Assembly (NCBI RefSeq): GCF_005405105.1
Contig: NZ_BJDK01000003.1
Coordinates: 62,001-126,000 of the forward strand
Source: Lactiplantibacillus dongliensis
GTDB taxonomy: Bacteria > Bacillota > Bacilli > Lactobacillales > Lactobacillaceae
DNA length: 64,000 nt
Direction of reading: 5' to 3'
Shown piece after piece: positions 1 through 64,000 of this stretch (positions within the stretch are counted from its first letter, which is position 1; every line of letters begins with the position of its first letter). The position numbers and the translations under genes are program-made. The notes under the pieces were generated by a model that saw only the letters and a program-made list of their open reading frames with translations, ran no database searches and was not told the origin of the DNA.

Positions 1-314
1 GTGCCAAAGTTAACGGGACCTTGACGGTTTCAGAAAATATCGCCGATGCTGGCGGTCTTAGTTGTGCTGAAGAAGCCGCGAAGAGCGAAGATCAAGTTGA
101 CTTGGCAGCTTTCTTTGAAAACTGGGCCATGGTTTGGCGGATGAAAGCCACTAAGCAGTATATGCAACTGTTGCTTTCCATTGACGTCCACGCCCCAGCT
201 AAGTTACGGGCCAACGTACAAGTTAAAAATCTCGATGATTTCTTTACCACGTTCGATATTCAACCAGCTGATCCGATGTACCTCGCACCGGACCAACGCG
301 TTAAAATCTGGTAA
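1..314 (+). CDS. pepO: Neutral endopeptidase PepO, C-terminal fragment (M13)
   Basis: This is the last 103 codons of a gene that begins before the window; the reading frame enters at base 3. The fragment carries the M13 (neprilysin/PepO) signature SENIADAGGL. In this family the Glu of ENIAD is the third zinc ligand and the Asp helps orient the zinc-binding histidine. It ends with the usual M13 tail: a HAP-x-x-LR segment, a DPMY segment and a terminal RVKIW. The HExxH motif lies outside the window. PepO of lactic acid bacteria is a cytoplasmic metallopeptidase that cuts oligopeptides during nitrogen supply. A hairpin with a T-rich tail follows directly, so this is the end of its transcript. 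Confidence 0.9.
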   Translation, partial: AKVNGTLTVSENIADAGGLSCAEEAAKSEDQVDLAAFFENWAMVWRMKATKQYMQLLLSIDVHAPAKLRANVQVKNLDDFFTTFDIQPADPMYLAPDQRVKIW

Positions 315-338
315 TCATTATCTGCTTAATTACAAACG

Positions 339-372
339 GAGCGCGGGAATAACTCTCGCGCTCTTCTTATTG
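339..372 (+). terminator. Terminator after pepO
   Basis: GAGCGCG and CGCGCTC arms (339-345 and 357-363) are followed by TTCTTATT. It lies 24 bases after the pepO stop. The GNAT gene begins 18 bases beyond, so some read-through is possible. Confidence 0.65.
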
Positions 373-389
373 ACTGAAAGGACCCTCTG

Positions 390-887
390 ATGCCGAAATT
401 TGAAAAGTACCATCCAATCTTAACGCCTCATTATACTTTCGATTGGCTAACCAAAGCCCGGGCCAAAGATGTCTTGGCCTTTTATCAACAAGCCACCCCG
501 GCGACCGAGACTGTTCCTACCATGCTGACAACCGCCGACCGGATTAACCATACGATGCGCGACATCTTCCATGACCAAAAGTTGGTCTGGGGCATTAGTC
601 GGCGCGCAGACGATCAATTCATCGGCCAAGCCGGCTTTGATCCAATTGATACTGACCAACAGACGGCAACACTTCAAGTGCACGTCATTCCGGCTGCCCA
701 TCAACCAGCCGCGTTAGCCGAATTATATACGCGGCTCACTGACTTTGGCACACAAGAATTGGGGCTCACCCAGCTAACGGTCACCCTGCCAGTCACCGAT
801 ACCATTGCGGCACAGGTCTTAACTGCGCTGCAGTTCCGGCCAACCCCCGCAACTGCCACCGACAGTATCACCTATCAATTACCATAA
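390..887 (+). CDS. GNAT-family acetyltransferase-like protein
   Basis: A 165-residue protein whose length and layout resemble RimJ/RimL-type GNAT acetyltransferases, which move an acetyl group from acetyl-CoA to an amine. The middle part (WGISRRADDQFIGQAGFD) fits the GNAT beta-2/beta-3 pattern, in which the protein recalls the substrate's state with 'IGxxGF'. The C-terminal half (LGLTQLTVTLPVTDTIAAQVLTALQF) fits the last helix and strands. The canonical Q/R-x-x-G-x-A acetyl-CoA loop is not clear; the place where it should be reads AAHQPAALAELY, so the enzyme may be divergent. The substrate cannot be predicted. AAAGGA sits just upstream of the ATG, and a strong terminator follows. Confidence 0.6.
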   Translation: MPKFEKYHPILTPHYTFDWLTKARAKDVLAFYQQATPATETVPTMLTTADRINHTMRDIFHDQKLVWGISRRADDQFIGQAGFDPIDTDQQTATLQVHVIPAAHQPAALAELYTRLTDFGTQELGLTQLTVTLPVTDTIAAQVLTALQFRPTPATATDSITYQLP

Positions 888-898
888 TCTCAACTTAA

Positions 899-938
899 TC
901 AGTCCTGACAAGCATGCTGCTTGTGAGGGCTTTTTTTC
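899..938 (+). terminator. Terminator after GNAT gene
   Basis: AGTCCTGACAAGC and GCTTGTGAGGGCT form an imperfect stem around a short loop, followed by seven T residues. Confidence 0.8.
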
Positions 939-1203
939 GATTTAGTCGGTTAATTAACAAACTTTAATTTCCTTAGTCAAAACGCATCTGGTCATTGCCA
1001 GTCATCATGATAATTAAGCTTTCAAACATGACTAGTCCTGACCAAGTCAAGATTGTTTATCACACGATTGGTCAACGATGTGAACTTTTAACCACTTTAT
1101 GGTTGCGTTTTCTTTTTAATCTAGTACAATATAATTGTTAACAAATTCACGTTATACAATCTTTCTTGTGAAGATTCGTACATTAACTAAGGAGTGTTTT
1201 AGA
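939..1203 (+). promoter_or_regulatory. Upstream region and probable promoter of nox
   Basis: This AT-rich gap holds no gene. A TATAAT hexamer at 1130-1135 (or TACAAT at 1125-1130, 16 bases after TTGCGT at 1103-1108) is the best -10 candidate. The ribosome binding site AAGGAGTG at 1189-1196 fixes the nox start at 1204. A longer in-frame reading from 1135 has no ribosome site and overlaps the putative promoter. Confidence 0.45.
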
Positions 1204-2556
1204 ATGAAAGTTATCGTCATTGGTTGTACCCACGCAGGCACCGCCGCTGTTAATCAAATTTTAACGGCAAATCCCGATACCGAAGTAACCATTTATGAAA
1301 GAAATGACAACGTTTCCTTTTTATCTTGTGGCATCGCGCTATATTTAGGCGGCGAAGTTAAGGATCCACAAGGCTTATTCTATTCAAGCCCCGAAAAATT
1401 AGCCGAACTTGGCGCTAACGTTCAAATGGAACACGACGTGACCGACATCGATACCGACCAACACGTGGTCACGGTCAAGAACTTAGTTAGTGGTGAAATA
1501 ACTACTGATCATTATGACAAGTTGGTTGTCACGACTGGCTCATGGCCAATCATTCCACCAATCGATGGCATCGACAACCCGAACGTCTATCTTTGCAAAA
1601 ACTGGGGACATGCCCAAAAGTTATGGGCAGACGCCAAAGATGCCAAACGCATTATCGTTATTGGTGGTGGCTACATTGGGACTGAACTCGTTGAAGCTTA
1701 TCAGCGACAAGGTAAAGAAGTCACCTTAATTGATGGCCTCCCTCGAATTTTAAACAAATATCTAGATACCGAATTTACAGACCGCGTGCAACAAGACTTC
1801 GTTGACCACGGCATCAAGCTGGCCTTGAATCAAATGGTGAAGGGCTTTAGCGGTGATGGCGATACCGTCACTGTTACCACGGACCAAGGTGAATATACCG
1901 CCGATATGGCGATTCTCTGTGTTGGGTTCCGCCCAAATACCGGCTTGCTGAAAGGCAAAGTCGATATGAACAAGAATGGCTCCATCATCACTAACGACTA
2001 TATGCAGACTTCTGACCCTGATATTTACGGGGCTGGCGATTCGGTTGCGGTTCACTATAACCCAACCCACAAGGACGCTTATATTCCATTAGCAACTAAC
2101 GCGGTCCGTCAAGGCACTTTAGTTGGCCTTAACCTCTTCAAGCCAACCCGCAAATACATGGGTACTCAATCAACCTCTGGTTTGATGTTATTCGATACGA
2201 CGATCTGTGCTTCAGGGATGACGTTAGAACACGCCAAATTAGAAAACATCCCCGCTGCTGCCGTCACCGTTGAAGACAACTACCGGCCAGAATTTATGCC
2301 AACAACGACTCCCGTGTTGATGCAACTAGTTTATAATCCTGAGACTCGGGCAATTCTCGGTGCACAATTTATGAGTAAATATGATGTGTCACAATCTGCC
2401 AACACGATCTCCGTGATGATTCAAAATAACAACACGATTGATGATCTCGGCTTTGTCGACATGTTCTTCCAACCACAATTCGACCGGCCATTTAACTACT
2501 TGAACATCTTGGGTCAAGCAGCAATTGCTCAAGCTGATCAAGTCGTGACCGAATAA
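1204..2556 (+). CDS. nox: NADH oxidase/peroxidase, Cys42 type
   Basis: A 450-residue FAD- and NADH-dependent enzyme of the NADH oxidase / NADH peroxidase / CoA-disulfide reductase family. The N-terminal FAD-binding loop VIGCTHAGTAA includes His10. Cys42 in SFLSCG is the redox-active cysteine, cycled through a sulfenic acid in this family. A second Rossmann motif (IIVIGGGYIGTE, about residue 160) binds NADH, and YGAGDS (about 278) is the second FAD contact. The C-terminal dimerisation domain is complete. In lactobacilli such enzymes mostly reduce O2 to water and regenerate NAD+; NADH peroxidase activity cannot be excluded from sequence. It is monocistronic, with its own promoter region and terminator. 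A paralog at 34252-35643 lacks the cysteine. Confidence 0.9.
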   Translation: MKVIVIGCTHAGTAAVNQILTANPDTEVTIYERNDNVSFLSCGIALYLGGEVKDPQGLFYSSPEKLAELGANVQMEHDVTDIDTDQHVVTVKNLVSGEITTDHYDKLVVTTGSWPIIPPIDGIDNPNVYLCKNWGHAQKLWADAKDAKRIIVIGGGYIGTELVEAYQRQGKEVTLIDGLPRILNKYLDTEFTDRVQQDFVDHGIKLALNQMVKGFSGDGDTVTVTTDQGEYTADMAILCVGFRPNTGLLKGKVDMNKNGSIITNDYMQTSDPDIYGAGDSVAVHYNPTHKDAYIPLATNAVRQGTLVGLNLFKPTRKYMGTQSTSGLMLFDTTICASGMTLEHAKLENIPAAAVTVEDNYRPEFMPTTTPVLMQLVYNPETRAILGAQFMSKYDVSQSANTISVMIQNNNTIDDLGFVDMFFQPQFDRPFNYLNILGQAAIAQADQVVTE

Positions 2557-2594
2557 ACTTGTCCTTGACCCTAAACCCCCGTTTAGGTTAATGA

Positions 2595-2632
2595 AACACC
2601 CCAGCAACTGCGCGGTTGCTGGGGTGTTTTTT
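2595..2632 (+). terminator. Terminator after nox
   Basis: AACACCCCAGCAAC pairs perfectly with GTTGCTGGGGTGTT around TGCGCG and is followed by a run of T. Confidence 0.92.
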
Positions 2633-2665
2633 ATTCCCGGCTATAGTTATTCGAAACCACAGTAA

Positions 2666-2698
2666 AAGAGCCCGGGATAAAAATCCCAGACTCTTCAA
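2666..2698 (-). terminator. Terminator of the LPXTG adhesin gene
   Basis: Read on the minus strand, AAGAGTCTGGGAT pairs with ATCCCGGGCTCTT and is followed by TTA. It sits 16 bases beyond the stop of the adhesin gene. Confidence 0.8.
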
Positions 2699-2713
2699 CC
2701 TTATGCCGACGCA

Positions 2714-4825
2714 CTATGCTTGTCGACGCCATGCCCAGCGACCAAGACCGCTAAGAATGACTAGCAAGATGGTCCCAATTAAGGCCACAATCGGATGTGT
2801 CCCCGATTCATCAGTTTGTGGTAAACGGCCAGTCGTTGCATTGCTGCTGGTAGCGGCAGTGCTATGACCAGTTGTACCGTTGACCGGAATGCCACTAGTC
2901 GTTCCAGTCGTTGAACCGGCTGTTGTCGCATTAGTGGTTCCTGGATTAGCTTGGCTCGGCGTTACTGCTGGGGTCGTTGATCGACCAGTCGTCCCAGATT
3001 GACCTGGTGTTACTGGCTGATCAGACTGACCAGTTGTTCCTGGATGAGTCGGTTGTGCTGGCTCACTCGGTTTACCGGGTTCCGTCGATGTCCCTGGTTC
3101 GCCTGGCTTTTCCGGTTCACCTGGCTTACCGGGTTCCGTTGAGGTCCCTGGTTCGCCTGGCTTTTCCGGTTTACCTGGTTTACCGGGTTCCGTTGGCGTT
3201 CCTGGCTCGCCTGGCTTTTCCGGTTCACCTGGGGTGCTTGGCTCCGTTGGTGTTCCTGGTTCGCCTGGCTTTTCCGGTTCACTTGGGTTCTCAGGTTCCG
3301 TTGGCTTTTCTGGTTCCTCTGGATTCTCTGGGTTCTCTGGATTTTCAGGATTCTCCGGTTCACTTGGATTCGTTGGGGTCTTCGTATCAGTTGCAGCGAC
3401 GTTAACGGTAGCCGTTGCCCCACTCACAATCGTAAATGAGACTGGTTCCGTTGCTAACTCATACCCGTCTGGTGCTTTGACTTCAACCAATTGATACTTA
3501 CCCGGTGCTAAATTATCCAGATGCAACTGGCCTTCAGCATTGGTCATCAAGTTAGGAATTAAGACGTCACCATCGCTACCGCGTAATTCATAAACGGCAC
3601 CTGCTAAGACTTGATGACTGGTGCTATCTGTTTTCGTGAGGGTGACTGCCCCAGTATGTGGCACTTCTTTATCCGCTAACTCAACGTTGGCCACCGCAGT
3701 CGAATCTTCAATAATCTCGAACGGAATTGGCTCAGGATTTAGCGCATAGCCATCTGGTGCCTTCGTTTCAACAAACGTATACTTGCCTGGTGCTAATTTA
3801 TCTAAAGCTAATTGACCTTTGGCATCCGTAGTTAAATCGGTCTTAATCACTTCGCCTTTACTATCAACTAACTTAAAGACAGCACCCGCGAGCGCTTGTA
3901 ACGTAGTCGCATCAGTCTTGGTTAATTTCACTGAACCGCCGGACGGATCACCTTGACCGGTCCCAGAACCGCCCCAGGTAACTTGACCGCTAACGGTACT
4001 CCCGTTCATAGTCGCCGTATTCACAACTTCGCCACTATCGGCGGGATTACCTAATTTAGCGTTATACACCATATTAACGGCGGTATTGACATTCTCAAAT
4101 GTAAAGGTTAGCTCGTTGCCGTTTTGAACGACCGTTGGGGTAATTGTCCCAGTTGCGTTGAAATGACCATTTTGATCATAGGTACCCGTATGTGCCACAA
4201 CTGATCCTGAGATAAAGGTTTGTTTAGGTCCCAACGTATCGTGAACAACGACCGTTCCTAAATCTTTGCCAGTTGGGTTAAAGGCCACGTTCCACGTGAC
4301 CTCCGTCGGAATGCCATTCTCATCGCGTCCGGCGACCCAACCAACTTTATTGACTGTCCAATTAAAATGCACATCCCCCGTCGTACTGCCTTTCGCATAG
4401 AAATTCAACGTCCCTTTACGATTAGTTGTATTATGAGTGAACGCATCGTTAAACGTGATCGTCCCAGTCGTTTCACCAGCTTTAATTGTAAATGTCCCAA
4501 TCGTCTGACCAGTCGAATCAACTAACGGCATCGTCAAATCTGACGCCTTCATCCCACCTTCAGGCAACTGAACAATCGCGGTATCGCCAGCTTGAATCTT
4601 GACACCGTCTGGAATCGACCAATTATAACCAACATCATAATTACTCCACTTACTCATCGTCGTCGTATCGGTAATGACATTACCATACCGGTCTTTAACG
4701 GTGGCATCACTGCCGTTAAGTCCAGACGTCTCAATAACTTTTGCCTGGGCCGTACCACCAATGGTGAGCAGCAATGCTAAGCACGCAACTAGGCCGAGTA
4801 GCACTGCCATGAATTTGCTGCGCAT
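2714..4825 (-). CDS. LPQTD-anchored surface adhesin, Cna-B repeats
   Basis: A 703-residue wall-anchored protein. A signal peptide (residues 1-28, ending TAQA) precedes an adhesin head of two beta-rich domains (about 30-300) resembling bacterial Ig-like/collagen-binding modules. Two Cna-B/SpaA-type domains follow (about 302-390 and 395-485). Each begins with LTKTD and contains the ETKAPDGY or EVKAPDGY strand, as in domains that form Lys-Asn isopeptide bonds. Next come a Pro/Glu stalk (about 490-620) with four 18-residue units of the type PGEPGTPTEPGKPGEPEK, a Ser/Thr-rich linker, LPQTDE at 668, a membrane helix and RRQA. LPQTxE is the preferred sortase A signal in L. plantarum. The ATG at 4825 has GGGGG upstream; a TTG start 15 bases earlier is unlikely. 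It probably binds host or plant surface ligands. Confidence 0.88.
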   Translation of the reverse strand: MRSKFMAVLLGLVACLALLLTIGGTAQAKVIETSGLNGSDATVKDRYGNVITDTTTMSKWSNYDVGYNWSIPDGVKIQAGDTAIVQLPEGGMKASDLTMPLVDSTGQTIGTFTIKAGETTGTITFNDAFTHNTTNRKGTLNFYAKGSTTGDVHFNWTVNKVGWVAGRDENGIPTEVTWNVAFNPTGKDLGTVVVHDTLGPKQTFISGSVVAHTGTYDQNGHFNATGTITPTVVQNGNELTFTFENVNTAVNMVYNAKLGNPADSGEVVNTATMNGSTVSGQVTWGGSGTGQGDPSGGSVKLTKTDATTLQALAGAVFKLVDSKGEVIKTDLTTDAKGQLALDKLAPGKYTFVETKAPDGYALNPEPIPFEIIEDSTAVANVELADKEVPHTGAVTLTKTDSTSHQVLAGAVYELRGSDGDVLIPNLMTNAEGQLHLDNLAPGKYQLVEVKAPDGYELATEPVSFTIVSGATATVNVAATDTKTPTNPSEPENPENPENPENPEEPEKPTEPENPSEPEKPGEPGTPTEPSTPGEPEKPGEPGTPTEPGKPGKPEKPGEPGTSTEPGKPGEPEKPGEPGTSTEPGKPSEPAQPTHPGTTGQSDQPVTPGQSGTTGRSTTPAVTPSQANPGTTNATTAGSTTGTTSGIPVNGTTGHSTAATSSNATTGRLPQTDESGTHPIVALIGTILLVILSGLGRWAWRRQA
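3052..3276 (-). repeat. In-frame 54-bp tandem repeats, Pro/Glu stalk
   Basis: Four direct repeats of about 54 bases lie inside the adhesin gene and encode 18-residue PGEPGTPTEP-type units. Shorter 9-base ENP/EPE units continue towards 3375. The repeat is nearly exact at the DNA level, so the stalk length is likely to vary between strains by slippage or recombination. Confidence 0.85.
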
Positions 4826-5090
4826 CGCTTTTACCCCCAATTCTATTTAAACGTTTAGCTAACAACTTAAGTTTTCAAGTTTTCCTCACTCCCTATTTAG
4901 CTTTACCGGTGATGGTCATCCAGACCAAAACCGTTACTACCATTTGTACGATACTGCATCTTATGGGTCAGACCATATCTAGACGATTCATTAAGCAACC
5001 CGCCAAACGAAACTTTTGACGTGCAAAATAACTTCGACGCGCTAACCTTTCAGCAATCAGCTGGCTTAAGTCCTTAAAGTTATCGTTGGT
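4826..5090 (-). promoter_or_regulatory. Upstream region of the adhesin gene
   Basis: About 265 bases without a gene lie between the csc terminator and the adhesin. A symmetric TAAACGTTTA at about 4847-4856 sits close upstream of the ribosome site and could be a regulator-binding site. No convincing -35/-10 pair was identified, so the promoter assignment is by position only. Confidence 0.3.
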
Positions 5091-5093
5091 GAA

Positions 5094-5134
5094 ACAAAAA
5101 AACGAGTCTAGGGCAAAAACCCAGACTCATTTTG
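5094..5134 (-). terminator. Terminator of the csc operon
   Basis: On the minus strand, AATGAGTCTGGG pairs with CCTAGACTCGTT and is followed by seven T residues. It lies about 50 bases after the cscC stop and separates the csc operon from the adhesin gene. Confidence 0.85.
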
Positions 5135-5184
5135 AGACGCTAGCTATTTATAGCCGCAACGTGCGACACGTTCAGCTTTAAAAC

Positions 5185-7338
5185 TCAACTCGGCGCATTA
5201 GACAACGTCCAAGTCACCGTGCCGGCATAGGCTCCTGGAACAGCACCGGCATTAGTTTCGAAGAACATGCCCGCTTCGTCATTCCACTGCTTCGTTACAT
5301 CATAATTATCCGTATCACTAGTACTCTTATGGCTGTCGATCACAGTCCCTTCACCATTGATTGTCGTCGTTGTGCCGCCTTGCTTATAGACCAGCTTTCC
5401 TGGCAAGCGCTGACCCTCTTCATTAGCAAAATCCGTCGCACTAGCTTGCAGCTGCCAGCTTGACCCGGTGCCACGTTCATCGGCAACCACTAAGTTCCAA
5501 TCGTCATCACGATTAGCTAGTTGAGCCGTGCCATCTAGCGTAACAGTCTTAAAACGACTCGTTTCGGCGACTGTTTTAAAGCCAAGTGCGCCACTTTTAA
5601 CCGTGATCGTAGCGGTGGCCGGTGCCGACTCATTTTCATCATCATCAATCACATAAAATTCTAGCGTGTTTTTTCCCACATTCAGTTCATCAGCTTTAGC
5701 TGTAAATGTAAAGAGGCCCGATTCATCAGCATTACTCATTTGAAATTTAGGCAAGGCCTTCCCATTTAGTGTGGGATAGACCGTCACTTTATCGTTATCT
5801 AATTGTTCGGAGTCTTCGGCCACCACTAACCCGGTGACTTTGGCATCTTCACCCTTCGCAATCGTTTGAATCCCACCTTTGATTAAGAAAACTTCAATTA
5901 ACTGATCAACAGTGATCGTATAGTCAGGTGCGGTGGTCTTCGTCGCAAAGTTATTACTGGTAAACGTACTCGTCGTAGCGGTCGTGTTACCGTTAACGCT
6001 TACATTATCAGCCTTGCCTTTAAGCGTTATCTTGGCAGTTGGATTGTCCTTAGATAACGCCTGGGCAAGTTCAAAGCTGAGTGTCCTAGTCTCATCAGCC
6101 AGAATATCGACCGTTTGTTCACCACCATTGGCATAGGTCACTTTAGCACTAGTAAACGTGACATGTGCTGGTAAGTCCAGCTTCGCTTGAATATTTTCCC
6201 AATCCTGTTGACCAGCGTTGTAGGTCAAGTTGTAGTCATATTGCAACTCATCTTTAGCCTTAACTTTCGACCCCGTTGTAACGGGCTTTTCTTTCGTTAA
6301 GTTAGTCACCTTAACTGCAGCCTGTGCGTCGACTAAGTTGGGGATTGACTCGAATACCACTAAGCTATTACCCGCATTACTCCCATTCGTCCCAGTAATG
6401 CCCCAGCGCACCTTACCGTCTTCACTATGAAACGCATCGGTATTGACCACTTCTACATGGGTCACCGGGTTCGCGTTTTCGGTGCCATCTGGATTCACAT
6501 CATTGTAAATGTAAGTCATTGTTTTGGCGCTAGCATCCCACTGCAACGTCAAATGGTGCCACTGCCCATCGGTCAAGTTCTGACTCGGTTTCGGATCAAT
6601 ATGGGTCTGCGTAAAGAATCGGCGTGTACCCCAAATACCGATCAAGGTAAACCCAGACGCCTTTTGGGCGATATATTGATTGGCTGAACCTGGATAACCA
6701 GTCGCAATATGCTGGCCCTTAATGCCCGCATCAAAGGACGTCCCGCTACCAGCATCACCAAAGGACATCGACGTATTGGCATAAGTATCAAACTCCAACG
6801 CCCAGCTATTTTGAATCCCGGTCGCAGCTAAAGCCGCCGCTTCGGTACGGTCGGTATCATTATCAACACCCCAAACCCCCATCGTTTCACCAATAATCGT
6901 CTTCTTAGTGTAACTTGAAGCAGCCTGCGTCCCATTTGGATCATTTTGCAGGACTAAAGCCAGACCGTCCCCGGCTTTACTGTTGGATGCACCAAAATGC
7001 GCCCATAACTTAATGGTCGCATTCTTGTTTAAGTCCAGCCGATTCGCATCGGTTGACCAGGCCCCACCGAGTTGTTTCTTCGCACTATTCACTTCAATGG
7101 CTTGCGTATGTGGTGCATTGGGATTGGTAACAGCTTGAATACTAGCCGCATTCGCGACGCCGTTAGCAAACGAACTTGGCAACACAAAAATCTTTTCGAG
7201 TTGATTCAGCCCAGCCGGTGCCGTCGTTAACGGCGCAGCTGCAGCTAACTCTTCTGCCGCTTGTGATTGCGCGGCACCCACCCACAGACTAACCAGCATA
7301 GTCAAACCGACTAATAACCTCTTCAGACTTTTGCGCAT
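5185..7338 (-). CDS. cscC: CscC-like WxL surface protein with L-type lectin domain
   Basis: A 717-residue secreted protein with a signal peptide (about residues 1-28). Residues 50-310 resemble an L-type (legume-like) lectin domain: GDGLALVLQNDPNG, a DTYAN segment and a jelly-roll-like strand pattern. Two or three Ig-like modules follow (about 340-575). A WxL domain closes the protein, with its two motifs W-Q-L (SSWQLQAS) and W-T-L (TVTWTLSNAPS). WxL domains bind peptidoglycan non-covalently, so the protein would sit in the cell wall and present the lectin. It is the last gene of the csc operon, 21 bases after cscA, and is followed by a terminator. In L. plantarum csc complexes are thought to help in use or binding of plant carbohydrates; the ligand here is unknown. 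Confidence 0.85.
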   Translation of the reverse strand: MRKSLKRLLVGLTMLVSLWVGAAQSQAAEELAAAAPLTTAPAGLNQLEKIFVLPSSFANGVANAASIQAVTNPNAPHTQAIEVNSAKKQLGGAWSTDANRLDLNKNATIKLWAHFGASNSKAGDGLALVLQNDPNGTQAASSYTKKTIIGETMGVWGVDNDTDRTEAAALAATGIQNSWALEFDTYANTSMSFGDAGSGTSFDAGIKGQHIATGYPGSANQYIAQKASGFTLIGIWGTRRFFTQTHIDPKPSQNLTDGQWHHLTLQWDASAKTMTYIYNDVNPDGTENANPVTHVEVVNTDAFHSEDGKVRWGITGTNGSNAGNSLVVFESIPNLVDAQAAVKVTNLTKEKPVTTGSKVKAKDELQYDYNLTYNAGQQDWENIQAKLDLPAHVTFTSAKVTYANGGEQTVDILADETRTLSFELAQALSKDNPTAKITLKGKADNVSVNGNTTATTSTFTSNNFATKTTAPDYTITVDQLIEVFLIKGGIQTIAKGEDAKVTGLVVAEDSEQLDNDKVTVYPTLNGKALPKFQMSNADESGLFTFTAKADELNVGKNTLEFYVIDDDENESAPATATITVKSGALGFKTVAETSRFKTVTLDGTAQLANRDDDWNLVVADERGTGSSWQLQASATDFANEEGQRLPGKLVYKQGGTTTTINGEGTVIDSHKSTSDTDNYDVTKQWNDEAGMFFETNAGAVPGAYAGTVTWTLSNAPS

Positions 7339-7359
7339 GTTGCCAACCCCTCTCGCTAA

Positions 7360-8379
7360 TTAATCGTGGTTGCGCCGCCGATTCTTAACCAGTAGCCAAA
7401 TGACCGCCCCTAATAAGGCAATGATCACGACACCTAAACCGACAAACCACCAGAAATAGTTTGGTTGTTGCTTTTGACCGACTGCTGAATCATTCAGCTG
7501 TTTGGCCTTTTGTTCACTAATCGTAAAGTTACGGGTGAAATTCCACTTATACTTACCATCACTGGCGCTGGCAGCTAAATGCAAGGTGTAATTCCCAGCT
7601 TTTAGCGGTTCTTTGCCATCACCGATGGCAAAATTAAAACTACTATTAGGCGCCATCGCTAGATGATCTTTAGTGGTCGCTAATACTTTCTTAGTCCCAT
7701 CAACCGCCGTGACATAACTCTTGATCTTCAAGCCATGCATAATCACTGGTTGTGTATTTTGCAAAGTCGCAGTCACGTAGTTTTGATAATTAATTTGCTT
7801 AGCTTGGACTGACAATAACTTCATCACTGGTTTAATCTTGATGACTTCCGTCTCTTGTAGTTGCAAGCCAATGACATAGGCGTATTGGTTTTGGATCGTC
7901 ATCCCACTAGACTTTTTAGCAGCGCCAACCGCCTGGGTGACACTGATCCCCCCTAATGCAATCCCTTTAAATTCCTGCTTAGGCACTGTCAACTTAATGG
8001 CCACTTTTTTAGTTGTTTTAGCGGGAACTTCAACGGTCTGCTTACCAGATAGGGCGGTATTCAAGTCAAATTTCGCTGATGAATCCGCTTTGGCATTCGC
8101 ATGGCTATAATCAATGACCCCATTGTCATTGGTAATAGCGCGATTAGGGGATACCACGTATTGATGCGCCTGGCTATCACTGTTCTTAATCCGGATCGTC
8201 AACGTCTGTTTTTGGCCAGGCTTAACTTTCAGATCAAAATAGGACACTTCTTCTGTCATTTGATTTTTCGGGAGATCGGCGGTCACCGTATATTTAAGAT
8301 TGTCCGCTTTAGCGACCATCGTCAGACTACCCAAAAAGACGCCCATTAATAACACTAATTGCCAGAGTTTAGTTTTCAT
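7360..8379 (-). CDS. cscA: CscA-like membrane-anchored DUF916/DUF3324 protein
   Basis: A 339-residue protein with a signal peptide (cleavage near MVAKA, about residue 26), two beta-sandwich domains matching the DUF916 and DUF3324 pair, and a C-terminal membrane helix followed by KNRRRNHD. The first domain has the typical YFDLKVKPGQKQTLTIRI strand and the second has GLKIKSYVT. Family members use these domains to bind peptidoglycan and WxL proteins and so anchor the complex at the membrane. The ATG at 8379 has AAAGGAAAGG upstream; an earlier in-frame start at 8403 lacks a ribosome site. It lies between the WxL genes and cscC, as in other csc operons. Confidence 0.88.
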   Translation of the reverse strand: MKTKLWQLVLLMGVFLGSLTMVAKADNLKYTVTADLPKNQMTEEVSYFDLKVKPGQKQTLTIRIKNSDSQAHQYVVSPNRAITNDNGVIDYSHANAKADSSAKFDLNTALSGKQTVEVPAKTTKKVAIKLTVPKQEFKGIALGGISVTQAVGAAKKSSGMTIQNQYAYVIGLQLQETEVIKIKPVMKLLSVQAKQINYQNYVTATLQNTQPVIMHGLKIKSYVTAVDGTKKVLATTKDHLAMAPNSSFNFAIGDGKEPLKAGNYTLHLAASASDGKYKWNFTRNFTISEQKAKQLNDSAVGQKQQPNYFWWFVGLGVVIIALLGAVIWLLVKNRRRNHD

Positions 8380-8452
8380 ATGATTTACCTTTCCTTTTTT
8401 CAACGGTAAGTGACTTGGCTATGTATGGAGACGCCTGAAACGTCTCCGTTGG

Positions 8453-9133
8453 TTAACTGGGGGCGTTGGTCAATGACCACGTCATCGTACCCACGTAATT
8501 CCCAGCATGTAACATTTGATTGTGAATGACTAATTGCGTTGGCGCATTGGTTTGATTCAAAACCAGTAACCACGTGCCAACCCCGGCTTGTCGATTAGCG
8601 ACCAGCACGTTATTGACTAAGCCCGCCCGGAGTACCCGATTGACAAGTTGGGGGGCCGCGCTCACATTGGCCGTTACCGGTTTGATCTTAACGGCCCCCA
8701 GGTCAATCGTTGTCTGTAGCGAATATTGACGGCTCGTGGGAACACTGGGACGAACTTGTAACGTCCAGCCAGCACCAGTTGCCCGCCGATCCGAAATCTG
8801 GACCATTGCCAACTGATTCTTCGCAGTCGTTGTGACTGGCCCCCGTTCACCGCTCTCAACTTCAAACTTTAAGTTACTAATAAAGTCAATTGTTAAATGA
8901 CCTTTAGAACCAGTCCCCGGATTACCCGGATCGACTGGATCACCTGGATAAGGTTTTGAAGGGTCATTCGGATCAACCGGCTTGACCGCATCATCACCAT
9001 TACCCGGGGTAATCTCCACTTCGGCGTGCGATTGTTGCACCGCCGCACGACCATTCAGAGGTAACCATCCGCCGCTAAAGCCCGCGCAGCTTAAAACCAA
9101 TAACCACCACGCCGGTTTGCTTAGCTTTGGCAT
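8453..9133 (-). CDS. cscB2: CscB-like WxL domain protein (second copy)
   Basis: A 226-residue secreted WxL protein. A hydrophobic N-terminus (about residues 9-30) acts as signal peptide. A short linker rich in Pro, Asp and Gly (about 40-75) follows, and the rest is a single WxL domain with GWTLQV as first motif and MTWSLTNAPS as second. It should be held on peptidoglycan through this domain. GAGGTG precedes the ATG at 9133. It lies between a first WxL gene and cscA. Its divergence from that neighbour (no Asp-rich N-terminus, different linker) suggests an old duplication rather than a recent copy. Confidence 0.87.
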   Translation of the reverse strand: MPKLSKPAWWLLVLSCAGFSGGWLPLNGRAAVQQSHAEVEITPGNGDDAVKPVDPNDPSKPYPGDPVDPGNPGTGSKGHLTIDFISNLKFEVESGERGPVTTTAKNQLAMVQISDRRATGAGWTLQVRPSVPTSRQYSLQTTIDLGAVKIKPVTANVSAAPQLVNRVLRAGLVNNVLVANRQAGVGTWLLVLNQTNAPTQLVIHNQMLHAGNYVGTMTWSLTNAPS

Positions 9134-9180
9134 CGTTGCACCTCAGTTCTGCCGGCGAAGCTCATATTTTTTAGTAAGGC

Positions 9181-9816
9181 TTATTTACTAGGTGTGGTTG
9201 GCGTCGTTGGCGTTGTCCCGGTTGGGGCATTGGCTAACGTCCAAGTTAACGTCGATTTGTATGTTCCGGCAACGTTCCCAGCTGGAATCGTTAAGGTCAC
9301 GTCGGCATTATTATGCTTCAATGAAAAGGCCCCAACCCCTTCACCAGCACCAGCGGTTAATAGTGACTTCGTATCCTCATTTACCTCGATATTCGAGACT
9401 TTTGGTAATGTTGACGCATTTGTATGATCATCCGGCGTGACTTTCCCATTTTCAAAGGCTAACACGGCCGCTTTTAGCTCCCCTTTATCGGAAGTAAAGG
9501 CTGAACGTTTGACTTGTACGTCCCAACCTTCAGCATTACCAGGGTTATGAACCCGAACATCAGCTAAGGTGCCAGTTGAATCATACTTTTTGCTAACCGT
9601 CACGTTTGTATTAGCACCAAAATCTATTTCTGGTACTTGGGTTAACTTAATATTCTTATCCGTTTCATCTTGTTTCAATTCGATTTGGGCCGTAGTTGTC
9701 TTTTGGGTATCCGTACCGTTATCTGTATCTGTTTTACCATCCGCAGCATTAGCAGCTAAGGGTAGTGCGGTCAACAATGCGACACTGGCGATAAATGTTC
9801 CGACATATTTTTTCAT
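9181..9816 (-). CDS. cscB1: CscB-like WxL domain protein (first copy)
   Basis: A 211-residue secreted WxL protein. Its signal peptide ends near ANAADG (about residue 24), and a Thr/Asp-rich spacer leads into the WxL domain. The second motif is a standard W-T-L (LTWTLANAP). The first reads W-D-V (EGWDVQVKRS), a mild departure from W-x-L. Unusually, a Thr-Pro tail (TPTTPTTPSK) follows the domain. AAGGAGC supports the ATG at 9816; an earlier frame-matched start would lie inside the upstream gene. The start overlaps the stop of the 87-residue upstream gene by one base (TAATG), so translation is probably coupled. Confidence 0.87.
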   Translation of the reverse strand: MKKYVGTFIASVALLTALPLAANAADGKTDTDNGTDTQKTTTAQIELKQDETDKNIKLTQVPEIDFGANTNVTVSKKYDSTGTLADVRVHNPGNAEGWDVQVKRSAFTSDKGELKAAVLAFENGKVTPDDHTNASTLPKVSNIEVNEDTKSLLTAGAGEGVGAFSLKHNNADVTLTIPAGNVAGTYKSTLTWTLANAPTGTTPTTPTTPSK

Positions 9817-10079
9817 TACGATTGCTCCTTTGTGTGTTGATGGCCGTTCCACCAAAATTTAATTAATAACCCGACTAGACTAATGATTAATAATGCGATG
9901 CCGCACAACACCCACTGTTGTAATTCATTCATCTGCGGCAACACCCCCGCCAATGGCCCCGGATTAATGGTGGCGCCATGGCTAGTGGCGGGCGTAACTG
10001 TAATATGATAAGTACTTTGTTGAATATCGCCTAGCTGAAGAGGGCTTAGCCAAGCGAGTCCATTAAACTGCCAATCCAT
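9816..10079 (-). CDS. cscD: Small CscD-like protein with LPQMNE and membrane helix
   Basis: An 87-residue protein and the first gene of the csc operon. The C-terminal half has LPQMNE, a long hydrophobic helix (WVLCGIALLIISLVGLLIKF) and a charged tail (HQHTKEQS), which is the layout of a sortase signal. CscD proteins are short LPxTG-like proteins of this kind. Two things are odd. The Thr that sortase attacks is replaced by Met. There is also no N-terminal signal peptide: a stop codon lies just above the longest possible start (GTG at 10097), so none is hidden upstream. It may be inserted as a single-pass membrane protein instead. The ATG at 10079 with AAAGGCG upstream is preferred. Confidence 0.65.
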   Translation of the reverse strand: MDWQFNGLAWLSPLQLGDIQQSTYHITVTPATSHGATINPGPLAGVLPQMNELQQWVLCGIALLIISLVGLLIKFWWNGHQHTKEQS

Positions 10080-10180
10080 CACAATCACGCCTTTCACTTG
10101 TTTCTACAATGACATAACATTAGCTACTGAACGGTGTTAACTCATTCTTTTAAAAACGTTTTCTCCCTTTCAGCACCAAC

Positions 10181-10210
10181 AATATAGCACGTTTTTAGAA
10201 GCACCGTCAA
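10181..10210 (-). promoter_or_regulatory. Probable csc operon promoter
   Basis: On the minus strand, TTGACG (10205-10210) and TATATT (10181-10186) are separated by 18 bases, about 100 bases before cscD. Just downstream, TAAAAACGTTTTCT (10151-10164) matches 12 of 14 positions of the CcpA cre consensus and could give glucose repression. Confidence 0.6.
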
Positions 10211-10707
10211 TTGATAATAGGGCTTAACTATCCACCCTGGAAGCCTTTCTAACAGTTTTGTTGGCAATTCCTCATATTCATAAAGTTATAAATTATCTTA
10301 TAAAACCTGTTCCAATCAGTTTAATAACAACGGTTCTCATCGGTTTCGCCAACTTCTTTTTATAAATTTATTAAGCCACTTAATTAATATTGGCCTCAAC
10401 ATTATATTAAGATTAAATTTTAATGTGAGCATTCATTAGCTATTATTTGGTGTAAGCATAACAATCTGCCATGATTTACGTGCTAAAGATATCGGTTACA
10501 TTGCTGATGCTATTAAATTAAGCAGCGATTCTACATCTGATAGGTGCGTCAATAAATGACATAACTTCAGCTAGTAACGACTAGCCCCAACTAATTTTCA
10601 TTAAAATAGTCTTTAAAAATAAAAATATTAATATTAGCGGTCATCACCCGTCAAAACCGCTATGCTATACTAGAAAATAAACCATTTAACGAAAGCAGGG
10701 ATCACAT
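10211..10707. other. AT-rich gap between csc operon and TetR gene
   Basis: About 500 bases of AT-rich DNA with no credible gene. At the right end, AGCGGT (10636-10641) and ACCGCT (10656-10661) form an inverted repeat directly before TATACT (10666-10671), the likely -10 of the TetR gene. That is a plausible operator for autorepression. Nothing else was recognised. Confidence 0.4.
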
Positions 10708-11301
10708 TTGCCAGCTAAAAAGACTTTTGATAATGATCAAGTGCTCGACCAAATCATGCGTCAGTTTTGGCAGCATGGTTATTACCACACCTCAATGGAT
10801 GAAATCGTCACGCTCAGCGGCGTTAAAAAGCAAAGCTTATACAATGCCTTTGGTGACAAGCACACGATTTATCTCAAAACGCTCCAGCACTACCATCAAT
10901 TGATGTTGGCAGCGACTACCCGTGCCATGCAGGAACTTGAACAGACCGGTGCCACGCCACTGACCGTCTTAATGATGCTCTTTACTCAAGGGCTAACTTC
11001 CGACAAGCCACAACCAACCGGCGATTTGATGGCTAATGCCGTGGCTGAATTCGCCAGTAGCGACGCCGACATTAAGCAGCTCACTGATCGTTACTACGAT
11101 GATTACTTGACCTTAATGGCCTCAACTATCCTAAAAGGCCAGGCCAATCAGACAATCATCACGACTCAATCTAGCATGAGCTTAGCGCAAGGCCTGCTTG
11201 AAGCACGGATTGGCCTTCAAACCCGTTTACGGCAAGGTAGTCATCCCGATATTGACCAGCGTCAACAAAGCTGGACCGCCTTTCTTGGCATTTCAGCCTA
11301 A
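10708..11301 (+). CDS. TetR/AcrR-family transcriptional regulator
   Basis: A 197-residue one-domain regulator. Residues 5-60 form the TetR helix-turn-helix: an MRQFWQHGYYHTSMDEI helix, VKKQSLYNAFGDK as recognition helix, and the following HTIY. The rest is the helical ligand-binding and dimerisation domain, which in this family senses small molecules. It starts with TTG, with AGCAGGG upstream. There is no obvious target next door apart from an inverted repeat at its own promoter, and the downstream genes are on the other strand. The MTSMDEI... VKKQSLY pattern is common in the subgroup that controls reductases or efflux pumps, but the inducer cannot be deduced. Confidence 0.85.
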   Translation: MPAKKTFDNDQVLDQIMRQFWQHGYYHTSMDEIVTLSGVKKQSLYNAFGDKHTIYLKTLQHYHQLMLAATTRAMQELEQTGATPLTVLMMLFTQGLTSDKPQPTGDLMANAVAEFASSDADIKQLTDRYYDDYLTLMASTILKGQANQTIITTQSSMSLAQGLLEARIGLQTRLRQGSHPDIDQRQQSWTAFLGISA

Positions 11302-11303
11302 TA

Positions 11304-11341
11304 AAAATTCCTACCCGTCACAAAACCGGTAGGAATTTTTG
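11304..11341. terminator. Bidirectional terminator
   Basis: AAAAATTCCTACC pairs with GGTAGGAATTTTT, flanked by A and T runs. It serves the convergent TetR gene and the vWA gene group. Confidence 0.85.
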
Positions 11342-11346
11342 TTTAC

Positions 11347-11646
11347 CTATAAATAAGGCTTAATTAACCACTGTTGGGCAGCGGCATTGAGTTGATTACC
11401 AAAATGCTGCCGGAGCTGTTGGACCCCCGCATAACTGGTAAAGTCGAACGTACTCTTCGCACTACCACTCGCCAACAGCGCTTTGGCAAATTGTAAATCA
11501 GCTACTGCAATCTGTTGCCGAAATGGCCGGTCCTCCTCCGCAATGATTGGCAGCCACTGGCCTTTTAACACGGCCAAGGCACGGTGATAACGCTGATCAT
11601 GCGTTAACAAGGACTGCATATCGGCCGGTTTAAGTGGTTGTGTCAT
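11347..11646 (-). CDS. Small protein of unknown function after vWA gene
   Basis: A 99-residue soluble protein with no family that I recognise. It is mostly helical in appearance, has no signal peptide or cysteine, and is rich in Ala, Gln and Leu. Its start overlaps the end of the vWA gene by 17 bases, so it is almost certainly translated together with the AAA+/vWA pair. Such a third small partner may be an adaptor or substrate of that pair, but this is inference. A GTG three bases upstream (11649) is an alternative start. Confidence 0.6.
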   Translation of the reverse strand: MTQPLKPADMQSLLTHDQRYHRALAVLKGQWLPIIAEEDRPFRQQIAVADLQFAKALLASGSAKSTFDFTSYAGVQQLRQHFGNQLNAAAQQWLIKPYL

Positions 11647-12979
11647 CACTATCGGCCCCTTTCTTTAAGGTCACGACTTGTCCGATCACTGGCTGAATGG
11701 AAAGTCGATCATGCGGATGCGCTAGTACCCAGATCACATTGGTAAAATGGTGTGCGTCAATCTCCCGTTCACCGCGACCATCCGTTAGGACCACCGCTAA
11801 GGTCGTTTGATTAGTCGCATGTTGGCGTCGTAAATCATCAAAGATACTTTGGTAGACAGTCCCGCCGCCACCTTGCCGAGTATATCGAATCTGTTGCGGC
11901 AAGTCAGCCTGATACGTTTGGCCTGGTCGTACGACTGCATCAAATGAACTAACCATAATCGTGGCCGTCATCGCCCGTGTCAACGATGCAACTTGACTCA
12001 ATAAATACTGCAAGGTAGCATCACTAATTGACCCTGAGTGATCAACGTAAACTTGCAATTGCAATTGTGTATCACTGATTTGTCCAGGAAGTTCCATCCG
12101 TGCGGGTTGGCGTCGATTGAAGCGGGCATAAGACGCTTGCTTGCCAGTCGGTAATTGGCCCAGCCCTTTCACCAACAACCGGCGCCAATCAATCGCCACA
12201 GCATGGCGCTTAATTGCCAGCTGAGCGCGCACTTGACCAGCTACTAATCCTCGCCCAGCTTCACGGGTATGCGTCCAAGCATCACGAGCCAATTGTTGTA
12301 ACCGGCTAGCGGCTAGATTTGGATTCGCCAGTTGACCAGTTGCCGCTTGCCAGCCGGCCACCGCATCAATCGGTGCCGACAGGGGTTGCGTCCCGGTACT
12401 TGTGCCTGCGTCTCCCGCTGTTTGCGGTGACTGGGATGCTGACTGACTGCTAGCTTGTCGTTGCGCTGATGATTGTAATAACTTTAAATAAACACTGGAG
12501 TCGGCTTTCACCGGTAAAGCTGCCGCTACTAACGGTTGAACCGTGGCCAAGCCGGTACTGTACTTAGGCAATCCGGTGACGTACTGGTTCACTGTTAAAT
12601 CCGTTGCCAAGGTCACGAGTTCCGGCTGATGGGCTACTCGCTGACGATAGCGTAATGGATGTTGCCAAAGGACATGCAACGCCACGTGTTTTAAGCCCGC
12701 TTGTAATTCGTCAAACCGGGTAAATGTCTGGGCTAACGGTACCGCCGCCATTGTCAACTCCAGCCGATTCGCCCGCCAAGTTAGCGCAAAAGGTACCGTT
12801 AGCTGTCGTGACGGGTGGCGAGGCAAACGGGTCAATAGTTCGCCATAAAATTGGTCGCTAGCCAGTAGGTCAATAATGGCTCGTTCAACCATCACCAGTC
12901 CGGCAGCTAAAGTCGCATCTGTCGGCGTCGTCAGCAGTTGTTGGCGCCATTCAGCGTACGCCATGGCATTATTAATCAC
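11630..12979 (-). CDS. vWA protein with degenerate metallopeptidase-like domain
   Basis: A 449-residue cytoplasmic protein. The N-terminal part (about residues 20-300) resembles DUF2201, a putative metallopeptidase domain usually paired with vWA. Where the family has an H-E-x-x-H helix, this protein reads LKHVALHVLWQHPLRY, so the catalytic Glu is absent. The C-terminal vWA_2-like domain keeps its metal-ion site: DHSGS (D-x-S-x-S), a later Thr in GGGGTVYQS and Asp in LTDGRGE. AGGAGG is spaced 8 bases from the GTG start and overlaps the stop region of the preceding AAA+ gene. MoxR-type ATPases with vWA partners act as remodelling or metal-insertion chaperones. The target here is unknown. Confidence 0.8.
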   Translation of the reverse strand: MINNAMAYAEWRQQLLTTPTDATLAAGLVMVERAIIDLLASDQFYGELLTRLPRHPSRQLTVPFALTWRANRLELTMAAVPLAQTFTRFDELQAGLKHVALHVLWQHPLRYRQRVAHQPELVTLATDLTVNQYVTGLPKYSTGLATVQPLVAAALPVKADSSVYLKLLQSSAQRQASSQSASQSPQTAGDAGTSTGTQPLSAPIDAVAGWQAATGQLANPNLAASRLQQLARDAWTHTREAGRGLVAGQVRAQLAIKRHAVAIDWRRLLVKGLGQLPTGKQASYARFNRRQPARMELPGQISDTQLQLQVYVDHSGSISDATLQYLLSQVASLTRAMTATIMVSSFDAVVRPGQTYQADLPQQIRYTRQGGGGTVYQSIFDDLRRQHATNQTTLAVVLTDGRGEREIDAHHFTNVIWVLAHPHDRLSIQPVIGQVVTLKKGADSDDTTT

Positions 12980-12991
12980 CCTAACCGCCTC

Positions 12992-14185
12992 CTATTGATT
13001 CGACCAACTGGCAACTTGTTGTAAATACTGATACAGTGCCGTGACGTACGGACTCTGCTGGGCAATATTGGCCGTGTACAGTTGCTTTAGTAAGTCCCGA
13101 TTCTGCCCTAATTGTTGCACTAAACTAAACTGACCATCCTGACCGAGCGTCTGCAATAATTGCAAGAAACGACCCGCATGTGCATCGACCGTTAAGGGAT
13201 AGGTGGTCGTTAACTGTAAGCAACTCCGTAAAACCGTACTCTTCTGTGGTTCACTCATCGCTTGGAATTGCGTCAAGAGCGCAGCCGGGACCACGGCCCC
13301 CTGCGGTTCACTAGTATACAATTGTTGCGGTGTAAGATGAATGGCTTGCTGTTCTAAGAATTGTTCAAATGCTAAGCCCAAATCAGTCCCCACATCGCCT
13401 TGAAAAACATCTAAGGCAATCATCGCTTGCGTCGCAGTCGGCAAATCCGCCAAGGCGGTTAAGTTCGTTGAGACTCGCTCCCATGCGCGCGGTGTCGCTA
13501 CTAAATCATCAACCGCATCGGCTTGGTTTAGCCGAGTCACATCTTCACTAATAAATTGTTGAACTAATGGATGAATATTCGGCTGGCCGGTCGTGGGATT
13601 GGTTTGTGCTGCCCATTGTAGCCAATCATCGGCATCGCTGGTCAACACTAACCGGACCGTCCGATCTTTAATCGCCGCATCACTAGCCACGACACCATAA
13701 GTACTAGTCTCAAAGCCCCGCATACTGGCATCCGGATTTTCAGCTAACATTAATTGAACTTGATCGGGCAAGGTCAATGTATTGATTGTCCGTTGCAAGA
13801 CCAAGTTCATCAATTCACTCTGAACCGCTTGGGTGCCACGATTAAACTCATCTAAAAACCAAATAATCGGCTGCTGCGGGTGAGTTTCAGCATAACGAAT
13901 AATTTCAATCAACGTATGCGCATAGCCAAACTGCACGTCAGCCAAGCGACCGTAATCCGCCGTTTCAATGAACGACTCACTCGTTAATGGTGGAATTGGA
14001 ATCGCTAGATCTCCTTTTTCGGCTAAACTCACTACCGTCGTAAATAATTTAGCATGCAACCGAGTCGCTACTTCTGCCACTAAAGCGGACTTACCAATAC
14101 CGGCTTCACCAACGATATTGGGCACATTGCCAGCTTTTAAAACCACCGGAACAGCCGCCAGCATTGCTTGATAAGATAATGCCAT
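12992..14185 (-). CDS. MoxR/dynein-like AAA+ ATPase
   Basis: A 397-residue AAA+ ATPase. The Walker A motif is GEAGIGKSAL (about residues 22-31), the Walker B motif is IIWFLDEFNR (about 103-112), and sensor 1 is LAENPD. A C-terminal helical region of about 150 residues follows. It belongs to the AAA_5/MoxR group that works with vWA proteins, and its partner is the next gene, 12 bases downstream. Together they probably remodel or activate another protein, powered by ATP. A ribosome site GAGGAG lies just before the ATG. A perfect parS sequence lies just before that. Confidence 0.85.
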   Translation of the reverse strand: MALSYQAMLAAVPVVLKAGNVPNIVGEAGIGKSALVAEVATRLHAKLFTTVVSLAEKGDLAIPIPPLTSESFIETADYGRLADVQFGYAHTLIEIIRYAETHPQQPIIWFLDEFNRGTQAVQSELMNLVLQRTINTLTLPDQVQLMLAENPDASMRGFETSTYGVVASDAAIKDRTVRLVLTSDADDWLQWAAQTNPTTGQPNIHPLVQQFISEDVTRLNQADAVDDLVATPRAWERVSTNLTALADLPTATQAMIALDVFQGDVGTDLGLAFEQFLEQQAIHLTPQQLYTSEPQGAVVPAALLTQFQAMSEPQKSTVLRSCLQLTTTYPLTVDAHAGRFLQLLQTLGQDGQFSLVQQLGQNRDLLKQLYTANIAQQSPYVTALYQYLQQVASWSNQ

Positions 14186-14200
14186 ATTTCTCTCCTCATT

Positions 14201-14216
14201 TGTTTCACGTGAAACA
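14201..14216. promoter_or_regulatory. parS: parS centromere site
   Basis: TGTTTCACGTGAAACA, a perfect 16-base palindrome identical to the ParB (Spo0J) binding consensus of Firmicutes. It lies in the leader of the AAA+ gene, 15 bases before its start. parS sites load ParB and SMC near the chromosome origin, so this window is probably origin-proximal. No other copy was seen in the window. Confidence 0.88.
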
Positions 14217-14238
14217 TTGATTAGTCTGAACAGTCTTG

Positions 14239-14928
14239 TTATTCAGCCAACAAGAGCTGCTTCAGCCCGTCAAAATCATCAACTTCATACGTGGGCTGAT
14301 ACCCTTCCTGATTGGCGCGATGATGCGGATTAAACCACACATTATCGAGATCAGCATGGCGCGCCCCTAAAATATCCGACTGTAGCCGATCACCAATCAT
14401 CAGTGTATTGGCCTTCGTCAGTGCTGGATGTTGCCTAAAAATCGGCGTAAAGAAACGTTCATCCGGCTTTGCATAGCCCACATCTTCAGAAATTACCACT
14501 TGTTCAAAGTACGGCGTCAGTCCCGCACCCGCTAGGCGGCTCAACTGTGTAGACTTAACCCCATTAGTCCCAACGATTAAATGAACCCCCGCTTGCTGCA
14601 ACTGCCGTAATAACTGCGGAGCCCCTTGGAGCGTATAATAATTATGATCAAGCATTTGGCTATATTGCTGTTCCAACGCGGCACCATTCACGGTTACGCC
14701 CAGTTTATTAAATGCTTGGGTAAACCGCTGTTCCAGTAATGGTTCCCGCGCGGCTCCCTGTTCAATCTGCTGCCAAACTTGAAGATTAACTCGGGTATAA
14801 GTCTCTAACCCGTGCTGAATATCAGTAATACCGCACTGTTTTAACAACTTAGTGATACTTTCAGCTTCACCCCGCGTGAAATCTAAAAGGGTATCATCCA
14901 AGTCAAAAATGGCGTATTGCTTGGCCAT
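14239..14928 (-). CDS. HAD-superfamily phosphatase, YjjG-like
   Basis: A 229-residue HAD hydrolase. Motif I is FDLDDTLLDF (residues 8-17), with the nucleophile and acid Asp residues. Motif II is IVGTNG, motif III is the Lys in GYAKPDERFF, and motif IV is MIGDRLQSD. The helical cap sits between motifs I and II (subfamily IA). Close relatives of the YjjG/YfnB type hydrolyse nucleotides or similar phosphate esters as house-cleaning enzymes; the precise substrate is uncertain. It sits 25 bases downstream of sbcC with its own AAGGAAGGTG ribosome site, so it is probably the last gene of the sbcDC transcript. Confidence 0.85.
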   Translation of the reverse strand: MAKQYAIFDLDDTLLDFTRGEAESITKLLKQCGITDIQHGLETYTRVNLQVWQQIEQGAAREPLLEQRFTQAFNKLGVTVNGAALEQQYSQMLDHNYYTLQGAPQLLRQLQQAGVHLIVGTNGVKSTQLSRLAGAGLTPYFEQVVISEDVGYAKPDERFFTPIFRQHPALTKANTLMIGDRLQSDILGARHADLDNVWFNPHHRANQEGYQPTYEVDDFDGLKQLLLAE

Positions 14929-14953
14929 TCTGTCACCTTCCTTGATTTAAACC

Positions 14954-17900
14954 TTAGTCGAATTCTAATTGATACTGCACATGACTCTCCCCATCGCCAT
15001 TCGGAATCACTTGTAATTGAGCCGGTAATTGTTCCTCTAATTCACTGACATGGCTAATAATTCCAATCATCCGCGATTGGCCCTCCACCGTCTGTAAGGC
15101 TTCCATCGCCATCGCTAAAGCATCCTCATCCAGCGATCCAAACCCTTCATCGATAAACAAAGCATCAATCTTGATGCCGCCAGCTTGATTCTGGATCACT
15201 TCTGCTAACGCCAATGCCAAGGACAACGCTGCGATAAAGCTCTCACCACCAGACAACGTATGCACACTACGAACTTTCCCGGCATTGTCATCATAGATAT
15301 TGATTTCAAGACCAGTACCGTTACGATACGTGCCGACTGCTTCATCTAGTTGGAATTGATAGCGGCCGCCAGTCAGTTGCCGCAACCGAGTATTGCCAGT
15401 TGCCAGAACCTTTTGCAAATAAGTTTGTAAGACAAAGCGTTCTAAGCTCAACTTCTGTTGGCCGCTCCCATTGGCAACCGCCGATAATTGGGCCAACTGA
15501 GCCAAGGCTGCCTGTTGGTCATGGACTTGTGTCAGAATCTGCTGCATCTGCTCGACTAGCTTCTGGTTCGCTTGCATCGTCTGCTGCAAGTGGTAATAAG
15601 CCGTTTCAGCTTGTTGCGCGACCGTTGTTGCCTCAGTGACAGCCGCCGTCAATGCCGCTACATCAGGTACTGGACGATCAGCAATCGTTTGTTTAACCGT
15701 TTCAATCCGCCCCGTTAGTTGTGACTGTTGCTGATCATACGTCTTAATGGCCGTCCGTAATGCTGGCAGTTGCTCAACAGCGGCTAGTCGGGCCGTTAAG
15801 CGGTCAAAATCAGCCGCCCCCCACCGCGTCACCATAGCCGCCGTTAAGTACTGTTGCTGGTCAATCACCATCGACTTGGCAGCCGCTAGATCTGTACCAG
15901 CAGTTTTTAACTGTGCCGTTGTGGCCGTTAATTGAGCTTCGACGGTACTTAACCGTTGTTGGGATTGCGTGTCGGCTTGTTCATAGCTATGCTGAGCCAT
16001 CGTCAACTGTTGCAAATAGGCTTCTAGAGCTTGTAGGGTCGGGTAATCTGGTGATAATTGCTGTTGCTGATCCCCCAACTTGGTTTCTAATTGGACGACG
16101 GCTTGTTGCGCCGTCGTAACTGCCGTAGCTTGTTGCTGTTGTTGGCGCTGTAACTCCGTCATCGTGGCCGTCAATTCAGCTAACGCCGTCTTAGCAGACT
16201 GCGCCGCGGCTTGCGCTTTTTGATTAGCAGCCACGTCACTATCCAGTTGAACTTGACGTTCAGTCATCTTAGTTTGTAATTGCGCTAGCGTGGTATAAGT
16301 TAGGGTTAGTTTGCTAGTAACGACCTGCTGCAACGCTGCCTCCGCCTCTGTTAACGCTTGTTGCGCCGTGGCCTGCTGCGTCTGCAAGCTTTTAAGCTGA
16401 CCTTGCAGATCAGCCAACTTAGCGGCCGCCTGATTATGCTTAGTTTGGGCCGCTTTAACAGCTGCTTCGGACACCGTTACCGTATCAGTCGGTGCCGGCG
16501 CCGGGTGTCCCAAGCTCCCACAGACTGGGCAGGGGGTGCCAGGTTGCAAATGTTGACTTAAAATCGCAATCTGTTCACTCGCCCAGTCGCTATCTACTTG
16601 TTGATACGTTGCCAAGGTTTGATCGGCTACCATTTGTTGCTGGGTCACAGCTTCTACCTGACTAGTAATCGTCGCCTGTTGTCGCTCAACTAAGCGTTGC
16701 TGCTTTTCTACTAACTTACTTTGCGTCGCCACAGCATCCAAATCGTGACGTTGCGTGGTTAGGTTGGCCTGTTGTTGCATTAATTCCGGCAACTGGTCAC
16801 TAGTAGCGCTCAACCGTTGTTGCGTCGCATCAGCTTGTTGTAACTTAACCGCTACTGCCGATTGTGCAGCTTGCGCGTCAGTCACCTTCAGTCGGGCTTG
16901 TTTTAGTGCGGCTGCGGTTTGATCGACCTGCTCATAAACAGCTTTTTGGGCAGTTAACGTCGTCATGGTCGCTTGTCGCGCTTTAGCAGTCGCTGCCTGA
17001 GCAGCGACTTGTTGAACGGCTGTTTTGGCAGCTTGCTGTTCACTGGTTAAGTGCTGTTGCCGTATCGTTAACTTATCTTGACGTGTGGTCTGCGTTTGGA
17101 CTTGTTGTTGCGCTGTTTGTAGCTGTTTAGCCACTGTTGCCAGCGTTTGCACCCATTCCAAGCCGTCAATCTGTTGGCGCTGTTGGTCAATGGCTGCCGC
17201 TTGCGTGGTTAACGCCTGTTGGTCAGCTAATAACTTGGTTAATTCTGCATGATTTTGTTGCAGTAGCTGACCACTTTGCTCAGCTGTCTGGGCTTGTTTT
17301 AAAGTGGCTTTAGCCGCTTTAAATTGACTAGCTAGTTCTTGATAGGCGGCTTGTTGGGCCTGCTGTTCAATTAACTGCTGATCGACAGCAGCTTGCGGTG
17401 CAAGCCCAGCCGCATCTTCGGCAGATAAGTCCTGCCAGGTTAGCTGCTGCTGATACGTCTGTAACTTTTGAGTGGCCACCTCATTAGCTTTTTGCTGTTG
17501 CTTTAATTGCTGTTTAAGCTGGCCGGCCCAACGACTATATAAGCTCGTCCCGAAAATATCGCGCAAAACTTTCTCTTTGTCATCACTATTCGCCATCAAG
17601 AATTGCCGAAATTGACCTTGGGGTAATAGGACAATCTGTGAAAACTGCTCACGCGTCAACTGTAGCAATTCCCGCACGTACCCCTGAACCGCATTAACCT
17701 TCGTATATTCATCGACTTCTTGATTGTCAGCGTCAAAAACGGTCAAGGTGACCGCCGCCGGTTGCTTATGAGTGCCCTCACCACGCTTCTTGGCAACAAT
17801 CTGTTCAGGTTCCCGAACAATCCGATAAGTCCGCGCCTCATGGGCAAATGTAAAGGTGACGCTGGTCGTATCCGTCATCGTCGCAAAATCAGAGCGCATC

Positions 17901-18091
17901 TGCCGGACTTCACGGTCACCACCGGAAGTCCCGCCAAATAGCGCAAAGCACATTGCATCGAAGATCGTCGTCTTCCCGGCACCAGTCTTACCACTGATCA
18001 AAAAGACGGGGAAATCATTGAACTTGGTAAAATCAATCGTTTGATGCCGATATGGACCGAAAAAGTCTAATTTTAACGTTAATGGTCGCAT
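14954..18091 (-). CDS. sbcC: Exonuclease subunit SbcC (Rad50-like)
   Basis: A 1045-residue SMC-like ATPase. It has Walker A (GKTGAGKTTIFD, about residue 34), two very long Gln/Ala-rich coiled coils, a zinc hook CPVCG between them (about residue 510), an ABC signature (LSGGES) and Walker B (IDALFIDEGFGSLDEDAL) near the end. With SbcD it forms the complex that opens DNA hairpins and trims blocked double-strand ends. The ATG at 18091 follows AGGAGG; the longer reading to 18139 would start inside sbcD. The coiled coils are unusually rich in Gln codons (CAA/CAG), which creates long antisense open frames of no significance. Confidence 0.95.
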   Translation of the reverse strand: MRPLTLKLDFFGPYRHQTIDFTKFNDFPVFLISGKTGAGKTTIFDAMCFALFGGTSGGDREVRQMRSDFATMTDTTSVTFTFAHEARTYRIVREPEQIVAKKRGEGTHKQPAAVTLTVFDADNQEVDEYTKVNAVQGYVRELLQLTREQFSQIVLLPQGQFRQFLMANSDDKEKVLRDIFGTSLYSRWAGQLKQQLKQQQKANEVATQKLQTYQQQLTWQDLSAEDAAGLAPQAAVDQQLIEQQAQQAAYQELASQFKAAKATLKQAQTAEQSGQLLQQNHAELTKLLADQQALTTQAAAIDQQRQQIDGLEWVQTLATVAKQLQTAQQQVQTQTTRQDKLTIRQQHLTSEQQAAKTAVQQVAAQAATAKARQATMTTLTAQKAVYEQVDQTAAALKQARLKVTDAQAAQSAVAVKLQQADATQQRLSATSDQLPELMQQQANLTTQRHDLDAVATQSKLVEKQQRLVERQQATITSQVEAVTQQQMVADQTLATYQQVDSDWASEQIAILSQHLQPGTPCPVCGSLGHPAPAPTDTVTVSEAAVKAAQTKHNQAAAKLADLQGQLKSLQTQQATAQQALTEAEAALQQVVTSKLTLTYTTLAQLQTKMTERQVQLDSDVAANQKAQAAAQSAKTALAELTATMTELQRQQQQQATAVTTAQQAVVQLETKLGDQQQQLSPDYPTLQALEAYLQQLTMAQHSYEQADTQSQQRLSTVEAQLTATTAQLKTAGTDLAAAKSMVIDQQQYLTAAMVTRWGAADFDRLTARLAAVEQLPALRTAIKTYDQQQSQLTGRIETVKQTIADRPVPDVAALTAAVTEATTVAQQAETAYYHLQQTMQANQKLVEQMQQILTQVHDQQAALAQLAQLSAVANGSGQQKLSLERFVLQTYLQKVLATGNTRLRQLTGGRYQFQLDEAVGTYRNGTGLEINIYDDNAGKVRSVHTLSGGESFIAALSLALALAEVIQNQAGGIKIDALFIDEGFGSLDEDALAMAMEALQTVEGQSRMIGIISHVSELEEQLPAQLQVIPNGDGESHVQYQLEFD

Positions 18092-18093
18092 CG

Positions 18094-19215
18094 TTACCCC
18101 TCCTCTTTCATCGCCGCCGTTAGCGCCGTCTGCGCCCACTGCTGCTGCTGATCAGTCAAGTCGTCATCGGTAGTCTGCTCAAAGAACTTTGCTAGCAACG
18201 TCATAGGATCAAGGTTTGGATCAATCTTAGTGGCGGGATTGTTCGTCAAGACGGGACCATTGACCCGTTCTAACTCAATAATATGTGGATAAACCGCCCT
18301 CAAAGCTTGCATCACATTAGGAATCACCCGTCGGTCAGTTAGCTGAACAGCCAGATAATCATCTTGGGCTTGCTGCTGATAAAAAGCCGGTGTCGTTAAT
18401 TCCTCGAAACTCCCCGTTAAAACCCGTACATCCCGAATCGGGGTTAACGGTTTAAAGGTTAATTTGAATGGATCAGTATCCACAATCCAAACACCCTTTG
18501 TCTGCGTAGCCTCGGAAACCGAGAATTTAACTGGTGACCCACTATACCGGACTCGTTCTGCTTGCAAAGCATCTTTACCATGCAGATGGCCTAGTGCCAC
18601 GTAATCAAACGGTGCTAACAAGTCAACCGGAATCGCATTCAGGCCACCAACTGTGACTTGCGTTTCCGAATCAACATGTTCACTCCCAGCTGCAAAAAAG
18701 TGCGCCACTAAAACGTGCTTTTTATCAGGATCAAAAGTCGCTTGCATCGCCGCCACAATCTTGACCATTGCCTGTTGAACGGTACGTAAGTCATCATCTT
18801 CAAAGTACTGCCGCGCTTCAAAAGGTTCAAAATAAGGCAGTAAATAAAATTGGGTATCCCCCATCACAATCGGTGTAAAAGCTTGACTCAACTTCGTATT
18901 GAGATAGAAGTTCGTCGCCTTAAACCACGCACTCCCAGTCCGCAACCGGGCCGCACTATCATGATTCCCACTAATGGCTAATAAGGGTAACTGGTGCGTT
19001 AAGTTCATATCCATTAACATGCTATTTAATTGTTTAACCGCCGTTTCGTTCGGAATCGCCCGGTCGTATAAGTCGCCAGCAATCACCACTGCATCCACTT
19101 GTTCATCAAGCGCCAACTTTAAAATCTGCTCATACGCGGCCTGCTGCTCCGCCTGCAGATCAAACCCATGTAACTTTTTACCCAAATGCCAATCGGCCGT
19201 ATGTAAAAAACGCAT
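18094..19215 (-). CDS. sbcD: Exonuclease subunit SbcD (Mre11-like)
   Basis: A 373-residue metallophosphoesterase. The metal-binding motifs are all present: HTADWHLGK (residues 5-13), GDLYDRAIP, GNHDS, a VLVAHFF segment and LGHLHGKD. It is the nuclease subunit of SbcCD and cuts DNA hairpins formed by long palindromes, as well as protein-blocked ends. Only two bases separate its stop from the sbcC start, so the pair is one operon. This is relevant to the palindrome-rich elements downstream in this window, which are natural SbcCD substrates. Confidence 0.95.
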   Translation of the reverse strand: MRFLHTADWHLGKKLHGFDLQAEQQAAYEQILKLALDEQVDAVVIAGDLYDRAIPNETAVKQLNSMLMDMNLTHQLPLLAISGNHDSAARLRTGSAWFKATNFYLNTKLSQAFTPIVMGDTQFYLLPYFEPFEARQYFEDDDLRTVQQAMVKIVAAMQATFDPDKKHVLVAHFFAAGSEHVDSETQVTVGGLNAIPVDLLAPFDYVALGHLHGKDALQAERVRYSGSPVKFSVSEATQTKGVWIVDTDPFKLTFKPLTPIRDVRVLTGSFEELTTPAFYQQQAQDDYLAVQLTDRRVIPNVMQALRAVYPHIIELERVNGPVLTNNPATKIDPNLDPMTLLAKFFEQTTDDDLTDQQQQWAQTALTAAMKEEG

Positions 19216-19974
19216 CTGGTGATCCCCCTTTTAAGTTTTGTCTTCATTTCTGTAATCATTTATCTCATCAACTGCATAACTAATCTAATGACACTTGGTG
19301 CTCGTTAAAATTGTCGCCTACTAGGTTGATTATTAAAATGCTGGAACGGTTTCGGTCCAACCAAGCTTATCTAATTATAAAGCAGTTGCGAGTCAATTTT
19401 GGTTTAAAAAGTACCATCATTATATAATTCACGCGTAGTGCTCGTTGAAATTGCACCTGCCAGTTAGATGCTAAAATGCTGAAACGAAAAATAATCAATC
19501 GTTAATTTTTTATTTCCCGTTAGTTAACGACGGGCGGGCCAGAATTGGCTCAGTGGTGTCGTTTATCTTGGTCGGTGATTTTCCGACTTAGATAAAGCCC
19601 GGCTTTCGAGACCGCTCTGTGGCTCGAAAACGTGGCCACCACGTTCCAGCCGATTCTGGGCCAATCAGAGTGACAGTTATCAATCATCTACAATTCGTCT
19701 TTTCTATGTCTCTTGGTTAAGTTAACCAACTCAGCGGGCTACCGTCAACCAACATGGGCCTAACATCATTTTTATACTCGCCACCAGGGCTAGTCTCTGC
19801 TAATCATCAGTTTGCCGCCATTCCAAGGCTCAGGCCGCTGTCAGTCGACTAAAACAATTGTATTTAACTTATCTAAATCATTAATATCATAAGTATATTA
19901 CAAGCGACCCAGCCAAAAGTATTGTAAAATAAGGCTGTATCAGCAATCTATTCTAAAAAAGGAGCGTGGCTTTT
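19216..19974. other. Long divergent gap with module A and decayed module B
   Basis: About 760 bases between sbcD and the aquaporin gene. It holds two short remnants of repeat module B (about 19292-19370 and 19437-19490), both starting with a GGTGCTCGTT-like terminal motif, and one full module A (19525-19672). The promoters of sbcD and the aquaporin must also lie here. No gene was found. Confidence 0.6.
19525..19672 (+). repeat. Repeat module A, copy 1
   Basis: First of seven copies of a roughly 150-base structured module. The outer stem (GGGCCAGAATTGG with its partner near CCGATTCTGGGCC) encloses three hairpins: TTTATCT/AGATAAA, TTTCGAG/CTCGAAA and AACGTGG/CCACGTT. Confidence 0.85.
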
Positions 19975-20625
19975 ATGCGCAAATATTTCGCCGAATTTCT
20001 CGGCACCTTCATGCTGGTCTTTCTTGGGACTGGCGCCGTCGTCATCGGTAAGGGCGACGTTTTAACGATTGGGTTGGCCTTTGGGTTAGCCATCACCGTT
20101 TCCGCCTATGCTTTTGGCGGCATTTCAGGTGGGCACTTTAACCCTGCAGTCACCACCGCGATGCTTATTAATCGTCGGATGGAAATGCGAGATGCCCTTG
20201 GCTACATTGTGGGCCAGATTTTGGGCGCAATCGTAGCTTCCGCGGCTATCCGTAGTTTCGTGAGTGCGGCCGGTTTAGCAACCAACTCACTCGGTCAGAC
20301 CGACTTTAGTAAGATCAACAGTGGTATGGCTTTCTTCGTTGAAGCTTTAGTAACGTTCATCTTCCTAATGGTCATCTTAAATGTCACGAGCGCGGCTCAT
20401 GGCAATAGCGATTTCGCTGGTTTGATTATTGGGGTCACTTTGGCCTTCTTAATCATCGTTGCGTTGAACTTGACCGGTGGTTCCTTGAACCCCGCCCGTT
20501 CAATCGGCCCAGCCATCTTTGTTGGTGGCACTGCCGTTTCACACTTATGGGTCTACATCTTGGCCCCCGAAGTTGGCGCGGTTCTCGCCGCTTACTGCTC
20601 ACGGCTATTGGGTAGTGAAGATTAA
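19975..20625 (+). CDS. Aquaporin-type water channel (MIP family)
   Basis: A 216-residue membrane protein with six helices and two half-helix NPA loops: HFNPAVT (about residue 57) and LNPARS (about 166). Ser after the second NPAR is typical of water-selective aquaporins, whereas glycerol facilitators have Asp there; the second MIP gene of this window (28458-29165) has NPARD. It therefore probably conducts water, and perhaps other small neutral solutes. AAGGAG is spaced 11 bases from the ATG at 19975; a GTG at 19966 is too close to it. It is monocistronic with its own terminator. Confidence 0.88.
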   Translation: MRKYFAEFLGTFMLVFLGTGAVVIGKGDVLTIGLAFGLAITVSAYAFGGISGGHFNPAVTTAMLINRRMEMRDALGYIVGQILGAIVASAAIRSFVSAAGLATNSLGQTDFSKINSGMAFFVEALVTFIFLMVILNVTSAAHGNSDFAGLIIGVTLAFLIIVALNLTGGSLNPARSIGPAIFVGGTAVSHLWVYILAPEVGAVLAAYCSRLLGSED

Positions 20626-20635
20626 TCTAGACGCA

Positions 20636-20675
20636 TAAAACCACTAACGAGAATTTCGTTAGTGGTTTTATTTTG
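20636..20675 (+). terminator. Terminator after aquaporin gene
   Basis: AAAACCACTAACGA pairs with TCGTTAGTGGTTTT around GAATT, followed by ATTTT. Confidence 0.92.
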
Positions 20676-20693
20676 GCTTTTTTACGTTAATTA

Positions 20694-21082
20694 ACGCTTA
20701 GCGCTAGTTGGCATAAATTGCCACTCTGGTTGGGCCAGAATCGGCTGGAACGTGGTGGCCACGTTTTCGAGCCACAGAGCGGTCTCGAAAGCCGGGCTTT
20801 ATCTAAGTCGGAAAATCACCGACTAAGATAAACGACACCACTGAGCCAATGCTGGCCCGCCCGGCGTTAGTTGACGATGATTATCTATTGTCGACCACAA
20901 ATTTAGCCGAGAGGTTGGTTCCTAAAATGCTCAGCCGTGTCGTTGGCCTTAGTGCGAGTGGTCTACTCGGACTTAGGCCAAGGTCAGCTTTGAAGACCGC
21001 ACTTTGGCTTCAAAATGACCCATGGCGTTCCAGCATTTTAGGAACCAACCGGCAGGCGGCAATTCTAATTGCCACCAAGCGT
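20694..21082 (-). repeat. Complete composite element (A then B, reverse)
   Basis: The most complete copy of the composite element, about 389 bases. It starts with ACGCTTAGCGCTAG and ends with ACCAAGCGT, an imperfect terminal inverted repeat. Module A occupies about 20718-20870 and module B about 20904-21066. TTAATTA flanks both sides (20687-20693 and 21084-21090), a possible target duplication. It fills the convergent gap between the aquaporin and GH78 genes. Confidence 0.8.
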
Positions 21083-21098
21083 ATTAATTAGAACACAA

Positions 21099-22679
21099 TT
21101 ACACGACATACTTTCGAATCAAATACGTCGGCGTACAACTCCAAGCATGACAATAGCTATTTAGAATTGGACTGCCATAGGGTGAAAACTGGAGGTCTTC
21201 TGGTTCAAAGGCTTCAAAGAACGTATCCGCCCCTAACGAAACCATCTTTCCCCAGTAATCTTTAATCAGCTGAATCCCATCAGCTTGGTGGTGCGCTTCA
21301 AACAACGCCGCGGCAATATGATGATACATATACGGTGTCGCAATTCCAGTTACTGGGAAACATTTAGCGACTGCCGCCGTCATTAACGCCTCATTAGCTT
21401 GGTCATCTAACACGTGCGCCAAGACCATCCAAACTTGACTGGCAATATTAACCTCACGCTTAGGGCCGCTCACAAATAGCCCTTGATCAGCATCATAGTA
21501 AGTCTGAATGGCCGCGTCAGTATAAGTCTGAATTAACTCGTCATACTTAGCAGCTTCCGGGTCAGCCATAGCATGTGCGAGCACGACAAATTGTTTCAAG
21601 ACGTAGATTAAAATAGCCTGCCCGGCAGCCGTCTTATCGATATCATTGGACCAATCAACAAAGACTGGCCAGTCTTCATTGGGCACCAATAACCCTTGAG
21701 CGTTAACTTGGGTCAGCGCCACCGTTAATTCTTTTTTCGCAATTGGGTAAAGGTCGGTCAAAACTTGTTGATCGTGATAGCGATCATTGAAGTCTTTCAA
21801 CGTCGAGATAAAGAACAAGCCGTAGTCATACATAAACGTATCATCCGGGGTCAACTTGGGTGACGTAAAGACATTCGCTGGGATCTTCCCATCCGTCGCC
21901 GTCATCCCGCCAAATAAATACAAGCACCGCTTAACTAGGGTCGCATCATCAAAAGTGGCGTAATTAGCCAGCGCCTGCAAACGTAAATCACCTAACCACA
22001 AGCGCCGATCACGCTTAGGGCCATCTTCGAAGACGTCTTGCATACAATCATGCAACGTTTTGATGCTGACTTCATCGATCCGTTTTAATTCCGGGTCATC
22101 AATCTTAACGGCCGGAACCGCTGACATTTTAACCGCGCTACTGGTGGTGACCGTTGGATTACTGAAGCTGGCCTGCCACTTCGGTGAGGTATCTTTCACA
22201 TCAATCTCAACATACCGGAACGCATAACGACGCGGTAAAGCGAGGTGTGTCGGTAGTACATCTAAGTGTAACGTTTCTTCCGCAATCCAAGAACTACTGA
22301 GCCAACCATCATAACTGGCTGCATCGACCCCAATTTCGGCTGGGGTCTCTGCAAAAGTTAAATGCAGCGTCAACGGCGCATCCATCGGCGACCCGACGGC
22401 ATCAATGTCGATGGCAAAATGGCCCACTTGATGATCACCAAAATCCAAAACTAACTTATCATCTTTCTTCAACAAATAACTGGGTAACTGCTGAATATTC
22501 TGATCACTAGGCTCCGCTCGAAACCCATTAAAGGCCGTGTCGTCTGCCACAATTTTGACTAGCCGCTGCGGTTTTACGACCGCATGTTGCAACGTTGGTC
22601 GGTTGGCTTCGGCCTTTGCCAGTAAGTCGGCATCATGATTAAATTGAACATCGTGATTAATTTGAAATGTAAATGCCAT
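21099..22679 (-). CDS. GH78 alpha-L-rhamnosidase-like glycosidase
   Basis: A 526-residue cytoplasmic enzyme resembling family GH78: an N-terminal beta-sandwich part (about 1-190) and an (alpha/alpha)6 barrel. The active-site segment reads EDGPKRDRRLWLGDLR (about residue 218). The family pattern is D-G-x-x-R-D-E-R-x-G-W-x-G-D; here Glu of RDE is Arg, a variant also seen in lactobacillar rhamnosidases, so it need not be inactive. L. plantarum has two such enzymes, active on flavonoid and terpenoid rhamnosides. Divergent transcription with an AraC regulator and a perfect cre site suggest induction by a glycoside and repression by glucose. Substrate unproven. Confidence 0.75.
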   Translation of the reverse strand: MAFTFQINHDVQFNHDADLLAKAEANRPTLQHAVVKPQRLVKIVADDTAFNGFRAEPSDQNIQQLPSYLLKKDDKLVLDFGDHQVGHFAIDIDAVGSPMDAPLTLHLTFAETPAEIGVDAASYDGWLSSSWIAEETLHLDVLPTHLALPRRYAFRYVEIDVKDTSPKWQASFSNPTVTTSSAVKMSAVPAVKIDDPELKRIDEVSIKTLHDCMQDVFEDGPKRDRRLWLGDLRLQALANYATFDDATLVKRCLYLFGGMTATDGKIPANVFTSPKLTPDDTFMYDYGLFFISTLKDFNDRYHDQQVLTDLYPIAKKELTVALTQVNAQGLLVPNEDWPVFVDWSNDIDKTAAGQAILIYVLKQFVVLAHAMADPEAAKYDELIQTYTDAAIQTYYDADQGLFVSGPKREVNIASQVWMVLAHVLDDQANEALMTAAVAKCFPVTGIATPYMYHHIAAALFEAHHQADGIQLIKDYWGKMVSLGADTFFEAFEPEDLQFSPYGSPILNSYCHAWSCTPTYLIRKYVV

Positions 22680-22785
22680 CTTAAAACGCTCCTTTAAGTC
22701 TAATTAATGACGTTTGGCGCTAGCCAGCGTTAATAACCAGTAAATGGCAAGTTTAACTAGCTTCAAACATCATTAATCATTTAAT

Positions 22786-22799
22786 TGATATCGCTTTCA
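22786..22799. promoter_or_regulatory. cre site (CcpA) upstream of GH78
   Basis: TGATATCGCTTTCA fits all 14 positions of the cre consensus TGWNANCGNTNWCA. It lies between the divergent GH78 and AraC genes, 107 bases before the GH78 start. Confidence 0.75.
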
Positions 22800-22946
22800 T
22801 CATCAATTAAACAACGCCTCAGACTGGAATTCAATATGACAACCACACACAAATGATTGCGTAATCACAGGTCAGTATCATTTAACTGTTCAGCCACTAC
22901 TTTATGCGTATAATAGATTTAAAAGCGATTACAAGGAGGATGTGAC

Positions 22947-23957
22947 ATGGATTTCAAAATATTAGATCAGTATTTACGGGCTGAAGATCCAGTCGAAACA
23001 GAACAACGGTTACACGGTGGTAACGTCCATGATGTCCAAACTACAGCCGTGCCTAACCAAGCCCCACAGATGCCCAAAGCCACCTTTTTCAAGCGTGGCA
23101 ATATCTTCATTAACAAGCACCATCGCTACTCATACATGCCCGCCCATACCCATGACTTTATTGAACTTAACTATATGTATGCCGGCCACAGTACCCAATA
23201 TATTAACGGCGAAAAAATCGAGCTTCGTGAACACGAGATTATCTTGATGGATAAAGACATCGTGCAAAAAATCGACTACATTGGCCAAGACGATATTCTG
23301 ATTAATATTTTAGTCCGTGATGATTCTATCCTGACAAATATCCTAACCAATCTTGCCCAGTCTAAAAACCTAGCAACTGAATTTATGGTAAATGCGTCGC
23401 GCGTTGATGCCATTCATAATAATTTCGTCGTCTTTGATATCCGCCAAAATACCATGGCAACCACGCTCCTTAATGAACTGATTATTAAGGGCTTTGGCCA
23501 TGACCGCTATCGCAGTCGCTCTATGAATCTACTCCTGTCACTCATTTTGACCGAACTCGCTAATGCTATCGAAGTGACCGCTCAAGATGCTGCCGACGCC
23601 GATAATAATTTGATGCAACTTTTGAGCTATATCGACAAACACTACACTCAGCTAACACTAGCCGACCTCGGCGAAAAGTTCGGCTATAACAAAAACTACC
23701 TTGGCAATAAATTAAAAGCCGAAACGGGCCGGACGTTTAAAGGCTTAATTGACAAAAAGCGCTTAGCCGAAGCCCAAGAACTATTGCTGGAGACCAACTA
23801 TTCAGTCGCTGAAATCGCCGCCCGGGTTGGGTACCAGAGTGCCCCCTCGTTGTTTAAACTGTTTGCGAAATATTTAGGCTTGACCCCCGCCCAATACAAA
23901 GCACAACAGTCAACCGTGGCCTCACCTACTGGGATTAAATTCCAATCACTCCCCTAA
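22947..23957 (+). CDS. AraC-family transcriptional regulator, cupin type
   Basis: A 336-residue regulator. The N-terminal cupin (about residues 55-130) includes HRYSYMPAHTHDFIELNYMYAG. Two helix-turn-helix motifs lie at the C-terminus (about 230-325): LTLADLGEKFGYNKNYLGNKLKA and YSVAEIAARVGYQSAPSLFKLF, with the AraC signature ending GLTPAQYK. Such regulators sense sugars or glycosides and activate an adjacent catabolic gene. The divergent GH78 gene is the natural target. AAGGAGG supports the start. It ends with a strong terminator. Confidence 0.88.
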   Translation: MDFKILDQYLRAEDPVETEQRLHGGNVHDVQTTAVPNQAPQMPKATFFKRGNIFINKHHRYSYMPAHTHDFIELNYMYAGHSTQYINGEKIELREHEIILMDKDIVQKIDYIGQDDILINILVRDDSILTNILTNLAQSKNLATEFMVNASRVDAIHNNFVVFDIRQNTMATTLLNELIIKGFGHDRYRSRSMNLLLSLILTELANAIEVTAQDAADADNNLMQLLSYIDKHYTQLTLADLGEKFGYNKNYLGNKLKAETGRTFKGLIDKKRLAEAQELLLETNYSVAEIAARVGYQSAPSLFKLFAKYLGLTPAQYKAQQSTVASPTGIKFQSLP

Positions 23958-23959
23958 CT

Positions 23960-24004
23960 AAAAAAGCCGCATCGTCACTGCTAAAGCAGTGTCCTGCGGC
24001 TTTT
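23960..24004 (+). terminator. Terminator after AraC gene
   Basis: AAAAGCCGCA and TGCGGCTTTT form the stem base, with CACTGC/GCAGTG as the upper stem. The T run follows, and the A run on the other side also suits the convergent kinase gene. Confidence 0.88.
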
Positions 24005-24061
24005 ACCAACTTTATTCAAATGACAACAATGCCGATGCCAGTCCTGCCGGGTTCAAAATCG

Positions 24062-25804
24062 TTAGGGCTTGCGGCGCCAATGCCGATACCAAGAATGCAG
24101 CGTCCCAATCGTCAGACCAATAATCACGACCACCGCTGTCACATAGCCAAATATCCCAATGTTGGTAATCCAACTATTGTCAGAATGGCTCTGAACCAGC
24201 AACGACGAACCTACGATCAAGGCAGCCAGAATAACGGCGAGCACGACTTTATTGACCATCGTATCAATCCGATCAATGAATTGTTGCCGATGTGAGAACA
24301 CGATATTCACTCGAGTCTGTCCGTTTTCAAAGGTATCCAGCGCCGATAACAACCGCGATGGCAACTTAGGCATATCGCGGAGGCCTTGCAACGTCGCTAA
24401 AGCCGCGTCTTCCAATTCATTGCGTAAATTCAAATGTTCGCGCATATATTTACGCGCAAAGGGCCGCGCCACATCCATCATGGAAAGACTCGGATCCAGC
24501 ATCTCAACAATGCCCTCAATCGTCCCAAACGCCTTACCGAGCATCGTCACCGCCGGATTAACTTGAATATTATTATTACGGCAGACTTTAACCATTTCAA
24601 AGAGTAATCCTTGGAAATCAATATCGCCTAATCCGGAATTATAATACTGACCTAAAAATGGGGCTAACGCGCTGAAAAACGCTTCTTCATCGACCGTACC
24701 GGTGCGATTAGAGATTGCAAGAATGGCCTTCCCCACTTGTCGCGTATTTTCAGTCGTAACCGCAATGACCACGTTCGCAATCCCGTCCATTAACGCCGGA
24801 CTAATGGCCCCCATCATTCCAAAATCCAAATAAACTAGCCGATACGGTGGTAACGTCCGTTGACCTAAATGGCCGGGCTTGCGCGGTGCTTTATCCGTGT
24901 ACCCAATATCACTCGACTTCAATTCCCGTAACAAAATATTACCTGGATGCGGATCAGCATGGAAAAAGCCATCTTCAAAAACTTGTTTTAAGAAATTAGT
25001 CACTAACGTATGGGCTAAATACCGCCGTTCGTCATCGTACTGATGATTCTCATCCGCATCGGCGGCCGTCACTTTCGCCAGAAAATGTTGAATACTCGTC
25101 CCCGCCATATATTGATTGACCAATACTTTTTGGGTGCTGTAATCCGCGTAAACTCGTGGAACTTGAATAATATCATCATGATTATTCAACCGGTAGAAAC
25201 GGGTGCCGTTACGCACTTCAATGCTCGTATCTAATTCATTGAATAATGACCGTTTAATCTCAGCGACCATCTCACGTAAATCAACAACTGATGATTCCGG
25301 GATATACTTCAACAAAGGTAACGCCCGTTCAAACAATGAAATATCTAGCGCAACTTCTGCGTCAATCCCAGGGTGCTGGACCTTCACCACCACTTTTTGA
25401 CCATTCAGTAAAGTTGCGTGATGTGTTTGTCCCATTGAGGCCGAAGCAAATGGCCGCTCATCAAAATCGGCAAACATGTCAGTCATCGGCTTACCGGTCT
25501 GCGTTTCAATAGTCTGCTTGACCACACTGAAATCATCGCTGCGAACATTATCCTGCAGTTTCTTAAATTCATTAGCAAATGCCGGCTTGACGATATCCGT
25601 CCGTGAAGACAAGATCTGGCCAATCTTAATAAACGTCGGGCCCAGCTCTTCAAAAGCCATCCGAACTTGACTCGGGTGTTTTTGCCGCGCTAAATTGCTC
25701 AATACATTATATTTACGTAAAACACTAACAATCGTTCGAAATCGGGTATGCCGATTTTGGTTACTCTGCCAAGTGGGAATACGTTTTGAATCGGTCGTCG
25801 CCAT
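24062..25804 (-). CDS. UbiB/ABC1-family atypical kinase
   Basis: A 580-residue protein of the UbiB/AarF/COQ8 family. It has the KxGQ motif (FIKIGQILSSR, about residue 52), the Ala-rich loop region (ASASMGQTHHATL) in place of a glycine-rich loop, VVKVQHPG with the ATP-site Lys, catalytic HADPHPGNIL (about 287) and metal-binding LDFGMMG. Two C-terminal membrane helices anchor it. In respiring bacteria relatives support ubiquinone synthesis, but lactobacilli do not make ubiquinone, so the role here is probably another lipid or membrane process and is unknown. It is a single gene between two terminator or repeat regions. Confidence 0.88.
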   Translation of the reverse strand: MATTDSKRIPTWQSNQNRHTRFRTIVSVLRKYNVLSNLARQKHPSQVRMAFEELGPTFIKIGQILSSRTDIVKPAFANEFKKLQDNVRSDDFSVVKQTIETQTGKPMTDMFADFDERPFASASMGQTHHATLLNGQKVVVKVQHPGIDAEVALDISLFERALPLLKYIPESSVVDLREMVAEIKRSLFNELDTSIEVRNGTRFYRLNNHDDIIQVPRVYADYSTQKVLVNQYMAGTSIQHFLAKVTAADADENHQYDDERRYLAHTLVTNFLKQVFEDGFFHADPHPGNILLRELKSSDIGYTDKAPRKPGHLGQRTLPPYRLVYLDFGMMGAISPALMDGIANVVIAVTTENTRQVGKAILAISNRTGTVDEEAFFSALAPFLGQYYNSGLGDIDFQGLLFEMVKVCRNNNIQVNPAVTMLGKAFGTIEGIVEMLDPSLSMMDVARPFARKYMREHLNLRNELEDAALATLQGLRDMPKLPSRLLSALDTFENGQTRVNIVFSHRQQFIDRIDTMVNKVVLAVILAALIVGSSLLVQSHSDNSWITNIGIFGYVTAVVVIIGLTIGTLHSWYRHWRRKP

Positions 25805-26100
25805 GCCGTCACCTGCTTTCTTAGCTTAAATTTAGTGCTACTGTGATTCTGCTTGAGACTGCTGTAAATAAATTCCATGAATCGAGCAGCCAGCCAACGA
25901 ATTTTAAATCCATTTAACGCCGGGCGGGGTAAAATTGGCTCAGTGGTGTCGTTTGACTTAGTCGGTGATTTTCCGAGTTAGTCAAAGCCCGGCTGATAAG
26001 ACCACACTTTGGCTCATAAACGTGGCCACCACGTTCCGGCCAATTCTAGCCCCAACCAGAGTCACAAATAATTATCTCCATTATCCATCATTCCCAACCA
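25805..26100. other. Gap with one module A copy
   Basis: This 296-base region upstream of the kinase gene holds one module A copy (25915-26065) without module B. The rest is unremarkable. Confidence 0.5.
25915..26065 (+). repeat. Repeat module A, copy 3
   Basis: Module A alone. The first hairpin has arms TTTGACT/AGTCAAA in place of TTTATCT/AGATAAA, so both sides have changed together. The second stem is damaged (TGATAAG against CTCATAA). This is the most diverged copy. Confidence 0.85.
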
Positions 26101-26137
26101 GTTCGCACTATCGATTTAAACTTTTTCAGAAAAAACG

Positions 26138-26166
26138 TTGACAATTTCTCAAACTGGTTGTAAATT
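26138..26166 (+). promoter_or_regulatory. brnQ promoter
   Basis: TTGACA (26138-26143), a 17-base spacer and TAAATT (26161-26166), immediately upstream of the T-box leader. Confidence 0.75.
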
Positions 26167-26189
26167 AAAGACACATTAAAAAACGGTTA

Positions 26190-26482
26190 ACAAACGCGTT
26201 GATAAACACAGTACGTTGCGACTTCTTTTTTAGAGAGTGCCGACTTGGTGAAAGGGCATAAAGAAGCCGTAACCGAAAATCAGTTTTGAGCGGCGATGAC
26301 GAAGCGTAGGTGCTAGTTGTCGTTGGGTGCTCCCATTATCGAGCCAGGGTATCGTCAGTGACCGGTCACTGACCGTACCTTTAAGGCGATGACAGTAATG
26401 TGATCGTGAAGCTAAGGTGGTAACGCGTTTTAAACGTCCTTGTAATCTGAGTCAAAACTCAGCTTGCAAGGACGTTTTTTGT
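26190..26482 (+). ncRNA. T-box riboswitch upstream of brnQ, probably Ile
   Basis: A leader of about 300 bases. Stem I carries AGAGAGTGCC with GGTGAAAGG. The T-box AAGGTGGTAACGCG lies at 26414-26427, followed by a terminator (AAACGTCCTTG with CAAGGACGTTTTTT, 26432-26482). A helix GTTGCG/CGTAAC puts ATC, followed by A, at 26279-26282 in the position of the specifier, which suggests isoleucine. Uncharged tRNA would favour the antiterminator and switch on the carrier. Confidence 0.88.
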
Positions 26483-26515
26483 TTGACCGATTTAAAATTA
26501 TGGAGGTTTACATAT

Positions 26516-27907
26516 ATGCTAAATAAAGTTCAAAAACGAAACTTAACCAAACGTGATTATGTCACGTTAAGCTCCATGATCTTCGCGCTCTTCTTCGGGG
26601 CTGGCAACTTGATTTTCCCCTTACATCTCGGCCAACTAGCCGGTAGTCACTGGGGCATGGCCGCCGTTGGATTCTTAGTCACCGCTGTTTTATTGCCATT
26701 ATTATCTGTTTTAGCGGTCTGTGTCACAAAATCCAAAGGCGTTTATGATATTGGGAAGCCTTTAGGTGCAACCTTCGCCATCGTCTTCATGGTCTTGATT
26801 CACTTTACCATCGGCCCATTCTTCGGGACACCACGGACCGCCACAGTTTCCTTTACTGTTGGGCTGGCACCATTCTTCGCAGCTAAATATCAAACCGTTG
26901 CCTTACTCGTTTTCTCAGCCGTCTTCTTTGGCTTAGCTTACGTTTTATCACTAGAACAACATAAAATCATGAATCGGGTCGGGAAGCTACTTAATCCCCT
27001 ATTCCTCTTACTCTTAGTCGTCGTGTTCTTCGTTGCTTTTAGCAGTCCACTCGCTCACGCTGGCAATACGACTGCGACCGCCGCTTACGTCAATGCTGGA
27101 TTTACAAATGGTTTCTTACAAGGCTATAACACAATGGATGCCTTAGCCGGCTTAGCTTTAGGCGTTACCATCGTCACGGCCGTTAAATTCATGGGCCAAA
27201 CTGACCCGAACAAAGCCGCTTGGGTCACTGCCCGCGCTGGGTTATTCTCCATGTCATTTGAAGGCTTGATCTATGTCTTATTAATCTTAGTCGGTGCCCA
27301 ATCATTAGGCATGTTCAAACTTTCTGCTAATGGCGGGGTCGCCTTTAATCAAATCGTCAATCACTATATGGGCACTTTCGGCCAAGCCGTGTTAGCCGTC
27401 TTAATCATCACCACTTGCTTAACGACTGCCATTGGCTTAGTTGCGGCCTTTGCCCAAGATTTCCATAAGCATTTCAGTTTCTTAAGCTACAAAGCTTGGT
27501 TACGGATCACTTGCTTAGCGTCATTTTTGACTGCTAACATCGGCTTAAACCAAATCATCGCCTGGTCAACACCCGTGTTAATGTTCCTCTACCCACTCGC
27601 AATGGCATTGATCTTCTTATCAATCTTGTCACCTTTGTTCCATCAAGACGCGGTCGTTTACCGCTGGGTCGTTGTCTTCACTGTCGTCCCGGCCGTCTTC
27701 GACATGGTTGCGGCCTTTCCTGCCGTCGTTAGCCAAAGTGCCCTTGGACAAGCCATGGCGCACGTTCAAAGTTTCATGCCATTAGCTGCTAGTGGCATGG
27801 ACTGGTTAGTACCAGCCTTAGTTGGCGCGGTCTTTGGCACTTTACATTACATGATGCGACAACGATCACGTAATCGGGCCACGACGACGGTTGGCAATCG
27901 CGATTAA
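26516..27907 (+). CDS. brnQ: Branched-chain amino acid carrier BrnQ
   Basis: A 463-residue inner-membrane protein with about 12 helices, of the LIVCS family. These are cation symporters that import Leu, Ile and Val. The family hallmark is LSSMIFALFFGAGNLIFPLHLG near the N-terminus, followed by the GPFFGTPRTATVSF segment. TGGAGG lies 8 bases before the ATG at 26516. A longer reading starting at 26417 would run through the T-box terminator and is rejected. Control by a T-box ties transport to tRNA charging, fitting a lactobacillus that cannot make these amino acids. A strong terminator follows. Confidence 0.95.
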   Translation: MLNKVQKRNLTKRDYVTLSSMIFALFFGAGNLIFPLHLGQLAGSHWGMAAVGFLVTAVLLPLLSVLAVCVTKSKGVYDIGKPLGATFAIVFMVLIHFTIGPFFGTPRTATVSFTVGLAPFFAAKYQTVALLVFSAVFFGLAYVLSLEQHKIMNRVGKLLNPLFLLLLVVVFFVAFSSPLAHAGNTTATAAYVNAGFTNGFLQGYNTMDALAGLALGVTIVTAVKFMGQTDPNKAAWVTARAGLFSMSFEGLIYVLLILVGAQSLGMFKLSANGGVAFNQIVNHYMGTFGQAVLAVLIITTCLTTAIGLVAAFAQDFHKHFSFLSYKAWLRITCLASFLTANIGLNQIIAWSTPVLMFLYPLAMALIFLSILSPLFHQDAVVYRWVVVFTVVPAVFDMVAAFPAVVSQSALGQAMAHVQSFMPLAASGMDWLVPALVGAVFGTLHYMMRQRSRNRATTTVGNRD

Positions 27908-27921
27908 TTATTTTCAAACCT

Positions 27922-27984
27922 AAAACAACCGCTAATGACGAAACCAGCTCAGCTGAGTTTGCTCGTCGTTAGCGGTTGTTTTTG
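27922..27984 (+). terminator. Terminator after brnQ
   Basis: AACAACCGCTAA with TTAGCGGTTGTT, with additional pairing GACGA/TCGTC inside, followed by TTTTG. Confidence 0.9.
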
Positions 27985-28000
27985 TGGCGCCAGTTTCAGA

Positions 28001-28291
28001 TTACAATACTTCAATCCCCTGACGATAACGATTTAAATCAACACCGACTAACACCACCAGATCACCCGGATGTAGCGGTACCGGCAGATTGGTCGTCCCA
28101 GCTGGCAGGTCATCTGGGTCCCAGTCACAACTTACTAACTCAATATAATCACGCGCCATTCGCATACTGTCGGCGACCGACACCCCTTGCGTCACACCGT
28201 CAAACAGCGGAATCGTGACCAAGTATGGTACATCAGTATCATCAGGTTCATAACTAATATTCACTGGATAAACACGAAAACGGTCGTTCAT
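28001..28291 (-). CDS. Orphan HicB-like antitoxin protein
   Basis: A 96-residue protein with the HicB pattern: YLVTIPLFDGVTQGVSVADSMRMARDYI, a degraded RNase-H-like fold of type II antitoxins. The C-terminal part is Pro-rich and ends in a strand (GDLVVLVGVDLNRYR); there is no obvious DNA-binding domain. No HicA toxin (60-80 residues, double-stranded RNA-binding-like) lies on either side, so this is a solitary HicB. Lactobacilli have many of these, possibly with regulatory roles. Start: the ATG at 28291 has AGAGG eight bases upstream; 28294 is equally possible. Confidence 0.75.
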   Translation of the reverse strand: MNDRFRVYPVNISYEPDDTDVPYLVTIPLFDGVTQGVSVADSMRMARDYIELVSCDWDPDDLPAGTTNLPVPLHPGDLVVLVGVDLNRYRQGIEVL

Positions 28292-28415
28292 CATAGCCAC
28301 CTCTAGTGAATGTTTGCCTTGAGCTTACCACGACTACTCATCAAGTACTTACCAAATACGGCTACAACTCTGACTGATTTAAAGTCATTATCGCTAACTA
28401 TGCTTGGCAACCCGA

Positions 28416-28447
28416 TCAAAAAAAGCCTGACAATATCGTCAGACTTC
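28416..28447 (-). terminator. Terminator of the dha-glpF operon
   Basis: On the minus strand, AGTCTGAC pairs with GTCAGGCT around GATATT and is followed by seven T residues. Confidence 0.88.
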
Positions 28448-28457
28448 ACAGGCATGC

Positions 28458-29165
28458 TTAAGCAATCCAAGCTTGCAATCCCGCGGCCAAAATACCGCCT
28501 AATAAGGGGCCAAACATCGGTACCCAAGCATATGACCAGTTTGCACTAGATTTATTGGGTACAGGCAAAATCGTGTACGCCAACCGCGGGGCCCAATCCC
28601 GGGCCGGATTGATCGCAAAGCCGGTCGTTCCGCCAAGGGTTAACCCAACCACAACAATCAATAAGCCCACAATCAATGGTTTCAAGCCTTGCGTAAAGTT
28701 CCCTAAGTTCAATAATGGGAAGATAAAGAAGAACGTCGCAATCGTTTCACTTAAAAAGTTAAAGACGGGATTGGGAATCGCTGGCCCGGTAGCAAAGATA
28801 CCGACCGTATTCCCATCTACTGGGCGCTTAGCAGCTTTAAAATGTGGATAATATTGCACAATCACAATGGCCGCGCCCACAAACGCACCTAAGAATTGTC
28901 CGAGTAGATAAGGCAAGACTTGTGCCCAAGAGAAGAACCCAAACAACGCGAACCCGATCGTCACGGCTGGATTCAAATGACCTTGCGACCCGAATTGACC
29001 TGCGACATAAACGCCAAATGTAACGGCTAATCCCCAAGCTAAGGAGATAAACGTCCAATTCTGCGCGTGTGCATACGTGCGTTTCAGATTAACCCCCGCA
29101 CCACTACCAACCCCAAAAACGATTAAAACCATGGTTCCTAAAAATTCACCTAAAAATCCTTGCAT
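28458..29165 (-). CDS. glpF: Glycerol uptake facilitator (aquaglyceroporin)
   Basis: A 235-residue MIP channel. The two NPA loops read HLNPAVT and INPARDWAPR. The Asp after the second NPAR is the mark of glycerol-conducting channels. It is the last gene of the dhaKLM operon and 16 bases after dhaM, which supports a role in uptake of glycerol or dihydroxyacetone. The ribosome site (GTGAAGTGGG) is weak. A strong terminator follows. There is no glycerol kinase or glycerol dehydrogenase in the window. Confidence 0.9.
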   Translation of the reverse strand: MQGFLGEFLGTMVLIVFGVGSGAGVNLKRTYAHAQNWTFISLAWGLAVTFGVYVAGQFGSQGHLNPAVTIGFALFGFFSWAQVLPYLLGQFLGAFVGAAIVIVQYYPHFKAAKRPVDGNTVGIFATGPAIPNPVFNFLSETIATFFFIFPLLNLGNFTQGLKPLIVGLLIVVVGLTLGGTTGFAINPARDWAPRLAYTILPVPNKSSANWSYAWVPMFGPLLGGILAAGLQAWIA

Positions 29166-29181
29166 CCCACTTCACCGACCC

Positions 29182-29550
29182 TTACTTGATTTTTAATGGC
29201 GCTAACTGCGCTTCAACCGCTGCTAACGGCACCCCAGCCTGCAGTAAAGAAGCCGCAGTGTACGCACTCTCGACTAACGCCGTGTCGTATAAATGCACCG
29301 TTTTATCACTCATCTCAATTGCCATTTCAAGATTCATCTTCGCACTGCCAAGGTCATAAAAGGCCAATAGTTCGTCAGCTGAATTATCTTCAAAAGCCGT
29401 ACTAATCTTGGCCATACTGGTCCCAATCAGCTGGTCGTCAGTCCCGCCAGCGTAAGTTATCGGCACATTAGCGGCCACTTGTCTGATCAATGTAACCACA
29501 CCAGCCGCCACTTCTGGCACATGTGAGACAACGACAATGCCTAAACTCAT
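29182..29550 (-). CDS. dhaM: DhaM, phosphoryl donor to dihydroxyacetone kinase
   Basis: A 122-residue IIA-Man-like protein. His10 in VVSHVPEVAAG is the phosphorylated residue. GGTDDQLIGTSMAKI is the typical DhaM/IIA loop. It takes phosphate from HPr of the phosphotransferase system and passes it to the ADP held by DhaL. Unlike the E. coli protein it has no HPr or enzyme-I domain, the normal state in Firmicutes. Its start overlaps the dhaL stop by four bases (ATGA), so the two are translationally coupled. Confidence 0.92.
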   Translation of the reverse strand: MSLGIVVVSHVPEVAAGVVTLIRQVAANVPITYAGGTDDQLIGTSMAKISTAFEDNSADELLAFYDLGSAKMNLEMAIEMSDKTVHLYDTALVESAYTAASLLQAGVPLAAVEAQLAPLKIK

Positions 29551-30134
29551 GATTGGACCACCGTTTCTAGTAACGCGGTAAATAAGTATCCGCTGGAGAC
29601 GGCACCCGGATCGAGATGCCCGATTGACCGGTCACCCAAGTAGGATGCGCGGCCTTTTTTAGCTACCATTGGCTTGGTCCTTTCAACAGCCGTTTTAATC
29701 ACGGTCGATGTTAACCGATCAGCATGAACAGCTGTTAAGACTGGCCTCCAGACATCAACCAATGTCTTGTCGCCAGTCGCGGCCCCGCCACGTTTTTTTA
29801 GCCCCGCCAACGCCGTTGCTAGCAAGATGCCTAAGTCGGTGACACCATCTTTGCTGGCCTTAGCCATTTCCAAAAAAGCCGTGCCATATAACGGTCCAGC
29901 CGCCCCGCCAACTTTACTAATTAACGCCAGCGCAGTGGCTTTGAAAACTGTTGTTAAATCGGCGTTGCTTTTATCAGCTAAAGTCGCCTTAACGGCTGTC
30001 AAGCCACGGACCATGTTACTCCCGTGATCACCATCACCAATCGGCGTATCCAAGTCATTCAAATAAGCCTTATTCGTCTCAATCTTATCCGCGAAGTTGT
30101 TTAACCACGCGATCGTTTGCGTTGTTGTTAACAT
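29547..30134 (-). CDS. dhaL: DhaL, ADP-binding subunit of dihydroxyacetone kinase
   Basis: A 195-residue helical protein. Asp residues in DTPIGDGDHGSNM (about residue 30) hold the two Mg ions and ADP. Further family motifs are GGAAGPLYGT and GRASYLGDRSIGHLDPGA near the C-terminus. It carries the ADP that is repeatedly re-phosphorylated by DhaM and used by DhaK. The ATG at 30134, with AAAGGACGG upstream, is chosen over a longer reading to 30155 that would overlap dhaK. Confidence 0.93.
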   Translation of the reverse strand: MLTTTQTIAWLNNFADKIETNKAYLNDLDTPIGDGDHGSNMVRGLTAVKATLADKSNADLTTVFKATALALISKVGGAAGPLYGTAFLEMAKASKDGVTDLGILLATALAGLKKRGGAATGDKTLVDVWRPVLTAVHADRLTSTVIKTAVERTKPMVAKKGRASYLGDRSIGHLDPGAVSSGYLFTALLETVVQS

Positions 30135-30148
30135 GCCATCCGTCCTTT

Positions 30149-31144
30149 CTACCAAGCAATCGTTTCAACGGGATAGTTCAAATAATCCAGCCATTTAGCA
30201 TCGGTTAAGTCAAATAGGGTCAATGAGATACCCGCCATTTCAATTGACGTCATATAATTACCAACTTTCATAAAAGCCGGTTTAATCCCTTTTTCAGCTA
30301 AAGCATCCAATAGGTCATGACTAAAGACGTATTGTTCCATTAACGGTGTCGCACCCATGCCGTTCACTAAAACGGCGTATTGATGCTGGCTGTCTAAATG
30401 GCCGGACTCATCTAATTTACCTAGTAATTCTGCCACTAAGGCTTTGGATGGCTTGATCTTTTCGCGGCGATATCCGGGTTCACTGTGAATTCCGACCCCA
30501 TATTCAATCTCATCATCGGCCAACTCAAAACCAGGTTTGCCGACTTCAGGGACCGTGGCCGCGGATAAGGCAACCGCAATCGTTTTAATCTGCGGTAAGA
30601 CCGCATGGGCCAACCGATCGAGTTCATCCAAGCTAGCACCTTGATCTGCGGCTGCCCCTAAGACTTTATGCATCAGTACCGTCCCCGCAACACCGCGCCG
30701 ACCTTGGGTATACAGACTATCTTCGACCGCGATATCATCATCAACGACCACTGACTTCACATCAATATCATCCAGTTCTGCCATGTCTTTCGCCATATCA
30801 AAATTCATTACATCGCCTGAGTAATTTTTAATGATTAAAAACACGCCCTTACCTTGGTCAACCGCTTTAATGGCGGCATAGATCTGGTCTGGGGTTGGTG
30901 ATGTAAAGACTTGACCAGCCACGGCCGCACTCAGCATCCCTTTGCCGACAAAGCCCGCATGACTCGGTTCATGACCACTGCCACCACCACTGACGAGACC
31001 AACTTTACCAACCATTGAGGCTTGGTCGCTGCGTACCATCGCCGTGGTATCCGGTAGTTGCGTTAAATATTGCGGATAAGCGCGCACTAGCCCATCGACC
31101 ATTTCGGAGACAACGTCTTTAGGATCATTCAGAATTTTCTTCAT
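30149..31144 (-). CDS. dhaK: DhaK, dihydroxyacetone-binding kinase subunit
   Basis: A 331-residue subunit. It contains SGGGSGHEPSHAGFVG (residues 52-67) and NYSGDVMNFDMA (about 107), which bind the substrate. GVGIHSEPG (about 214) has the His that binds dihydroxyacetone covalently as a hemiaminal. It makes dihydroxyacetone phosphate, which enters glycolysis. It is the first gene of dhaKLM-glpF. A cre-like sequence TGAATTCGCTTACA (31165-31178, 13 of 14 positions) lies 20 bases before the start, so repression by glucose is likely. Confidence 0.95.
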   Translation of the reverse strand: MKKILNDPKDVVSEMVDGLVRAYPQYLTQLPDTTAMVRSDQASMVGKVGLVSGGGSGHEPSHAGFVGKGMLSAAVAGQVFTSPTPDQIYAAIKAVDQGKGVFLIIKNYSGDVMNFDMAKDMAELDDIDVKSVVVDDDIAVEDSLYTQGRRGVAGTVLMHKVLGAAADQGASLDELDRLAHAVLPQIKTIAVALSAATVPEVGKPGFELADDEIEYGVGIHSEPGYRREKIKPSKALVAELLGKLDESGHLDSQHQYAVLVNGMGATPLMEQYVFSHDLLDALAEKGIKPAFMKVGNYMTSIEMAGISLTLFDLTDAKWLDYLNYPVETIAW

Positions 31145-31164
31145 TATGAGTCACAATCCTTTCT

Positions 31165-31178
31165 TGAATTCGCTTACA
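31165..31178. promoter_or_regulatory. Candidate cre site upstream of dhaK
   Basis: TGAATTCGCTTACA, one mismatch to the cre consensus. The exact reverse complement occurs upstream of the second MFS gene (51235-51248). Confidence 0.5.
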
Positions 31179-31186
31179 ATTATAGC

Positions 31187-31513
31187 TACTACGCTTGGTG
31201 CTAATTGACTTAAATTGCCACTCTGGTTGACCCAGAATCGGCTGGAACGTGGTGGCCGCGTTTGGAAGCCAAAGGGCGGTCTTCCAAGCCGGGCTTTATC
31301 TAAGTCGGAAAATCACCGACTAAGATAAACGACACCACTGAGCCAATTCTGGCCCGCCCGGCGTTAACTAACGGGGATTGAAAAATCAACGATTGATTAT
31401 TCATAATCCACTTATTTAGCCGAGAAGTTGGTTACTAAAATACTCAACCATGTCGTTGGCCTTAATGCGAGTGGTCTACTCGGACTTAGACCAAGGTCAG
31501 TTTTCAAGACCAA
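31187..31513 (-). repeat. Composite element, B half truncated
   Basis: A composite in reverse orientation. It starts with a clear terminal repeat ACGCTTGGTGCTAATT and a full module A (31216-31366), in which the second hairpin is TTGGAAG/CTTCCAA. Module B begins at 31416 but stops after CAGTTTTCAAGACC near 31513; its second half and the right terminal repeat are missing. Confidence 0.8.
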
Positions 31514-31680
31514 GCATCAACTCCTATCATTTAAAACCTAAGTAGCTCCACGTATAGTAATCTATTATCAGTCTAAAACAAAAGCCAAGCCAGTACCACC
31601 CAGAAATTTAACTTCTGTAATTGACCAACTTGGTCAATTTACAATTTATCTTATCAACCAATTTCATGTTTCCAACACTA

Positions 31681-32661
31681 CTAATTAAATACCGCCACAT
31701 CCACCTGTTTACCCAACTGATTCATCGCCGGCACCTGCTGTGATAACTGTCCCCCTTGTGACAAGGCCACAAGCACGACTGCCCGCTGACCTTGTACGAA
31801 AATAGCTGCATCATTTTCAACGCCATAAGTATCAAACTCACCGGTCTTATTGTAAACGGTCCGCGTCCCTGGCAGTAGCTTCGGTAGCTTCGTATGGTTC
31901 GTATTCGCCGCCATTAACTTTAACATCGCCGTATCAGCCGCTGTCGAGATTAACCGATGATGCCATAATTTCATCAACAATTGACCCAGATCACGCACCG
32001 ACGTGACATTATCCCGACCCGCCGTCAACGCTTTTTGATCCATCATTTTGCGGCGCAACACCGTTTGTGACGCGCCGAGTCGCTTGATTTCCTGATTGAC
32101 GGCACTAATTCCACCGACTTCATCAATCACAATATTGGTCGCCGTATTGTCACTAACCGTCATCATATAATGGAGTAATTCCTGAATTGTAAATGTCGAG
32201 CCAGTCGCCATCCCTTGCAAGCTCCCCGTACCGCCAACCTTATCCGTGGCTTTCAAAGTATAGGTCGTCGCCAAATTCAATTTTCCAGCGGCAACTTGTT
32301 GATAAACGGTCGCTAAGATGAATAATTTGATATCACTGGCAGCCTTTTGCGATTGATTATGCCACTGATACGTTTGCCCCGTGGTCGTCTGAATATAGAC
32401 TGAATTCTGACCACCTAGCTTACCCATCGTCTGTTGAACAATACCTTTGAATGGTGAAGCTACTGCCGCTTTAGGCTTTGAACTTGCTCGTTTAGCAACG
32501 GCCGACTTCGCTTTAGATGTTGACTGAGATGCGCTGGTTTTAGCTGACTGCCGACTAGCTGAACTCGTTTTAGGTGCGACTTTAGTTGATTTTGACTGGC
32601 AACCACTCAACAGGACAACACCTAAGAGACTCCCTAAAAGTAAGATACCCCATTTTTTCAT
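31681..32661 (-). CDS. Lipoprotein serine hydrolase, class A beta-lactamase fold
   Basis: A 326-residue lipoprotein. A signal peptide ends in the lipobox LLSGC (Cys at about residue 21), then a Ser/Lys/Ala-rich linker (about 22-75), then a beta-lactamase-like domain. The three catalytic boxes can be read: SDIK (S-x-x-K), VSDN (S-D-N) and NKTGE (K-T-G). In class A enzymes these hold the nucleophilic Ser and its base. Lactobacilli carry such proteins without being beta-lactamase producers; they may be carboxypeptidase-like wall enzymes. The ATG at 32661 follows GAGGAG. Confidence 0.82.
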   Translation of the reverse strand: MKKWGILLLGSLLGVVLLSGCQSKSTKVAPKTSSASRQSAKTSASQSTSKAKSAVAKRASSKPKAAVASPFKGIVQQTMGKLGGQNSVYIQTTTGQTYQWHNQSQKAASDIKLFILATVYQQVAAGKLNLATTYTLKATDKVGGTGSLQGMATGSTFTIQELLHYMMTVSDNTATNIVIDEVGGISAVNQEIKRLGASQTVLRRKMMDQKALTAGRDNVTSVRDLGQLLMKLWHHRLISTAADTAMLKLMAANTNHTKLPKLLPGTRTVYNKTGEFDTYGVENDAAIFVQGQRAVVLVALSQGGQLSQQVPAMNQLGKQVDVAVFN

Positions 32662-32685
32662 TTCTAATCTCCTCGTATCCAACTA

Positions 32686-32736
32686 AAAAAGCCATGCCAA
32701 ACCGGCTAATTTCAAGCTGGTTTAGCACGGTTTCAG
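32686..32736 (-). terminator. Terminator of the unknown lipoprotein gene
   Basis: On the minus strand, imperfect arms AACCGTGCTAAACCAGC and GCCGGTTTGGCATGG precede TTTTTTAG. Confidence 0.7.
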
Positions 32737-32740
32737 TTCA

Positions 32741-33544
32741 TTATTGGACCCAGACTTCATTAACTAAGTCGCCGTCATATGATTTACCATCCGTTAAGAC
32801 ACTGTAATTATCATAAGAGGTATACCCATAGTAGGTTTCATGATCGCCGCCGCTCCAAGTGACGTCAATTTCAACATCAGCTTTGATGCTCTTTGTATCA
32901 CTGGAATCTGAAGTCACATCGTAAGATAAGATGCCGGAAGCGCCGGATGCTTTAACCGTCGCGACCCCATGGAAAGCCGACCCGTCCGTATTATTCTGGA
33001 CAACGGTCCCATCAGAACTGATCGTTAAGTCAGATTGCAGCCGGTCTTCATCATAATTATAGAATGAGTAATCGCCGACAAATTTGGAATAACTGTCAAA
33101 ACTATTATTCGTGGCGGGCGTCGATTTGGCTGTCGTGGTGGTGGCCGTACTACCACTCTTAGTCGTTGTTGATTTATTGCTGCTGTCCTTGCTCTTCTTC
33201 AACAAGAACTTGTCATTACTCTTTTGCAACGTGAAGAACTCGGTCTTCAACGCACTGAATGACTTTTTATTTAAATCCGCTAAATCAATTGAGCTTAGCT
33301 TCTTGTTAGATTGTTTATACTTACCATCTGCATTCAAAGCTTGGGCATCTTTTAAGATGGCTTCCGCCTTTTTCAGCTTACTGTTATCCGTGTTGCTGGT
33401 TGATTTTGCAGTACTAGTCTGACTACTGCTGGCATGCTTACCCAACACCTTACCACTACCCGCATTGTTGGACCCGCAACCAGCCAAACTACCAACTGCT
33501 AGTAACGTGACTAATGCAGCTAACCACCGTTTTTTAAGTATCAT
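32741..33544 (-). CDS. Lipoprotein of unknown function
   Basis: A 267-residue lipoprotein; the lipobox is SLAGC (about residue 22). A Ser/Lys-rich central region (about 30-145) with a helical KKAEAILKDAQALNADGKY segment is followed by low-complexity Thr/Ser. A compact C-terminal domain of about 115 residues is rich in Tyr, Asp and Ser (FVGDYSFYNYDEDRLQSDLTIS to EVWVQ). The last domain looks like a small beta-barrel of the kind found in several lactobacillar lipoproteins; I recognise no family. GGAGGA is spaced from the ATG at 33544. It lies upstream of the beta-lactamase-fold gene, separated by a terminator. Confidence 0.7.
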   Translation of the reverse strand: MILKKRWLAALVTLLAVGSLAGCGSNNAGSGKVLGKHASSSQTSTAKSTSNTDNSKLKKAEAILKDAQALNADGKYKQSNKKLSSIDLADLNKKSFSALKTEFFTLQKSNDKFLLKKSKDSSNKSTTTKSGSTATTTTAKSTPATNNSFDSYSKFVGDYSFYNYDEDRLQSDLTISSDGTVVQNNTDGSAFHGVATVKASGASGILSYDVTSDSSDTKSIKADVEIDVTWSGGDHETYYGYTSYDNYSVLTDGKSYDGDLVNEVWVQ

Positions 33545-33738
33545 AAAAACTCCTCCAAAGATTGTTGCTAAAATCATTTACAATTTTTAGTGTAAACTAA
33601 CTCTGTCATAACTACAATAAGCGACGCCAAATATTAGTCATGGGATTAATGATTTCAGTCTAGCAAGCCACGTTAGCTGGTTAACTGACCGTACAAAAAA
33701 GACACTGATTTGATTATCAGCACCCATAAATTTTAATT

Positions 33739-34239
33739 TCAATTACTAGCAGAACTGCTGGCAGCGGCGGCTTCAACCCGTTTGACATAATCAATCGCAA
33801 TGACCAGTCCAACGATCAACAATTCATCAGCTGAATCCTGAATCGTCATCTCATACTTATCGCCGATACTGAACCAGCGTTTCGCCACCCGACCGACTAA
33901 CTGACCCTTTCGACTGACATCAAAATTCATGTCCCAAAAGTCTCCCGTCACCGTTAAACCGGCCGCGACTAAATCATAACGCGGCTTGAAAAAAGTAAAC
34001 CGTTTTTGAATCGTCGCCACTTGCTGGTCTCCAATCTTTAAATAAAAGCGTGGTAACCAGGAAAACGGCTGCTTGATTACGGTGGCCACAATGTGATCAT
34101 GTAAATCTAAGATATCAAAGTGTTTTGGTATCTTAAACAAGCTACCAACCGCCTGATAGACGGGATGATCTTGATGATCTAAAACCGCAAACTTTTCGCG
34201 CACAGACCAGACCTTTTGATTGAGATAAAGTTGTCGCAT
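33739..34239 (-). CDS. LURP-one-like protein (YxjI family)
   Basis: A 166-residue protein with the tubby-like LURP-one/YxjI pattern: YLNQKVWSVREKFAVLD at the N-terminus, PKHFDILD, a LPRFYLKI strand, and WDMNFDVSRKGQLVGRVAKRWFSIGDKYEMTI. The fold is a 12-stranded barrel around a hydrophobic helix; function is not known in bacteria, though lipid or membrane binding is suspected for relatives. It follows the Cys-less NADH oxidase paralog by 12 bases and is probably cotranscribed with it. GGAGGG favours the second of two adjacent ATG codons. Confidence 0.75.
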   Translation of the reverse strand: MRQLYLNQKVWSVREKFAVLDHQDHPVYQAVGSLFKIPKHFDILDLHDHIVATVIKQPFSWLPRFYLKIGDQQVATIQKRFTFFKPRYDLVAAGLTVTGDFWDMNFDVSRKGQLVGRVAKRWFSIGDKYEMTIQDSADELLIVGLVIAIDYVKRVEAAAASSSASN

Positions 34240-34251
34240 CATTACCCTCCG

Positions 34252-35643
34252 CTAGTTTTGCCAATTACCAGTCGCGGTGACCCGTGGCTGGTCGTTGCCT
34301 AGTTGTAATTCTTGCTCCACCGCCTGTTGACCGACCTGATTTAAATAATTAAACGGTTCATCGAAATTCGGCTGGAACAGCATATCGACATAAGCCAAGT
34401 CATCAATGGTATTACCATTTTGAATCATGACCGACATCGTATTTGCAGATTGCGACACATCATGTTTACTCCAGAATTGTGCCCCCAGCAACTGCCGATT
34501 TTCATAGTTATACACTAAATCGATCAATAACTCGGTCGGATTCGGCATGTAAGTTGGCCGATAGGGGCCGTCAAAGACGACATGGCGAATCGGCATCTTG
34601 TCGCGCTTGGCGGCAACGTACGTTAATCCCGTGGTCGCCAACGTGTAGTCAAATAACTTCATTGCCGAAGTCGCCTGGGTCCCCATATAGGGCTGAATAT
34701 CACCGAAAACATTGATACCGGCCAACGCTCCTTGCCGTAATGCATTCGTCGCTAACGGCGTATAGGCCGGCGTCCCGGTCGGATTGAAGTTGACGACACA
34801 TGCATCGCCAGCCGCATAGATATCAGGGTCAGAGGTCTGCACATAATCGTTAATAATAAGCGCGCCATGTCGGTCCATCTTGACTTGTTTGCGCAACAAG
34901 TCCGTATTCGGGACAAATCCAGTACAGACAATTGCCAAGTCTGCCCGATAATTACCACCCGATGATTCGATGATGACCTGACCATCATCCGCCGTATCAA
35001 AGCTCGTAACCCGCTCTTCCATGTGTAAATGCACACCATGGTCTTTCAATAACTGGGTGGCTTTGTTAGATAATTCTGGCCCAATATAGTTATTTAGGAT
35101 CTGATCATGCGACTGAAATAACGACACTTCATGATTAGTTTCGGCATAACTTTCGGCTAATTCCGTCCCCATATAACCCGCACCAATCACCGCAATATGG
35201 TGATGCTCCTTGGCACTCGCATAGATGGCCTGGGCCTGTTTATAGTTTTTACATAACAGGACATTCGTCTGATCAATCCCAATAATTGGCGGCACGGCCA
35301 CAGATGAACCGGTCGCCATAATCAACTTGTCGTAAGTATCATTAAAGACTTTCCCGGTCTGCATATCAGCGACTTGCAACGTTTTCGTCTTCGTATCGAT
35401 CCGTAGCACATTATGCTTAAGCCGGACAGTTGCGCCCATCTTGACTAAGTCTTCTGGTGACGCATAGAACATATCCTCTAAGCGATCAATTTTCCCCGTT
35501 AAATACAAATAAATCCCACTTGAGACAAACGAAATATTATCGTTACGCTCATACACCGTGACGTCCGTTTCTGGATGGCGCTTCAAAATTTGTTTCGCGG
35601 CTGCAGTCCCCGCATGCGTACTCCCAACAATCACAATCTTCAT
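34252..35643 (-). CDS. NADH oxidase-like flavoprotein with Ser at position 42
   Basis: A 463-residue paralog of the nox product at 1204-2556, with the same fold and motifs: FAD loop VIVGSTHAGTAA with His10, NADH loop IAVIGAGYMGTE and AAGDA. In place of the redox cysteine it has Ser42 (SFVSSGIYLY). Cysteine-less enzymes of this fold cannot complete the four-electron reduction of O2 and release H2O2 instead, or they act on another acceptor. The C-terminal domain is intact, and the gene looks functional: ribosome site, no frameshift, downstream partner. It may be an H2O2-forming oxidase, or an NADH-dependent reductase with a different acceptor. Confidence 0.85.
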   Translation of the reverse strand: MKIVIVGSTHAGTAAAKQILKRHPETDVTVYERNDNISFVSSGIYLYLTGKIDRLEDMFYASPEDLVKMGATVRLKHNVLRIDTKTKTLQVADMQTGKVFNDTYDKLIMATGSSVAVPPIIGIDQTNVLLCKNYKQAQAIYASAKEHHHIAVIGAGYMGTELAESYAETNHEVSLFQSHDQILNNYIGPELSNKATQLLKDHGVHLHMEERVTSFDTADDGQVIIESSGGNYRADLAIVCTGFVPNTDLLRKQVKMDRHGALIINDYVQTSDPDIYAAGDACVVNFNPTGTPAYTPLATNALRQGALAGINVFGDIQPYMGTQATSAMKLFDYTLATTGLTYVAAKRDKMPIRHVVFDGPYRPTYMPNPTELLIDLVYNYENRQLLGAQFWSKHDVSQSANTMSVMIQNGNTIDDLAYVDMLFQPNFDEPFNYLNQVGQQAVEQELQLGNDQPRVTATGNWQN

Positions 35644-35899
35644 GAGTCAACCCTCGTTTATTTTTAGTATGTATAGTTATCATTAAAAATTATTAATGAC
35701 TAACACTTTTAACGACGCGTTCACTACGTCATAATTATCTTCCAGTGTAACACCAAACCTCGACATTCTAAAAGTATATCTTGCACGATTTACTTACTAA
35801 TTATAACAGCTAGCCCATTTTGAACAATTAGTGTCACCAATCGCAACTCAAGCACTACCGCCCTCACTTTAGTAAGCTGAACTAACAATCTTTCAACTT

Positions 35900-36272
35900 C
35901 TAGTACCAGCCTAACTTGCCGCCTGCCGGTTGGTTCCTAAAACACTGGAACGCCATGGGCCATTTTGAAGCCAAAGTACGGTCTCCAAAATTGGCCTTGG
36001 CCTAAGTTCCAAGCAGACCACTCGCACTAAGGCCAACGACACGGCTGAGCATTTTAGGAACCAACGGCTCGGCTAGACTTGTTGATTGAACATTTTATAA
36101 ATGTCGACTAATTAACGACGGGCGGGCCAGAATTGGCTCAGTGGTGTCGTTTGACTTAGCCGGTGATTTTTCCGGGTTAGTCAAAGCCCGGCTTGTGAGA
36201 CCGCTCTTCGGCTCACAAACGTGGCCACCACGTTCCAGCCGATTCTGGCCCAACCAGAGTGGCAACTAATAA
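35900..36272 (+). repeat. Composite element (B then A)
   Basis: Module B at about 35917-36076 and module A at 36113-36265, between the Ser42 paralog and galR. In module A the arms TTTGACT/AGTCAAA and TTGTGAG/CTCACAA are both complementary and both differ from copy 1. In module B the outer stem GGTTCCTAAAA... with ...TTTTAGGAACC is intact. Confidence 0.85.
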
Positions 36273-36305
36273 AAAAACTACCGTCAAATTTTGACAGTAG
36301 TTGTA
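36271..36305 (-). terminator. Terminator of the galETR genes
   Basis: On the minus strand, AACTACTGTCAAA pairs with TTTGACGGTAGTT and is followed by five more T residues, ending 11 bases past the galR stop. Confidence 0.88.
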
Positions 36306-36315
36306 ATTAATCGAG

Positions 36316-37335
<1,020 letters not shown>

Positions 37336-38802
37336 TTAGTCTGCTTTAACCGCGGCCACAAACCGGTTGAATGCGGCTTCACCAGCGGCATCCCACTTGA
37401 AGACCCCGGCATCAGCTAAGACGCGCGCAAAGACTTGGCCAACTTCACGGTCGATCACCGCATCAACGTTGTCCGCGGTGATATTAGTCTTCGCTTTAAT
37501 CGCGTCTGCCCATGGTTGGTGCATCGCTACCATTTGATTATGACGGCCTAAGAGATATTTTGCAACCTCTTGAAGTTCCGTCTTCAACCGCGCTGGTAAA
37601 ATCGCGCGACCCATGACTTCAATCAAGCCGATATTTTCTTTCTTAATATGTTGGACGTCCTGATGTGGATGGAAGATGCCATCCGGATATTGCGTGGACG
37701 TTTGATTATCCCGCAAAACAAGGTCTAAGACATACTGATCGCCAACTTTCCGGGCAATCGGGGTCGTGGTGTGATGCCGGACATTATCAGTATAAGCTCT
37801 GACAGCCACGCTTTCATCAGAATAATCCATCCAAACGTTATGGATCTTAGTAGCCGCATCCAACAAGGCAACTTGGTCGGTACTCGTCAAGCGAATCGTC
37901 GACATCGGCCATTTGACAATTCCGGCTTCAACCCCAGCAATCCCTAAATCCAGCTGACGAGCAATCGGCGCTTTCATCATTGGAAAAACATGGCGGCCAC
38001 CCTGGTAATGTTCATGTGACAACATCGAGCCACCTACAATCGGGAGATCGGCATTACTACCAACAAAGTAATGTGGGAACTGCTTCACGATTTCGAGCAA
38101 GTTACTAAACGTCTGACGATTGATCACCATTGGCCGATGAACTTGGTCCAAGAAGATCGAATGTTCATTGAAGTAAGCATACGGCGAATATTGGAACCCC
38201 CAAGTTTCACCACCAAGCGTCAAACGAATAATCCGATGATTACTGCGGGCAGGATAACCTAAGCGTCCTAAGTAACCTTCATTCTCCATGCAAAGCTGGC
38301 AAAGTGGATAGCCGTCTTGCGGTTGATTACGCGCCGCCGCAATGGCTTTCGGGTCCTTTTCTGGCTTCGATAAGTTGATGGTGATTTCTAAATCACCAAA
38401 GTCCGTCGTCGCTGGGAAGACCACGTTTTTAGCAATCGCCCGCGTCTTGATGTAGTCATTGGCCTTACTTAAGTGGTAGAAATAATCCGTCGCCGCTTGC
38501 GGACTTGTCTGATACTTGTTCCAAAACGTCTGATTTAACGCTGATGGCAATGGCGTGACTAAGTCCATCAACTGATCAGCTAAAATATCGCGATCAGATG
38601 GCGTGTCTTCAATCTTGCCATTAGTGAGCGCCGTTTGGACTAACGCATCCGTTAAGCTCGTCAGTTGGTCATCGACAGCAGTAACTGGATTATCGTCACC
38701 GACCAGCGCTAAAATGCGATTGTGGACATAGATTTGATCTAAGCCAGTGTAGGGCGATGGTGACGCCAACACAGCCTGCACAAATTGATCAACAGTTGTC
38801 AT
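37336..38802 (-). CDS. galT: Galactose-1-phosphate uridylyltransferase, class II
   Basis: A 488-residue Leloir enzyme of the Firmicutes class II GalT type. This class is larger than the E. coli enzyme and lacks its HPHPQ form of the active site. It moves UMP between UDP-glucose and galactose 1-phosphate. Characteristic segments are LCMENEGYLGR with zinc-type Cys, SPYAYFNEHSIFLD, and GGSMLSHEHYQGG, in which the His-x-His-like site sits. The start overlaps the galE stop by one base (TAATG), so the two are coupled. Confidence 0.95.
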   Translation of the reverse strand: MTTVDQFVQAVLASPSPYTGLDQIYVHNRILALVGDDNPVTAVDDQLTSLTDALVQTALTNGKIEDTPSDRDILADQLMDLVTPLPSALNQTFWNKYQTSPQAATDYFYHLSKANDYIKTRAIAKNVVFPATTDFGDLEITINLSKPEKDPKAIAAARNQPQDGYPLCQLCMENEGYLGRLGYPARSNHRIIRLTLGGETWGFQYSPYAYFNEHSIFLDQVHRPMVINRQTFSNLLEIVKQFPHYFVGSNADLPIVGGSMLSHEHYQGGRHVFPMMKAPIARQLDLGIAGVEAGIVKWPMSTIRLTSTDQVALLDAATKIHNVWMDYSDESVAVRAYTDNVRHHTTTPIARKVGDQYVLDLVLRDNQTSTQYPDGIFHPHQDVQHIKKENIGLIEVMGRAILPARLKTELQEVAKYLLGRHNQMVAMHQPWADAIKAKTNITADNVDAVIDREVGQVFARVLADAGVFKWDAAGEAAFNRFVAAVKAD

Positions 38803-39806
38803 TAAGCTTGGCCTCCTCGATCGTTGTAGCCTTTAGGATGAGTCTGTTTCCAGTTCCAAGCAGTCTTGATAATTTCTTTAACATCATCGAACTGTGGGTC
38901 CCAACCTAACACGGTGCGGGCTTTATCACTAGCCGCCACTAACGTACTAGGGTCACCAGCCCGCCGTGGGGCCATTACCGCTGGAATCGGCTGACCGGTG
39001 ACTTCACGGGCCGCATCTAGCATCTGTTTGTTTGAGAAACCAGTTGAAGAACCTAAGTTAAAGGCATCACTATCATGACCTTGTTTCAAGTAAGTCAACG
39101 CTAAGATATGGGCATCGGCTAAGTCAACCACATGGACATAGTCACGAACGTTGGTACCATCAGGAGTTGGATAGTCGTCACCAAAAATTTGCAATTGGTC
39201 GCGTTCACCAGCCGCCACTTGAAGGATAATTGGCACTAAGTGGGTCTCGGGATGGTGATCTTCACCAATACTGCCATCCGGCTTGGCACCAGCAACGTTA
39301 AAGTAACGTAAGGCCACGAATTTAATTCCGTAGGCGACATCCGACCAATGCATGATCTTTTCCATCGCTAATTTACTTTCACCGTAAGGATTGGTTGGCA
39401 CTTGCGGATCAGTTTCCTTAATCGGAATTTGTTTAGGTTCGCCATACGTTGCGGCGGTTGATGAGAAGACAATCCGCTTAACGTCATGCGCATGCATCAC
39501 TTCTAGCAAGTTAATCATCCCAGCCGTATTATTATCGAAATACTTTAACGGCTTCTTCATTGATTCCGGAACTACTGAGAAAGCAGCGAAATGAATTACC
39601 CCTTCAATGTCTTCTTGATCGAATACCGAATTCAAAAAGTCACTATCGCGCACATCACCTTCATAAAACCGCGCTTTAGCATTGACTGCGGCCCGATGAC
39701 CGGTAACCAAATTATCAACGACGGCCACGTCATAACCCTTTGAAATTAATCGATCAACTGCATGTGACCCAATATAACCGGCGCCACCTAGTACTAAAAC
39801 TGCCAT
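38802..39806 (-). CDS. galE: UDP-glucose 4-epimerase GalE
   Basis: A 334-residue short-chain dehydrogenase-type epimerase. It has [11 protein letters not shown] (NAD loop), a SSTAATYG segment with the Ser, [10 protein letters not shown] with the catalytic Tyr and Lys, and RYFNVAGA. It interconverts UDP-galactose and UDP-glucose, completing the Leloir cycle. It lies 574 bases from galK, and a composite repeat element fills that gap. AGGAGG lies 8 bases before the ATG. Confidence 0.96.
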
Positions 39807-40380
39807 TTTTTAGTTCCTCCTGATTTTTTGTTTGTTTTATGTTTATCTTTTAAAGTAGCTGGCTTCTACACTGCTACTTGCGCTACCTTTGCAAAATCTC
39901 TCTGTTTCAAAGGCGCAACCCATCTACAATGGTGTACCTGATGCTAGTTGAAATTGCCGCCTGCCGGTTGGTTCCTAAAACACTGGAACGCCATGGCTGA
40001 GCATTTTAGGACCCAACGGCTCGGCTAAATTTGTTGATTGAACATTTTATAAATATCGACTAACTAACGCCGGGCGGGCCAGAATTGGCTCAGTGGTGTC
40101 GTTTATCTTAGTCGTGGTTTTCCGACTTAGATAAAGCCCGGCTTTCGAGACCGCACTATGGCTCGAAAACGTGGCCACCACGTTCCAGCCGATTCTGGCC
40201 CAACCAGAGTGGCACCCTAATCCAACTAGTACCAAACATGTTTGTTTCTATTTAGTTTGCCGAAACGTGCTTGGCAAAGCTGGGGACTCCGCTTGCTACG
40301 CATCTAGAACGACTCGGAAAATCACCGAGTCATTCTAGATACTAGGCAATGCTCGACCCCAACCCGCTTCACCTCACACT
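39807..40380. other. Gap galE-galK with shortened composite element
   Basis: This 574-base gap splits the gal genes. It holds a shortened module B (39952-40029) and a full module A (40065-40215), then about 160 bases with a pair of imperfect inverted arms (CTTGGCAAAGC... and ...GGCAATGCTCG near 40272-40354). It is not clear whether galK transcription reads through to galE. Confidence 0.55.
39936..40242 (+). repeat. Composite element with internal deletion in B
   Basis: Module B keeps its outer stem but the part between CGCCATGG and CTGAGCATTTTAGG is gone, about 80 bases less than other copies. The deletion removes exactly the two inner hairpins. Module A is intact with TTTCGAG/CTCGAAA. The right end carries CCAACTAGTACCAA, a terminal repeat. 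Confidence 0.8.
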
Positions 40381-41547
40381 CTAAGCGAGTTCCCGTGGGC
40401 CATCCGCAATTTCAGCGATATAAAAGCTAGCGTCATACCCAATCGCATTACGGTAAGCTTGCCCAACGTTTTCCTTAAAAGCGTCAACTTGGTCTTTTTG
40501 CACAATCGCAATCGCACAACCGCCAAAACCAGCACCGGTCATCCGGGCACCTAAGACCCCTGGTTGTTGCCAAGCGCTTTCGGCTAACGTATCAAGCTCT
40601 TTACCAGTTACTTCATAGTCAAAATGTAACGACACATGTGACGCCGTAACTAACGTGCCAAAAGTCGTCAAATCATCCGCGGCTAAAGCTTTCGTTGCGC
40701 GAATCGCACGTTGGTTCTCGAAAACAGCATGGCGGGCACGTTTGATTAAGGTTTCATCATTAATGAGGTAAGCTGCTTCATCAAATTGGTGTTCATCTAA
40801 ATCACCTAATGATTTAATATCCAGTTTTGTCTGTAACCGACGTAAGGCTTCTTCACATTCGGAGCGCCGTTCGTTGTACTTTGAATCAGCTAATTCCCGT
40901 CGTTTATTCGTATTCATAATCACAATAACGTGGTTGCCGAGCTTAACTGGCGCATATGAATAATCCATCGTATTGGTATCTAGTAAAATTGCTTGGTCTT
41001 TTTTACCCATACCAACTGCAAATTGATCCATGATGCCTGAATTAACACCGACATAGTTGTTTTCACACTTTTGGCCAATTTTGACGAGATCCAATTGACT
41101 AACCTTCAAGTTAAAGGCGGTCTTTAGCACAATCCCCGTTAATAGTTCAATCGACGCTGACGATGATAACCCGGCACCATCAGGCATGTTCCCATGGACG
41201 TATAAGTCAAAGCCATGGTCGAAAGTCACACCCGTCTTAACTAGCTCGTCCATCATCCCTTTAGGATAATTAGTCCAACCAGCGGCCTTGTCATAACTTA
41301 AATCATTGATATCAAAGGTAACAATCCCTTGATCAGCGATATTAGCGGAATACATCCGAACCGTCGAATCTTGACGAGCTTTATAGACGCCGTAAGTCCC
41401 AATCGTAATCGCACATGGGAAAACGTGCCCACCATTATAATCCGTATGCTCACCAATTAAGTTGATCCGGCCGGGCGAGAAGAAGACCCGTTCTGGTTCG
41501 CTATCAAAGATTGCTTTAAATTCTTGTTTTAAGTCGCTGGTTTTCAT
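40381..41547 (-). CDS. galK: Galactokinase GalK
   Basis: A 388-residue GHMP kinase that phosphorylates galactose at C1. It has the galactokinase signature GRINLIGEHTDYNGGHVFPCA (starting about residue 26), the ATP loop GAGLSSSASIE (about 123) and GAGFGGCAIA (about 345). The promoter and a candidate GalR operator lie directly upstream. Confidence 0.97.
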   Translation of the reverse strand: MKTSDLKQEFKAIFDSEPERVFFSPGRINLIGEHTDYNGGHVFPCAITIGTYGVYKARQDSTVRMYSANIADQGIVTFDINDLSYDKAAGWTNYPKGMMDELVKTGVTFDHGFDLYVHGNMPDGAGLSSSASIELLTGIVLKTAFNLKVSQLDLVKIGQKCENNYVGVNSGIMDQFAVGMGKKDQAILLDTNTMDYSYAPVKLGNHVIVIMNTNKRRELADSKYNERRSECEEALRRLQTKLDIKSLGDLDEHQFDEAAYLINDETLIKRARHAVFENQRAIRATKALAADDLTTFGTLVTASHVSLHFDYEVTGKELDTLAESAWQQPGVLGARMTGAGFGGCAIAIVQKDQVDAFKENVGQAYRNAIGYDASFYIAEIADGPRELA

Positions 41548-41575
41548 AAATAGAGCCTCCGTTTGTTTTTTAGCT

Positions 41576-41649
41576 GTTTTACTAAAAGTTTTACTGACAT
41601 AAATATAAGCCTTTTCATGGTTCGCGTCAATACGTTTTAATCGTTTTCA
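41576..41649 (-). promoter_or_regulatory. galK promoter, GalR operator and cre
   Basis: On the minus strand, TTGACG (41625-41630), a 17-base spacer and TATATT (41602-41607). Just downstream, GTTTTACTAAAAGTTTTACT (41576-41595) contains two TTTTACT half-sites, the likely GalR operator. Just upstream, TTTAATCGTTTTCA (41636-41649) is a cre-like site with one mismatch. Confidence 0.72.
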
Positions 41650-41746
41650 TTTTATCAACTTATTTTTATCGGCCCAAATCCGTGTCAACTTAACATTTTC
41701 CATCATTAATGTCACTTGAGTCAGGTTAAATACGTAAAGAAAGCGC

Positions 41747-41799
41747 TTGACAATCCGTTACACCTTGAACTAAACTGCTTTAAGTAAACTTTAGTAAAC
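41747..41799 (+). promoter_or_regulatory. Sugar porter promoter and GalR operator
   Basis: TTGACA (41747-41752), an 18-base spacer and TAAACT (41771-41776), with TTAAGTAAACTTTAGTAAAC (41780-41799) directly downstream: the same operator motif as at galK. AAAGCGCTT overlaps the -35 and may be part of a weak cre site. Confidence 0.72.
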
Positions 41800-41839
41800 A
41801 AACAACAAAAACAGTTACCTTATTTAGGAGGATTTAACT

Positions 41840-43300
41840 ATGACATCAACGGAGAAAAATACCCGCCGTAAATTCTACGTCATCTTAATCTCACTCGCCG
41901 CCGGGATGGCGGGCTTACTATATGGTTACGATACTGCTTGTATCTCAGGGGCCATTGGCTTTTTAAAGACGCTCTATCATCTCTCACCGGCTGCACAAGG
42001 CTTCATTACCTCAAGTATTATGATTGGCGGGGTTATCGGGGTTGCCTTTTCAGGGTTCTTAAGTGATCGCTTTGGTCGGCGCATGATCTTAATGTGGGGC
42101 GCGGGCTTATTCTTTATCGCGGCCTTACTTTCAGCCATGACCCATACTCCAGCCGAATTAGTTGGCGCCCGGATCATTGGTGGGATTGGGATCGGGTTAG
42201 CCTCCTCATTAGCCACCACTTACATTTCCGAAGTGGCCCCCGCGGCGATTCGTGGCACGTTATCTTCCTTATATCAGCTTTTGACCACGATTGGGATTGC
42301 CTTAACTTACTTTGTGAATCTTCTAATCGTGAACCAGGGTGGCTATCACTGGGGCGAAGTTACTGGTTGGCGCTGGATGCTTGGCATTGGCGCGGTTCCG
42401 GCTTTACTCTTCTTCATTGCCTTAGTCGTTGCCCCTGAAAGTCCGCGTTGGCTGATTCAACATACGAAAGTTGAACAGGGATTTAACATCTTAGTCAAAA
42501 TCAACGGTCAAACTGGCGCACAACATGAAATGACTGAAATCGCCACGGCGATTCGGCGTGACCGTAACTCAACTCTAGCTAAATTATTCCAACCAGGTTT
42601 ACGACGCGCCTTACTTATTGGGATTTTCTTAGCTTTCTGTAATCAAGCAGCCGGAATGAACGTGATTATGTATTACGGTCCCCAGATTTTTCAAACAGCC
42701 GGCTTTGGTGGTAACTCTGAATTTATGGCTACCGCTGGGATTGGCGTTGTCAATATGGTTGCCACGATTGGCGCAACCTTAATGATTGATCGCGCTGGGC
42801 GTAAAAAGCTCTTAATGATTGGCGCGGTCTTATTAACCGCTTGGTCCGCCGCTATTGCGTATGCTTTTGCGACCGGTAATGGAACCTTGCTCCTAGTCAG
42901 TCTATTTGGATTCGTTATTTCATTTGCCATCTCCATGGGTCCGATTCCATGGATCATGATTCCCGAACTCTTCCCAACTTACTTGCGGGCCCGGGCTTCT
43001 GGAATTTGTACCGTCTTCTTATGGGGTGCTAACTGGGCTGTTGGTCAATTCACACCGGTCATGTTAAGTGCTTGGGGCGGTCGCAACACCTTCATCTTCT
43101 TTGCCATAATGAATATCATTATCTTTGTGGGGGTCCACTTCTTCGTCCCTGAGACTAAGGACAAGACCTTGGAAGAAATCGAAACCTTCTTCTGGCCAAA
43201 AGATCACGCTAAAGCAACTGAGACGACCGTCAACTTGACCCAAAGTCAAAACGAAACCCAAGCTCAGCTGCCCACGCATAAGAAATCGGAACAAAAGTAA
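41840..43300 (+). CDS. Sugar:H+ symporter, MFS sugar porter family (GalP-like)
   Basis: A 486-residue membrane protein with 12 helices of the sugar porter family (XylE/GalP/AraE). Characteristic motifs are GYDTACISGAIGFL in helix 1, DRFGRR after helix 2, PESPRWLI after helix 6, and PETKDKTLEEIE after helix 12. It imports a hexose or pentose with protons. Its place opposite galK, and the shared GalR-type operator, argue for galactose. The hydrophilic tail of about 30 residues is Gln/Thr-rich. AGGAGG supports the start. Confidence 0.88.
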   Translation: MTSTEKNTRRKFYVILISLAAGMAGLLYGYDTACISGAIGFLKTLYHLSPAAQGFITSSIMIGGVIGVAFSGFLSDRFGRRMILMWGAGLFFIAALLSAMTHTPAELVGARIIGGIGIGLASSLATTYISEVAPAAIRGTLSSLYQLLTTIGIALTYFVNLLIVNQGGYHWGEVTGWRWMLGIGAVPALLFFIALVVAPESPRWLIQHTKVEQGFNILVKINGQTGAQHEMTEIATAIRRDRNSTLAKLFQPGLRRALLIGIFLAFCNQAAGMNVIMYYGPQIFQTAGFGGNSEFMATAGIGVVNMVATIGATLMIDRAGRKKLLMIGAVLLTAWSAAIAYAFATGNGTLLLVSLFGFVISFAISMGPIPWIMIPELFPTYLRARASGICTVFLWGANWAVGQFTPVMLSAWGGRNTFIFFAIMNIIIFVGVHFFVPETKDKTLEEIETFFWPKDHAKATETTVNLTQSQNETQAQLPTHKKSEQK

Positions 43301-43348
43301 TGTCATGATTAGAAATTTGTGCTATTATAATAGTAATTATTAGGTACA

Positions 43349-43385
43349 GTTAGGGCCACAGCAATTGCTGTGGCCCTAACTTTTT
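43349..43385 (+). terminator. Terminator after the sugar porter
   Basis: A perfect palindrome of GTTAGGGCCACAGCAA and its complement, then TTTTT. It lies between convergent genes and may also stop galM transcripts. Confidence 0.92.
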
Positions 43386-43396
43386 GCCTTATTCGG

Positions 43397-44425
43397 TTAC
43401 TTTAAAGCTTGATATTGATAACTAATCGTCTGCGTGACCGGCTGGCCAGGACGTAACACAATATCCCCAAAGCCAGTATGATTAATGGCATCGGGCAACG
43501 TTTGTGCTTCCGTTGCTAAGGCATTGTAATGATGTTGATTTTGTTGATCCTGATCAAATGGATTAGCCGTATAAATAATCAGACTATTCCGATCTGAATA
43601 CAAATCAACTCGACGTTTACCGGCTAAATCACCAACACTCGCAATTGGTTGATCAGCGCTTGGTGTGACTTCATAAGCATCATCGAATTCGATCTTATCC
43701 GTTTCCACTTTTAATTGGTTAAGTGAATCTTGTACTGGTTGCGGATAATTGAAATCATACGCCGTGTCTTTAACAGAAAATCGTTTACCAGTCGGGATCT
43801 TCGTGTCATTAAATTCCAAATGAGTCGCACTATGAATCTGTAACCATTGTTGTGCTAAGCTCGTCCGGTCATCAGTCGTGTTCCAGTACACATGATTAGT
43901 CGGATTAAATAAAGTAGCCGCATCCGTATCACCCGTAAAGGCAATCGACACCCGATTATCATTCGTTAACGTGAACTTAATCTGCACGTCTAAATTTCCC
44001 GGGTAATTATCCTCAGTATGGTCAATATGACGACGCAACGTCACACTAGCACTATCAGCAGTTTGACTCAATTCACCCGCAAAATGTAACGTATTAAAAC
44101 CATGCGCACCCCCGTGTAAGGAATGTGTCTTCTCATTCATATCCACATGATATGTCTGTCCATCGATATTGAATTGGGCGCCGCCGATTCGACCAGCGAC
44201 CCGACCGATCGATTGGCACAAGCAAAAGCCGACACGCTGGTAATCGGCCATACTATCAAGACTCCAGATTAACGGCTTTTCAACGCCATCTTCATTGACA
44301 ACAAATTCTTGCCAAGTCCCCCCATAACTAAGAACTGAAATACGAGTCTGTTGATCATTAATTAAGGTATAGCGTGTCACCGGTTGGCCGTCGACTGCGC
44401 CAAAATCACTTGTTTTTGTTTCCAC
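43397..44425 (-). CDS. galM: Aldose 1-epimerase GalM
   Basis: A 342-residue mutarotase. The active-site residues appear in GGAHGFNT (His), the NPTNHVYWN segment with the second His, and a C-terminal Glu region (ATEAQTLPDAINH). It converts beta- to alpha-galactose for galactokinase. It starts with GTG, with GGAGGTG upstream. A TTTAGTAAA motif (44484-44492) upstream suggests GalR control. Confidence 0.93.
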   Translation of the reverse strand: METKTSDFGAVDGQPVTRYTLINDQQTRISVLSYGGTWQEFVVNEDGVEKPLIWSLDSMADYQRVGFCLCQSIGRVAGRIGGAQFNIDGQTYHVDMNEKTHSLHGGAHGFNTLHFAGELSQTADSASVTLRRHIDHTEDNYPGNLDVQIKFTLTNDNRVSIAFTGDTDAATLFNPTNHVYWNTTDDRTSLAQQWLQIHSATHLEFNDTKIPTGKRFSVKDTAYDFNYPQPVQDSLNQLKVETDKIEFDDAYEVTPSADQPIASVGDLAGKRRVDLYSDRNSLIIYTANPFDQDQQNQHHYNALATEAQTLPDAINHTGFGDIVLRPGQPVTQTISYQYQALK

Positions 44426-44483
44426 TGTAGGACACCTCCGTGTTTAATAAACCGTTTTCATTATAGCAGATAAATTTATCTTA

Positions 44484-44492
44484 TTTAGTAAA
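44484..44492. promoter_or_regulatory. GalR-type operator upstream of galM
   Basis: TTTAGTAAA, followed two bases later by a TTTTACT half-site, about 60 bases before the galM start. Confidence 0.55.
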
Positions 44493-44522
44493 TTTTTACT
44501 TTTGCATCCGTTTAAATTCAAC

Positions 44523-44564
44523 AAAAAATCGACCGCTAAAAGGATCAGTTCCTTTTGAGCGGTC
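44523..44564 (-). terminator. Terminator of the Panacea gene pair
   Basis: On the minus strand, TGACCGCTCAAAAGG pairs with CCTTTTAGCGGTCG and is followed by a T run. Confidence 0.9.
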
Positions 44565-44566
44565 AA

Positions 44567-45091
44567 CTACCAAGACTCTTGTGGTAAAAAGTTATATTTC
44601 TTATAGTCACGTTGATTGTACTTTTTTGATGGCAACAAGAGGTGATGATGATCAATAAACAATGGATAAAAATAATAGAGCTGTTCAGTCACAATGACAC
44701 CAATAACCCGAATACCAGAACTACGCTTCGCGGCTAATTGCCAAATGTTTGACTCCTCATCTAACTTGACATTAGGATGTAATTTTCCTATCACTTTTAA
44801 CGCCAGTTCACGCTCTACATCTGTCAAACGGTGGCAATGTCTTTGATTATTAGCTAAAATTGGCTTAATATTTGCTTCAATATCACCAAAAAATTCGTTG
44901 ATCAAGAAGAAAAAATGTTGCGCAGCCTCATGTTCATTCGACAATGCATTAGTAAACTTGCGTCCAACATATGCATGGGTCCAATTAGGATAGTGATTAA
45001 AATCAATGAAAAGTTTTTCGACTAACCCACTACCCGTGTTATTTTTGACCATTCCATGCGGTTTTTTCCGATTCGCAACTTTTCTTGCCAT
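44567..45091 (-). CDS. Putative toxin partner of a Panacea antitoxin
   Basis: A 174-residue soluble, basic protein that I cannot place in a named family with confidence. Its N-terminus is Lys/Arg-rich (MARKVANRKKPHG). The C-terminal part has a pattern of strands and His residues (IRVIGVIVTEQLYYFYPLF, then IDHHHLLLPSKKY). Its start overlaps the stop of the Panacea-domain gene by one base (TAATG), the standard layout of an antitoxin-toxin pair. The GC content is lower than in the neighbours (20 of 60 bases in one line I counted), pointing to horizontal acquisition. It is inferred to be the toxin; RNA or ribosome targeting is possible but unproven. Confidence 0.6.
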   Translation of the reverse strand: MARKVANRKKPHGMVKNNTGSGLVEKLFIDFNHYPNWTHAYVGRKFTNALSNEHEAAQHFFFLINEFFGDIEANIKPILANNQRHCHRLTDVERELALKVIGKLHPNVKLDEESNIWQLAAKRSSGIRVIGVIVTEQLYYFYPLFIDHHHLLLPSKKYNQRDYKKYNFLPQESW

Positions 45092-45555
45092 TAAACCGCC
45101 GACTGAGCCATATAGTAATCAAAAATAGCCTGGTCACTAAGCTCTTTGGAGCTGGCATTTAAAGGTGATATTCCCTGACGTGCCATTTGCCAAGGCTTTT
45201 CTTGATGCGTAATACTTTCCAATTCATCAGCAGTATAACTACCATATTCTTCCCAGACTTGCTGCAAAATATCTTCAACTTCATCTGAAAATTGCGGTAC
45301 ATTAACTTGTTTGGGAATATTGTGATAACCATATTCGCGATACTTATGATAAATTTCTGGTAAAACTGGGCCATGTACCCAGGCTTCAAAATGATCATTA
45401 AATAACTGATTATCCAAATGATGATCATCTTCATTCGTCAGGGTCAAGACCCATGCATATGCATAGTAAAGCAACTTCTGCAGTTTCTTCGGTGACATAC
45501 TATCCCGAGCTAAATACCAATCGGCAACCTGGTCAGCCGTATATTGCATCGTCAT
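45091..45555 (-). CDS. Panacea-domain (DUF4065/SocA-like) antitoxin
   Basis: A 154-residue protein matching the Panacea/DUF4065 domain: MSPKKLQKLLYYAYAW at the N-terminus, FEAWVHGPVLPEIYHKYREYG in the middle and a helical end (SYTADELESITHQEKPW). This domain is a very versatile antitoxin that neutralises many unrelated toxin domains. It is also used in SocA and in phage proteins such as GepA. AGGAGGGG is spaced 6 bases from the ATG. It is the first gene of a two-gene operon, followed with one base of overlap by the candidate toxin. Confidence 0.85.
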   Translation of the reverse strand: MTMQYTADQVADWYLARDSMSPKKLQKLLYYAYAWVLTLTNEDDHHLDNQLFNDHFEAWVHGPVLPEIYHKYREYGYHNIPKQVNVPQFSDEVEDILQQVWEEYGSYTADELESITHQEKPWQMARQGISPLNASSKELSDQAIFDYYMAQSAV

Positions 45556-45729
45556 TATACCCCTCCTTTTAACGTTATAACTCTAAATTCAGAATACCAT
45601 TAAATTGTAACGATTAGATATAATTTACGTAAATTTACAGTATCTTTTTTGGTATCAACAGGTATACTACTGGCTAAGTAAGTCTAAAGCAACCAATAAC
45701 TCCTACACATACAAATCACCTAACAATAA

Positions 45730-45781
45730 TCAAATCCCAACTAAGATAATTTGATAAAAACCATCTTAGTTGGGATTTTTA
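45730..45781. terminator. Hairpin terminator downstream of the LacI gene
   Basis: AAATCCCAACTAAGAT and ATCTTAGTTGGGATTT are perfect arms around a 15-base loop. The T-rich side suits plus-strand transcripts best, although the only gene ending here is on the minus strand. Confidence 0.65.
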
Positions 45782-45795
45782 CACACTATTTAACC

Positions 45796-46794
45796 TTAAA
45801 CTGAACTTTCTCGATAGATAATCTTCGATGGTAACGTCACCATACGCGGTAAACGCTCCGGATCTTGCATGCGACGAATTAATTGGTCAATGGCTAATTT
45901 ACCCATCTCTTCACTGTAGGCATGAACCGTACTTAACTGTGGATTCGTATAGGTTGCCACCAAGCTATCATTGAAACCAATAATGCTAACTCGTTGGGGC
46001 ACTGCAAGCTTGGCTTCCTGCAAAGCTCGCAAAGCACCCACTCCCATCGCATCGTTGCCAACCAAAAAAGCATGCGGTAAACGATCGCCCAGTTTTTTTA
46101 TAGCTTGTTGCATCAACGCATATCCAGATTCAGGAGTGAATTCACCTTGGAATAAGAAGTCAGCGTTGAATAAATCTAAATCCTTTAATTCGCGCATATA
46201 CGTGCCCGTTCGCGCATCATGCAAGGGTTGTTTATTACCATTCGTCGTTTCACTACCAACTAATAACCCAATATCTTGAATTCCCTGATCAATAAAATGT
46301 TCAATGATCATTTTAGTTGGCGTCGCATAATCGCCGTTCACACAATCAATGGCTTCCGTCAATGAATTCGTGGCAACCACAACTAATGGCAACCTTAACG
46401 CTTTGAACTGGCGTAGTTCATCGCGATCAAAGCGGCCAATCGCAACGATCCCCTGAACAGAGCGGTCAAATTCTGGTAACGCACTATCCGTGGTCGCTAC
46501 GATGGTTTCAAACTTTTGCGCCGTTGCTTCAACAACACTCCCATGTTGAACTTGCATATAGAACAAATCATTTAACTCAGCCTCAAGTGAATGCCATTGC
46601 AACAACGCAATTCGTTTAACCGCCTTTTTCTTCGGCTTCTTCTTACTTTTCTGATAGTGCAGATCCTCAGCAATCTCAAAGATACGTTGCCGAGTCTCAG
46701 TCGTCACCGCTAAACTCTTGTCATAGTTCAATACCCGTGACACCGTACTTGGTGACACCTGAGCCTTACTAGCAATATCCTGAATTGTGGCCAT
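45796..46794 (-). CDS. LacI-family repressor, GalR paralog
   Basis: A 332-residue repressor. The DNA-binding head reads TIQDIASKAQVSPSTVSRVLN. The body is the sugar-binding sensor domain with a GFNDS segment near the ligand pocket. It is similar to GalR of this window along its whole length, so it is probably a paralog and may bind related operators. It lies 54 bases downstream of the second GH78 gene on the same strand, which makes that gene and the MFS genes its likely targets. The inducer is unknown. Confidence 0.88.
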   Translation of the reverse strand: MATIQDIASKAQVSPSTVSRVLNYDKSLAVTTETRQRIFEIAEDLHYQKSKKKPKKKAVKRIALLQWHSLEAELNDLFYMQVQHGSVVEATAQKFETIVATTDSALPEFDRSVQGIVAIGRFDRDELRQFKALRLPLVVVATNSLTEAIDCVNGDYATPTKMIIEHFIDQGIQDIGLLVGSETTNGNKQPLHDARTGTYMRELKDLDLFNADFLFQGEFTPESGYALMQQAIKKLGDRLPHAFLVGNDAMGVGALRALQEAKLAVPQRVSIIGFNDSLVATYTNPQLSTVHAYSEEMGKLAIDQLIRRMQDPERLPRMVTLPSKIIYRESSV

Positions 46795-46848
46795 TTAAAT
46801 CTCATCCCTTCACATTTTCTCATTAGCCATATGAAAGGATTGCTGTCA

Positions 46849-48882
46849 CTATGCTTCCACTGGTACTGAAACTGGTTGGTTAGCAGGCAATACTAACTGT
46901 TGGCCAGCATAGTTCAACGTTCCTCCGGCTTGAGTAGCCTGAACCGTTAACGTGCCATCACTAATCGTTATGTTAATTGTACCGTCTGCAATTGGTAAGG
47001 TACAGTCTAAATCTGTAAACCAGTCCGTATGGGGCGCAACTTCAAAGGTGGCATAACCTGGCTTAGTCGGCTGGAGGCCCATCACATAGCGACCTAACAA
47101 GTACAACGGACTAGAACCCCAAGCATGGCAGAGACTCTTCCCGAACTTATCGCCATACATGGCGTATTCCGCTGGCTTGGTTTCGTTTGGATCGAAATAT
47201 TCCCAGAAGGTCGTCGCACCGTGTTGAAGCATCCCACCCCAGTATGACTTAATCTGATCCTTCAAATTATCAAACATTCCCAGCTTAGCGAAAACTTCGA
47301 GTTCCCAGAATTTGAAGTAAGGCGTATTAATGGCCGTAATCTCATCATTTAATAAAACGTTATTAATAATTTGTTTAGTTTCGGCAGTCGTCGTGTAGTC
47401 AAACAAGACGGCAAAGATATTAGCATGCCGTGTCACATGGTGCTTACCAGATTCGTAGCTGTCAATAAACGCACCCTTTTCAGCATCCCAGAAATATTGC
47501 CAAATATTGCGTTTTAAGTCTGTAAATTTCGATTCAAACTCCGTACTTTCAATCCCTAGAATACTTTGAATATGACTCATCGCTTGGTAAGACCGGGCTA
47601 ACAACATTTGTTCCGCAGAAACCGTACCATCATAATCGATATCAGCCCAATCAACATAGACCCAATCACCTTTACGCCCGTAGATAAAGCCTAAATCATT
47701 CGTTTGCGCCATGCAGTAGCGCATCAACGATTCTACTTTCGGATAGATCGCCTTTAAAAAGGTCTTGTCAGCAAACGTTTGATAATATTGTTCGACGCCA
47801 ATAATCCAGTACATCGAATAATCAATGATGGTATCCAAATGTTGCTTAATATCCAGATTGCCACGTAAGGCCAGCATCGTTCGTTCAACTAAGCCTTTAT
47901 CGAAGAAATCATACTGATTCATATAGTAGCTTTGATAAGCATCGCCCGCCCAAATCCAACGATCACGTTTGGCACCGTCAATAATAAATAGACCTGAACA
48001 TAACCGTAATGTCCGATCTGAGATCTTCCAAATCTCATCTAGTTCCTGATCAGAAGACTTAAAGTGACTAATCGCTGGGAAATCAACATATTGATAATCG
48101 GCCGTAATCGTAGCAACTTGATCTAAGTTAGGTTCACCGGGGACAAAGAGATAGCGGAAAGCCCGCAACTTTGTCCGATAAGTGTCCGCCTGATAGCTAC
48201 CAAAATCGGACTGACCTTGATCTAAAGTTTGCTTCATATAGGTCATCTCAACGTCCAACGCTTCAGTTTCGCTTTCACCATAACAAATTATTAATGGCTT
48301 GAAGCCCTGCTTGAAGGCCACCTGTGTCACTGCGGTATAGTCATGACCAAAGTCGAGCAGTGTCCCGCCATTAACGACTTTAATTGCCAATGGTTGTAAC
48401 AGCCGATGACTATATTCAAAAGTCATTGGGTTTTGATCCGCGCGGGTAAAGTACTTGTTAGCGCCAACGGGTAGTGGGTCGCCCAAGTAATTAGTTGCTA
48501 GCCAGCTCGCGTCTGAGTGAATCACGTCGCCTTGAATAAAGGCGGATGGTAAACCAGAAAGATTCCCAACAATCACTTCAATCTTGACATTACCGACTGG
48601 ACAAACAATATCGGTATTAAAGGGGTGCTTAATTTGTTGGGGGTCCGTCTGACCGGCAACTGGGAGATTAATCACCACGTTCCCTCGACCGTGACCTTGA
48701 ACGGTAAAATGAGTCGGCGCCGTAATCTGATAAGTCTTACTGAAGACCACGTTATGATTCCAGCCTGGCGTATACCAATAAGCCGGCCAGAAAAAGCCGC
48801 GTTCTTCGCGATCAAAATTTTGTTTCATTCCTTGGTAGATTTCAAAATCACCAGGGTACCAAATCCATTGTGTTTGTGTCAT
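46849..48882 (-). CDS. GH78 alpha-L-rhamnosidase-like glycosidase, long form
   Basis: A 677-residue cytoplasmic enzyme (no signal peptide) with GH78 features: an N-terminal beta-sandwich part with a WIWYPGDFEIY start, and an (alpha/alpha)6 barrel from about residue 270 to 600. The catalytic segment reads IDGAKRDRWIWAGDAY (about residue 297), again with R-D-R in place of R-D-E. A short C-terminal beta-domain follows. It differs greatly from the 526-residue GH78 enzyme. The substrate is probably a rhamnoside of plant origin. Two cre-like sites and a TTTAGTAAA inverted pair lie upstream. Confidence 0.75.
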   Translation of the reverse strand: MTQTQWIWYPGDFEIYQGMKQNFDREERGFFWPAYWYTPGWNHNVVFSKTYQITAPTHFTVQGHGRGNVVINLPVAGQTDPQQIKHPFNTDIVCPVGNVKIEVIVGNLSGLPSAFIQGDVIHSDASWLATNYLGDPLPVGANKYFTRADQNPMTFEYSHRLLQPLAIKVVNGGTLLDFGHDYTAVTQVAFKQGFKPLIICYGESETEALDVEMTYMKQTLDQGQSDFGSYQADTYRTKLRAFRYLFVPGEPNLDQVATITADYQYVDFPAISHFKSSDQELDEIWKISDRTLRLCSGLFIIDGAKRDRWIWAGDAYQSYYMNQYDFFDKGLVERTMLALRGNLDIKQHLDTIIDYSMYWIIGVEQYYQTFADKTFLKAIYPKVESLMRYCMAQTNDLGFIYGRKGDWVYVDWADIDYDGTVSAEQMLLARSYQAMSHIQSILGIESTEFESKFTDLKRNIWQYFWDAEKGAFIDSYESGKHHVTRHANIFAVLFDYTTTAETKQIINNVLLNDEITAINTPYFKFWELEVFAKLGMFDNLKDQIKSYWGGMLQHGATTFWEYFDPNETKPAEYAMYGDKFGKSLCHAWGSSPLYLLGRYVMGLQPTKPGYATFEVAPHTDWFTDLDCTLPIADGTINITISDGTLTVQATQAGGTLNYAGQQLVLPANQPVSVPVEA

Positions 48883-48899
48883 GAGTTTTCCTCCTAATG

Positions 48900-49024
48900 T
48901 GGTATCGCTTTCAAAATCATTAAAACTCTTATTTAGTAAATTGTCAATATTTACTAAATAATCATAGACAAATCAAAAATTCCGGTTATTATTAGTACTG
49001 AGGGATTAATTGATAGCGCTTTAA
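48900..49024 (-). promoter_or_regulatory. GH78 upstream control region: operator pair and cre-like sites
   Basis: TTTAGTAAA (48932-48940) and TTTACTAAA (48951-48959) form an inverted pair 10 bases apart, a GalR/LacI-type operator. TGGTATCGCTTTCA (48900-48913) and TGATAGCGCTTTAA (49011-49024) are cre-like sites, each with one mismatch. Confidence 0.65.
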
Positions 49025-49158
49025 TAAATGAGTTAATCCCGCATCACAGGTTACTAGCTAACATTTGTTTGTAATTGATTAGTACCGCGCGGGTCATTTA
49101 CTAAACATTAAAATGAAGGCGAATACATTTAGTGATTAACTGGATTAAAGCCTGTGTG

Positions 49159-49552
49159 CTTGGTGTTAGTAGTTAAAATTGCCGCCTGCCGGTTGGTTCC
49201 TAAAATGCTGGAACGCCATGGGTCATTTTGAAGCCAAAAAACGGTCTTCAAAAATGACCTTGGCCTAAGTCCGAGTAGCCCACTCGCACTAAGGCCAACG
49301 ACACGGCTGAGTATTTTAGCAACCAACCTCTCGGCTAAAGTTACAACTTGAACACTGTTTATAAGTAATCAATCAGTTAACGCCGGGCGGGTCAGCATTG
49401 GCTCAGTGGTGTCGTTTGACTTAGTTGAGTGGTCTGCTCAGCTTAGTCAAAGCCCGGCTTATGAGACCGCACTTCGGCTCATAAACGTGGCCACCACGTT
49501 CCAGCCGATGCTGACCCAACCAGAGTGGCAACTTAATCCAACTAGTACCAAG
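49159..49552 (+). repeat. Composite element (B then A)
   Basis: The whole unit is bounded by CTTGGTGTTAGT and ACTAGTACCAAG, an imperfect terminal inverted repeat of about 25 bases. Module B is at 49176-49338 and module A at 49379-49532. In module A the first hairpin has TTTGACT/AGTCAAA, with an inner TTGAG/CTCAG instead of GTCGG/CCGAC. The second stem is TTATGAG/CTCATAA, and the outer stem is GGGTCAGCATTGG with CCGATGCTGACCC. All have changed together relative to copy 1. Confidence 0.88.
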
Positions 49553-49785
49553 CGTAACCCTGCTCACAATTAGAACTTGGCAAAATTAATCCGATCAACG
49601 ACGACTCAAGAAGAGCTGTAGTTCTACAGTAGCCTAGGTCCGTTCTTAACCTGTATGGGTTGTCATTGATTCTGAACAATCTCTTGAATCATCAAGCTTG
49701 TCGCAGGATTCAGATTTAAAAACTAGCTTTTCTACAGCACCCCATAACCTGTATTTTAGCTACACAACTCATGTTTTTTTGACAT

Positions 49786-49799
49786 TGTTAGCGCTATCA
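49786..49799. promoter_or_regulatory. cre site upstream of first MFS gene
   Basis: TGTTAGCGCTATCA matches the cre consensus at all 14 positions, 72 bases before the MFS start. AAAGCGTTTTC at about 49832-49842 may be a second, weaker site. Confidence 0.75.
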
Positions 49800-49870
49800 G
49801 GTCGTTGTTTAATAGAGTTGCATCATAAATTAAAGCGTTTTCTTATTTCATTTCATGGAGGGTCATTATT

Positions 49871-51187
49871 ATGGCAAGTAATCAAGAATCAGATCGAGCA
49901 CTGACCAAACAGTATATGCCGTTAGCAACAGCTGCTGGGATTGGGTCTATGCTTGGATCAGGTATTATCGTTGGTTTGTCAGCTACCATTACGGTCTGGC
50001 AAGCTGGCTTAGGCTTAACTACTGGACAAGTCGGCATCATCTCAGCCGGCCTAACCTTTGCAATTGCATTTGGGTCATTATTCGCCGGCACAATCACCAA
50101 AACTTTTGGCTTAATTCGGTCATTTAACTGGATTAATTTATTCTATGCTATTGGTGCCGCAATCTGTATTTTTGCAAATGGGTTTGGCATGCTACTCGCT
50201 GGGGTAATCATTACTGGATTAGCTTCCGGTGCTGATTTACCGATTTCCTTAACCGTTGTTTCTCACGATGCCCCAGACGAAACAACTTCTGCTAACTTAG
50301 TTTCTTCAACACAACTATTCTGGCAAGTTGGGGTCTTCGCCTCATACATTTGTTCATTTATCGTTTCGACCATGTCCGGTGCAGCTGGTGCGCGCGTGGT
50401 CTTCACCATCTTAGCCGTTTGTGCCGTGATCACTTGGATCTGGCGGACATTCTCCAAAAAGTTCGCTCGGTTCCATGTCGAGGGCGACAAGTTGCGGGCA
50501 GCTGAAAAAGCCGCTAACCCTAATAGCGATGCTGCTAAAGTTTCGCTTAAAGATGTCTTATTTGGTAGTGACAAGAAATTCTTGAAGTTTTTCGCTGCAA
50601 TTCTAATTTTCTATGTTTGCTGGAACTTATTGGCTAACACTTGGGGTCAATTCCAAACCTTCACTTTAGTACAAGCACATGCCTCACAAAGCTTTGCCAC
50701 TGGTGCTGGGATTGTCTTAAATGTGGTTTCCTTAGTCGCAACCATGATCTTTACATCAGTTGCCGGCGGGAAACATCGTAACCAAGCCTTCTTCTTTGGG
50801 ATTGCGGTTCAATTCTTTGCCATGATTGGAATGGCAATTAGTGGGTCTTCGCTCTGGCCAATCGTTATCGCTATTGCCATTTACAACATGGGGAACCCAA
50901 TCGCTGGGGAAGCCATTTACAAAGTGTGGACCCAAGAATCCTTCCCAGTTGAGACTCGTTCAGCTATTCAAGGCTTTATTAATGGCTTCTCACGTCTCTG
51001 CTGTGGGTTATTTGCCTTCGTTACCCCTTACTTAGTCTTACCAAGTCATATTCGGACTTCGATGTGGGGCTTCGCCGGGATCGTTGCTGTTGCCTGCATC
51101 TCAGGGATTATCATGATGCGCTTACAAAAACATTATCGGGTCGGTGCCGCTGAAAATGCACGTGAAGATGCGACTAATCGTCAATAA
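49871..51187 (+). CDS. MFS transporter, first of a tandem pair
   Basis: A 438-residue membrane protein with 12 predicted helices. The loop after helix 2 (AGTITKTFGLIRSFN) is a degraded form of the MFS motif A, and GLASGADLPISLTVVSH is a characteristic segment in helix 4/5. It is similar in length and motif order to the next gene, so the two arose by duplication. It is more diverged in motif A. The substrate is probably a sugar or glycoside, suggested only by the neighbouring GH78, GH1 and LacI genes. GGAGGG precedes the start, and a cre site lies upstream. Confidence 0.8.
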   Translation: MASNQESDRALTKQYMPLATAAGIGSMLGSGIIVGLSATITVWQAGLGLTTGQVGIISAGLTFAIAFGSLFAGTITKTFGLIRSFNWINLFYAIGAAICIFANGFGMLLAGVIITGLASGADLPISLTVVSHDAPDETTSANLVSSTQLFWQVGVFASYICSFIVSTMSGAAGARVVFTILAVCAVITWIWRTFSKKFARFHVEGDKLRAAEKAANPNSDAAKVSLKDVLFGSDKKFLKFFAAILIFYVCWNLLANTWGQFQTFTLVQAHASQSFATGAGIVLNVVSLVATMIFTSVAGGKHRNQAFFFGIAVQFFAMIGMAISGSSLWPIVIAIAIYNMGNPIAGEAIYKVWTQESFPVETRSAIQGFINGFSRLCCGLFAFVTPYLVLPSHIRTSMWGFAGIVAVACISGIIMMRLQKHYRVGAAENAREDATNRQ

Positions 51188-51234
51188 TAGTGCTAAATTA
51201 AGCCCGGGTAACCGGGTTTAATTTGCACTATTTA
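51186..51234 (+). terminator. Hairpin after first MFS gene
   Basis: AATAGTGCTAAATTAAGCCCGG pairs across GTAA with the mirrored CCGGGTTTAATTTGCACTATT, a long stem with a weak T tail (TTATG). It could be a terminator or an mRNA-stabilising hairpin between the two MFS genes. Confidence 0.6.
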
Positions 51235-51248
51235 TGTAAGCGAATTCA
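51235..51248. promoter_or_regulatory. Candidate cre site before second MFS gene
   Basis: TGTAAGCGAATTCA, one mismatch to the cre consensus. It is identical in reverse to the site upstream of dhaK. Confidence 0.45.
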
Positions 51249-51283
51249 AACAGTCATTGTTCGTTAGAAAGGACTGAATCACC

Positions 51284-52567
51284 ATGGCAAAAATAGAAGG
51301 ATTAAGTCACGATAGTAAAATTCTGATTGCGGTTGCTGGGATTGCCTCCTACTTAGATGCCGCCCTACTAGTCAGTACCGGGATTGCCTTAACCATCTGG
51401 TCAACCCAATTCGCCGTCAATACTTGGTGGACTGGCATTATTAGTACAATGCTCTCACTGGCCGTCGCGCTTGGTTCATTTTTAGGTGGTCGCTTATCCG
51501 ATCGTTATGGACGGGTTCGCGTCTTCAACCTTGATATTTTATTCACCGTTTTAGGGGCTGGCATTATTACCTTAGCCAACAGTTTTCCGATGCTCCTACT
51601 AGGATTGCTTGTTGCCGGACTAGCTTCGGGGGCCGATCTACCAACCTCACTAGCCGTTATTTCAGAACGAGTTTCGCATAAAAATTATGGGAAAGCCATC
51701 TCATCAACTGAAGTTTTCTGGGTCTTTGGGATTATTCTCTCACAAGCGATCGGCTTTATTACCGCTGGAACCGGAACGATGAGTCCCCGATATATGTTCG
51801 GCTGGCTAGCCTTAGTTGCCTTGGTGAACTGGGGTATCCGGGTTTTCTCCGGTGCCTTTAAAAACATTGAAACTAACCTAGCCGCTGCTAATACTGATTC
51901 GGACGCAACCGTTGATAGTCAAGAATCAACTAAGAAAGTTTCTTTAAAGTCATTGTTCAAGATGCCTCAATATTTATTACCAATGCTGACGTTAACCGGA
52001 TTCTACCTATTTTGGAATATTCCCGCCAACACTTGGGGTTCTTTTGTTAACTACTTCTTAGTCACAGTCGGTCATCAAACCCAAGCAGTTTCAACTGGCT
52101 TAGGCTTAATCGCCAACATCGCTAATGTCGTTATTTTATATTTGGTTTACGTTAAATTAGCTGATACCAAGTATCGCTACGTGATGATGTATGTTGGCTT
52201 GATCATCTCATTCTTAGCCTTTTCATTATCCGGTATCTTTAGCGAGTACTGGCTAGTCTTCGCGGTCGCTTACGTCTTATATTCATCCGTCAACCTCTTT
52301 TGTGGGGAATCGGTTTATAAGATTTGGAGTCAATCGTTCTTCCCAACTGATGCTCGGGCTAGTGTCACCGGTTTCTCTTATGGGGTCGTGCGGGCGATTA
52401 CCGCGCTATTCTCACTAGTGACCCCAACAATCATGGCCAAATCACCACAAATGTTGATGTGGATTCTCGTTGTCTGCGTCTTGTTTAACGCCTTGTTTGG
52501 CTGGACCGCAACCAAGTTAATTCGGAAATATCACGTTAAGGATCCCGTTTATAACAGTAAAGATTAG
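51284..52567 (+). CDS. MFS transporter, second of a tandem pair
   Basis: A 427-residue membrane protein with 12 helices, paralogous to the preceding gene. Motif A is well preserved (GGRLSDRYGRVR), and the helix 4/5 segment is GLASGADLPTSLAVISE. The central loop is hydrophilic (about residues 205-230). GAAAGGA lies upstream of the ATG. A strong bidirectional terminator follows. The substrate is not predictable from sequence; context suggests a glycoside or sugar. Confidence 0.8.
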   Translation: MAKIEGLSHDSKILIAVAGIASYLDAALLVSTGIALTIWSTQFAVNTWWTGIISTMLSLAVALGSFLGGRLSDRYGRVRVFNLDILFTVLGAGIITLANSFPMLLLGLLVAGLASGADLPTSLAVISERVSHKNYGKAISSTEVFWVFGIILSQAIGFITAGTGTMSPRYMFGWLALVALVNWGIRVFSGAFKNIETNLAAANTDSDATVDSQESTKKVSLKSLFKMPQYLLPMLTLTGFYLFWNIPANTWGSFVNYFLVTVGHQTQAVSTGLGLIANIANVVILYLVYVKLADTKYRYVMMYVGLIISFLAFSLSGIFSEYWLVFAVAYVLYSSVNLFCGESVYKIWSQSFFPTDARASVTGFSYGVVRAITALFSLVTPTIMAKSPQMLMWILVVCVLFNALFGWTATKLIRKYHVKDPVYNSKD

Positions 52568-52574
52568 CTTCATC

Positions 52575-52625
52575 TAAAAATGGTTCTGAATGTTTGTTAG
52601 CAAACATTCAGAACCATTTTTTATA
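52575..52625. terminator. Bidirectional terminator
   Basis: AAAATGGTTCTGAATGTTTG is a perfect mirror of CAAACATTCAGAACCATTTT around TTAG. It ends both the MFS genes and the GH1 gene. Confidence 0.95.
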
Positions 52626-52631
52626 TGCTGA

Positions 52632-54152
<1,521 letters not shown>

Positions 54153-54199
54153 CTATCAGAAACTAAGTTCATATGTAATACTTTCATGCTAGCAACTGT

Positions 54200-54213
54200 T
54201 GCAAGCGCTGTCA
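54200..54213. promoter_or_regulatory. Candidate cre site upstream of the GH1 gene
   Basis: TGCAAGCGCTGTCA, one mismatch to the consensus, about 78 bases before the GH1 start. Confidence 0.5.
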
Positions 54214-54265
54214 ATTGCAGTCGGAAGAATTTAGCAAAATCAAAACCAATAAATAGTAAAACAAC

Positions 54266-55051
54266 CTATTCCAGAGTTGCTAAAAATCTTAATAAGGCTT
54301 GATTGAAAGCTTGCGACTGTTCTGCCATTACAATATGACCAGCTTCTGGAACCACAACCGATTGCCCTTTAATGGCAGTCCTAGCAGTCACTGCAGCAAA
54401 CGCTGAATCAAAATAAGGCGAGTTCTCACCAGCAATGATTAGAAATGGGATTGTTAAACCTGCAACGACATCTCGCCAATCCTGAAAAGCATGATCAACT
54501 AGTAATGGTAAAGTTGCCTTTTCATCAAATGGCGATTGCTTCGCGACCCTTTTGACTAACTTGTAAGTTGTATCGTCAATGTGTTTATGAGTTGACGGAC
54601 CTAATGGATTATAAAAGTAATCCGGAAAGTCCGACCAAGTAACATCTTTAAATCCATATGGCCAATCCGTAGTATTAATCATTTTTGGTGTTTGATCAAC
54701 ATCAATCACAGCTTTAATTGATTGATCACCGAATAATGAAACATATGCGAACCAAGTTGCTGCTCCCATTGAGTTACCTAATAGAATTGGTTGTTTTAGC
54801 TTTAATTGCTGTATCAGCTCATAAGCATCCATAGCTCGACGACTCATTCGCAATCCCTTGCCAGTACGTTCCGACAATCCATGGCATCGACTATCAATGT
54901 TCACAACCCGATAGCCTGCAGTAACAAGTACCGAGACCTGTCCATGCCAGATTTCTTTAGATCCACCAAAACCAGTTAGAATAACGATTGGCTGACCTAT
55001 TCCTTCATCAGTATAATCCAGAGTAATTCGATCTGAAGTTACAAATTTCAT
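54266..55051 (-). CDS. Alpha/beta-fold hydrolase
   Basis: A 261-residue cytoplasmic hydrolase. The nucleophile elbow is GNSMGA (about residue 94), the oxyanion segment is LTGFGGSKEIW (about 26), and the catalytic His is in PEAGHIVM near the C-terminus. The acid residue is probably within the AGENSPYFDSA segment. It could be an esterase, lactonase or hydrolase of a C-C bond. It follows the thioesterase gene but is separated by a hairpin, has its own ribosome site (AAGGAG), and may be transcribed independently. Confidence 0.8.
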   Translation of the reverse strand: MKFVTSDRITLDYTDEGIGQPIVILTGFGGSKEIWHGQVSVLVTAGYRVVNIDSRCHGLSERTGKGLRMSRRAMDAYELIQQLKLKQPILLGNSMGAATWFAYVSLFGDQSIKAVIDVDQTPKMINTTDWPYGFKDVTWSDFPDYFYNPLGPSTHKHIDDTTYKLVKRVAKQSPFDEKATLPLLVDHAFQDWRDVVAGLTIPFLIIAGENSPYFDSAFAAVTARTAIKGQSVVVPEAGHIVMAEQSQAFNQALLRFLATLE

Positions 55052-55095
55052 TTTGTCGTTCTCCTTAACTTATATGCGTAACGACTCCGTCAACC

Positions 55096-55141
55096 TAAAA
55101 TGAGCTTACTAAAGTTATAAACTTCAGCAAGCTCATTTTTA
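55096..55141 (-). terminator. Terminator of the acyl-CoA reductase operon
   Basis: AAAATGAGCTT and AAGCTCATTTTT form the base, with AAGTT/AACTT in the upper part of the stem. It lies just after the thioesterase stop. The T tail on the minus strand is short (TTTTAGG), so some read-through into the hydrolase gene is possible. Confidence 0.7.
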
Positions 55142-55145
55142 CAAT

Positions 55146-55586
55146 CTAGACAGCAAACTCTTCACGAATCTGCTTAATAAACGCTTGCTGTTCTGGATCT
55201 TGAACAGTGTACGCTGGTACCGGAATCGGTTTTAAATCTGCATTAACAGCGATAAAGATGAAGATACCATTACCAATTGCTACTGGGTCACTGTCATAAG
55301 TCTGACGTCGCACTTCCACATGAAACGTCATTGTATGCCTACTAGTTTTAAGTAATGTGACACTAAAGCTAATATGATCACCAACGTGGGCTGGTTTTGC
55401 AAAGTTAAACTCTTTAATAGCCACCGTTAAAACTCGTGAATGTGTATACCGATTAGCCAATAAACCAATCGTAGAATCACAATGCTTAACCAACACCCCG
55501 CCATGTAAGATATTTAAATGATTGAGCATATCAGCATCTACAAAAAAGTCACCTGATTCAACTTGATAAAACGTATTTTTCTCCAT
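55146..55586 (-). CDS. Hotdog-fold acyl-CoA thioesterase
   Basis: A 146-residue hotdog protein of the acyl-CoA hydrolase type. It contains LNHLNILHGGVLVKHCDSTIGLLANRY, in which Asn, His-Gly-Gly and the Asp near the helix are the typical catalytic elements, and FNFAKPAHVGDHISF. It releases free acid and CoA from an acyl-CoA. As the last gene of the Etf operon it would release the reduced product, or rescue CoA from dead-end esters. AGAGG lies upstream of the ATG. The acyl specificity is unknown. Confidence 0.85.
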   Translation of the reverse strand: MEKNTFYQVESGDFFVDADMLNHLNILHGGVLVKHCDSTIGLLANRYTHSRVLTVAIKEFNFAKPAHVGDHISFSVTLLKTSRHTMTFHVEVRRQTYDSDPVAIGNGIFIFIAVNADLKPIPVPAYTVQDPEQQAFIKQIREEFAV

Positions 55587-55635
55587 CTTTACCGACCTCT
55601 TTTAATGTGCATATTATTGGATATCGCAGCGCGAC

Positions 55636-57231
55636 TTACCGACCCCAGCCGCTATCACCACTGACATGTCGCATTGGCTGTTCATACTCAAGATGACCAT
55701 GCTCAACCATCTTGGCCAACAAATGCTTACGGACTTTCCCCGAACCAGTCTTCGGCAAGGTTGCAACAACAGTCAATTTTTCAGGCCAAAACTTCTTCGC
55801 TACATCAGTTTTTTCAAAGAATTGTTTAACTTGTGTTAACGTTAACGGTAAATAATCTGGTTGCATCACAACAAATGCCCCAATAATTTCACCTAAACGC
55901 GAATTCTTCAAACCAACTACTGCGGCTTCTTTGATCCCCGGATGATGCAACAACTTCTGCTCAATAATATAAGCTGAGATGTTTTCACCACCGCGAATAA
56001 TCATGTCCTTACTCCGACCATCAACTTCCAAAGCATCATCATCATTCCAATGCCCCAAGTCACCCGTTTGAAACCAACCATCAAGACTCAATGCCTTTTT
56101 AGTTTCTGCTTCATCATGATAGTATCCACTAAAGACAACTGGTCCACGTACCGCAATTTGGCCAATTCGATTAGCCGCTGTAATCTGACGTTGACGTTCA
56201 TCCATTAGCTTTACTTGTACCCCATCAATTGGAAATCCTGCGGTCGTCTCACCTTGCTTCATTTTAAAATAAGCTGGTGACGTACATAAGAAGGGTGCAC
56301 TTTCGGTTAAGCCATAAATATTATAAACCGGTAAGCCAACTTCTTTAGCTTTCTGCATCATATCATCACCTAAGCGAGCACCACCCGAAATAACTCGAGT
56401 CAATGTGCTAGGTTGTTTAAACCAACCCAAGATATCATAAATCACTGTTGGTACCGTTACCAAATAGGTACAATAATAACGATTAATTAAACGTTGTAGC
56501 CCTTCTACCGAATACCGTTGCATTAAGACTAACGTACTTCCAGCTAAAATAGTTGAAACTAAGCCATGATGGAACCCAATCGCATGGTACAGACCAGAAG
56601 GTAAAATTTGAACGTCTCCTGATTCAATCCCATACATCCGATTAAACTGTAACTCACTATATAATACGTTTTGATTAGATAACATGACACCTTTAGAATA
56701 ACTAGTCGTCCCTGAAGTACATAGGATAACTGCTGGTGCAGGTTTAACATGCTCTTCATTAGATTTATTAGTAGGCTCTAACAGGATTAATGGCACTTGA
56801 TTAAGCTTAATTCGATTGGTCATATAATCAATCTGACTGATATTTTCAAAGCTCAATGAATTGCGACCATCGGCTTGGGTAACAATCAAATCTGGTTGAA
56901 ATCTACCAATTAACACGACCGCTTCTTCTTGATCCAAATGCGGATTTAATGGGAGCACCGTAATCTTACGTTTCAGGCAAGCAATAATTAATTGCACTTC
57001 AGTCATGCAAGTTGCCATTTGTACTGCAACTACATCACCTGCTGTTAATTGCAATTTATCTAAAAACTTAGCAGCATGTTCACTTAATTCATCAAACTCA
57101 CGGTAAGTAACTTGACGATCTGCTTGAGCCAAAAAGATTTTATCAGGTGTCTTTTCACAACGTTCCTGCCAGACTTCCGCAATGGTTAGAGGAAAGGTAC
57201 TGGCTGTAGGTAATTTATATGAACCAATCAT
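55636..57231 (-). CDS. Acyl-CoA ligase (AMP-forming), CaiC/CarB-like role
   Basis: A 531-residue ANL-superfamily enzyme. The ATP loop is CTSGTTSYSKGVMLS (about residue 172), the A5 motif is YGLTESAP (about 302), then GWFQTGDLGHW and GRSKDMIIRGGENIS. The catalytic Lys lies in PKTGSGKVRKHLL near the end. It activates a carboxylic acid as an acyl-AMP and then as acyl-CoA. In the operon it would prime the first CoA ester, with the CoA-transferase then carrying CoA from product to substrate, as in caffeate respiration. The substrate may be an aromatic or aliphatic enoate. AAGGAGG supports the start. Confidence 0.85.
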   Translation of the reverse strand: MIGSYKLPTASTFPLTIAEVWQERCEKTPDKIFLAQADRQVTYREFDELSEHAAKFLDKLQLTAGDVVAVQMATCMTEVQLIIACLKRKITVLPLNPHLDQEEAVVLIGRFQPDLIVTQADGRNSLSFENISQIDYMTNRIKLNQVPLILLEPTNKSNEEHVKPAPAVILCTSGTTSYSKGVMLSNQNVLYSELQFNRMYGIESGDVQILPSGLYHAIGFHHGLVSTILAGSTLVLMQRYSVEGLQRLINRYYCTYLVTVPTVIYDILGWFKQPSTLTRVISGGARLGDDMMQKAKEVGLPVYNIYGLTESAPFLCTSPAYFKMKQGETTAGFPIDGVQVKLMDERQRQITAANRIGQIAVRGPVVFSGYYHDEAETKKALSLDGWFQTGDLGHWNDDDALEVDGRSKDMIIRGGENISAYIIEQKLLHHPGIKEAAVVGLKNSRLGEIIGAFVVMQPDYLPLTLTQVKQFFEKTDVAKKFWPEKLTVVATLPKTGSGKVRKHLLAKMVEHGHLEYEQPMRHVSGDSGWGR

Positions 57232-57247
57232 TATGCCGGACCTCCTT

Positions 57248-58219
57248 TTAACTTGGTACCGGTGCCGACAACTCGCTTAATAATTGCTTAACCACGGTTT
57301 CGCCGTCACCAATAATCCCGTAATCTGCTAACTTAAAGATTGGTGCTGCCGGATCAGTATTAATGGCAATAATACATTTTGACTGATCCATCCCAACAGT
57401 GTGTTGCAACGCACCCGAAATACCAACTGCGATATAGACGTCAGGCGCAACAACTTTGCCAGTCTGACCAACCATCGTCGACTTATCGACCCAGCCAGCA
57501 TTAACTGCAACACGTGAAGCCCCTAAACTACCATGTAACTTATCAGCTAGTTGTTGCAACAATTCAAATCCTTCTGGACCTTGCATGCCACGACCACCGG
57601 ATACAACAATTTTTGCAGTTTCCAAATCATTTTTCTTAAGTGGTAAAGCAGAATAATCGACTTGATCAGCTTGCGCTGGATTATCCACAGCTTTAACTGC
57701 CACTTTTGCTGCTGAACCAGTTACAACTTGCTCATTGACCCCAGTCATATCACAAGTCATAACGGCATTGGCATCACTAGCCAAGGTTACTTGCTGTAAC
57801 ATTGTTGCCTCTTCAGCTTTCTTTTGTGCAACGATGCTATCTGTCGTAACCGTCAACTGATTAACTTGCATAATGAAGTTTTCTTTTAATTCAGCTGCAA
57901 CGCGTTTTGCAATACTTGTGGCACCCTTATCATTAGCAAATAAAATCAAAGAGTGGGCTTGTCCAGCAAAATATTCGCTTAACGCATTTGTGGTTTGTGC
58001 GAGATTAATTTTTGAAAATTGCGCATACGCCAGAATATCAATCTCTTTTAATCCGGCTGTTCCATACTTTTCTTCGATACCTTGATCAGATGGTGCTATC
58101 ACCACCGCATTTAAATCATTGCCATCAAAATTATCTTGCGCGAAATGAATCAAATTCAAATTTTTATCTTCAAATTTCGGATCAGCTAATAATACTAAAT
58201 AAATTGGTTGCTTTGTCAT
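57248..58219 (-). CDS. etfA: Electron-transfer flavoprotein alpha subunit
   Basis: A 323-residue EtfA. The C-terminal FAD domain is fully conserved: VSGGRGMQGPEGFELL, LGASRVAVNAGWVD, QTGKVVAPDVYIAVGISGA and QHTVGMDQS, then NTDPAAPIFKLADYGIIGD. There is no N-terminal ferredoxin-like Cys cluster, unlike the EtfA (CarE) of Acetobacterium caffeate reductase. With EtfB it passes electrons to the acyl-CoA dehydrogenases. AAAGGTGGTG favours the ATG at 58219 over a reading from 58231. Overall GC content is lower than in the sbc or csc regions. Confidence 0.95.
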   Translation of the reverse strand: MTKQPIYLVLLADPKFEDKNLNLIHFAQDNFDGNDLNAVVIAPSDQGIEEKYGTAGLKEIDILAYAQFSKINLAQTTNALSEYFAGQAHSLILFANDKGATSIAKRVAAELKENFIMQVNQLTVTTDSIVAQKKAEEATMLQQVTLASDANAVMTCDMTGVNEQVVTGSAAKVAVKAVDNPAQADQVDYSALPLKKNDLETAKIVVSGGRGMQGPEGFELLQQLADKLHGSLGASRVAVNAGWVDKSTMVGQTGKVVAPDVYIAVGISGALQHTVGMDQSKCIIAINTDPAAPIFKLADYGIIGDGETVVKQLLSELSAPVPS

Positions 58220-58234
58220 GGTAAACACCACCTT

Positions 58235-59035
58235 TTATAAAATTCCTTGTGTCTGTAATTGATCGACTAACTTGTTAACTGCTTGATCGTCATCAGCTAA
58301 TTTATAAATAACTGCTTGTTTCTTCTGTTCTGGAATGAATGCCAACCGACTTGTTGGCGCTTCAGAGTTTAATTGATCCCAAACAGCCTGGTCAATCACA
58401 GTGATACTATCAACAGTAACTGCTTCTATTTCAGCACGTTTTGCAACCATCTTAGTTTTGAAGCTTGGTAGCCGAGGCTTGTTGATATCTTCTGTAACAG
58501 AGATCACAGCTGGTGTTTGCACTTTTCCGGTTAATTCACCCTTTTCCCATAAGGTTACATAGGACAATTGATCACCATCAACGTTTAAAGCATTAACATC
58601 ATCAAAGTATGGTAATCCCAAACTATTGGCAATCGATGCACTAACGTAACCTTGCGGCATATCTAGTGCTTGATCACCTGTAAAGATAACATCAAAATCA
58701 CCTAACTTTTTGGCTGCTTCAGCTAGAATAACCCCAACCGCACTATTATTGTCAGCACCGGCCTTTAATAAATCACTATTCACCGTTACGGCTTTGGTTG
58801 CACCTAATGCTAAGGCTGCTCTCAGTGCTTTTTCAGTTGCATCTGCACTACCATATGAAGCTACCGTAACCGTACCGTTTTGCCCATCAGCTAATTGTAA
58901 AGCTGCTTCAATCGCATTCTTATCAGCTGGGTTTAAAATTGCACCACTAGTTTCAGCTGTTAGTTGCCCTTGATCATCTAATTCTGGTTTTGTTGTGGGG
59001 ACAATCACCCCTTTAATAAAGACTAGACTATTCAT
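58235..59035 (-). CDS. etfB: Electron-transfer flavoprotein beta subunit
   Basis: A 266-residue EtfB. It has the LNPADKNAIEAALQL motif, the AMP/FAD-binding TVASYGSADATEKALRAAL region, a VIFTGDQALDMPQGYVSASIANSLGLP helix-loop, and SVTEDINKPRLPSF near the end. These are shared by bifurcating and ordinary Etf proteins; sequence reading alone cannot say which this is. TAGGAG is 9 bases before the ATG at 59035, whereas an ATG at 59044 touches the ribosome site. It lies 12 bases after an acyl-CoA dehydrogenase gene and 15 before etfA. Confidence 0.95.
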   Translation of the reverse strand: MNSLVFIKGVIVPTTKPELDDQGQLTAETSGAILNPADKNAIEAALQLADGQNGTVTVASYGSADATEKALRAALALGATKAVTVNSDLLKAGADNNSAVGVILAEAAKKLGDFDVIFTGDQALDMPQGYVSASIANSLGLPYFDDVNALNVDGDQLSYVTLWEKGELTGKVQTPAVISVTEDINKPRLPSFKTKMVAKRAEIEAVTVDSITVIDQAVWDQLNSEAPTSRLAFIPEQKKQAVIYKLADDDQAVNKLVDQLQTQGIL

Positions 59036-59047
59036 GAGATTCATCTC

Positions 59048-60193
59048 CTAATCGCTATATTCACGATTTAATTCATTCGCGATGGTGACGCGTTGGATTT
59101 GATTTGTACCTTCAAAGATTTGGAAGACTTTGCAATCTCGCATCAATTTTTCAACTGGGTAATCTTTCGAAACACCATAACCACCAAAAATTTGAACGGC
59201 ATCTGATGTTGCTTTTTGAACGGCATCAGTAACAAATGTCTTGGTCATAGCGCCTTCCTTGCGAACCAGACTACCTTCATCCATCATTTTCATGGTGTTA
59301 TTAACCATTAAACGTGAAGCTTCAGTTTGAGTTGCCATGTCGGCTAACATTTCTTGAACTGCTTCAAACTTAATAATTGGCCGATTAAATTGTTTACGTA
59401 ACTTGGCATACTTAACTGATTCATCCAAGGCACGTTGCATAATTCCAACTGCCAAGGTTGCAACAAAGGCACGAGATAAGTTCAAGCTATTTAAAGCAAC
59501 TTTTAATCCATGGCCTTCATCACCAATCCGGTTAGCTGCTGGTACTTTAACATGGTCAAAAGTAACATCAGTCGTGTTAGAGAGCCGCAAGCCCATCTTA
59601 TCTTCATGCTTACCAGCTGCAATACCACCACGTGACTTTTCAACGATAAAGGCACTCAAGCCCTTATTGCCATCATCAGAGGTCCGGAAAATACCAACAA
59701 AAACATCTGCTAAACTACCATTAGTAATAAATGTTTTATCACCATTTAAGATATAATCGTCGCCTTCACGAGTCGCTGTTGCTTGAACAGAGCCCGCATC
59801 AGTACCTGCGTTAGATTCACTTAAAGCGAACGCAGCAAACTTACCTGGTGCAATAATATCAGCAAAATGTTGAACCTGTTCATCGGTCCCAGCAATCATT
59901 ACTGAACGTAGTGCCACGAAAGTTGAAACTAATGTAATCGCGTACCCAGGATCATAACTAGCTAATTTTTCAAAAATCATTGCAGTGGTTGCATATGATA
60001 AGCCAGCCCCACCAAACTTTTCAGGGATTTCCAACATATGAAGTCCCATATCAAAAGCTGGTTTGAATAATTCTTCTGGACATTCACCTTTTTCATCACA
60101 TTCTTTAACAACTTCTGGTGTTAAAGTTTCATCGGCAAATTCCTTTACCATTTTCAAAAAATCTTTTTGTTCATCCGTATATAACAATGCCAT
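59048..60193 (-). CDS. Acyl-CoA dehydrogenase (reductase direction likely)
   Basis: A 381-residue flavoprotein of the short-chain acyl-CoA dehydrogenase type. Characteristic segments are FALSESNAGTDAGSVQATA (FAD and substrate loop, about residue 125), TFITNGSLADVFV, the FNRPIIKFEAVQEMLADMA region, FGGYGVSKDYPVEKLMRD, and IFEGTNQIQR near the C-terminus. The Glu of FEGTNQ is the catalytic base in this family. With EtfAB it moves electrons to or from acyl-CoA. In a fermentative lactobacillus, and without hydratase or thiolase genes, reduction of an enoyl-CoA is more likely than oxidation. GAAGGGTG supports the start. Confidence 0.92.
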   Translation of the reverse strand: MALLYTDEQKDFLKMVKEFADETLTPEVVKECDEKGECPEELFKPAFDMGLHMLEIPEKFGGAGLSYATTAMIFEKLASYDPGYAITLVSTFVALRSVMIAGTDEQVQHFADIIAPGKFAAFALSESNAGTDAGSVQATATREGDDYILNGDKTFITNGSLADVFVGIFRTSDDGNKGLSAFIVEKSRGGIAAGKHEDKMGLRLSNTTDVTFDHVKVPAANRIGDEGHGLKVALNSLNLSRAFVATLAVGIMQRALDESVKYAKLRKQFNRPIIKFEAVQEMLADMATQTEASRLMVNNTMKMMDEGSLVRKEGAMTKTFVTDAVQKATSDAVQIFGGYGVSKDYPVEKLMRDCKVFQIFEGTNQIQRVTIANELNREYSD

Positions 60194-60210
60194 CGTTAAT
60201 TCACACCCTT

Positions 60211-61449
60211 CTATTTAACAGGGTCGCCAATATGTCTAGTAGTGGCAGCTGCCCCATCATCCAATAGTTGATTAATCTTTTCATCAGAATAACCAATTTC
60301 ACTCAAGACACTCTTAGTGTCAGCACCTTGTGGCCGTGAAACTTTCAAATCTGGATTTCCCATCGATGCAAAACGAACTGGGTTCGTAGGAATCATACGA
60401 TCATTACCAGATGGGAATTTAATCTTCCGTAATTCATCGTTATCCAAAGCTTCATCATCTTTATAGATTTCAGTTGGTACATAGCAAGCTTCGAGTGGTA
60501 AATCATTTTCTTTAAAGATATCAACCCAATGCTGTAATGGTTGCTTCTTGAACTGCTCATCCAAAATACCAATAAATTCTTTATTCAAATTCTCAGCATT
60601 GATATGGTCAATATTGTTGTAACGCTTATTATCAACTAAATCTTTACGACCAATTAGCGTCATAACTTTGTTATAGTCGCGGTTAAAGACTGGAACACAC
60701 ATTACAAACCAACGATCATCACTAGTCTTAAAGCAATCATTGAATGGGTTAGCGACATTCAAACGACTCTTTGGATATTCGTTACCATATTGAGCCGAAA
60801 CCATGGCAACATTTTGCATGAAGATTGCCGCGTGATGTAAGCTGACGGTCAATTTATCGCCTTTACCTTCGCGAGCTTGCTTTAATAAGGCGCCACAGAT
60901 ACCAGCAGCTAAACACATGGAGACTTGGAAGTCACCATAACCGTTAGCAGGGTTCATTGGGCTTTGACCAGCTTCCAAAGTTGTTCCTAAAACACCACCA
61001 CGAGCCATATAAGACGTTGCATCAAAGCCAGCAGCATCCTTTTGTGGACCATGTTCGCCATAGCCTAGAACTTGTGCAAAAATCAATTTTGGAAATTTTT
61101 GTTTTAATGTTTCATAATCAATTCCTAAGTGTTCCAGTGACTTTGTCCGAACGTTAGTTACAAAGACATTGGCATCTTTCAATAAGTCGTAAAAGGCTTG
61201 CCGCCCATCATCTTTTTTCAGATTTAAAGTAACAAAACGTTTGTTTAGGTTTGAAATATCAAAGCCTAAGTTTTCGTCATCTGAATAGTGCATGTTGAAA
61301 ACGGCACCTTGTGTCCGTTCAGCATCGCCCTTTGGAGGTTCAACCTTAATGACGTCAGCGCCCCATTCACCCAAAACTCGGGTAACGGTTGGTGCTGCCA
61401 AAAACGTTGTCATGTCAACAATACGTACTCCATCTAAAGTTTTACTCAT
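60211..61449 (-). CDS. Family III CoA-transferase (CaiB/BaiF; FldA/HadA-like)
   Basis: A 412-residue CoA-transferase of family III. N-terminal segments include LAAPTVTRVLGEWGADVIKVEPPKGD; the catalytic Asp lies in GFDATSYMARGG (about residue 144). Family members such as CaiB, FldA, HadA and Frc swap CoA between two carboxylic acids through an aspartyl-CoA intermediate. The Gly-Phe/Tyr-Asp-x-Thr-x-Tyr-x-Ala-Arg-Gly-Gly context resembles the FldA/HadA branch, which handles aryl or branched 2-hydroxy and 2-enoyl acids; this is a judgement from memory. It would pass CoA from the reduced product to the next substrate. AGGAGG precedes the ATG. A long hairpin separates it from the preceding gene. 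Confidence 0.9.
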   Translation of the reverse strand: MSKTLDGVRIVDMTTFLAAPTVTRVLGEWGADVIKVEPPKGDAERTQGAVFNMHYSDDENLGFDISNLNKRFVTLNLKKDDGRQAFYDLLKDANVFVTNVRTKSLEHLGIDYETLKQKFPKLIFAQVLGYGEHGPQKDAAGFDATSYMARGGVLGTTLEAGQSPMNPANGYGDFQVSMCLAAGICGALLKQAREGKGDKLTVSLHHAAIFMQNVAMVSAQYGNEYPKSRLNVANPFNDCFKTSDDRWFVMCVPVFNRDYNKVMTLIGRKDLVDNKRYNNIDHINAENLNKEFIGILDEQFKKQPLQHWVDIFKENDLPLEACYVPTEIYKDDEALDNDELRKIKFPSGNDRMIPTNPVRFASMGNPDLKVSRPQGADTKSVLSEIGYSDEKINQLLDDGAAATTRHIGDPVK

Positions 61450-61470
61450 GAAAACTTCCTCCTAAGTAAA

Positions 61471-61514
61471 CATGCCGATAGCATGTGTTGGTTCTCACCT
61501 ATACTATCGGCATG
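61471..61514 (-). promoter_or_regulatory. Intra-operon hairpin between dehydrogenase and CoA-transferase
   Basis: CATGCCGATAG (61471-61481) and CTATCGGCATG (61504-61514) are perfect 11-base arms around a 22-base loop. There is no T run after either arm, so it is more likely an mRNA processing or stability element than a terminator. Confidence 0.6.
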
Positions 61515-61529
61515 TTATGTGCGTTTTTA

Positions 61530-62756
61530 TTATTCGATAATCCCGTCGTTAGCGATCAGCTTACGAGCTGCCGTTAAACGTTGTACTGAACGTGGACCTT
61601 CTTCAAGCCACATTGCACGGCAATCACGATACATCCGTTCAACAGGGCCGTAAGGGTTGTCTTCAAAGTAGCCAATCCCACCGAAGATTTCAAGGCAATA
61701 GTCAGAAACCAACTTGACAGTGTTAATACTGAATAGCTTGCACATTGCAGCCTTTTCTTCAATATCTTCGCCACGGTCATATTGTTCTGCTAAGTTGTGA
61801 AGCATAGTCCGTAAGGCAAAGATTTCAGTACCCATATCAGCAATTTCTTGTTGGATAGCTTGACGTTTTACAAGTGGTTTGCCAAAGGTTACACGATCTT
61901 TAGCCCGTGCAATTGACATTTCAAGCATCCGTTGGCTCATCCCTAAGTTACTTGAGGCAATGTGAGCACGTGAAATTGATAATGAAGCAATCGCAACGTG
62001 TAAACCGTCGCCTTCCTTACCAAGCAAGTACTTCTTGTTAACTCGCATGTTCGTAAACTTCAAGCCGGCATGACCAGCACCACGGCAACCCATCATATGA
62101 GGCATTGGTACAATTTCGTATCCTGGGGTGTCAACAGGTACATAGAAGGCACTCAAACGCTTGTCACCTTCAGCATCTGGATCTGTGACAGCGATTACAT
62201 AAGCAGCGTCACTGCAGTCAGTATGTGAAATTAAAGTCTTTTCACCATTAAGAATGTAGTCATCACCGTCTTTAACAGCAGTCGTATGCAAGTCAGCACC
62301 AGTACCGCCACTTTCTTCAGTTAAAGCGAAACAAGTGAAGATGGTTTTATCTTGTAGCTTTGGCATGACTTCAGCCTTTAATTCTGGTTGGCCGAATTCA
62401 TCCATAATCCGCCAGTTCAAATCAGCTGCATAGTGTAAATGCATCCGCATACCACCAGGGCCACGTGAGAACATTTCTTGTACTTGGAAGATTTGGTTGC
62501 AAGTTAAGCCAAAGCCACCATACTTCAATGGTAAAGCGAAACGATAAAGATCATTATCAATTGCTAATTCAAAGAATTTCTTTGGGAAACGGTTCGTAAC
62601 TTCGACTTCTTTTTGTAAGTAATCGAATTCGTTTTCTGCTAAATGTTTAATTTGTTTCAAGTACAATGCGAATTCTTCATTCGTCATCTTTGTACCTGGT
62701 TTTGTGTGAACTAATTTTTTGGTTGGTTCGTAAGGTAATTTTTCTGTTGCTTCCAT
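61530..62756 (-). CDS. Second acyl-CoA dehydrogenase, divergent C-terminus
   Basis: A 408-residue acyl-CoA dehydrogenase-family protein, clearly different from the 381-residue one. FAD/substrate segments include FALTEESGGTGADLHTTAV, TLISHTDCSDAAYV, FGKPLVKRQAIQQEIADM and FGGIGYFEDNPYGPVERMYRD. At the catalytic base position it has WLEEGPRSVQR where the other has IFEGTNQIQR: the Glu is kept but the Gly-Thr-Asn is Gly-Pro-Arg. The extended N-terminus (about 30 residues) is charged. It could be the true reductase, a partner in a mixed complex, or an enzyme for a related acyl-CoA. Its start overlaps the transporter stop by one base (TAATG). Confidence 0.9.
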   Translation of the reverse strand: MEATEKLPYEPTKKLVHTKPGTKMTNEEFALYLKQIKHLAENEFDYLQKEVEVTNRFPKKFFELAIDNDLYRFALPLKYGGFGLTCNQIFQVQEMFSRGPGGMRMHLHYAADLNWRIMDEFGQPELKAEVMPKLQDKTIFTCFALTEESGGTGADLHTTAVKDGDDYILNGEKTLISHTDCSDAAYVIAVTDPDAEGDKRLSAFYVPVDTPGYEIVPMPHMMGCRGAGHAGLKFTNMRVNKKYLLGKEGDGLHVAIASLSISRAHIASSNLGMSQRMLEMSIARAKDRVTFGKPLVKRQAIQQEIADMGTEIFALRTMLHNLAEQYDRGEDIEEKAAMCKLFSINTVKLVSDYCLEIFGGIGYFEDNPYGPVERMYRDCRAMWLEEGPRSVQRLTAARKLIANDGIIE

Positions 62757-63991
62757 TATTTTGCACTCTCCTTAGTTTGTGATGCTCCGACGCCTTTAGC
62801 CATCAAGAACAAATCAATAATCAGACCAACTACAGCTACACCAATGGCAACCATGTAGGCAGGATAATAAGCTGCGGTCCCAGCACCTTTATTAATGAAC
62901 AAAGCTGCAATTTGAGGACCAACTAATGAGCCAATTGCATAACCGAAAAACATTAAACCATAATTAATACCCGAATGAGTCGTCCCAAAGGCATTCCCAG
63001 TCAAGGTCGGATAGACCACTAGAACACCACCGAACGAAGCTCCTAAAAGGATTAAGAAGATCGTGAAGCTAACCAAACCGGTTGAGAATCTCAAACCAGC
63101 TAAGCCAATAATCGTTAACGCTAAGATACCTGCTAGTGTCTTAGTTTGACCCAACTTATCAGTAATCGTCCCAGTTAAGATCCGACCACCAAAATTAGCC
63201 AAAGTATTAACAACAACCATATTAGCAGCAACAATCGGCGTCATGCTAAGTTGCACTTGCGCAATCATTGATAACGATCCAATCAACATAATCCCAGCCG
63301 TACAAGCAATTGAGAACAATAATAACAATAACCAGAATTGCCACGTCTTAAGCATCGCTTGAGGAGTGTAATCATTGACAGGTGCGGCGGGATCCGTTGC
63401 ACTTTTATCCTGATTTTGCTCCGTTGGCGTATCCATCATCCAACCAACTGCCCAGCAGATGACGAGATATGCTAATCCGATTGGAATGAACCCATTCATC
63501 CCATATTGGTCACATAGGATTGCGCCAGCTTTAGCCAAAACTAACGGTCCTAATGATGCGGCGGCTAACAAGAAACCTGAAACCGTACCCCGTTTTTCTG
63601 GGAACCATTTCAAGGCAGTTAGTAGGGCGGGATTATACATGATCCCATTCCCAGCGCCGGCCATCAAACCAACAGTGATGTAAAGGAAAAATAAATTATG
63701 AACGAAAGCGGTTAACAACCAGCCCAGCCCGAAGATTAATCCACCAAAATACATTAACTTCTTGGCACCGAACTTATCCATTATGTGCCCAGAGGCCACT
63801 CCGAAGCACGCCATGAAAAATTCATACAAGGTTAACGTCAATGCAACTTGAGACTCAGTGCCTCCTGTTGCATGTTGTAACGGAACTGAAAAGACTGAAA
63901 AAGCTGATGATGCTGCACAACAAAAGATAATCAGGAACGCGGCGGTAAACACATGCGATCGTCGAACTACTTTTGCATTAGTTGTTTCCAT
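62756..63991 (-). CDS. OFA-family MFS carboxylate transporter
   Basis: A 411-residue membrane protein with 12 helices, of the oxalate/formate antiporter (OFA) group of MFS. Characteristic segments are LYEFFMACFGVASGHIMDKFGAKK (motif A), MAGAGNGIMYNPALLTALKWFPEKRGTVSG and AILCDQYGMNGFIPIG. OFA members carry mono- and dicarboxylates, often by exchange. It is the first gene visible in the operon and would import the unsaturated acid and export the reduced one. The start is the ATG at 63991 (AGG lies upstream at the window edge). The promoter lies beyond the window. Confidence 0.88.
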   Translation of the reverse strand: METTNAKVVRRSHVFTAAFLIIFCCAASSAFSVFSVPLQHATGGTESQVALTLTLYEFFMACFGVASGHIMDKFGAKKLMYFGGLIFGLGWLLTAFVHNLFFLYITVGLMAGAGNGIMYNPALLTALKWFPEKRGTVSGFLLAAASLGPLVLAKAGAILCDQYGMNGFIPIGLAYLVICWAVGWMMDTPTEQNQDKSATDPAAPVNDYTPQAMLKTWQFWLLLLLFSIACTAGIMLIGSLSMIAQVQLSMTPIVAANMVVVNTLANFGGRILTGTITDKLGQTKTLAGILALTIIGLAGLRFSTGLVSFTIFLILLGASFGGVLVVYPTLTGNAFGTTHSGINYGLMFFGYAIGSLVGPQIAALFINKGAGTAAYYPAYMVAIGVAVVGLIIDLFLMAKGVGASQTKESAK

Positions 63992-64000
63992 CACGAACCT

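Follow-up and report, generated by a model that had tools for sequence, protein, structure and literature searches.

A rare operon of Lactiplantibacillus dongliensis with a probable role in CoA-dependent reduction of a plant acid, possibly quinate or shikimate

Introduction

The Car system of Acetobacterium woodii (CarABCDE) is made up of a CoA-transferase, an AMP-forming ligase, an acyl-CoA dehydrogenase and EtfAB, and its EtfA homologue CarE carries an N-terminal extension which is presumably of the ferredoxin type. According to Whiting and Coggins, lactobacilli reportedly reduce quinate and shikimate, with the acids serving as hydrogen acceptors. That description dates back decades; to our knowledge, it named no genes, and we are aware of none for the activity. 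Fruit, vegetables, coffee and pollen are all rich in both acids. Quinate is depleted by bee-gut bacteria and counts with the most discriminatory substrates that they remove (PMC5726620). The acyl-CoA dehydrogenase family extends to BbuA of Emergencia timonensis, a homologue which removes trimethylamine (PMC8364193).

Here, we analyzed an operon from Lactiplantibacillus dongliensis, located at the end of a contiguous stretch of 64,000 nucleotides (the window), and report as direct observations its gene content and conservation, the linkage to quinate genes in relatives and the co-occurrence with a gene for an LctD-like dehydrogenase.

Results

All eight genes named in the original prediction were found on the minus strand of the window in the proposed order and with the tight spacing claimed for them. 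They code for an OFA-type MFS carrier (62756..63991), a non-canonical acyl-CoA dehydrogenase homologue designated ACD1 (61530..62756), a family III (CaiB/BaiF) CoA-transferase (60211..61449), a canonical-looking acyl-CoA dehydrogenase designated ACD2 (59048..60193), EtfB (58235..59044), EtfA with a retained FAD-binding domain (327 amino acids; 57248..58231), a putatively priming AMP-forming acyl-CoA ligase (55636..57231) and a hotdog-fold thioesterase of the 4HBT type (55146..55586), followed by a previously unlisted gene for an alpha/beta hydrolase (54266..55051). The protein classes were assigned by Pfam and NCBIfam profile models, using both for the OFA carrier, ACD2 and the ligase, both together with an alignment for ACD1, and Pfam for the CoA-transferase, EtfA, the thioesterase and the hydrolase. 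The one predicted TAATG overlap joins the stop codon of the OFA gene to the start codon of the ACD1 gene, and the remaining gaps within the eight-gene block amount to 3 to 80 bases. The closest NCBIfam model of the OFA carrier was that of an L-lactate MFS transporter, with a score just below the cut-off (306 vs. 320 bits). Behind the OFA gene and beyond the window, a divergent LysR gene and the LctD-like gene come first.

As predicted, none of the nine operon proteins and none of the three large ORFs before the operon (from 49871) gave a Pfam match to a hydratase, hydroxyacyl-CoA dehydrogenase or thiolase, and the search past the window proposed along with the prediction returned none in the 12 ORFs behind the OFA gene over the next 14 kb, i.e., the operon does not have the make-up of a β-oxidation operon. 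Scanning for promoters yielded 31 matches, about equal to the 29.4 obtained in shuffled sequences, and scanning for terminators yielded 6, below the 9.2 of the shuffles. The proposed check of gene-order conservation revealed that the order is kept in other genera and one other phylum, which indicates that it is more than chance.

The core gene set is common to a plant-associated lactobacillus, bee-gut bacteria and some clostridia, and genes for quinate processing usually accompany it. We counted 19 core loci (L006-L024), five more distant CoA-transferase loci (L025-L029) being treated separately and L030-L032 being left out of locus clustering. The hydrolase gene directly follows the thioesterase gene in only two of the 19 (L. 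songbeiensis L006 and L. mudanjiangensis L014), and the enzyme is probably accessory. The operon is rare in lactobacilli, in line with the earlier impression that it is unusual there: of 397 Lactobacillaceae genomes, 10 encode the CoA-transferase at no less than 65% identity. ACD1 was recovered at E <= 1e-100 from two of the 398 genomes of the phylum, those being the window's own genome and G759, with genes as in a Halanaerobium salsuginis contig. A plasmid search with ACD1 returned four records, one at 66% identity (Sporomusa) and three at no more than about 40%, and none of the seven records from a phage search exceeded 40.4%. The Sporomusa plasmid locus contains SDR, alcohol dehydrogenase and UbiD genes in place of quinate genes. 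A GC content of 40.8% was calculated for positions 55146-63994 vs. 45.8% for window bases 1-54265, within which segments of the same size averaged 45.9% (sd 1.7, minimum 42.3). Because of this low value, which bears out the reported GC difference, and because the B. asteroides sequence falls among those of lactobacilli in the tree, the operon was probably acquired by the lactobacillus.

Genes of the AroE cluster (quinate/shikimate dehydrogenase) were present within 10 of the 19 core loci and genes of the AroD cluster (3-dehydroquinate dehydratase) within 7, as counted from uncurated six-frame ORFs of at least 80 amino acids, chosen greedily by length and clustered by BLAST; Halanaerobium adds an AroD gene just past the locus end. 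In five Lactobacillus loci (L015, L016, L021, L022, L024), core and quinate genes all lie on one strand in the order ACD1, CoA-transferase, ACD2, EtfB, EtfA, ligase, thioesterase, MFS, FAD/FMN reductase, AroE and AroD. In genome G323 of the window's genus, about 13 kb separate the AroE gene from that of the CoA-transferase, and AroE is accompanied by MFS, AroD, ApbE and FAD/FMN reductase genes. The named Lactiplantibacillus loci (L006-L008, L014) contained AroE in none of four cases, and the quinate module of the window's genome is located on another contig, not adjoining the operon. No AroE- or AroD-cluster member occurred in L025-L029. The AroE and AroD neighbours of the core in relatives point to quinate or shikimate rather than to the hydroxycinnamate, crotonobetaine or short-chain enoate suggested originally. 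For crotonobetaine, the scores also fell far short of the curated cut-offs of the Cai models (ACD2 196 vs. 540, CoA-transferase 108 vs. 413, ligase 170 vs. 651 bits).

At the genome level, an AroE at least 59% identical to the catabolic AroE of the window's genome was present in 16 of the 19 core genomes. Those without it were B. asteroides (G797), an L. pullistercoris MAG (G801) and A. bakii (G807), which weakens the case for quinate/shikimate. Among Lactobacillaceae, all ten genomes with the CoA-transferase contained an AroE of at least 66% identity vs. 64 of the 387 others (Fisher p = 3e-8, uncorrected for kinship), and lowering the threshold to 60% gave ten of ten vs. 83 of 387 (p = 3e-7, likewise uncorrected). 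Catabolic AroE was also found in 13 of the 15 Lactiplantibacillus genomes lacking the core, which indicates that quinate can be used without the core; the 19 genomes of this genus counted as having it all showed identities of at least 84%. The FAD/FMN reductase of the quinate module, which may itself reduce the ring, was present in 19 of 21 Lactiplantibacillus genomes.

Of all operon proteins, ACD1 is the most conserved. Its flavin stretch reads LISH, as compared to FITN, FITN, FITS, WISN and WITN in five solved relatives ([FW]-I-[TS]-[NS]), and LISH occurs together with the putative catalytic Glu386 in all 21 ACD1 sequences. The Loigolactobacillus sequence (L023), which is split over two ORFs, was removed from the ACD1 alignment by the length filter; alignments A1 and A2 comprised 13 and 12 sequences. 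ACD2 contains the usual motifs FITN and FEGTNQ, and the two proteins form separate clades in the tree. Judged by the flavin stretch, which is of the usual type in ACD2 and not in ACD1, they are not interchangeable. We propose from its sequence that ACD2 serves as an Etf-linked enoyl-CoA reductase. Likeness at fourfold sites among four species was 57-63% for ACD1 vs. 20-49% for the CoA-transferase, ACD2, Etf, ligase and thioesterase, with a single value of 59% for OFA, so part of the ACD1 conservation may come from recent exchange or codon constraint instead of protein selection.

The best solved relative of the LctD-like protein encoded just past the window is Acetobacterium LctD (7qh2_C; 540 bits vs. 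223 for the next). Its gene was found in five of the six core-bearing Lactiplantibacillus genomes vs. none of the 15 others, G323 being the genome with the core and without this gene. NADH had been predicted as the donor, whereas this co-occurrence suggests that electrons may instead come from lactate via the LctD-like dehydrogenase. EtfB is closest to LctB among solved proteins (78 vs. 71 bits). EtfA is shorter than CarE (396 amino acids) and LctC (418), with alignments covering only residues 273-392 and 246-395, respectively, and thus has no counterpart of the CarE extension. The DGDTxQxxP stretch of EtfB, which we take to be a mark of bifurcating or nucleotide-binding Etf, is present in LctB and several clostridial relatives and eroded in the window's EtfB. 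It is intact in Halanaerobium, A. bakii and Sporomusa, shows one change in C. caldaquaticum and is absent from all 15 lactobacillus sequences (window included) and from B. asteroides.

Discussion

The likeliest class of function is still the one originally predicted, in which an external acid is reduced in a CoA-dependent and Etf-linked manner. Quinate and shikimate are the likely substrate class in view of the gene linkage, and we consider it reasonably probable that the operon codes for enzymes that reduce a hydroaromatic plant acid, the likeliest being shikimate, in a CoA-dependent pathway with electrons from D-lactate. The cell would then probably dump electrons, perhaps from lactate, onto CoA-attached quinate or shikimate. 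Substrate, direction, order of steps, donor and product of the following scheme are what we infer from the comparisons above. Quinate/shikimate dehydrogenase and 3-dehydroquinate dehydratase would turn quinate into shikimate. The acid would be primed by the ligase at the expense of ATP, after which the CoA-transferase would recycle CoA from each completed product onto a fresh substrate molecule. With electrons delivered by EtfAB, ACD2 would reduce the C1=C2 bond of shikimoyl-CoA. By analogy to trimethylamine removal by BbuA, we only tentatively assign to ACD1 a dehydration in which the gamma-hydroxyl of dihydroshikimoyl-CoA would be lost as water without net redox change. The new enoyl-CoA would be reduced to 3,4-dihydroxycyclohexanecarbonyl-CoA by ACD2 again, and D-lactate electrons would enter through the LctD-like dehydrogenase. 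The literature searched, mostly outside subscription journals, contained no mention of shikimoyl-CoA and the related named intermediates, and its accessible parts held no gene assignment for quinate/shikimate reduction.

The same genes might act on another acid, e.g., a branched or short enoate, and be tied to the quinate module only through common regulation or ecology, as the three core genomes without catabolic AroE and the deviating Sporomusa plasmid locus would suggest. This seems unlikely, since the core is repeatedly linked to AroE or AroD, in different arrangements, in Lactobacillaceae as well as in Halanaerobium and two clostridial MAGs, beyond what shared ecology alone predicts. We regard as improbable that quinate genes are nearby because chlorogenate yields quinate and caffeate, of which the CoA genes would reduce the caffeate half as in hydroxycinnamate reduction by Car. 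The Car parts list is complete, ACD2 matches CarC (285 bits) and a hydrolase gene follows the thioesterase gene in the window, but ACD2 is no closer to CarC than to three other dehydrogenases (297, 285 and 282 bits), no esterase was identified beside the quinate genes among the partly annotated ORFs of the Lactobacillus, Agrilactobacillus, Halanaerobium and Oscillospiraceae loci, and the second, more conserved dehydrogenase is left unexplained. The AroE/AroD linkage and the short EtfA led us to drop a plain Car reading.

Quite improbable, in our view, is an oxidative direction, with the dehydrogenases oxidizing a ring acid (a cyclohexane- or dihydroshikimate-type CoA ester) towards an aromatic compound and Etf passing the electrons on. 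With 307 and 194 bits (cut-off 650), the NCBIfam model of cyclohexane-1-carbonyl-CoA dehydrogenase indeed ranks second for both dehydrogenases, and protocatechuate can also be reached by way of quinate genes. However, the LctD-like electron donor tracks the operon within the genus, and among the core-bearing hosts, Acetobacterium, Clostridium and the lactobacilli are fermentative anaerobes, in which ring-acid oxidation would need another electron sink.

Returning to shikimate reduction, the operon, if this reading is true, would be a gene marker for quinate/shikimate reduction in fermented foods and the bee gut, lactobacilli could exploit lactate as an energy source under oxygen-free conditions, and ACD1 may bring a new chemical role to the large acyl-CoA dehydrogenase family. 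Taken as a whole, we hold the following extended picture to be rather doubtful: a horizontally spread anaerobic pathway of lactobacilli, a bee-gut bifidobacterium and several clostridia would oxidize lactate with plant hydroaromatic acids as acceptor, via LctD, an Etf whose second nucleotide site was lost in lactobacilli and the bifidobacterium, and shikimoyl-CoA, with ACD1 as a new flavin-dependent gamma-dehydratase.

Among known systems, the bbu/gbu cluster of E. timonensis resembles the operon in having a family III CoA-transferase and a dehydrogenase homologue for a reaction other than dehydrogenation of a CoA ester, and gamma-butyrobetaine was considered as substrate because of the two dehydrogenases. 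It was rejected since the published cluster differs in make-up: the bbu cluster encodes two CoA-transferases along with a ferredoxin and a transporter for betaine, carnitine and choline, and its six-gene list names neither EtfAB nor a ligase (PMC8364193), whereas the operon has a single CoA-transferase and neither a ferredoxin nor a betaine transporter. Clostridial acryloyl-CoA reductase (AcrABC) provides the best NCBIfam model for both dehydrogenases and the second best for both Etf subunits, but the scores are far under the curated cut-offs (ACD2 339 and ACD1 235 of 640, EtfA 132 of 600, EtfB 100 of 475). LctBCD, the Etf-linked lactate dehydrogenase of A. woodii, is closest to the LctD-like protein and, by a small margin, to EtfB, but differs by the longer LctC and by the window's Etf serving an operon with acyl-CoA dehydrogenases. 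With Car, the operon shares the CoA-transferase, AMP ligase, acyl-CoA dehydrogenase and EtfAB genes in one operon and the proposed CoA loop, so this part of the original prediction stood; unlike Car, it has a second, non-canonical dehydrogenase, an eroded EtfB motif, quinate-gene linkage in relatives and an EtfA aligning with the C-terminal part of CarE alone. The quinate/shikimate reduction attributed to Whiting and Coggins reportedly concerns the same bacterial group and the same acids, and some lactobacilli with this activity may lack the core.

Operon structure and base composition

Gene calls, Pfam and NCBIfam confirmed the eight genes of the original prediction in their order on the minus strand, and the TAATG overlap was found in the sequence; an alpha/beta hydrolase gene lies in the same range. 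The window represents positions 62001–126000 of contig C3 of the 3.1 Mb genome G000, and its CoA-transferase shows 100% identity to that of Lactiplantibacillus songbeiensis. The lower GC content suggested from a few sequence lines holds for the operon, with 40.8% vs. 45.8% in window bases 1–54265. The GC3 values were 0.27–0.36 for the dehydrogenase, CoA-transferase, Etf, ligase, thioesterase and hydrolase genes, 0.41 for the OFA carrier gene, and 0.43–0.47 for three neighbouring genes.

Distribution of the core genes

The supposed rarity of such systems in lactobacilli was borne out by the proposed survey, which detected a CoA-transferase with at least 65% identity in 10 of 397 Lactobacillaceae genomes and distant matches (at most 40%) in a further 37. 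Scanning the GTDB collection yielded 27 loci, 19 of which (L006–L024) contain a core defined as the non-canonical acyl-CoA dehydrogenase homologue ACD1 and the CoA-transferase, at 58% identity or more. The hosts are Lactiplantibacillus, Agrilactobacillus, Loigolactobacillus and Lactobacillus among the Lactobacillaceae, and elsewhere Bifidobacterium asteroides, Halanaerobium, Clostridium, Acetobacterium, an Oscillospiraceae MAG and MAG UBA4883. Judging by their names, several Lactobacillus loci presumably originate from the bee gut, and L013 from a chicken. In two assemblies a gene is divided between two ORFs, namely that for ACD1 in Loigolactobacillus rennini (L023) and that for the ligase in L. 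garii (L007). In the CoA-transferase and ACD2 trees B. asteroides falls within the Lactobacillaceae, and in the ACD1 tree it adjoins Lactiplantibacillus, positions which suggest that core genes were probably exchanged between phyla.

Plasmid pSPTER of the termite-gut bacterium Sporomusa termitida (L077) carries ACD1 (66%), the canonical-looking dehydrogenase ACD2 (62%), EtfBA, a ligase and two CoA-transferases, the closest of which reaches just 41%, alongside genes of the SDR, alcohol dehydrogenase and UbiD types. Nine core loci and this plasmid also encode a conserved, partly Cys-rich protein of about 170–220 aa (L010:10136–10684, L018:16906–17463, L077:21361–21891; further copies in L009, L011, L012, L017, L019, L020 and L023), which forms residues 558–731 of the 733 aa ligase ORF of L020. 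It had no Pfam match (three copies tested) or NCBIfam match (one copy tested), and neither the window nor the Lactiplantibacillus loci yielded a copy in the ORF clustering. CitG-like and FabK/nitronate-monooxygenase-like genes, identified from the L016 copies (L016:3184–5010), lie divergent from the core there and at the same place in L015, L021, L022 and L024, all of them Lactobacillus loci. Distant CoA-transferases of Serratia, Symbiopectobacterium and Agathobacter (L026–L028) are accompanied by 2-hydroxyacyl-CoA dehydratase subunits (HadB/HadC-like in L026 by NCBIfam) with an activase, an acyl-CoA dehydrogenase and Etf, and likely represent a separate system for 2-hydroxy acid reduction.

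Association with quinate and shikimate genes

Clustering all ORFs of 25 loci (the window flank L004 and L006–L029) placed quinate/shikimate dehydrogenase (AroE) in 10 and 3-dehydroquinate dehydratase (AroD) in 7 of the 19 core loci. Pfam and NCBIfam served to check one representative per cluster, and Pfam the AroE/AroD pair of the window genome. In L018, MFS, AroE, AroD and another AroE come after the core, and in Halanaerobium AroE, MFS and AroD lie close behind it. LysR, AroE, MFS, AroD, ApbE and an FAD/FMN reductase lie near the core in the Lactiplantibacillus genome G323, with AroE and the CoA-transferase gene about 13 kb apart and unrelated genes in between; contig C7 of the window genome carries LysR, AroE, AroD, ApbE and an FAD/FMN reductase. 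A second hydroaromatic cluster of this genome (L070 on contig C21, 3770–9025) encodes a TIM-barrel protein, an SDR, two AroE homologues and an MFS carrier.

An AroE at least 59% identical to the C7 protein occurs in 16 of the 19 core genomes and is missing from those of B. asteroides, the L. pullistercoris MAG and A. bakii. Within the Lactobacillaceae, an AroE of this type (at least 66%) is present in all 10 genomes with the CoA-transferase vs. 64 of 387 others (p = 3e-8, with kinship ignored). Because 13 of 15 core-lacking Lactiplantibacillus genomes carry the catabolic AroE too, the quinate module mostly occurs without the core in this genus. We consider it likely that the core reduces a quinate- or shikimate-type acid. 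According to PMC5726620, several bee-gut members use quinate in mono-colonised bees, and quinate is among the substrates recapitulated in vitro.

A lactate dehydrogenase-like gene upstream of the operon

Divergent from the operon, upstream and beyond the window, are genes for a LysR regulator (L004:810–1739) and an FAD-linked oxidase (L004:1758–3158), whose closest solved relative is Acetobacterium woodii LctD of the Etf-linked lactate dehydrogenase (E 3.5e-161, 540 bits; runner-up 223 bits). The ten further ORFs in the 14 kb flank code for solute-binding and transport proteins, a ROK protein, a LacI regulator, a glycosidase, a peptidase and an asparaginase-type protein. Within the genus, 5 of 21 genomes, all core-bearing, have the LctD-like gene at an identity of at least 68%, while the sixth core-bearing genome, G323, has an OFA carrier without this gene and only a 33% paralogue, and the 15 core-lacking genomes gave no match above 35%. 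Each of the five OFA-containing core loci (L006–L009, L014) carries the LctD-like gene, and so do L010, L011 and L023, which have no OFA (8 of 19 core loci in total). For lactate as the main donor in L. dongliensis, we see an even chance.

Dehydrogenases, Etf and the proposed pathway

According to their sequences, ACD1 and ACD2 are old paralogues forming separate clades. ACD2 retains [FY]-x-T-N and E-G-[TS]-N in 22/22 sequences. In ACD1 the flavin stretch reads LISH in 21/21, and the putative catalytic Glu is kept. Because five solved relatives show FITN, FITN, FITS, WISN and WITN there, Leu and His are the unusual residues of ACD1. ACD1 is the most conserved protein of the operon (96–98% to four other Lactiplantibacillus species; EtfB 48–70%), and its fourfold sites match at 57–63%, above most other operon genes. 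Part of this conservation may therefore stem from recent exchange or codon constraint. A third acyl-CoA dehydrogenase of the window genome (533 aa, 29% to ACD2; L005 on contig C52, 2276–3877) is accompanied by an MFS carrier (3994–5223) that is 56–57% identical to the core-adjacent carrier of Agrilactobacillus.

In shikimate the ring double bond is alpha,beta to the carboxyl group; after its reduction, the hydroxyls at C3 and C5 occupy gamma positions. Two reductions and a gamma-dehydration within a single CoA cycle would yield 3,4-dihydroxycyclohexanecarboxylate (shikimate + 4[H] -> 3,4-dihydroxycyclohexanecarboxylate + H2O), reportedly the product described by Whiting and Coggins. Their 1971 paper is cited in a table and a reference entry of PMC8149962. 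ACD2 and Etf would perform both reductions and ACD1 the dehydration, while the ligase, CoA-transferase and thioesterase would serve in CoA priming, recycling and release. In its general form, we lean towards this scheme as the best explanation, and less so in its details.

The DGDTxQxxP stretch seen in LctB and in EtfB of the Halanaerobium, Acetobacterium and Sporomusa relatives is absent from EtfB in 15/15 lactobacillus sequences and in B. asteroides. The FAD domain of EtfA is retained, but the protein has fewer residues than CarE of caffeyl-CoA reduction and LctC, and aligns only with their C-terminal parts. These features of EtfB and EtfA suggest a simple, non-bifurcating electron carrier. 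A gamma-dehydratase function of ACD1 is a tentative and rather doubtful assignment made by analogy: the acyl-CoA dehydrogenase homologue BbuA of gamma-butyrobetaine utilisation, as shown in PMC8364193, removes trimethylamine from the gamma position of gamma-butyrobetainyl-CoA with no net redox change and would provide a precedent for the proposed gamma-elimination.
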